A DNA stretch of 28,909 bases, from IMG/VR virus record IMGVR_UViG_3300009183_000281, positions 1 to 28,909 of that record; one strand, written 5' to 3'. Each line of letters opens with the position of its first letter. Positions within the stretch are counted from its first letter, which is position 1. A program made the translations under genes and the position numbers. Of the stretch, positions 1 through 28,909 are shown in pieces. The notes under the pieces are model-generated. The model saw only the letters and a list, made by a program, of their open reading frames with translations. It had not been told where the DNA came from and searched no databases. The DNA is from a virus.

Positions 1-1040
1 ACTTGTTCCCCAAATTCATTGGTTGTGATATAATTTAAATTCATTGGTAAATTAACCAACCAAGTTCCATCACCATCAATTATTTTACCATCTTGTTCCA
101 ATCTATATTGTTCAAGAATAGGATATCCATTATCGTCGGTGTTTATTGTTTGTCTAATCGCAAGTATTTGTCCAGGACCCGCAACCAAATCACACATATT
201 TCCTGTGTTAATTTTTGGTTTACAATTTTTCTTAACCGAATCTTCATTAGTTGTTGAAACAACCGACCCCATAAAGACAGAAGTAGGTTGTATATTGATG
301 TTTGCCGATGCCGTTAAATCAAAATCAACTCTTGTTATCCCTAATAAACAAATGTCAGGTTCTCCCCATAATGGTTGAACACTTACAATTTTATTCAATG
401 ATTTAACTTGTGGTAATTCTTGTAAATTGCTTGAGGTTTTAAACTTATTCCCATCAACTTGTGACTCTGTTGCCAAACCTGAATTAACTAAATCTTGTGG
501 TGACAATGAAAAACAACCAATATCTGATAAATCAACATCCATAAAGATTGTTTGCTCACCTGTGGGAACACCAAATATCATATAATCACCACTCTCATTT
601 GTTTTTACCGTGAATTTATAATATTTGTCATAAACTTCCACCAAGGTAGAATCAGTTAAAACATCTTCTCTACTTGGGAATGTTCCTGTTGCGGAATGTC
701 CTTGATATGAAGGTTCGTAAGGTAATAAATTATACCTATAACCATCCTCATTTAAATCGTCAATGTTTTTATATGGATATAATTGTGAAATGATTGGGTT
801 TTGAGCGTCTTCATCAGTTATTGGAATGAATACTGAAACTTTGGCGTTTGGAACTCCAAATCCTCCGTTCACTAAAACTCTTCCGACAACAACACCGTAA
901 TCAGAACACATACGAGTATATATATCATTCTGAAATATCTTCAAAGATAATATCTCCAAGTATTCAAAATCTTGATCTAATTGTATTTTAATGGATTTGT
1001 CAACACCTGGTTGGGTTCTAATTCTATATGATTTTGGCAT
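1..1040 (-). CDS. Large tail/baseplate structural protein, N-terminal part (runs off window)
   Basis: This is an open frame of 346 complete codons starting at ATG 1038-1040; the 3' end lies beyond base 1. I translated it by hand and the parts checked contain no stop. The protein begins MPKSYRIRTQPGVDK. Residues about 50-72 (VVGRVLVNGG, then FGVPNAKVSVFIP) have the 'G-x-V-x-G-x-P-x-A-x-V' pattern of carboxypeptidase-regulatory-like/Ig-type beta-sandwich domains, which are common in virion proteins. It follows the gp25-like and gp6-like wedge genes in the same direction, so a baseplate or tail-appendage role is likely (inference). A TATTTATC element lies 14 nt upstream of the start codon. I do not recognise the full protein. 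It could take the place of T4 gp7, gp8 or gp10, but no specific similarity was seen. Confidence 0.82.
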   Translation of the reverse strand, partial: MPKSYRIRTQPGVDKSIKIQLDQDFEYLEILSLKIFQNDIYTRMCSDYGVVVGRVLVNGGFGVPNAKVSVFIPITDEDAQNPIISQLYPYKNIDDLNEDGYRYNLLPYEPSYQGHSATGTFPSREDVLTDSTLVEVYDKYYKFTVKTNESGDYMIFGVPTGEQTIFMDVDLSDIGCFSLSPQDLVNSGLATESQVDGNKFKTSSNLQELPQVKSLNKIVSVQPLWGEPDICLLGITRVDFDLTASANINIQPTSVFMGSVVSTTNEDSVKKNCKPKINTGNMCDLVAGPGQILAIRQTINTDDNGYPILEQYRLEQDGKIIDGDGTWLVNLPMNLNYITTNEFGEQ

Positions 1041-1054
1041 TAAATTCTTTTTTT

Positions 1055-1062
1055 GATAAATA
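1055..1062 (-). promoter_or_regulatory. Candidate late promoter/leader element TATTTATC
   Basis: TATTTATC lies 14 nt before the ATG (1038-1040) of the terminal structural gene, within a 72-bp A/T-rich intergenic gap that holds nothing else I can identify. Confidence 0.5.
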
Positions 1063-1112
1063 GTTTATTTCCTATTTTCAAAAAATAATTCTTTTATTCC
1101 AAAAATAAATCA

Positions 1113-2951
1113 TCAAGAGAAATTGACGGTTTTTAAATTGAGAACTCTAACATTAATATCCTTGTTTGGATATCTAATTTGATAGATTTGAGTAGGTTCG
1201 GCAAATATCGTATCCGTTACTAAACCAATCTCTTTAGTTGCTGGATCGGAATATGGTTGAGATGTTTGAGATGAAGAATATTGTCCCCCAACATTATTAA
1301 TAAAACTCATATCAGAAATACTAATAACACCGTTTTCGCTTTGAATTAACCTTCTTATTTCGGACACATACACATTCTCTCCCATTTGTCTTTGTAATGG
1401 ACTAAAGTATGTTGAGATTATGTCAATTATTTTTGCAACAACTGAACCTTGATTTTGACTTGCATCTAACACCACATCAACATTAACACTTAAATCTACA
1501 ACATTCGCAGTTTCAATTGAAATGTAGTCGTTTATCATTCTATAATTAGATAGGTAATTGGCGACATTACTTTTGAGTGTGTTTGATATCACTTCGGTTA
1601 ATTTACCTTCAGCATCATAAGATAACATTTTTATTTTTATCTTATTGTTTTCTTCAGTTATTGCAACTTTACCAGGTGCCCCGAATTGTGACGGCATATT
1701 CCTTAAAATTGATTGGTAATCATTTATAGTTACCGCTCTGTTTTGTGCCGCGAAATTATATGTAACAAATTGTCTCACCTCCTCTGTTGACGGTGCGTTA
1801 GCCCCTCCAATTGCCGCAGTGACATTATTACAAGACAATGAATTAATAACCGTTGTATTGACAGATTGTGAAGGACCATTTACATAGAATGAAACTGTCC
1901 CTATTTGGTTAATAACATTAACACCTAAATTAGTTCCTTGTCCACCACCAACTCTATACTGAATGAATAATGTTGTGTTGGATTTTAATGCTGCACCTAA
2001 CGCCAAATTATTAATATATTTACTCAAATCTAACTGAAATCCATTTCTTGCAAAATCTCTTAATTGTTCATCCGCAGAAACATTACCTCCACCAAAAGTT
2101 AACTTCATAAACCCTTCAGGAGTGTATTCTGTAATGAATTTAGTATTTGTTTCAATGTATTTACCAACTTTAATTCCTGGCTGATCAGATACCTTTGTTG
2201 GATCCTCAATAAATACTCTATTCTCCGCCAATGCTGGTACTTCATACCATCTATCATTTAAACTTAAAAATTCTTGTGTATTTGGAACCGTTGAGTATTG
2301 TGTTCCATCTTTCAATAAAATACTTGTAACCCCTAAAACATTTTTTTCAGGTAAGAAAAGTTCAAAGAAAGGTTTAACATCATTTGGTGTTATAACTCTC
2401 CTAAAAACTTTAGTTATACCATTAACAACCACTTCTCTTTTTACAATAGTGTAGTTAAGTAATTTACCACTACCATCAAAATTAGGAATTTTTAATCTAT
2501 TTGGTGAACCTTCAGAATTAATAGGCGATGAAAAATCAATATCGTAAACGGTTTCAAAAGGTTGTCCCGCACCATTAACTTGTGATCCTCTTCTCAATAT
2601 CCCACAATATCTTAAATCTTCTCTGTCACCAAATGCGGGAACCGTAATGGATAAATCAACCAATGCGACCGAAGGTCTTAATCCCGGTATTTTTAAACCA
2701 TATGTTCTCGCAATGTTATATATTGACGATTTTTGTTGTGCGTATTGTAACACAGTTTCTTGAATACTTCTATCAATATTAAAGTGTAGGTTGTCGGTTA
2801 CCGCAGCATTCAAATCTAACATTACCGAGAATATCCCAGCATCATTAAAATTCTGAACTAAATCGGGATAATAAGTTCTTGTAAAGTTTATTAACTCCGT
2901 TCTTATTCCCTGAAAATCTCTCGTTGTATACGATATTTTTTTATTTGCCAT
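1113..2951 (-). CDS. 6: Baseplate wedge protein, T4 gp6-like (baseplate J family)
   Basis: The 612-aa protein opens with YTTRDFQGIRTELINF (residues 8-23), followed by 'YYPDLVQNFNDAGIFSVML' and 'DNLHFNIDRS'. This is the standard N-terminal signature of T4 gp6-type wedge subunits. The central 'FGGGNVSADEQLRDFA' (about residue 287) is the G-rich loop typical of baseplate J-like proteins. In T4, gp6 dimers form the inner ring of the wedge and clamp around gp25 and gp53. The gene starts 6 bp after the stop of the gp25-like gene, so the two are almost certainly co-transcribed. The length is close to that of T4 gp6 (about 660 aa). The stop is TGA at 1113-1115. Confidence 0.93.
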   Translation of the reverse strand: MANKKISYTTRDFQGIRTELINFTRTYYPDLVQNFNDAGIFSVMLDLNAAVTDNLHFNIDRSIQETVLQYAQQKSSIYNIARTYGLKIPGLRPSVALVDLSITVPAFGDREDLRYCGILRRGSQVNGAGQPFETVYDIDFSSPINSEGSPNRLKIPNFDGSGKLLNYTIVKREVVVNGITKVFRRVITPNDVKPFFELFLPEKNVLGVTSILLKDGTQYSTVPNTQEFLSLNDRWYEVPALAENRVFIEDPTKVSDQPGIKVGKYIETNTKFITEYTPEGFMKLTFGGGNVSADEQLRDFARNGFQLDLSKYINNLALGAALKSNTTLFIQYRVGGGQGTNLGVNVINQIGTVSFYVNGPSQSVNTTVINSLSCNNVTAAIGGANAPSTEEVRQFVTYNFAAQNRAVTINDYQSILRNMPSQFGAPGKVAITEENNKIKIKMLSYDAEGKLTEVISNTLKSNVANYLSNYRMINDYISIETANVVDLSVNVDVVLDASQNQGSVVAKIIDIISTYFSPLQRQMGENVYVSEIRRLIQSENGVISISDMSFINNVGGQYSSSQTSQPYSDPATKEIGLVTDTIFAEPTQIYQIRYPNKDINVRVLNLKTVNFS

Positions 2952-2957
2952 ATTCTA

Positions 2958-3416
2958 TTAAATATTAATGATAACAAAATCGCTTGATTCAAAAGCACTA
3001 TTAGTGGTTTTATAATCAATTCTAATTTTTGCCGTATGTTCTAATTGTGATATATTTGAGACGGTAAATTCTCTTTTATCCTCACCATTTATGTATGTTC
3101 CTTTACTTTCTTCTTCCATTGATGCATCGGTTATCTTAACATCAGTCACCAATAACCCCGGCATATAATTTGAAACCGAATCTCTAATCTCCGACTCTAT
3201 TTCCGCAAATGTTGGACCGTCCAATGGTTCAAAGATGTATTCATATAATCTTGTTCCAAAATCAGGTAAAAAATACCTAGTTCCTTTTCGGGTTAATAAT
3301 AAATGTATTAAGTTACTTCTAATCTCCTCATCTTTAGTGTCAGAACAATCTAAATACTTACCAACATACGAATCTTGAAAGGGAAAATTTATCCCATATG
3401 TAATTCCATTTCCCAT
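2958..3416 (-). CDS. 25: Baseplate wedge protein, T4 gp25-like (GPW/gp25 family)
   Basis: The 152-aa protein carries the family core at residues 34-62: SNLIHLLLTRKGTRYFLPDF, then GTRLYEYIFEPLD. This is the 'L.T..GeR.m.p.fG..l....f' motif of gp25/gpW/TssE-type wedge subunits. These proteins nucleate sheath assembly at the baseplate in contractile tails and injection machines. Its neighbours agree: the gp6-like gene follows 6 bp later. It is slightly longer than T4 gp25 (132 aa). An ATAAATA string (3422-3428, plus strand) lies only about 4 nt from the ATG, so it does not fit the spacing of the motif seen at other genes. Confidence 0.93.
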   Translation of the reverse strand: MGNGITYGINFPFQDSYVGKYLDCSDTKDEEIRSNLIHLLLTRKGTRYFLPDFGTRLYEYIFEPLDGPTFAEIESEIRDSVSNYMPGLLVTDVKITDASMEEESKGTYINGEDKREFTVSNISQLEHTAKIRIDYKTTNSAFESSDFVIINI

Positions 3417-3447
3417 ATCTAATAAATATAATGTTTGGGGGTTTTAT

Positions 3448-3486
3448 ATAAATAAAAAATCCCAACATAAGTCGGGATTATATTTT
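3448..3486. repeat. 39-bp direct repeat, copy 1 (contains terminator)
   Basis: This stretch is identical base for base to 4401-4439 (offset 953). It spans the terminator and the bases up to the stop codon of the metallopeptidase gene. Identity ends sharply at both edges (3447 t against 4400 a; 3487 t against 4440 a). Confidence 0.95.
3451..3479 (-). terminator. Rho-independent terminator after the metallopeptidase gene
   Basis: On the minus strand, AATCCCGAC, loop UUAU and GUUGGGAUU form a 9-bp stem with one G-U wobble, followed by a U-rich run (UUUUAUU). The wobble would be an A-C mismatch on the plus strand, so the hairpin belongs to minus-strand transcripts. It starts a few bases after the TAA at 3486-3488. 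It lies inside a 39-bp perfect repeat that also occurs at 4401-4439. Confidence 0.85.
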
Positions 3487-4373
3487 TAATTATTCTTATT
3501 TTCTTCCGCAATTTTCATAACAATCCTACCAAGACCTTTTCTAAATCTATTAAGACCATTCTCTAATTTTCCACTTAATTCTTTTTTAAATTTGTCTATT
3601 TGTAAATCGGTAACAGTGTTATATTTTGGTTTCATTTTAAAATAATGATTTAATATACCTAATAATTTAGTATACTCATTTTCACCATTTTCATTATAAT
3701 AACCATATGTTAATTGTTTTAACAAATTTTTTGATAATTTATTTAATAAATCAATTAATGTTGAGTTATTAAAATAATCTTGATAAAAATTATTTTTTTC
3801 GTTAAGGTATTTGAATAATTTTTTAATTTTTTCGTTCTCACTCCCATCAAGTGTTTTATAATATTTCGCACCTTCAGCATAAGCTTCGTGTAAATGAGCC
3901 TTAACTTCTTCATCATTTAACAAATATAATAAAGTTCCTAATTTATATTTGTTAGAAAAAAGTGTTGGTAATTTCATTGCGGTACTCATAGTAAAATTTG
4001 GTAATATATTATCAAATTTACCTTTTTTATAAATAAAATCAACACCGTGAAATGCTTCGTGTAAAATTGTCTTATACTGATCATTTGATTTAAATCCAAA
4101 AATTAATCTAGCACCTTCAGGTATTATCACAGATTCTTGCTGATTAAAATATGGGTTTAAACCCCCTCTATCTCTAATAATTATTTCTTCAATATTTAAA
4201 ATATTTATATTTTCATCAATAAGAATTTCTGACTCATTTTTCAATCTTGGTAGATTTTCAATAATTATTTCAGCCAGTTTTTTTGCATCGTCAGATACTC
4301 CTAAATCCTCATTTATAACTCTTTTAACAATTTTTACTAAATCTGATTCAGATAATCTAATAATTTTTCCCAT
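3486..4373 (-). CDS. Putative HExxH zinc metallopeptidase with leader peptide
   Basis: The 295-aa protein has a zincin motif HEAFH at residues 105-109 (context TILHEAFHGVDF) and, 53 residues later, HEAYAEGAKYY (162-172). There E163 or E167 could be the third zinc ligand, as in gluzincins. This resembles the HExxH...E-x-x-A-E arrangement of lethal-factor/MtfA-like peptidases. The N-terminus (MGKIIRLSESDLVKIVKRVI, then NE) is a basic amphipathic helix ending in I-N-E, which fits the I/L-x-E rule of T4-type prohead proteases. The gene is noticeably more AT-rich than its neighbours and stands alone between two identical terminators, suggesting an inserted 'moron'. Its substrate is unknown: it could be an injected virion protein or an expressed anti-host protease. 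The zincin call is fairly sure; the role is not. Confidence 0.75.
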   Translation of the reverse strand: MGKIIRLSESDLVKIVKRVINEDLGVSDDAKKLAEIIIENLPRLKNESEILIDENINILNIEEIIIRDRGGLNPYFNQQESVIIPEGARLIFGFKSNDQYKTILHEAFHGVDFIYKKGKFDNILPNFTMSTAMKLPTLFSNKYKLGTLLYLLNDEEVKAHLHEAYAEGAKYYKTLDGSENEKIKKLFKYLNEKNNFYQDYFNNSTLIDLLNKLSKNLLKQLTYGYYNENGENEYTKLLGILNHYFKMKPKYNTVTDLQIDKFKKELSGKLENGLNRFRKGLGRIVMKIAEENKNN

Positions 4374-4387
4374 AATTTATTTTTTAC

Positions 4388-4395
4388 TATAAATA
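4388..4395 (-). promoter_or_regulatory. Candidate late promoter/leader element TATTTATA
   Basis: TATTTATA on the minus strand lies 14 nt before the ATG of the metallopeptidase gene (4371-4373). The same element occurs at nearly the same distance before four other units. Confidence 0.5.
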
Positions 4396-4400
4396 TATTA

Positions 4401-4439
4401 ATAAATAAAAAATCCCAACATAAGTCGGGATTATATTTT
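4401..4439. repeat. 39-bp direct repeat, copy 2 (contains terminator)
   Basis: Perfect copy of 3448-3486. Together the two copies bracket the metallopeptidase gene and its upstream element. Confidence 0.95.
4404..4432 (-). terminator. Rho-independent terminator after nrdA
   Basis: It has the same 9-bp stem and U-rich tail as the copy at 3451-3479, starting a few bases after the nrdA stop (TAA, 4438-4440). It should end the replication/nucleotide operon. Confidence 0.85.
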
Positions 4440-6867
4440 AGGATCCACATCCAAAACAATCAAACTCTGAATCTTCAGGTTTTGGTGGTAAACCATCGTT
4501 AGAATATTCAACTTTTGGTGGTTCAGGAGTTACCTTTGGTTTCTCAACTCTTGAAGTGTTTATTGCCAAGTGTTTAGCTCCTGTGGATATCGCTTTAGTT
4601 CTAACATAATAACATAAAGTTTTTAATCCTTTTTCCCAAGAGTGGAAATGTGATGAGGTAATCTTTGATAATGTGGGATTAGCCATATAAATGTTCATAG
4701 ATTGAGATTGATCAATAAATGGTGCTCTATCTGCCGCCATATCAATTAACTCTTTCTGTGATATCTCCCAAATTGTTTTATATTTAGGAATTAAATGCTC
4801 AATTCTTTTAACTTTTTTGTTGTAATGTTTGTCTTCAGGATCCAAATAATTGTTAAAATTAATATTTTGAATTGATCCTTCATTAATGATGATTTCATTT
4901 TTTAAATCTTCTGACCAAACACCCAATTTTTCAAAGTCATTAATTAGGTATTTATTAACAATCATAATCTCACCACCAACAACTCTTCTGTTAAATAATG
5001 CGGAATGTGCGGGTTCAGTCATTTCAAATGAACCAGTAATTTTAGCCGAAGATGCCACAGGCATTTGTGCGGTAAATAACGAGTTACAAACACCAAATTC
5101 TTTCACATCCTCTTTAAGTTGGTTCCAATCCCAATATCCTGACAACTCACTTTCTTTCAAATCCCACATATCAAATTGGAATATTCCTTGTGACATTGGT
5201 GATCCGTCAAAAAACTTGTATGGTTCGTATTCTCCGTTTTTACAAAGTTTATTACTTTCAAAAATCGCAGCGTAATAGATGGTTTCAAAAATTTGTTTGT
5301 TCAAAATTCTTGCTTCTTCATCGGTAAAAATCAAATCAAGAAGATAGAATACATCCGCCAATCCTTGAGTTCCAATTGCAATTGCTCTTTGTTCTAAACC
5401 ACCTTTAAGTCCTTTATCTGTTGAGTAAGTATTAATGTTAACAACTTTATTTAAAGCTCTGACAACTTTTCTTACTTCCGTAAATAACAATTGGAAATCA
5501 AACTTATTGTTTTGAATGAAGTTTTTTAACACCATTGAAGATAATGTGCAAATTGCGGTAGTTTCTTCATCGGTGTATTGATATATCTCATTACATAAAT
5601 TTGATTGTTTAATCACACCAATATTTTGATGATTTGTTTTTCGGTTAGCACTATCTTTAGAACATAAATAAGGAACGCCCGTTTCAATCTGTGATTCATA
5701 AATTTTACCCCAAATATCTTGAGCTTTAACTTTTTTACCAAGTCCTAAAGAAACCGCCTTCTCGTAGTTTTCTTCATACTCATCACCAAACGATTCTTGT
5801 AGTGGTTTAATACCGGCATTTTTAATGTCGTTAGGACAAAACAAATACCAATCACCATTTTCTTTAACGGCTCTCATAAAGTTATCAGGAATCCAAAGTG
5901 CGGTAAATAAATCACGAGCTCTTAATTCTTCAGCACCTGTATTCTTTTTAATGTCAAGAAGATCTATGATGTCTTTATGCCAAGGTTCCAAATAAATTGC
6001 TGCCGATCCAGGTCGTCTCCCTTGTTGATTAAAGAATCTTAATGATTCGTTAACAATTTTAAGATATTTTAATAGTCCACCCGCATAACCACCTGAACTA
6101 GTGATTCTACTTTCTTTACTTCGGATGTTAGACATAGATAAACCAATACCCGCCGCATCTGATGAATAGGTTGAGATATCGTTTAATGTGTTCAACAATC
6201 CGTTTCGTGAATCCGAATTATTATAATGTAACACACAAGACGCTAATTGGGGAACTTTAGTTCCTGAATTAATCATAATTGGCGTTGCCGGTGAAATTCT
6301 TTGTTCTGAAAGTGATTTGTAGTAATCTAACGCCTCTTCAAATGTGTTAGTCACCCAAAGAGCGACTCTCATATACATATGTTGTGGTCGTTCAATTACC
6401 TCACCCGTTGGCATCTTTAAAAGATACATTTCTTGTAATGATCTCCAAGCAAAATAATCAAAGTTGTAGTCATTATCGTGATGGATTACCGCATCTATAA
6501 TTTGTTCACCATATAAATCAATAGTTTCAATTAACTTATCGTTAACAACACCGTGATTATTCAATAATTTCATAGTTTGTGAAAAACTATCATTCGTCTC
6601 TTTATGGTATGATGATATTGCAACTGATGACGCTAATCTTGAGTAATCGTGATGACTACCGGTATATGATGCCGCAATCTCATAAACCAATTTATCAAGT
6701 TCTTTTGTTGTAATTTCTCCTTCAGTAGGTACGGATGTGATAACTTTAATGAATATTTCATCAGAATTAACATTCAAACCTTTTGATGATCGTTTAACAC
6801 GATTATAAATTTTTTGTGGATTAAACGCTGCCGAATCTCCACTTCTTTTAATAATTTTTAATGACAT
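4438..6867 (-). CDS. nrdA: Ribonucleoside-diphosphate reductase, large (alpha) subunit, class Ia
   Basis: This 809-aa enzyme reduces ribonucleoside diphosphates to deoxyribonucleotides together with NrdB. It has an N-terminal ATP-cone (about residues 1-95, starting LKIIKRSGDSAAFNPQKIYN). The redox cysteine is in ASCVLHY (about 211), and the catalytic NLCNEI (about 422-427) supplies the Asn, thiyl-radical Cys and Glu. The partner cysteine is in AICTLSS (about 438). The radical-transfer tyrosine pair is in LCYYVRTKA (about 751), and the C-terminal shuttle cysteines are C804 and C807 (CFGCGS). The segments LNKQIFETIYYAAIFES and the CxxCGS tail resemble the eukaryotic-type R1 clade more than E. 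coli NrdA. All active-site residues are present and the length is normal. It follows nrdB by 15 bp and ends at a strong terminator. Confidence 0.97.
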   Translation of the reverse strand: MSLKIIKRSGDSAAFNPQKIYNRVKRSSKGLNVNSDEIFIKVITSVPTEGEITTKELDKLVYEIAASYTGSHHDYSRLASSVAISSYHKETNDSFSQTMKLLNNHGVVNDKLIETIDLYGEQIIDAVIHHDNDYNFDYFAWRSLQEMYLLKMPTGEVIERPQHMYMRVALWVTNTFEEALDYYKSLSEQRISPATPIMINSGTKVPQLASCVLHYNNSDSRNGLLNTLNDISTYSSDAAGIGLSMSNIRSKESRITSSGGYAGGLLKYLKIVNESLRFFNQQGRRPGSAAIYLEPWHKDIIDLLDIKKNTGAEELRARDLFTALWIPDNFMRAVKENGDWYLFCPNDIKNAGIKPLQESFGDEYEENYEKAVSLGLGKKVKAQDIWGKIYESQIETGVPYLCSKDSANRKTNHQNIGVIKQSNLCNEIYQYTDEETTAICTLSSMVLKNFIQNNKFDFQLLFTEVRKVVRALNKVVNINTYSTDKGLKGGLEQRAIAIGTQGLADVFYLLDLIFTDEEARILNKQIFETIYYAAIFESNKLCKNGEYEPYKFFDGSPMSQGIFQFDMWDLKESELSGYWDWNQLKEDVKEFGVCNSLFTAQMPVASSAKITGSFEMTEPAHSALFNRRVVGGEIMIVNKYLINDFEKLGVWSEDLKNEIIINEGSIQNINFNNYLDPEDKHYNKKVKRIEHLIPKYKTIWEISQKELIDMAADRAPFIDQSQSMNIYMANPTLSKITSSHFHSWEKGLKTLCYYVRTKAISTGAKHLAINTSRVEKPKVTPEPPKVEYSNDGLPPKPEDSEFDCFGCGS

Positions 6868-6882
6868 AGTTTTTTATTTTTT

Positions 6883-7830
6883 TTAGAAATCGTCTGTGAA
6901 TGATATTCCCTCGTTCAATTTAGCCTTTTGATATTCCATTGTTCTTGATTCAAAGAAATTACCTTTAGTTTCAACTGCAATTTGTTCCATAAATTTAAAT
7001 GGTTGTTCAACATTAAACTGTTTCTTACAACCAAACTTAACCAATAATCCGTCAACAACAAATTCAAGATATTGTTTCATTAAGTTAGAATTCATACCAA
7101 TAAGTGACACTGGAAGTGATTCAGTAATGAATTCTTTTTCAATTTCAAGTGCAGATAATAGAATTTCTTTAATTCGTTTTTCAGATGGTTTGTCCTCACA
7201 ATGATTATTTAATAAGTGAATTGCAAAATCACAATGTAGGTTTTCGTCTTTGAATATTAAGGAATTTGCGTTACACAATCCTTGCATTATACCTCTTGAT
7301 TTTAACCAAAAAATTGAACAAAATGAACCTGAAAAGAAAATACCTTCAACCGCTGCAAATGCGACTAATCTTTCTTGAAAAGATCCATTTTCAATCCATT
7401 CTAACGCCCATTTTGCTTTCTTTTGGACTGCAGGTAATCTGTCAATTGCGTTGAAACACTCGTCTTTTTCTTTCTCATTGTTAATGTAAGTATCAATCAA
7501 TAAAGAATACATTAATGAGTGAATGTTTTCCATCGCTAACTGAAATCCATAAAAGAATTTAGCTTCAGGGTATTGAACTTCACGATAAAAGTTTTCCGCT
7601 AAATTTTCATTCACAATACCGTCAGATGCTGCAAAGAACGATAATACATTCTTAACAAAATATTTTTCATTATCTGTCAACTTTTCCCAATCACGAATAT
7701 CATTCGTTAAGTCAACTTCTTCAGCAGTCCAAAACGCCGCTTGGTGTTGTTTGTAAAATTCCCAAATATCGTTGTGTTCTATTGGAAATATCACATATCT
7801 TGAGGGGTTTTCTTCTAAAATTTTTTCCAT
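6883..7830 (-). CDS. nrdB: Ribonucleoside-diphosphate reductase, small (beta) subunit, class Ia
   Basis: The 315-aa subunit houses the di-iron/tyrosyl radical cofactor. Visible ligands are D40 in FWTAEEVDL, then E and H in [16 protein letters not shown] (about 101-116, with the radical Tyr at about 108). Further Glu is in [12 protein letters not shown] (about 164), and Glu/His in [10 protein letters not shown] (about 198-201). The C-terminal peptide GISFTDDF is the usual docking tail for the large subunit. [15 protein letters not shown], [17 protein letters not shown] and NFFESR are hallmarks of eukaryotic-type R2. It lies 11 bp after the helicase gene and 15 bp before nrdA, so the three are co-transcribed. 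Confidence 0.97.
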
Positions 7831-7841
7831 TGTAATAATTT

Positions 7842-9221
7842 TTAATTGTTTTGTTCTTTTTGTTTTCTTTTATCCATCAACTCTTTAACTCGTTGTCGTT
7901 GTCTTTCCTCTTTTTGTTCTTCAACACCTAAAAAAGTCATAGAACTTTCGGTATCAATTTCCAACATACCATTATCAAATTTGCAGTTTTCAAACACAAC
8001 ACCGTCGTCACCAATTCTTGATTTGGTTATTGCGATAGTCGCTAATTTCATTTCTTTCTGTTGTAGTGACTTTGCAACAGAAATGATTACGTGTCCAACT
8101 TGTGCCTTTTTAATAGAACCACCCATTTGATCTGTTGTAACAACATCTGATGATATAGAGTTCCTATTACCTTGAGTTGCGGTCCATCCCGCCATATCAA
8201 GTTCGTGACACATTGACTCAAACCCTCTCATTACGGAACCTTCACTTTTCCACTCATCACCTAAATTTTTGTCAGGTAGAACACAATCAATATAATCTAA
8301 TAAAATCATATCAATTTTTTGTCCGTCAGCAATCATTTTTCTAACTTGATTCTTTATTTGCGACATCGTTACTGTGTCCGATGGCAATTTTTTCATAATC
8401 AACTTGTTAGGCATACTCTCTTCAATCTCCTTTACTCTTGCCATTACTTCATCCTTTTTTTCTGACAATTCGTCAGGATGAATCTTTGTCCAAAGAGTAA
8501 AATGTTTTCTTTGAATTATCTTTGAGTTGTCTTCAAAGAATATCTGAAGAACATTGTTTCCCATATTAAATGCGTGGTTAGCAATTTTAGTTAACAAGGT
8601 TGATTTACCCACACCTGTTGGTGCTAAAACAACTCCGATTTCACCTTTCGCTAAACCTCCTTTTAATAATCTATCAATACCTGGAATTCCCATTGGAATC
8701 GGATGTCTATAGTCGTCATCCAAAACTTGATCCAAGTTACTAAAAACACTTTGAGTATTTGCGTCTTTCTCCCCTACTTGGAGTGCTCCTCTAAACATTT
8801 CTTCAATGGTGTCATAGTTTTCAAATTCACCACCGTCAACGATTTTTTGAGCCTTACTCATTACTTTTACTACCTCTTGTTGTTTACAAAACTTAAGAGC
8901 CTTTTCTTGAACAAAATCGCCTCCCTCAATAGGTGCATCCTTAATTTTGGTAATCATATCCAAAACTACTTTGGATGCCATTTCCTGTTGAAGCTCTGAT
9001 TTTGTAACTTGTTCTAATGTGTCAAATGATGGTGTGTGATTGTATTTTTTATAATACTCTTTCACCATTTGAATAATGATTTTGAAATACTTGTTTTCAA
9101 AATAACTTGGTTCAATCACATCAATAATTGAGTGTGAAAAATCCTTGTCTAAAATAATTTGATTCAGTAATTGAATCTGAAATTTGTTACCTAAATAATC
9201 AAAATTTTTGTTTGTCGCCAT
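7842..9221 (-). CDS. 41: Replicative DNA helicase, DnaB family (T4 gp41-like)
   Basis: The 459-aa protein has a DnaB-like N-terminal helical domain (about residues 5-100). A RecA-type motor follows: Walker [10 protein letters not shown] at about 198-206, Walker [11 protein letters not shown] at about 305-313, and the downstream 'ATQGNR...[13 protein letters not shown]' region that holds the sensor/arginine-finger elements of hexameric helicases. It would unwind DNA at the phage fork. No primase gene is visible in the window. The C-terminus is a charged Lys/Glu/Gln-rich tail (about 430-459). A TATTTATC element lies 22 nt upstream, so it may have its own promoter within the operon. Confidence 0.93.
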
Positions 9222-9243
9222 AGTTTTTAATTTGTTTTGTTAA

Positions 9244-9251
9244 GATAAATA
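9244..9251 (-). promoter_or_regulatory. Candidate promoter element TATTTATC before helicase
   Basis: This is the same 8-mer as upstream of the structural genes, but 22 nt from the ATG (9219-9221). The looser spacing makes it less certain. Confidence 0.35.
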
Positions 9252-9254
9252 GTA

Positions 9255-9704
9255 TCAAACTAAACTAAATCCACCATACTCAAAATTAAAATTTTTACCT
9301 GAAAAAATGTCAGTTAAGTCAGATAACATACCTTTTAGTTGTGGGCGTAGATCCACGGTGTATCTTACCTTTGGGGGGTATACTTTTGCATCAAACATTC
9401 TATGACAAATTGTCATATCTCCAACTCTAATTACTATACTAAAATTCTCATCACCATCAGTATTTGATGTGTTTAAGACATCAGGATTCTCCTGAATTTC
9501 ATACTGATTGTCTAACATATAAACAATCGTTCTCATCTTTAAATCGTTTTTTAATCTAGTACATAAATCCTCAATGTATTCATATACATCAAAAGAATTT
9601 CTTGATTTAGGATTAAATCCTCTAACATTAAAGAACCTTTGAACGATAATGTTTTCGTTACATTTCAATAAGAATTCTACTTTTGTAAAATCTAAATCTT
9701 TCAT
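9255..9704 (-). CDS. Conserved-looking hypothetical protein, 149 aa
   Basis: I chose the ATG at 9702-9704 because it overlaps the TGA of the upstream nuclease gene as ATGA, a standard translational-coupling arrangement. A longer in-frame start at 9782 would add 26 Lys-rich residues lying wholly inside the nuclease gene. The protein begins MKDLDFTKVEFLLKCNENII and includes VQRFFNVRGFNP, then a beta-rich second half ending KNFNFEYGGFSLV. There is no membrane segment or recognisable catalytic motif. I do not recognise it. Its place between the 5' nuclease and the helicase suggests a role in replication or recombination (inference). Confidence 0.75.
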   Translation of the reverse strand: MKDLDFTKVEFLLKCNENIIVQRFFNVRGFNPKSRNSFDVYEYIEDLCTRLKNDLKMRTIVYMLDNQYEIQENPDVLNTSNTDGDENFSIVIRVGDMTICHRMFDAKVYPPKVRYTVDLRPQLKGMLSDLTDIFSGKNFNFEYGGFSLV

Positions 9705-10717
9705 AAATTTGTTTTTTTGTTTCTGTAATTTGTTTTTTCTTTTCTTGTTAATTTTAAAAATGGTTTCAAAAAATTCACCCAAGCGTCGTCACCTTTTGGT
9801 AGGTATTTAAAGAATCCGTCTTCCATCATCATTTTAATTAAGTTTCTATATCCCCTTCCGTCAGGATCTAAAGTTTCTGAATAATATAATTCAACTAACT
9901 TCTTATCTTCTTCATTTATTAATGGATTAGATAAATCAACTAATATCTGATTTATAGTGAAGAACTTATCTCCGAGTATCCCCTCTTTGGTTTTCCCACT
10001 TGATAGATTATTCAAAACAACACTTTTATTTTGACTCTCTAACAACTTTCTACCTTTGTTTAAAACATCGGTGAATGATACTTGCGAATCAAGTATCTCG
10101 GGAAATAATTTAACTAATGTTTTCTCACCAAGTAAACTAATACCATCAATATTATCTGATGTGTCACCAGCAACTATCTTAAATGTCTTTATATTATAAT
10201 GAGGGATACTATAATCTTTGATTTTTATCTTATCACCATTTTTATAATATCGTTTTTGTTGCGGGGAATATATCGTCACCCTTTCCGAAATAAGTTGAGT
10301 AAGATCTTTATCCGATGAAAAAATTGTCTTATCCTCGTCTTCGGATATTTGACAATAATACGCGATTAAATCATCCGCTTCCGAATGTTCAACTTCCAAT
10401 TGTCTAACAAACATCTCTTCAAGATATTGTTTTACTCTTTGTTTTTGATTGTTGAATGAATACACTTTGTCTTCAGTGTAAGATGATTTACGATTTCCCT
10501 TATATTTTGGGTATAGTAATCGTCTTTGGGATGAATTTTCGTCTCCATCCCAAAAAACAATCACTTTATTGAAGTAGGACTCCTCCAAGAATTTTCGTAA
10601 AGTATTTAGGAAATACCAAATACCCCCGACGTGTTCACCTTCATTAAAGAAATCTTTAACTCCGTGAAAACCTATTTTTAATAAATTGTTACCATCAACA
10701 ATTAATGTTTTGTTCAT
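9701..10717 (-). CDS. rnh: 5'-3' nuclease / RNase H (T4 Rnh-like, FEN/PIN family)
   Basis: The 338-aa protein has the acidic metal-binding residues of flap/5' nucleases in order: D8 in LIVDGNN, D57 and D59 in VFWDGDENS, E113/D115/D116 in SEADDLIAYY, D136/D138 in FSSDKDLTQLI, and D185/D188 in VAGDTSDNI. The helix-hairpin-helix region after residue 188 (DNIDGISLLGEKTLVKLF) binds DNA. T4 Rnh (305 aa) removes RNA primers from lagging strands; a similar role is expected here beside the helicase and recombinase. A basic bridge region (YPKYKGNRKSS, 69-79) matches family members. It starts 30 bp after the uvsX-like gene. Confidence 0.92.
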   Translation of the reverse strand: MNKTLIVDGNNLLKIGFHGVKDFFNEGEHVGGIWYFLNTLRKFLEESYFNKVIVFWDGDENSSQRRLLYPKYKGNRKSSYTEDKVYSFNNQKQRVKQYLEEMFVRQLEVEHSEADDLIAYYCQISEDEDKTIFSSDKDLTQLISERVTIYSPQQKRYYKNGDKIKIKDYSIPHYNIKTFKIVAGDTSDNIDGISLLGEKTLVKLFPEILDSQVSFTDVLNKGRKLLESQNKSVVLNNLSSGKTKEGILGDKFFTINQILVDLSNPLINEEDKKLVELYYSETLDPDGRGYRNLIKMMMEDGFFKYLPKGDDAWVNFLKPFLKLTRKEKTNYRNKKTNL

Positions 10718-10747
10718 TTTAATACGATTAACTCGTTCTACAATATA

Positions 10748-11740
10748 TTAAACTTCAAATTCCCCTTCTTCTTCGGGGGATTCATCTAATGAGTAATTAG
10801 ATCCACCCAATTTTGTTTCCCAATAATCGGAATACTCTTTTTTGTATTTATCTAAAGATTCTTTACTATCTACGATATATCCTTGTGGAACCGCAATAAT
10901 TTTACCATCTTTATATCCAATACCATTTACGTGATTCTTCAATATTGAGATTTTTGTCCTGATTGCAAATGATACTTTTCTACCATTTTTAGTTGCGTCA
11001 ATGTGACTAATTCCCGCTTTCTTCTGATTACCAAATAAGAACACCAATGAAGATGCTAACCATACCGCCTCACCACCTTTAGCCTTGATTTCAGGTTGTC
11101 CAAACGGATTATCAGGAAGTAACACCCAAGGTTGATTTAAAATCACGAGAGTGTTGTAATAGGGGTATTCTTCTTTTTTAGATTTTGATATTCTTGAATG
11201 GATTCCCATACCAATTTTATCGGCTAAAACTTTTGCGTTGTGCATTCCCCCTCCTTTTCCTTCAAAAGTCATTTGACAAGGAATTGATCCGATTGAGTCC
11301 CACAAGAATAAAACACTATAAGGAATGTCTCCTTTTTCTTGTGCGTTCAAGATATCATTAATAAACTCGGTAGCTTGTTCTATCGTATCAAAAGAATCGT
11401 TAAAGATAAACATCCCATCATATTCACCATCTTCATTTTTTTCAGCTTGTAATCCTAACTCAATTGCGTGTTCCCATGACCATTTCTTTTCAGTAATAAT
11501 AAGAACAGGTAAATGTCCTTTTCGTTGTGCATCCGCCGCGGCAAGAATCATTGCGGTTGTTTTTGAGGTATTTGAGTGACCCAAGAACATATTTATACCA
11601 CCCATAATAGGACCTGGTAATCCACACGCTTCCATAAACGCCTCACCACAATTGTAATAATTTTCAGGCTTGTATTTAGTTTTGGTGGAAAACTTATTCT
11701 TGATGTTATCAAACGATATTTCTTTCTTTTTAATCGCCAT
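10748..11740 (-). CDS. uvsX: RecA/UvsX-like recombinase
   Basis: The 330-aa ATPase has Walker A GHSNTSKTT (about residues 53-62), the catalytic-Glu region LIITEKKWSWEHA, and Walker B VLFLWDSIGS (about 144-152). NTLVILNQPW and the following 'KAKGGEAVWLAS' resemble the L1/L2 DNA-binding region of RecA-like proteins. In T4, UvsX catalyses strand exchange and recombination-dependent replication. The C-terminus is acidic (SPEEEGEFEV), as is common in recombinases. It heads the operon running to nrdA, just after the gp32 terminator. Assignment to the RecA superfamily is firm; orthology to UvsX is likely from length and neighbours. Confidence 0.9.
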   Translation of the reverse strand: MAIKKKEISFDNIKNKFSTKTKYKPENYYNCGEAFMEACGLPGPIMGGINMFLGHSNTSKTTAMILAAADAQRKGHLPVLIITEKKWSWEHAIELGLQAEKNEDGEYDGMFIFNDSFDTIEQATEFINDILNAQEKGDIPYSVLFLWDSIGSIPCQMTFEGKGGGMHNAKVLADKIGMGIHSRISKSKKEEYPYYNTLVILNQPWVLLPDNPFGQPEIKAKGGEAVWLASSLVFLFGNQKKAGISHIDATKNGRKVSFAIRTKISILKNHVNGIGYKDGKIIAVPQGYIVDSKESLDKYKKEYSDYWETKLGGSNYSLDESPEEEGEFEV

Positions 11741-11768
11741 AATTAATTTGTTTGTTTTGTTTAAAGAT

Positions 11769-11800
11769 AAAAAAAGGTAGTGACTTTGTAAATCACTACC
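11769..11800 (-). terminator. Rho-independent terminator after the SSB gene
   Basis: GGTAGTGA and TCACTACC form a perfect 8-bp stem (11776-11783 with 11793-11800), followed on the minus strand by seven U. It separates the SSB transcript from the uvsX operon. Confidence 0.9.
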
Positions 11801-11820
11801 TACACTATAGATTCTTTTTT

Positions 11821-12687
11821 TTAGAACGGTAATTCTTCATCAATCGCCTCATTTACTTGAGGATCAACAACAGGTGCTGGTGTTGATTTAGAACCTCCGA
11901 TGGAAGTTTCTGCAACCTCATCATTAGAATAAACAAATCCACCTTTGTCAGAATCCCATCTTGGAGTTTCTCCACGAGAAATCGCTTCAAGATATTCTAC
12001 AGGTTTTTTAGAGTAAACATCCTCCCAAGTTAACTCGTCATTAATCCACTCTGACATTGTGTTAGTGTCTTCGTGAAGTGGTGACGGATCATCATACATT
12101 ACAGTTTGGATTACGGTATACACAGATCCTGTGTTAGTTTTCGCCTTTGTCAACTCCAAAATCAAATCTCTACCTTTATCGGCATCGGTAACATCACCTT
12201 TTGCTTTCCAAATAGGAATAATTTTGTCAAGAATACCTTCTTGTTTGTAATTGTGTTTAAATCTCCAAAATTTAACACCGTCTTGTTCGTTGTCACGATC
12301 AACAACTTTCACAATATAAAATTTACGAGCTTTGTATTGTTTGGCAATTTCCTTATCGGAATCCTTACCCGTTGACATCAAATCATCGTGAACTTCATTT
12401 AATGGTGAACGCTCATTGTCGTTTTTACCTGGATCATAAAGTTTAACCCATTTCCCATCAACTTTAATCTCGTGGAACCATACCTCTTTAAAAGGTGAAG
12501 AACCATCAGGTGTTGGTAGGATTCTTAGTCGTTTCTGACCTTGTTTTTCACTGTCTTTAAGAATTGCAGCAAAATATTTTTTCATTCTTTCGTCCGAAGA
12601 CATTTTTGAGGTGTTAGAAGAACCACCTTGTTTTGAGTTCTCGTATTGAGCCAAAACTGCATCTAAAACATTGTTTGTTGTCGCCAT
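11821..12687 (-). CDS. 32: Single-stranded DNA-binding protein, T4 gp32-like
   Basis: The 288-aa protein has the gp32-type core: 'QKRLRILPTPDGSSPFKEVW' (about residues 51-70), 'KARKFYIVKVVDRDNEQDG' and 'VKFWRFKHNYKQEGILDKI'. This is the OB-fold pattern of T4-like SSBs. It would coat ssDNA and load the replication and recombination machinery. Two things differ from T4 gp32. There are no cysteines in the region where gp32 binds zinc. The C-terminus is IDEELPF, which resembles the DDDIPF tip of bacterial SSBs rather than the gp32 tail. A Ser/Thr/Pro linker (about 255-275) precedes the acidic tip. The gene has its own terminator and lies apart from the tail genes. Confidence 0.88.
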   Translation of the reverse strand: MATTNNVLDAVLAQYENSKQGGSSNTSKMSSDERMKKYFAAILKDSEKQGQKRLRILPTPDGSSPFKEVWFHEIKVDGKWVKLYDPGKNDNERSPLNEVHDDLMSTGKDSDKEIAKQYKARKFYIVKVVDRDNEQDGVKFWRFKHNYKQEGILDKIIPIWKAKGDVTDADKGRDLILELTKAKTNTGSVYTVIQTVMYDDPSPLHEDTNTMSEWINDELTWEDVYSKKPVEYLEAISRGETPRWDSDKGGFVYSNDEVAETSIGGSKSTPAPVVDPQVNEAIDEELPF

Positions 12688-12720
12688 ATATTTGTGTTAT
12701 TAAAAGTTTACAATAGAAAG

Positions 12721-12728
12721 TATAAATA
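12721..12728 (-). promoter_or_regulatory. Candidate promoter element TATTTATA before SSB
   Basis: The 8-mer is present but 33 nt upstream of the SSB ATG (12685-12687), a longer distance than at the structural genes. Confidence 0.3.
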
Positions 12729-12758
12729 TAAAAAGTGTCGCAGTCAATATGTATGTAA

Positions 12759-12785
12759 AAATTAAAAGAAGGGCACTGATGCCCT
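12759..12785 (-). terminator. Rho-independent terminator after the proline-rich protein gene
   Basis: AGGGCA, loop TCAG and TGCCCT form a 6-bp GC-rich stem (12770-12785), followed on the minus strand by UCUUUUAAUUUUU. It starts about 8 bases after the stop at 12793-12795. Confidence 0.85.
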
Positions 12786-12792
12786 CTCTTAA

Positions 12793-13461
12793 TTAAGGCA
12801 TCATATCTTCGTCATCGTAAGTATTAAAAGTGTCTTGTATTTGTTTTGGAGAGAAATCCTCAACCTCATCTTTGGTTAAGATATATTCTTCTCTACCTTG
12901 TTTTTCAAACTGATCTTCTTTGTCTTCAAAATAATCAGATAGTTTTTGATTAAAAGGTCCGGAATCTAAACTTCTTAATTCAAGTTTTTCTTCAGGAGTT
13001 TTAGGTCTAAATTTTTCAATTTTTTGTTCCAATGAATTAACTGCGTTCATTAGGTTATCCATTTCACCCAATCTGTTTTCCAAATTTTCAAGTTGTTTGA
13101 ATAAGGTGTCAAAATATTCCTCTTGTTTTGTTTCAATATTTTTTTGTGAATTAACTAAATCAGTAATTTCAAGTTCTTCTTTATCGTCCTCATCTTTACC
13201 CACTTCTTCAACTTCAGGATCTTGAGATACATCAATTGGTTCAGGGGCAGTACCTGCTTCAGGTGCCGGTGGTGGAGGTAAAGCTCCGGGTGCTGGCGGT
13301 GTTTCCATTCCTGGTTCAGGTGGTAATCCCGCATCAGGTAATGGTGGAAGTGCTGCCGGATCCGGCTCAACGGGAGCCTCTTGTTCCATTATGTAATTAT
13401 TAATTGAGTTATATCTATTAATTTCTTCTAATATTTTTTTATCTATTTTCATATTAACCAT
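12793..13461 (-). CDS. Proline-rich / coiled-coil protein, possible head-core or scaffold component
   Basis: The 222-aa protein has three parts. Residues 1-26 form an amphipathic leader ending IME (I24-E26). Residues 29-78 are almost only Pro, Ala, Glu and Gly (many PPxP repeats). Residues about 100-155 form a coiled coil (NIETKQEEYFDTLFKQLENL onwards), with an acidic C-terminus. The leader ending in I-x-E, the high charge and the coiled coil recall internal head or scaffold proteins of T4-like phages cut by prohead protease (inference). Alternatives are a tail chaperone or a non-structural adaptor. Its ATG overlaps the stop of the 77-aa gene by 8 bp; a second ATG at 13450-13452 is also possible. 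The Pro-rich stretch is far more GC-rich than its surroundings. Confidence 0.78.
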   Translation of the reverse strand: MVNMKIDKKILEEINRYNSINNYIMEQEAPVEPDPAALPPLPDAGLPPEPGMETPPAPGALPPPPAPEAGTAPEPIDVSQDPEVEEVGKDEDDKEELEITDLVNSQKNIETKQEEYFDTLFKQLENLENRLGEMDNLMNAVNSLEQKIEKFRPKTPEEKLELRSLDSGPFNQKLSDYFEDKEDQFEKQGREEYILTKDEVEDFSPKQIQDTFNTYDDEDMMP

Positions 13462-13687
13462 TTAATAATTGTTTTATACCTGTTTTGGTTTCAACTTGAA
13501 TTTTTTTATTTGTGTTCATTGTGTTATCCACTCTCTCAATTAAACCATCTTTCATTCTAAGGGTGTAACAATCTCCAGTGTCTAAATCACAAACTTCTTT
13601 ATAACCATTCCCTTTATCTTTTTCCGTAACTCTTGTGTTTTTACCCAAGTAGTTATCCAAAATTAATTTAGTATTATTCATATCCAT
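13454..13687 (-). CDS. Small hypothetical protein, 77 aa
   Basis: It has two possible starts, MDM at 13685-13687 and the next ATG at 13679-13681. The second puts the TATTTATA element 13 nt upstream, matching the spacing at other genes, so it may be the real one. The protein is hydrophilic, with a short beta-like stretch YKEVCDLDTGDCYTLRMKDG (two Cys five residues apart) and a basic C-terminus. There is no signal or membrane segment. I do not recognise it. It overlaps the proline-rich gene and is surely co-transcribed with it. Confidence 0.7.
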   Translation of the reverse strand: MDMNNTKLILDNYLGKNTRVTEKDKGNGYKEVCDLDTGDCYTLRMKDGLIERVDNTMNTNKKIQVETKTGIKQLLNG

Positions 13688-13694
13688 TTTTATT

Positions 13695-13702
13695 TATAAA
13701 TA
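13695..13702 (-). promoter_or_regulatory. Candidate late promoter/leader element TATTTATA
   Basis: TATTTATA on the minus strand is 7 nt before the first ATG and 13 nt before the second ATG of the 77-aa gene. The local sequence is partly palindromic (TATTTATAAATA), so a T4-type TATAAATA is also present here. Confidence 0.45.
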
Positions 13703-13714
13703 TCATAACATTCC

Positions 13715-13757
13715 AAAAAATTAAAGTATTGAACTAATTTGTCTATATTGTTCAATA
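13715..13757 (-). terminator. Weak Rho-independent terminator after the giant hub gene
   Basis: TATTGAAC (13727-13734) and GTTCAATA (13750-13757) form an 8-bp AU-rich stem with a 15-nt loop, followed on the minus strand by CUUUAAUUUUUU. Position and direction fit, but the stem is weak. Confidence 0.5.
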
Positions 13758-13788
13758 TTACTTTTTGTTGTTATAATCGTAATTTATT

Positions 13789-16700
13789 TTACCCACCTTT
13801 TTGAAGGATAGTATTATATTCGGTGTATGCATCACCAAAAGGGTCTTCTAATTTTTTCTGATCTTGTTCGGTTAAAGTGTCAAATAATTTTTGAGATTCC
13901 TTTACCGGATAGTTGTTCATATAAAATTTAGAGAACGCCTCACCATATTTAGTTTCGTCATTCGTATTATTACCCGTTACATAATTTTTTATAACATCTA
14001 AACTAGGTTCATATTTTGCAATCATAAAATTTATAAATTGTTCAAAAGATGAAAATACCGCCAAAGGAATGTTTTTACTATTACAATAGTAGTTGTTTTC
14101 AAAATATTTTTTTGAATCTCCATAATTAAAATTTAACGATATTAACCCATAATTGTTACCGTAAGATTTAAAGACATTGGACGGTTTTGTTATTACCGTC
14201 ATAATACCATATATAAATGATCCCAAAATTTTTGAATCGTTACTATTCCTATTTTTACTAACTAATTCATTTATTTTATCCACAACATCTTGTTTGTTGA
14301 TTGGTTCCGATGTTAAATTTTCAGCATTTGTAAAATTCTTATAATCGTTATTTAATAACCCAGAACAAGCCTGATTCGCATTAAGAGTTGTATTATTCTC
14401 ACTAGCATTATTTAATTTATTTGCCGTTTGAGATAAATTGTTGACAGATTTTTGAGTATTAATATCTTCATTTTGTTTAATTCTTTCTCGTATATCATTT
14501 AGTATTTTGGTACTGATTGATTGTATAAAACTTTCAATTTTAGGTATACTATAAAAAGGTTGTCTTTGTCCTTCAAAAGTCGTATCAAATCCGTTTTCAG
14601 AAATTCTATGAGCAACTTTAGTAATCATATATGGTCCACTAAATAATGGAACATTTCTTAAATTAAAATACATCATAGGTTGTATCAAGGCGTTACCCAT
14701 CATATCAATACTACATTTGTAACTTCTATTTTTATAAACATTATATAATGAAACACTTTGAGTGTAACTTCCTCTATTTCTAGACTGATTAGCCATTTGG
14801 TTTAAAACTTCTAAAGATTCCGTAGTTGGTAATCCCGGGTCTTGAGAAATGTCAAGTTGTTTAAAGATTTGTTGATTTTGTGGTCCAATATCCACATTAA
14901 AACCAACAACTTTATTTGATGTTGCCCAATCAGTTTTATTTTCTTGACTCTCCACCAATGGATTGTCAGTTGCTCTTCTTAAATCAAAGGCATCATCTCT
15001 ATATCTATAATCAACATTATCGTTAATTGCCAGATGTTCACTTGGTTTATTAGCGTAGAAACAAACAAATTTTGATGTGGTTTCCCTATAATCAACATTT
15101 AAATAAGTCCCAAATAAACTATTCGCAAATTCTAAACTACCTTCAGGTCTTGGTGTGGCATTTTTACTTACATCTCTAATGTTGTAAAAATTTGCAAATG
15201 CGGGAATTACAAAACTCACAAAATTATTTTGAGTTAGTATTGTGTTTATAGTGTCCAACATTCTATTTGTTGCAAGTGAGCTATCTATTAAAGTTTTTAA
15301 TTCAAAAATATCAACATATATTTGTTGTCCAACATCTCTACTCGCTCTGTCCATTAAAAGAACATCTTCAAATAAGGTTTTGTTTTTAAAATCAGTTCCT
15401 GAAATCCAAGTATCGTTAATACTTTTAAATAAGTCCCACAATTCGTATCTAGTTTGTTCCCCCTCGTAATCGGCTCTAACTTTAGAGTTTGTCTGACTAA
15501 TATTAACATTAGGAAGTTCTTTCCTCAATTTAGTCATTTCTAAATCCAATAAAGTATTAATATATGTGTTACTTTTGTTAATGTAACTGTCCATTAAATT
15601 TTTGAATTTGGTTGAATTGAAATTACTATCTTCCAACTTTTGGGTTGCATATATTTTAATTAATGGTGATAATCTTTTAATTGAGTTATCGGTGAACTCA
15701 ATGTTCATATCCAAAAAGAAGTCGGTTATATATGAACCATTATCATCATATACTAATTCAGGTATTTCTGAAAAACCAACATATGTTTCCAAAGTTTTCC
15801 AAGTTTCAGGATTTTGTGTTTTAGATTGTAATAAAGTTATTGTCCCACCGGCACTTGGTAAACTATTTGGTGAACCAACATTATACCCTTGGAAACTATA
15901 CGGATCAATTATGATTTGATTTGAATACGAATAGAATAATTTTTTATCAAAATTTGATGGGTTACCATATTTCATAGTAACTTTATATTCCATAAAGGAA
16001 CCTAACACTTGTTGGAAATTTTTAACCTGTGACTCCTGAATTTCATTAATCGTCACCGATCCGTTTACATTATCTTTTGGTTTTGGCACCTTCATTAAAG
16101 ATCTCATCAAGGATTGGAAATTATTATTAGTAATTTCATTTGTGGTGTCGGTACCAAGGGTTGGTTTTATATTTGTGTTGTAATTATATACTGAACGACT
16201 AAAGTTTAAAAACTCGTTTTCCATTATATCTAAAATATCTTTTTCAAATGTTGTAAATAATTCACTAATTTTTGAATATTCTGATGTCACCCCACTAATT
16301 GAAAACGCTTGTTGTATTTCCTCATTATTTTTTATATGTTTCAAATAACTATTTGGTAATGGTTTTGATAACTTATCATTGTCAAAATACCCATAATTCG
16401 GTGCTTTCCAAAATAATCTTACTGAACCATTATAAACTGCGGGGTTGTTAACAACTTCTGTCACCAAATCACCATTAGTTTTAAAACATTCGTCTTTAGT
16501 TTGATTTACCGAAGAACCAAATGATGGCATCGGATATATATTGTTACCATCTGATGTCTCAACAAAACAACTCCAAGATTTTAAATTTAATGATCTATTT
16601 GAGTTTCCTGAATCAAATCCAGGTAAACCGTTTATTGTGGATCCCGCGGCAGATTTTAAATATAATTTTCCATTATTTAAAACTGTTTGTATTTCACTAT

Positions 16701-19700
16701 TTGAGTATGACTGTGCCGGTGGATTGGTAACAAAAAAGTTAATTGCGGTTGTTGCGGTTTGAGGTATGTTTATACCATACACCCCCACACCACCAATAGT
16801 TCCACTAGTTTGTCCTGTAATTGTCGTCCCTAAAGTGATATTTGTTCCCGATAAAATAGCTCCACTAAATAAATCATTCCCACTAACACTAATAACAGTT
16901 AATACATTTCCAGATATTGTTGTAGCACCACTAATTTGTATTTGTGATTCAAATACTCTTCTTCCTTGTAAGAACACATTAAAATCATCAATTAATTTGG
17001 GGTAGAACCCTGTGTTAATTCTTGTTTGTGAATTTATCCCATTAGTAATTGTATCTTGTAATACAATGTTTTGGGGAACTCCATCAATAACTAATGAATA
17101 GGTTTTGGTAACCGCACTATTTCCCGGATCATAATTGTCCGAATAATTAAAGTCAGTCCAAACATCATCAAGAATATCCACCCCATCTTTAATCCAAGTT
17201 TTATATCTGTTCCAAATAGAACCATACTTCAATATCCAAGCATATGGTATTCTATGAATGCCTCCATATTTTTTAAATGTTGAGATAATATAGTCCAAAT
17301 CAGATGAACTACCATCATTGTCTTCTTTATATTTTTCTCGTAGTGTTGCCAATGGTAAACTATTCAAAAATAAATAAGATGCGGATTTGAACGGGTATAA
17401 GTCATTAGTGTATCTAAAATTAAAAACACCTTTTTGTATTGCATTGATAAAATAGGGGGTATTTAAAATTGAAGTGGTTTGTTCTGAAGTTAATTTATTA
17501 GTGTAGTCAAAATAAGAAAGATTACCTTCAGTGGTATATTGTTCAGTTATTTTTCTTGTTTTATAAAAAGTTTTTAAATCCGATAAATTAATAACTTGTC
17601 CAAATGTCCCACTTTTATTTGATTTATAGTTAAAACTAGTTACAGGTTGTTTATCTTTTGAATTTACAACATCATCATAATTTGTAATACTTTTTATTAT
17701 CGTATTATATTCTAAAACCTGATTAGTTTTAAATACATCTTCTTTTTTCTGAATACCCTTTCCTCCCGCTAAATAATTATTTACCCAACCTAAATTAGTT
17801 ATTGGGTATGTGTCGGTAAAATCAAAATTTTCAACAATATTTTTATTTCCAAAATAATCTTTAGCCGGAGCATTATCTTTAATTGATATTAACGGTTGTG
17901 ATTTTTCATTGGTTAAGATATCTTGATTATATAACTTGAATGATGTGTTAATATCATTTTTAATATACGAAGTATTAAACTCACCTCTAATATAGTTTTG
18001 CCAAGATTCTCCCGTACCACCATTTGATATGTGTTTTAAAAACGATAAATAAACCCCCGAATTTAAATCATACTCTTTTAATTTTTTAGTTAAAAATGGA
18101 TTATCATTACCTAACGATTGTAACATATTTAATACTTCCGCTTCGGAATAGTATTCTGACATATTATTCAATTTGTTAGAATCCCTACTTAATTTACTGT
18201 AAAATGAATTAAGTAATAATCGTTCATATATCTCGTAGAAAAATTTAACTTCTTCCACATTCTGATACACTTGATTATTAATTGGGAATTCAATTGCATT
18301 AAAACTTAATCTATTTGGTTTAAGTAATAGATTGTTAGTGTCTGTTGGGAATTTTGTAGGTACTTTTCTTTCGTAAGTTGCTTTTATAAATTCCTCAACA
18401 AATTCCACCTCCGGCCATATTTCAGGTTGGTATGCTCTAATTTTAGTCGCAATACTTGTATCCCCAGGATATTTTAATTCATATCTTTCACCTTCTTTTA
18501 GATTGTTTTCAACAATGACTTGAGGCCAAGGATATATCGGTGTTTCGTTAATAGTTAAGTTTTTTAAGTCAACACTACTAGTTGATAACACCGCATCTTT
18601 TCTATTAGCATCATCCCTTAAATCCCAAGCTTTAGTGTGAACCTCATCAAGTAATCTTAAAAACGCTTCACCTTGAGCAAAGAAAACCGCCAAGACATTT
18701 CTTATTGTTGGTGAAAAACCTATACCACCTTCACTAGCACTTTTACTTATATTTAAAACTAAATCTTTAGTAAGTTGTTCTTCTATTGCTTGTTTTTTAG
18801 TTTGATAATTAGATCTAATTGTTGTTATTTTATCGGTAAAAGATGACTTACCTTTAAAAAAGAATTTTGGTGATGAATCAAACTGCGTTTTTATTTGATT
18901 TTGTATTGCAATTGTTACAGTATTTAATTCTTTACCGGTTCTTTGAGTATAAGTTTTATTTATATCAATTTCGTCTATTGTTGCGTTATAAAAAAAGGTG
19001 TTAGTTTTTTTTTGTAAATCAACAAAAATGTCTACAGGTATACTATTTGGTTTTCCTTCACCAAAAACCGAATTACTGTTTAATAAGTTGTTATTTGATT
19101 TAACAATTTTTGATAATTCTGACAACGCTTCTTGTTGTTTTGGTGGTAATTTATACTCTTCTTTAAATTGATATAATAAATAACCATCTTTTTGACCCGG
19201 AAGTGTTTCTGTAACAAATGGATTTTTTGTGTCTAAATATTTATTAAACCAAGAATCAGTTCCTGAATACACGAGAACTTCACCATCATACTTATCCAAC
19301 ACTTTGGCGTAATTATCAATACTATTTAACACATCCGTATTAGTTTTTGGGTATTGATCAATTATATTTTTTAAAAAGGTGTTTAAATTTATTTGTAATT
19401 CTTGAATTGTTATTTCAGGGAAATTATCCGATATTAATCCTTTAGATTTATATTCGGCATATAATTCTTTCATTTTAGCATAACCCTTACTAGACCATCC
19501 ACTAACAACTTTATCGTTTTTATTTCCATTTCCTGTTGTTGTTTGTGGTATTGTTTCAATTGCCGATTGGAACATTAGTGGTGTTGACATCATCTCCTGC
19601 CAATTAATGTAGGCTAAAATACTATATTTGTATGTATACATTTTTAATTGTATTCTAAAATTACCACTACTTGGATCAAAACTAGCGGTAAAGTTTTGTA

Positions 19701-20328
19701 ACATAAGTGGTAATCTAACCGCTTTACCTAAATAACCTTTTAATGTTAAATAAAATAACGGATACGGTAGTTGAAAAAATGCTGCGTATGGTGAGTTACC
19801 TCCAGCCTCAAACAATGCTCTACCTTTAACATCTTCCATTGTTATATCTATAACAGGTAAGAAGTCGGTACCGTATGAGACATTTATTTGAGTAATACCC
19901 AACATTCCTGTATCAGTCGCACCCACCACACCATTAGACAATGTTTCTTGTCTAAAAAAATAGTCATTACTTTGATTAGGATTTGTTACTTTATCAATTC
20001 TTTGTTGGTTTATCCCTTTACCTTGTAATGTATCTTGTCCTGTTATTTCATCAGTATATGAAGTATCTAAAAAATTTTTTTCTCCGGGATTCAAAAAATT
20101 AATTTTACCCACAGATATTGTTCTAATAGTATCATTTAATGGAACTCCGATAGCCAATTTTGTTCTAGGTAATACAGAACATTCCAAATTAGCGTAAAAT
20201 ACTAAATCTTCTTGATTAATAAGTCGTTCACTAGCCTTTCCGTTTTGATCAACGACTTTATTTGGATCAATTACCGATATGTTTTGGTAATCAAATTCTA
20301 CTAATATGTTTTCTCCGTTATCTACCAT
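13789..20328 (-). CDS. Giant baseplate hub-like protein (gp27-type ends with large insertion)
   Basis: 2179 aa. Residues about 140-245 (FLPVIDITMEDVKGRALFE, then YPLFYLTLKGYLGKAVRLPL and NFRIQLKMYTYKYSIL) look like the first tube-like domain of gp27/gpD-type hubs. Residues about 1850-1926 (NRSYKCSIDMMGNALIQPMM, then YMITKVAHRISENGFDTTFE) look like the second hub domain. About 1500 residues of unrecognised sequence lie between, including a 'GNVLTVISVSG...AGTTITG'-type beta-repeat at about 1128-1198. The last 250 residues contain a stretch faintly like a glucosaminidase (NNYGLISL..., FSSFEQFINFMIAKY). T4 gp27 is only 391 aa. It overlaps the gp53-like gene by 11 bp. The hub assignment rests on motif recognition and position, so it is moderately sure. 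Confidence 0.75.
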   Translation of the reverse strand: MVDNGENILVEFDYQNISVIDPNKVVDQNGKASERLINQEDLVFYANLECSVLPRTKLAIGVPLNDTIRTISVGKINFLNPGEKNFLDTSYTDEITGQDTLQGKGINQQRIDKVTNPNQSNDYFFRQETLSNGVVGATDTGMLGITQINVSYGTDFLPVIDITMEDVKGRALFEAGGNSPYAAFFQLPYPLFYLTLKGYLGKAVRLPLMLQNFTASFDPSSGNFRIQLKMYTYKYSILAYINWQEMMSTPLMFQSAIETIPQTTTGNGNKNDKVVSGWSSKGYAKMKELYAEYKSKGLISDNFPEITIQELQINLNTFLKNIIDQYPKTNTDVLNSIDNYAKVLDKYDGEVLVYSGTDSWFNKYLDTKNPFVTETLPGQKDGYLLYQFKEEYKLPPKQQEALSELSKIVKSNNNLLNSNSVFGEGKPNSIPVDIFVDLQKKTNTFFYNATIDEIDINKTYTQRTGKELNTVTIAIQNQIKTQFDSSPKFFFKGKSSFTDKITTIRSNYQTKKQAIEEQLTKDLVLNISKSASEGGIGFSPTIRNVLAVFFAQGEAFLRLLDEVHTKAWDLRDDANRKDAVLSTSSVDLKNLTINETPIYPWPQVIVENNLKEGERYELKYPGDTSIATKIRAYQPEIWPEVEFVEEFIKATYERKVPTKFPTDTNNLLLKPNRLSFNAIEFPINNQVYQNVEEVKFFYEIYERLLLNSFYSKLSRDSNKLNNMSEYYSEAEVLNMLQSLGNDNPFLTKKLKEYDLNSGVYLSFLKHISNGGTGESWQNYIRGEFNTSYIKNDINTSFKLYNQDILTNEKSQPLISIKDNAPAKDYFGNKNIVENFDFTDTYPITNLGWVNNYLAGGKGIQKKEDVFKTNQVLEYNTIIKSITNYDDVVNSKDKQPVTSFNYKSNKSGTFGQVINLSDLKTFYKTRKITEQYTTEGNLSYFDYTNKLTSEQTTSILNTPYFINAIQKGVFNFRYTNDLYPFKSASYLFLNSLPLATLREKYKEDNDGSSSDLDYIISTFKKYGGIHRIPYAWILKYGSIWNRYKTWIKDGVDILDDVWTDFNYSDNYDPGNSAVTKTYSLVIDGVPQNIVLQDTITNGINSQTRINTGFYPKLIDDFNVFLQGRRVFESQIQISGATTISGNVLTVISVSGNDLFSGAILSGTNITLGTTITGQTSGTIGGVGVYGINIPQTATTAINFFVTNPPAQSYSNSEIQTVLNNGKLYLKSAAGSTINGLPGFDSGNSNRSLNLKSWSCFVETSDGNNIYPMPSFGSSVNQTKDECFKTNGDLVTEVVNNPAVYNGSVRLFWKAPNYGYFDNDKLSKPLPNSYLKHIKNNEEIQQAFSISGVTSEYSKISELFTTFEKDILDIMENEFLNFSRSVYNYNTNIKPTLGTDTTNEITNNNFQSLMRSLMKVPKPKDNVNGSVTINEIQESQVKNFQQVLGSFMEYKVTMKYGNPSNFDKKLFYSYSNQIIIDPYSFQGYNVGSPNSLPSAGGTITLLQSKTQNPETWKTLETYVGFSEIPELVYDDNGSYITDFFLDMNIEFTDNSIKRLSPLIKIYATQKLEDSNFNSTKFKNLMDSYINKSNTYINTLLDLEMTKLRKELPNVNISQTNSKVRADYEGEQTRYELWDLFKSINDTWISGTDFKNKTLFEDVLLMDRASRDVGQQIYVDIFELKTLIDSSLATNRMLDTINTILTQNNFVSFVIPAFANFYNIRDVSKNATPRPEGSLEFANSLFGTYLNVDYRETTSKFVCFYANKPSEHLAINDNVDYRYRDDAFDLRRATDNPLVESQENKTDWATSNKVVGFNVDIGPQNQQIFKQLDISQDPGLPTTESLEVLNQMANQSRNRGSYTQSVSLYNVYKNRSYKCSIDMMGNALIQPMMYFNLRNVPLFSGPYMITKVAHRISENGFDTTFEGQRQPFYSIPKIESFIQSISTKILNDIRERIKQNEDINTQKSVNNLSQTANKLNNASENNTTLNANQACSGLLNNDYKNFTNAENLTSEPINKQDVVDKINELVSKNRNSNDSKILGSFIYGIMTVITKPSNVFKSYGNNYGLISLNFNYGDSKKYFENNYYCNSKNIPLAVFSSFEQFINFMIAKYEPSLDVIKNYVTGNNTNDETKYGEAFSKFYMNNYPVKESQKLFDTLTEQDQKKLEDPFGDAYTEYNTILQKGG

Positions 20329-20641
20329 AGTAGAAAAAATGTGTTTCTAATGTTGATTTATAGTCCTGTAATGAAGTTAGTAAAGGATATGGTATTGTCA
20401 ATATAGCGGCGTCGGGTATGTTGAACTCAAATCCTGTAAATTGTGGATTTGCCAACATTATTAACCACCCAAAGAGTGGTGATCCATAAAATTGTTGAGA
20501 TACTTTATCCAATCTTGATGTTCCGACTTTATAGATATATGTTTTATCAGAAGTTTTAGCGGGTAATTCCACATACGGAACAACTGTTTGTTGTCCGTTT
20601 TGTAAAAATTGATTATATCTGTTATAATATTGTAAAGCCAT
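20318..20641 (-). CDS. LysM-like baseplate protein (gp53 / tail protein X type)
   Basis: The 107-aa protein has a LysM-like core at residues about 34-66 (YKVGTSRLDKVSQQFYGSPL, then FGWLIMLANP). This matches the 'd.p..IA..fYGdp..wWvI...N' pattern of gp53-type wedge proteins and of the small LysM proteins that clamp tail tubes to hubs. It lies 2 bp after the 1702-aa protein gene and overlaps the hub-like gene, the usual place for such a protein in contractile tail clusters. It would act as an adaptor in the baseplate. Confidence 0.82.
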   Translation of the reverse strand: MALQYYNRYNQFLQNGQQTVVPYVELPAKTSDKTYIYKVGTSRLDKVSQQFYGSPLFGWLIMLANPQFTGFEFNIPDAAILTIPYPLLTSLQDYKSTLETHFFYYGR

Positions 20642-20643
20642 AA

Positions 20644-23600
20644 TTAAGTGAAAGTTACTTTTCCATTATATGTTTTATTATTTGTGTTTACATTCACATC
20701 TAAATATAAATCCTTTAATCTATTTTTCTTTTGTAGATTATTTCCAACTTTATCTGTGGTGTAACCCACTTTAGAATCAAATTCGGTGATTTTGTATTTT
20801 TCATATGTTTGATAATCACTACCTTTCATTAAATCATCAAAGAATTTTAATTCCGCGTCGTGTTCTTCCTTACATTTTACTTTAAAATCGTTTGATAATT
20901 TTTCAATACCTTTAACCAATAGTGGGTTTTTATCTATTTTAGGTCCTGATGTTAAATTTTTGACAAACGCATTAAATTTATTATCATCTAAAAATATTGG
21001 TGACATTGTCATATAAAATCGTCTGCTTGCGGTTTCATCACCAAATCCTGCAAACGCTTTAGTAATTGGATCAAAATTATTATCATTATAGTTAATTTTT
21101 TTTAACATACTATTAGGATCTATATCCAAGATTTTATCATTATAATTTTTTAGTTTGTTCCCAACTGAAATTGGATTTACATTTGTAGTATATACTTTAA
21201 TGATATTATTAATATTATCACCAGTTAATGTATATACTTTATATTCCCCAGTACCCAATTTAATACCGTCCAATTTATCACAAACAACATCCATTTTTCT
21301 CAAAGTATAATTATACTTTTCTTGGTATGAAGTCATAGTGTTAACCGGTCCAATAACTATGTTATTTATTTCGGACTCCATTTTACTAACTTCTTCTTCT
21401 AATTTAGCCCTTAACTCTCTTGATTGAGAATTAAGAACATCATAAATTTTAGAATCTTTATCAATAAAATATGAAATCGGATCTTTATCATTTTTAACAT
21501 CCGATAAAGTATCTTTAATTAACTTACTAACATTTTTTTCAATTTCTAATGATCTACCATATAAAGGTATATCATCCAAAGGTGTTTCATATTGATTTAA
21601 CTTACCATTATCAAATTTTCTATCACTACTAACTAATCCTACAATACCCATATTAGTAGTATTTGTAATTGTTTTAAGTTGGTTCGTTATTGTTGTGAAA
21701 TAATTTTTAGTTCCTTCCGATAATTCTTTAATTAATGTGGTGTAATTCATATCACCTTCTTCAACCTCATTTTTATTTACATATTTTGCCGATAATATTG
21801 TCCCAATAGTCCCCCCTCCTTTTTGTGGTTGTTGGTTTGAAATATCATTTACCCCTACTGTCGGTGTTGCCGTTCCCGCACCTTTAACTATTTTAGCAAC
21901 CATTTCTTTCGCCTTTTCTGAATCACTTTCCGTTGATACAGATCTTTCATCATATATTTCGGTGTTACCATAATAGTTAAACGATAATGCGTTTTGTAAT
22001 TGTTTTACAGGTCCTGCCAAACCGTGTCCACCAATAAAATCAAACCCTAACGATATTTTTGCCAACATTGGTTGTACTCCGATACCTTCAGGATTCATAT
22101 CAAAAACTAATGGATCGTATTGTATTCCTAATGAATTAGGTATTATTTTAGTATTGTAAAAATCACCAATTCTCAACACCAAGACAGGAGGTGCTCCAAA
22201 TGCCGTGTTTTTAGCGTCATTATATTTTGGTTGTCCGTCAGGTCCAATAACGGGAATTGTTTGTCCAGGTCTCATACATTGTTGTAAGAATGTAAGTCTA
22301 GAATTTAATCCTTCGGGAGTAATTGAGTGAAAAGCCGGTGTAAAATACTTCACCTTATCTTTAATACTTTCAAATATCATCGGATCACTTTCCTTAATTA
22401 TGTCAAAATAATCACATTCAGAGAATAAATGTCTTAATATTTTTTTAGAAATACCGTCTTTCAATTTTTTAATTGGGTCTGGCTTTTCAATTATTTTAAG
22501 TGGTGGTATATTAATAGTTGTGTTTCCACTACTATTTTGGATTACTATTGGTGTGGTTATTACTTCGTCAGTTTCTTCAGGTTTAGGTTCTTGAACATAC
22601 GTCGCAAGAATAGATGCGATTCTAACTTTTCTACAAGCCATTGCTGGAACTGAATACCATTCACCACCATAATTATTAATTTTAGCCGTTGTGGGTGTTT
22701 CACCATCCACAATATTTTTACGACAATCAATTGTAACGTTTGTACCATCTTTAGATTTTGACGAAACAGTAGTATTTTCTCCTGTACCTATTGCCTTTAT
22801 TTTTAATTTACCTTCTTCAAAAAACTTTTTAAAACTCTCACCTCCAACATTTTGTTCTTTAAACCATTTATCAACTGAATCAATTCTTCTATCTGAAAGA
22901 TATTGATTATATGTTGGGTCTTGTATTGGAGATGCCGAGCCCTGTAATTCTATGGTTATAGTCCCTTTTTTATCAACAATAAATTCTTTAATTTTTTGAA
23001 CTAATTCCGTTTTAATTACATTGAAATTTTCAATAACAACATTATCAAAGAACTGTGGAACTGCTTCCTTCAGGAAGGGTTCAACTGTTCCCTTAACAAA
23101 ACATTTTGCAGGAACATTAGTTTTATATTTTAGAGTTCTTAATCCTAGGTAAAAATTATAATAATCCTCGTAATTCCAATTCGCATTAAGTCCTTCTGTT
23201 TCATATTCGTTAGATGCCGGTCCCGCAATTTTCCACTCCGCAGGATCTGAAGGATTTTTAATAACACTACTTGGGTTATAGAATGGTGAGTCATTTTCAA
23301 AATAAAACGCATAATCTTTAAAATTATCATTAAATTCAGTAACACTAATTGTTTCTTCTGGATTAGGTCCCATTTTAGCGGCATTTGTATTTACAGGATC
23401 GGTTCCGGTACCTGAAGCGGTAGTAGTCGTTGATTCATTAACAGAAATATTTGATATTATAATTTCTTTTTCTTCCTCGGTTTTTGTTGGATCATTTAAA
23501 AGTTGTTGGTAAGTATATAATTCAGAAGTTGGTATTGTATTAAACTTTAACGCTAAATCATATATATCATATTTTACACAACCCGCAAAGAATGAATCCA

Positions 23601-25752
23601 TTATTGAATTAATTTCTTGTGGTGTTCTAGTTTTAAGTTGTTCTCTAACAATTGTATTCATAACCGATGGATGATCCACAATTATTGTCCAACTTAATGT
23701 TCCGGATCTTGAACTATTTTTATATGTGTAAACAGGTTCGGGTCTACCTAAAAATGATGTTGGGTTCCAACTTGCTTTACTATCCTCACTAAATGTTATG
23801 TTATAAGGTGGAAACCACATAACTCTACCCCCATTTGATCCTTTTTCACAAACAGGTAAATCATCATATCTAAATCCCGGTTCACTTGATGTCCTCCAAG
23901 CCAAATTTTCAAGTGAGAACATATATTTTTTAACTTTATTATCAACAATATTAGTTGACCCAGGATTTCTTAACGGAGCAATATTTAAGTTAAAAGTATT
24001 ATCCAACACTGAATTATTAAATCTTCTTCCTGAAGTGGTAATACCATCAGTTTTTTGTAAATCGGCATATGTATAATATGGTGTATCTTTTTGGAAGATT
24101 CTACAATACTCTCTACCAACTTCAAATCCACTCTCACCAATTACATTACTCCCCGTACTTGAGTCGTAATACGCAATTACTTGTGAACCTTTTGTTAATT
24201 CTTTATAACCATCGTTAAACACTTTTGAAACTTGACTTATTGCGTTACCAACGTGTTTAAGTCGTTTTGCCCCTTGAACATTGTCCGCAGCATCAATAAT
24301 TCTTTGAGTGTTGTCTAATATAGAACCCCCTTTAAATGGAACATCAATTGATTGATCTTGACTATATTGAGCTTCTATTATATTAAATTCGGGATCTTGT
24401 TGAAATGTTTCTCCACCTTTACCAACTTTAAACCCTGCGTTTGGTCTATATTTTGGTGATGTCCAAACAAATCTACCGTCAATACCGTCACCATCGTTAT
24501 GTGATTTTGCCGCTAAACCAAAATTAAGTTTACCTTCATTACCCTCATATAATTTACCTAATTCATCAGGTCCGTAAACAAGTGTTGCTTGTTGTTTACC
24601 GAATCTATCGGTTGCAACCTCATTAGATGGACTGTTAATTAATCCTGGTTCCGCATTTTCACTACCAACATAATATCCTCCTCCACCGTTATCTCCGTTG
24701 AATAGGTTGTTGATTGCTTGCGACACCCCTTGTATAAGGTTTTTCTTATATGTAGGTCGGTATAAGTTATAATTTAAATTACCAAATAATATTGATTGTT
24801 GTCCGTTTCCTGTATTCGCTAAAAATATTTCAGAAGGGTTTCTAGTTTTATTTAAGATACCACCTAAAGCACCTCCCGTTAAATTATTTAAAACATTTAA
24901 CCCACCTGAAACATTACCTTCAGGATTGTTTTCATCAAAATAATCTCCGGGTATAAATGACACAGGAAAATATGTTCCTGTCAATCTATTTGCGAATGAT
25001 ACTGCCGCTAATAAAGGATTTTCAGGGACGGTAATCTTCCAATTTTTTATAAAGAATGGTTGTTGTCCTGATGCTAATAAACTAGCACTGAAAGGATCTG
25101 ATAATGTGTCAAGATTAAGTGATCCGATAGTCAATTGTTCTAATTCTACCGCAATTCTATCTTCAAAATAACCTTTAAGTTGTGCCGCACCAATTTTAGC
25201 AAGATACGAATCTTGAGATAAAGTTCCGTTTGAACCATTTGGGTTACTACTTGTTAAAATTTCATATGGACTATAAAATGATGGGACAAATATTGACGGA
25301 TCCCAATATGGGAGATATAATTTATTTGATGTAACAATATCGGTAATGATATATAAATCCTTATACCCACCTTCAGGACCGTATTTGTTTTGAATATATG
25401 CAGCATCAATATAAAATTCATTAACTAAATCTAATATTGTGTCGTTTGGATCATAAGGACCCTTATTTGATTCAACAGGATAAGGAGCTCCAGGTATTGT
25501 ATATTTACCAATAAAACCACCATCAGGTCCGTATTCGTTTAATGGATAAAGTTGTTGTGCAAATTGATTGGTTGAGATATATGTGTCGGGAGAATCAATA
25601 ACATTACTGTTATTAAGTGGTGATACTTCATATGTAACATTTCCTGCAGGAGGTGTATACACACCTTGAACTTGATAAGGTGCTAAATTTCTAGCAATTA
25701 AACTATTTCTAAATGTAGATGATGAAGCAAATGATAATACACTCTCTGACAT
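20644..25752 (-). CDS. Giant baseplate/tube-initiator-like protein with OmpA-like domain
   Basis: 1702 aa. Residues about 637-700 (MWFPPYNITFSEDSKASWNP, then FLGRPEPVYTYKNSSRSGTL) and about 1182-1265 (PPVLVLRIGDFYNTKIIPNS, then GVQPMLAKISLGFDFIGGHG and LQNALSFNYYG) form two halves of a phage tube-initiator/gpU-like fold, the layer between tail tube and hub. Between them, at about 915-1050, lies an OmpA C-terminal-like segment (ITIELQGSAS; YNQYLSDRRIDSVDKWF; LKIKAIGTGEN; CRKVRIA). The N-terminal 300 residues are rich in Gly/Pro/Tyr, with two YGP(D/E)GG(F/Y) motifs. The C-terminal 350 residues are helical and unrecognised. The gene heads a unit with the gp53-like and hub-like genes; TATTTATA is 14 nt upstream. 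Confidence 0.8.
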   Translation of the reverse strand: MSESVLSFASSSTFRNSLIARNLAPYQVQGVYTPPAGNVTYEVSPLNNSNVIDSPDTYISTNQFAQQLYPLNEYGPDGGFIGKYTIPGAPYPVESNKGPYDPNDTILDLVNEFYIDAAYIQNKYGPEGGYKDLYIITDIVTSNKLYLPYWDPSIFVPSFYSPYEILTSSNPNGSNGTLSQDSYLAKIGAAQLKGYFEDRIAVELEQLTIGSLNLDTLSDPFSASLLASGQQPFFIKNWKITVPENPLLAAVSFANRLTGTYFPVSFIPGDYFDENNPEGNVSGGLNVLNNLTGGALGGILNKTRNPSEIFLANTGNGQQSILFGNLNYNLYRPTYKKNLIQGVSQAINNLFNGDNGGGGYYVGSENAEPGLINSPSNEVATDRFGKQQATLVYGPDELGKLYEGNEGKLNFGLAAKSHNDGDGIDGRFVWTSPKYRPNAGFKVGKGGETFQQDPEFNIIEAQYSQDQSIDVPFKGGSILDNTQRIIDAADNVQGAKRLKHVGNAISQVSKVFNDGYKELTKGSQVIAYYDSSTGSNVIGESGFEVGREYCRIFQKDTPYYTYADLQKTDGITTSGRRFNNSVLDNTFNLNIAPLRNPGSTNIVDNKVKKYMFSLENLAWRTSSEPGFRYDDLPVCEKGSNGGRVMWFPPYNITFSEDSKASWNPTSFLGRPEPVYTYKNSSRSGTLSWTIIVDHPSVMNTIVREQLKTRTPQEINSIMDSFFAGCVKYDIYDLALKFNTIPTSELYTYQQLLNDPTKTEEEKEIIISNISVNESTTTTASGTGTDPVNTNAAKMGPNPEETISVTEFNDNFKDYAFYFENDSPFYNPSSVIKNPSDPAEWKIAGPASNEYETEGLNANWNYEDYYNFYLGLRTLKYKTNVPAKCFVKGTVEPFLKEAVPQFFDNVVIENFNVIKTELVQKIKEFIVDKKGTITIELQGSASPIQDPTYNQYLSDRRIDSVDKWFKEQNVGGESFKKFFEEGKLKIKAIGTGENTTVSSKSKDGTNVTIDCRKNIVDGETPTTAKINNYGGEWYSVPAMACRKVRIASILATYVQEPKPEETDEVITTPIVIQNSSGNTTINIPPLKIIEKPDPIKKLKDGISKKILRHLFSECDYFDIIKESDPMIFESIKDKVKYFTPAFHSITPEGLNSRLTFLQQCMRPGQTIPVIGPDGQPKYNDAKNTAFGAPPVLVLRIGDFYNTKIIPNSLGIQYDPLVFDMNPEGIGVQPMLAKISLGFDFIGGHGLAGPVKQLQNALSFNYYGNTEIYDERSVSTESDSEKAKEMVAKIVKGAGTATPTVGVNDISNQQPQKGGGTIGTILSAKYVNKNEVEEGDMNYTTLIKELSEGTKNYFTTITNQLKTITNTTNMGIVGLVSSDRKFDNGKLNQYETPLDDIPLYGRSLEIEKNVSKLIKDTLSDVKNDKDPISYFIDKDSKIYDVLNSQSRELRAKLEEEVSKMESEINNIVIGPVNTMTSYQEKYNYTLRKMDVVCDKLDGIKLGTGEYKVYTLTGDNINNIIKVYTTNVNPISVGNKLKNYNDKILDIDPNSMLKKINYNDNNFDPITKAFAGFGDETASRRFYMTMSPIFLDDNKFNAFVKNLTSGPKIDKNPLLVKGIEKLSNDFKVKCKEEHDAELKFFDDLMKGSDYQTYEKYKITEFDSKVGYTTDKVGNNLQKKNRLKDLYLDVNVNTNNKTYNGKVTFT

Positions 25753-25766
25753 ATTTTATCTTTTCC

Positions 25767-25774
25767 TATAAATA
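25767..25774 (-). promoter_or_regulatory. Candidate late promoter/leader element TATTTATA
   Basis: TATTTATA lies 14 nt before the ATG (25750-25752) of the 1702-aa protein. It overlaps a small AAATAC/GTATTT inverted repeat. Confidence 0.5.
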
Positions 25775-25800
25775 CCTAAAAAGTATTTTTTAAATTACCT

Positions 25801-27618
25801 TTATTTTTTAGATGTCAATCCATTATTAACTTTTCCTGCGGCGTTTACCATTGCAAGGGCGTTTTGAGAATTTTGAGTATATTCTTTTAATATTCGTTCA
25901 ATTTCAGTTGAAGTTACGTAACTTGGTAAATTAGAAAAGTTGAATGTATGTGCCATATTAACTTCGTTTGACCCCGTATTTGATGATGAATTACTATTTT
26001 TAGAACCGTCAATGTTAGTTCCTCCAGCCATAACCAATTTATCTTGGGGTAATGTTCTAATCTCAAAGTCATTAACTGAAATTGAACCACTACTATTAGT
26101 AATATAAGTACTTATTTTAGTAACTAACTCGGTTAACATTTTTGTCGCATCTTTAAACATAGTTCCCAAACCATTCATTTTTTCAAACACACTACCAATT
26201 TTCTTTACTACCAAATCCAACCCTTGTCTAACGTCGGGTGTGTCAAATTCATCATTAACAGATGTTATTGATTTTGTTGCACTTGACATTCCACTTTTAA
26301 AAGTTTTTTGTACGTTTTTATTTGATGCCGCACCATATGTTAAACTTGTTGATAATTTATTAAAAGAACCATTTAAAGCAACTAACTGACTTAACTGATC
26401 AAATGCAATTTCTTCCATTGTTTCACCTTGTAATTCCTGTAGTTCTTTTAAATTTTTAACATCATCATCTTTTAATTCGCTAACCGCCTTTGTTATATAT
26501 TCACCCGTCCATTCTTGTTCACCTTTCTCGTTTGTCTTCATCTCTCGAATCTTGACTTCGGCAACACCCCCTTTATTAAATTGAGCCATAGTCGCAACAA
26601 GTTCTCTATCCTCATCTTTAACATCAGGTGAAAACTTAATTTGTTTAAGTTTCATATCAAAATTAGCAGCATTTAATGCCATTTTTTGAAACTCCCCTCC
26701 TGTCATTCCTAAAGCTTCGCCAACTTCCTTCATTCTCCTTTTAGCTCCGGGAAGTATTTCAAATGATTTGGTTTGTTCATTAAAACGAGTAAAATCTTTG
26801 GAGATACTAACAATTTGATTTTGTAACTCTGTAGGATCGTTTTGTGCCAAATCCATTAATCTTAATGGATCCAATAATTCGCTTGACGCAACACCTAATC
26901 TTTGTAATGAAGCGGCTAAATCAATAGCACCATCGGGATCAAATACTTTTGCGGTTACCGTAAAAACTTTTTCCATATCAATCCCCAATCTTGACGCTTG
27001 TGCTGCCATTTTTGCTAAACCTTTTACACCTCCCTCAAAATTATAAAGATTCATTTTGTCAAGATTCTTAACAACATATCCAGAAACCGAGGCAACCGTT
27101 ACTCCCGCCTGATTAGCAATTTTAGCAACATCCATCATCTTATCACCAACCATTGAGATTGGAACTCCAACATCTTGAAAACTTTTTGCCATTGCAGAAC
27201 CTTCCATTCTTGTAACTTTGGCAGTTGCCGCTAAATTAACTAATGTTTCGTCAGTAAGACTCATATTAGTATTGAATGTATCTATTAACTTAACATAATC
27301 CGCGGCAGCATCGTCAGCCTTTAAACCTAATTCTAAATATTTTGGTATTGTGTCGTCAATAGTGAGTGTAAGTTCTTGTCCTCTTTTATTACCAACCCCA
27401 AGTGTTTGTATTAAAGCCGCTGATTTTTGATCTAAATCCGCAACCGCTTTTCCAAGTGATTCGGGACCAATAGCTTTGCCAATAACATCAAGAATTTGAT
27501 TTAAAACATTTGTTGGTTTGTCCCAAAATGCCGCAATCTGTGTGGAGGCATCAAATTCTGTTGGAGAAAATTTTGAGGTTGACGCGGATTCCGTAGTACT
27601 TTCTTTATTTACAAGCAT
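25801..27618 (-). CDS. Probable tail tape-measure protein
   Basis: The 605-aa, mostly helical protein has a tape-measure-like pattern of short amphipathic helices rich in Ala, Leu, Lys and Asp. Examples are 'LTDETLVNLAATAKVTRMEG', 'SGYVVKNLDKMNLYNFEGGV' and 'GVKGLAKMAAQASRLGID'. The C-terminal 100 residues hold a Ser/Asn-rich linker and a helical tail. The position between the gp26-type assembly gene and the baseplate initiator gene is where the tape measure sits in contractile phages. The length is near T4 gp29 (590 aa), implying a tail of roughly T4 length, if the usual 1.5 angstrom per residue rule holds. I see no clear membrane segment. No fold-specific motif is known, so this call depends on composition and synteny. 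Confidence 0.7.
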   Translation of the reverse strand: MLVNKESTTESASTSKFSPTEFDASTQIAAFWDKPTNVLNQILDVIGKAIGPESLGKAVADLDQKSAALIQTLGVGNKRGQELTLTIDDTIPKYLELGLKADDAAADYVKLIDTFNTNMSLTDETLVNLAATAKVTRMEGSAMAKSFQDVGVPISMVGDKMMDVAKIANQAGVTVASVSGYVVKNLDKMNLYNFEGGVKGLAKMAAQASRLGIDMEKVFTVTAKVFDPDGAIDLAASLQRLGVASSELLDPLRLMDLAQNDPTELQNQIVSISKDFTRFNEQTKSFEILPGAKRRMKEVGEALGMTGGEFQKMALNAANFDMKLKQIKFSPDVKDEDRELVATMAQFNKGGVAEVKIREMKTNEKGEQEWTGEYITKAVSELKDDDVKNLKELQELQGETMEEIAFDQLSQLVALNGSFNKLSTSLTYGAASNKNVQKTFKSGMSSATKSITSVNDEFDTPDVRQGLDLVVKKIGSVFEKMNGLGTMFKDATKMLTELVTKISTYITNSSGSISVNDFEIRTLPQDKLVMAGGTNIDGSKNSNSSSNTGSNEVNMAHTFNFSNLPSYVTSTEIERILKEYTQNSQNALAMVNAAGKVNNGLTSKK

Positions 27619-27633
27619 GAATATTGTTTATTT

Positions 27634-27641
27634 GATAAATA
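27634..27641 (-). promoter_or_regulatory. Candidate late promoter/leader element TATTTATC
   Basis: TATTTATC lies 15 nt before the ATG (27616-27618) of the tape-measure candidate, within a 27-bp intergenic gap. Confidence 0.5.
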
Positions 27642-27645
27642 CTTT

Positions 27646-27828
27646 TTATTCAGTTTTATGATCCTCAATGATTTTATCAATTAAATACTTACGTATGTAA
27701 GTAGGTAGATTTAAGAACTCATAATAAGATGTTCTTAAAAATTTTGCCATAAAATAAAATTCGTCTAATAAATTTTTAGTGTGGTTAGAAGAAAGGGCGA
27801 AAAAACTCCACCCCAAAAGTGATGTCAA
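27646..27828 (-). CDS. Short +1-frame extension ORF of the assembly protein (possible frameshift product)
   Basis: This open frame has no ATG near its 5' end; the nominal start is TTG at 27826-27828, inside the gp26-type gene. Its last 35 residues (DEFYFMAKFLRTSYYEFLNL, then PTYIRKYLIDKIIED) resemble short tail assembly chaperone tails in T4-like phages ('Y.E..N.P...RK..I..i'). The only internal ATG (27748-27750) would cut into this helix. The overlap holds UUU-UUU-C at 27799-27805, where +1 (or -2) slippage would fuse it to the upstream protein. It is either a frameshifted extension or a separately started small protein. Confidence 0.55.
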   Translation of the reverse strand: MTSLLGWSFFALSSNHTKNLLDEFYFMAKFLRTSYYEFLNLPTYIRKYLIDKIIEDHKTE

Positions 27829-28549
27829 CCATTACTTTTTTTCCTGACGGGGCGATTACTTGTTTAGTTAAATCCAATCTTGGTTCATTATCCAACATAA
27901 ATTTTTTAATATGTTTTGAATCCATAATTGGCATTGTTTCAACGAATTTTGAAATAAAATTTTTATCTTCATTTCCATCAATACTAATAATCATTTTGTT
28001 TAATCGTATTGTGTGAGATGGTGGTATTCTACCGGCAGGATACTGATCAATAATTTCATCAATTTCAATTAAATCTCTAATTGTTAAAAATTTAAGTTTG
28101 GCGGAATTACCACTTCTTGGTAATGTGGTTGTAATATACCCATTATCGTCAGGGGATACATCAACTTTTTTAATATTTAATTCATCCAATAGTATTGAAA
28201 CCTCAAACGATTTATTAGTTTCAGGATCTTTAACAGATAAATTATATTCAGGACCAAATGATGTGTTTCTTAAAAATATCATTAATGCTTCAATATCACC
28301 ATCTAACATATCTTCAGGTCTTAAATCCGGCTCATACACTTTATTTCTTAATAAAGGTAATACAATACTTTCTCTAATTGATTTGTTTGGGTTAATATTT
28401 GAAAGGGTGTTTTCGTCAGATGCAGTTAAATAACCAACTTTAACACTTTTCTTTTTTGATTTGTAAAAAATCCCACCTGAAGGTAATTTTACAACATCGT
28501 GGGGTAAATTAAAATCCATTTGCCCATATTCGTTAACATTGTTTTCCAT
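27785..28549 (-). CDS. Baseplate hub / tail assembly protein, T4 gp26-like
   Basis: 254 aa. Residues about 18-110 (VVKLPSGGIFYKSKKKSVKV, then YLTASDENTL and DMLDGDIEALMIFLRNTSFG) match the 'LPS.G..Y...v.v.p.t..dE..L...DgD..ALl...R...yG.ey' pattern of the T4 gp26 baseplate-hub/assembly family. These proteins act in hub assembly or as tail chaperones. It lies between tail tube and tape measure genes, where assembly chaperones are usual. Its last codons overlap a +1-frame ORF, suggesting translational frameshifting. The start ATG (28547-28549) has no Shine-Dalgarno. Confidence 0.8.
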   Translation of the reverse strand: MENNVNEYGQMDFNLPHDVVKLPSGGIFYKSKKKSVKVGYLTASDENTLSNINPNKSIRESIVLPLLRNKVYEPDLRPEDMLDGDIEALMIFLRNTSFGPEYNLSVKDPETNKSFEVSILLDELNIKKVDVSPDDNGYITTTLPRSGNSAKLKFLTIRDLIEIDEIIDQYPAGRIPPSHTIRLNKMIISIDGNEDKNFISKFVETMPIMDSKHIKKFMLDNEPRLDLTKQVIAPSGKKVMVDITFGVEFFRPFF

Positions 28550-28591
28550 AATTTCTTTTTGTTAAAAAGATAACTAATGGTAAAATTTTGT

Positions 28592-28628
28592 AAATAAAAA
28601 TCCCATACGGAATAAACCATACGGGATT
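28592..28628 (-). terminator. Rho-independent terminator after the tail tube gene
   Basis: On the minus strand AATCCCGTATGG and CCGTATGGGATT form a 12-bp stem with two G-U wobbles and a 6-nt loop, followed by UUUUAUUU. It shares the AATCCCG...GGGATTTTT signature with the terminators at 3451 and 4404. Confidence 0.9.
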
Positions 28629-28649
28629 AATTTTATATGTATTAAAATT

Positions 28650-28909
28650 CTAGTATACCAATATACAACGATCCATACGAAGCGTAGCACTGATGTCCGC
28701 CAAAGCATCTTGTGAGTAAGACAATGCACCAAAGTTAACATCTGTCATAAATGTTCCCTCTAATATCCACTTCTCAACAACAACACCTGTTGGGTCTAAC
28801 ATCTCAATGTCAACATTCTTTTTGTAACCAGCTGCGTAACCCATACGACCTGTTACCGATTCAGCACACAGACGAACCCACTCCATCAATGCTTGTGCCG
28901 CAGACGGTC
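28650..28909 (-). CDS. 19: Tail tube protein, T4 gp19-like, C-terminal part (runs off window)
   Basis: The frame is open to the window edge; the first visible residues are PSAAQALMEWVRLCAES, so the start lies beyond base 28909. The segment NVDIEMLDPTGVVVEKWILE, then GTFMTDVNFGALSYSQDALA and ISATLRMDRCIL is the diagnostic C-terminal beta-strand pattern of gp19 tail tube proteins ('LLDPtG..v..W.l.g..p..v.fg.l.y.s.....i..tlr.D'). Hexameric rings of this protein form the inner tube of the contractile tail. A strong terminator follows, consistent with high, separate expression. Confidence 0.93.
   Translation of the reverse strand, partial: PSAAQALMEWVRLCAESVTGRMGYAAGYKKNVDIEMLDPTGVVVEKWILEGTFMTDVNFGALSYSQDALADISATLRMDRCILVY

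Follow-up and report, generated by a model that had tools for sequence, protein, structure and literature searches.

How a single gene comes to lie between two identical terminators in a phage genome, and what kind of gene such a site accepts, are the questions raised by the nrdA-gp25 junction of the window (the whole stretch of DNA analysed here, 28,909 nucleotides of IMG/VR virus record IMGVR_UViG_3300009183_000281). The window derives from a huge phage related to lake phages infecting Bacteroidetes. On its minus strand the gene order is helicase, nrdB, nrdA, insert, gp25 and gp6, and the junction comprises the following features:

2958–3416, minus strand: gp25 baseplate wedge gene, downstream flank of the slot (PF04965, 6.6e-12)
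3448–3486, minus strand: terminator repeat copy 2, behind the inserted gene; the duplicated copy, missing in all empty-site relatives
3486–4373, minus strand: inserted gene, 295 aa, found only in the window and in contig L001
4401–4439, minus strand: terminator repeat copy 1, behind nrdA and its resident terminator; a single copy occupies the same place in L002–L009
4438–6867, minus strand: nrdA, ribonucleotide reductase large subunit, upstream flank of the slot (PF02867, 8e-164)

Origin of the insert and its bracketing terminators

The preliminary description of this locus reported identical 39-bp repeats that contain the same hairpin and each begin at the preceding stop codon, and this holds. 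The two copies agree at 39 of 39 positions and, read on the minus strand, begin within the stop codon of the preceding gene (nrdA stop, 4440–4438; insert stop, 3488–3486). Each forms a 9-pair stem with a 4-nt loop followed by a T-run and folds with −13.4 kcal/mol (z about −4 relative to shuffled sequences), and the two are the strongest terminator-like sites between positions 2000 and 8000, both on the minus strand. A 39-nt identity at a spacing of 953 bp is no chance event. The enclosed gene is also more AT-rich than its neighbours, as had been claimed, with a GC content of 23.5% and a GC3 of 13.5%, compared to a GC content of 31–34% and a GC3 of 22–28% in gp6, gp25, nrdA, nrdB and the helicase gene. 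Because an independent IMG/VR contig (L001) shows the same arrangement, with 99.9% identity across 8,764 bp, the assembly is not at fault. No transposase, integrase or nuclease was found between the repeats, the tagged ORF described below being the only gene there and lacking such a domain.

A scan of IMG/VR using gp25 yielded 80 related loci, which include both the gene-free, single-terminator junctions and the alternative cargo genes that the preliminary description had suggested looking for. In the closest relatives (L002–L009), nrdA is followed by exactly one copy of the same terminator and then by gp25, with an nrdA-gp25 spacing of 71 nt and no gene between. After removal of one repeat and the gene, the window aligns to L002–L005 over 348 bp without a gap and at 95–97% identity. 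Different cargo genes are found behind nrdA in L013 and before gp25 in L010, L033, L063, L065, L070 and L077. Presence of the gene and both repeats in all relatives, the situation that had been named as speaking against an insertion, is not what we find, L002–L009 being empty. In a tree of gp25 and gp6, the window, with its filled slot, is nested in a clade of empty alleles that has strong support, and the tree forces at least seven changes of slot state. That the gene was inserted at the terminator we regard as practically certain, and the best reading is a recent acquisition; the terminator with its T-tract would have been the place of a recombination or template-switching event.

Two origins had been put forward for the second terminator, insertion at a terminator or a cassette that brought a copy along, and the first is the more likely for this locus. 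Searched with at most two mismatches, the 22-nt hairpin occurs once in the 304 kb of relative G004; across 20 related contigs at the same stringency, those of L002, L006, L007 (304 kb) and L008 contain one copy apiece, that of L001 contains two, which are the bracketing copies, and the other 15 contain none. One copy in 304 kb rules out a dispersed-terminator model for the window hairpin and, together with the restriction to the bracketing copies in the contig of L001, indicates that the resident terminator was duplicated locally. The terminators behind the cargo in L077, L065 and L033 differ from the resident one, so that some cassettes do carry their own, but both window copies match the resident sequence of the empty relatives base for base across the 39 positions, and the 304-kb relative has the hairpin nowhere else. 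That this cassette brought its own terminator, which by chance or conversion was the same as the resident sequence, is therefore unlikely.

A second independent duplication is seen in L070, where an unrelated insert is followed by a second copy of the resident terminator of that locus; the duplicated copy reaches back into the end of the upstream gene, taking in its final codons (NLKESLRN), and the stem pairing is kept through base changes. Behind the cargo of L063 the remnant is weak, and no terminator was found in this position in L010 and L013 (two of the eight slot inserts). G004 and G012 contain no clear further case of a gene bracketed by duplicated terminators, leaving L070 as the only second one.

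The insert was also said to have its own upstream element, and a promoter-like box is present, with a counterpart in the gp25 leader:

4389–4397, minus strand: ATATTTAT-type promoter-like box, 16–24 nt upstream of the insert ATG, supported by box statistics in G004
3422–3430, minus strand: ATATTTAT box of the gp25 leader, kept downstream of the second terminator

Of the 365 ORFs in G004, 69 have a ATATTTAT box no more than 45 nt upstream, compared to 2.9 expected. Among the 99 tagged ORFs of the whole sample, 76 are preceded by TATTTAT, compared to 24 in a reverse-complement control. We propose that the cassette consists of a promoter box, a tagged coding sequence and a terminator, and that its insertion at the resident terminator of nrdA left this terminator in two copies; the insert would be transcribed from its own box, insulated by two terminators.

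Tagged cargo of the slot before gp25

The space before gp25 has nine separate fillings in the sample. One of them (L061) is truncated at its start by the contig end, and all eight inserts with a visible start carry a recurrent N-terminal tag, which the preliminary description had overlooked, compared to about 7% of the ORFs in G004. The tag accounts for the kind of cargo that the slot accepts, and it is highly probable that the slot is used for tagged cargo. None of the eight cargos matched an anti-phage defence library.

Part of the group has nrdA as the core gene upstream of the slot, and the rest has a 619-aa gene followed by a small cysteine-rich gene. By eye, the 619-aa gene resembles ribonucleotide reductases. 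The reductase at this fixed spot would thus have undergone a replacement, being nrdA/nrdB in some lineages, including the window, and the 619-aa reductase-like gene in others (comparison of L010–L020 and L033–L081 with the window). In L081, a 203-aa ORF (1468–2079), HNH-type endonuclease-like by eye, separates the reductase-like gene from the cysteine-rich gene. The gp25-gp6 interval is a second variable spot in the tail cluster, with tail-fibre-like extra genes of very different lengths that start MANK(R/K)ISQL in L067 (5466–6149), L075 (1668–2540) and L081 (2881–5319); being untagged and tail-protein-like, these inserts were ruled out as members of the slot.

In the window, the tag is encoded at the start of the insert:

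4308–4373, minus strand: N-terminal tag MGKIIRLSESDLVKIVKRVINE, aa 1–22, proposed capsid-targeting propeptide with a proposed cut after Glu22

It belongs to class A, with the consensus MKK[IV]IRLTESDLTRIVKRVIxE. A search pattern that fixed residues 4–12 only retrieved 100 unique ORFs with this tag, 99 of which align in one register. Among the aligned tags, Glu22 is invariant (99/99) and residue 20 is I in 85, L in 8, V in 5 and M in 1, while from residue 23 onward there is no conservation. The tagged bodies fall into 83 clusters without mutual similarity, and the window insert is one such tagged protein. The pattern was found at no fewer than 600 places in viral contigs and at three confirmed places in 84,980 bacterial and archaeal genomes, two of them on 3–4-kb contigs; GenBank phages gave no match. 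In the literature searched, including the accessible portion of PMC9723584, we found no mention of the tag or of the gp25 slot.

A second tag class, starting with MKKFIITEEEKSRIL, contains [IL]xE within residues 12–36 in 95% of 22 non-redundant proteins, compared to 23% of control windows. In a third, tag-like class (MKIIITESQ), the motif is found in 54%, compared to 32–43% in controls, and in view of this lack of a clear excess such N-termini need not all be cleaved propeptides. A single genome holds about 15 to 25 tagged candidates in the three classes. In G012 (215442–219385; L115, L116), nearby genes share a repeated N-terminus, MNLQENIQRIKEMMG..(I/L)xE, with near-identical DNA at the start, which may represent another tag class. 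In the window, an acidic, proline-rich ORF of 222 aa (12793–13461) begins MVNMKIDKKILEEINRYNSINNYIMEQ, and its N-terminal helix ends in IME, a propeptide-like arrangement.

Leader and tag recur many times per genome and could provide homology for recombination, and the phages carry a bS21-like gene (PMC9723584), so that the tag might be read as a DNA or RNA element, serving as a site of recombination or as a leader preferred by the bS21 ribosomal protein that these phages encode. However, third codon positions of the tag are much less conserved than the others (1.05 bits versus 1.50 and 1.71). Most positions are written with several synonymous codons, and for Glu22 both GAA and GAG occur. The freely varying third positions point to selection on the protein level, and we consider a nucleic acid element extremely unlikely.

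Beyond the tag, two elements of the insert body bear on its possible function:

4047–4061, minus strand: HEAFH motif, aa 105–109, candidate zinc site, from sequence
3873–3917, minus strand: NDEEVKAHLHEAYAE, aa 153–167, a speculative third zinc ligand (Glu), from sequence

The preliminary description had called the gene a metallopeptidase. The HEAFH motif agrees with this name, but searches of Pfam, PHROGs, NCBIfam and PDB sequences returned no family match for the body. Two different sub-queries recovered no homologues in viral contigs beyond the same species, and there were none in GenBank phages; a single-sequence structure model (pLDDT 41) was too poor to use. From the motif, we lean towards a putative zinc peptidase. 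A conserved 416-aa HExxH protein, encoded at 61 loci (L203–L263, about 3001–4248 in most), has a tag of about 16–23 aa that ends in (I/L)xE and meets the body at A[LV]GVP, and is a candidate core internal peptidase. Kinship between it and the insert was ruled out, as HMM and HHalign comparisons gave no significant body homology. Among ten other tagged proteins compared with Pfam, two have peptidoglycan-binding domains, one gave an alpha/beta-hydrolase-type match (UPF0227), and seven showed no domain.

The location upstream of gp25 and gp6, and the peptidoglycan-binding domains of two tagged bodies elsewhere, would suit a tail lysin or structural protease that belongs with the baseplate genes, shares a transcript with gp25 and has nothing to do with the head. 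Yet the gene is absent from close relatives with intact baseplate genes, the slot cargos have the tag and not the body in common, and terminators insulate the insert; we regard a tail role as very unlikely.

The tag as a candidate capsid-targeting propeptide

The motif of the T4 prohead protease is specifically I/L-x-E. Prohead proteases of T4 and of giant phages cut after Glu, T-even internal proteins have only a capsid-targeting sequence in common (PMC5694885, PMC3012670, PMC12373910), and the T4 capsid protein sheds a 65-residue N-terminal piece (PMC5694885, PMC9958956). Genes for a T4-type prohead protease (PF03420) and a gp23-type capsid protein (PF07068) are present in both near-complete relatives, G004 and G012, where they adjoin bS21-like, terminase and portal genes; the protease gene is seen in these relatives, outside the 28.9-kb window fragment. 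Near residue 60, the capsid protein of the group has LINE followed by A in 32 of 32 distinct variants. Moreover, the 40 N-terminal variants of a head-cluster protein of about 155 aa all share (I/L/V)xE at the same junction, while its tag changes length and type, being a full class-A tag or a shorter helix. From these sequence patterns, the tag is probably a cleaved T4-type capsid-targeting propeptide.

The tag could also be an uncleaved localisation signal of another kind, directed to a phage compartment, a membrane or a host complex, with the inserts as ordinary cytoplasmic accessory genes. Its form as a short amphipathic helix would allow this, and many tagged genes of G004 lie in accessory clusters far from the head genes. 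Such a signal, however, leaves unexplained why conservation ends right after the invariant Glu at (I/L)xE, and why a second tag class ends in the same way; nor does it fit a head-cluster protein that keeps the junction while swapping the rest of its tag, or a capsid protein whose propeptide ends in the same motif. We consider it quite unlikely.

With a cleaved propeptide as the preferred reading, the slot between the terminator of the upstream core gene and gp25 would be reused for genes with a capsid-targeting propeptide. The 22-aa amphipathic tag would dock the protein into the assembling prohead core, and a T4-gp21-type protease would cut after Glu22 (INE followed by D), in the same way as the capsid protein would mature at its LINE-A junction. 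The mature putative zinc peptidase may then stay in the head with the DNA, enter the next cell at infection and act on a host target. Cleavage, packaging, injection and enzymatic activity of the insert product are what we infer. For the tagged proteins in general, injection into the next host cell is a reasonably plausible outcome, and by analogy with T4 internal proteins the role of the cargo would likely be host takeover or counter-defence after injection.

Relation to known systems and implications

The tagged slot cargos would be a variant of the known T-even internal-protein type. As in the T-even proteins IPI, IPII, IPIII and Alt, unrelated bodies stand under one short N-terminal signal, and as at the T-even loci, the slot varies between close relatives, being empty or holding different bodies. 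In T-even phages, the prohead protease removes the signal, the loci are non-essential and variable, and the internal proteins enter the host by injection and block its restriction enzymes (PMC3012670, PMC12373910, PMC9958956, PMC5694885). By contrast, the tag here differs in sequence and is longer (22 aa versus 10–20), about 15 to 25 candidates per genome in three tag classes compare with Alt and three internal proteins in T4, nrd genes on one side and baseplate genes on the other flank the slot, and the predicted hosts are Bacteroidetes. The giant phages phiKZ and SPN3US have large heads with many internal proteins, whose propeptides are cut after Glu (PMC5694885). Most of these propeptides are much longer, several exceeding 120 residues, than the 22 residues found here, and the SPN3US motif is A-x-E instead of I/L-x-E.

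PeSL cassettes of T4-type phages, attributed to Arbiol in 2010 and Comeau in 2014 (both cited in PMC4503421), are reportedly modules with a promoter and bracketing stem-loops, thought to mediate modular shuffling. The present locus resembles them in that stem-loop terminators bracket the module. Its ATATTTAT promoter-like box may or may not correspond to the early promoter of PeSL modules. Its hairpin, with one copy in 304 kb, does not belong to a dispersed family, and its cargo carries a protein tag. In the bS21-encoding Bacteroidetes phages (Chen 2022, PMC9723584), terminase, portal, bS21, prohead protease and capsid genes lie together as they do in G004 and G012; genomes of about 300 kb and a freshwater origin are further points in common.

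On balance, we favour the picture of a modular injectable arsenal, in which a small set of interchangeable capsid-targeting tags would serve to deliver at least 15 different small proteins per genome, and slots bounded by terminators would exchange the cargo. In uncultured huge phages, most genes are without assigned function. If the arsenal exists, the tag alone would predict many delivered proteins without functional annotation from metagenomes, and a signature of about 22 residues ending in I/L-x-E would flag candidate injected proteins in these phages. The empty and filled alleles of the gp25 slot are clean and little diverged, which makes the slot a natural system for studying single-gene cassette gain at terminators. 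Since the T-even counterparts neutralise host restriction enzymes, the arsenal would be a place to seek counter-defence and host-takeover factors.
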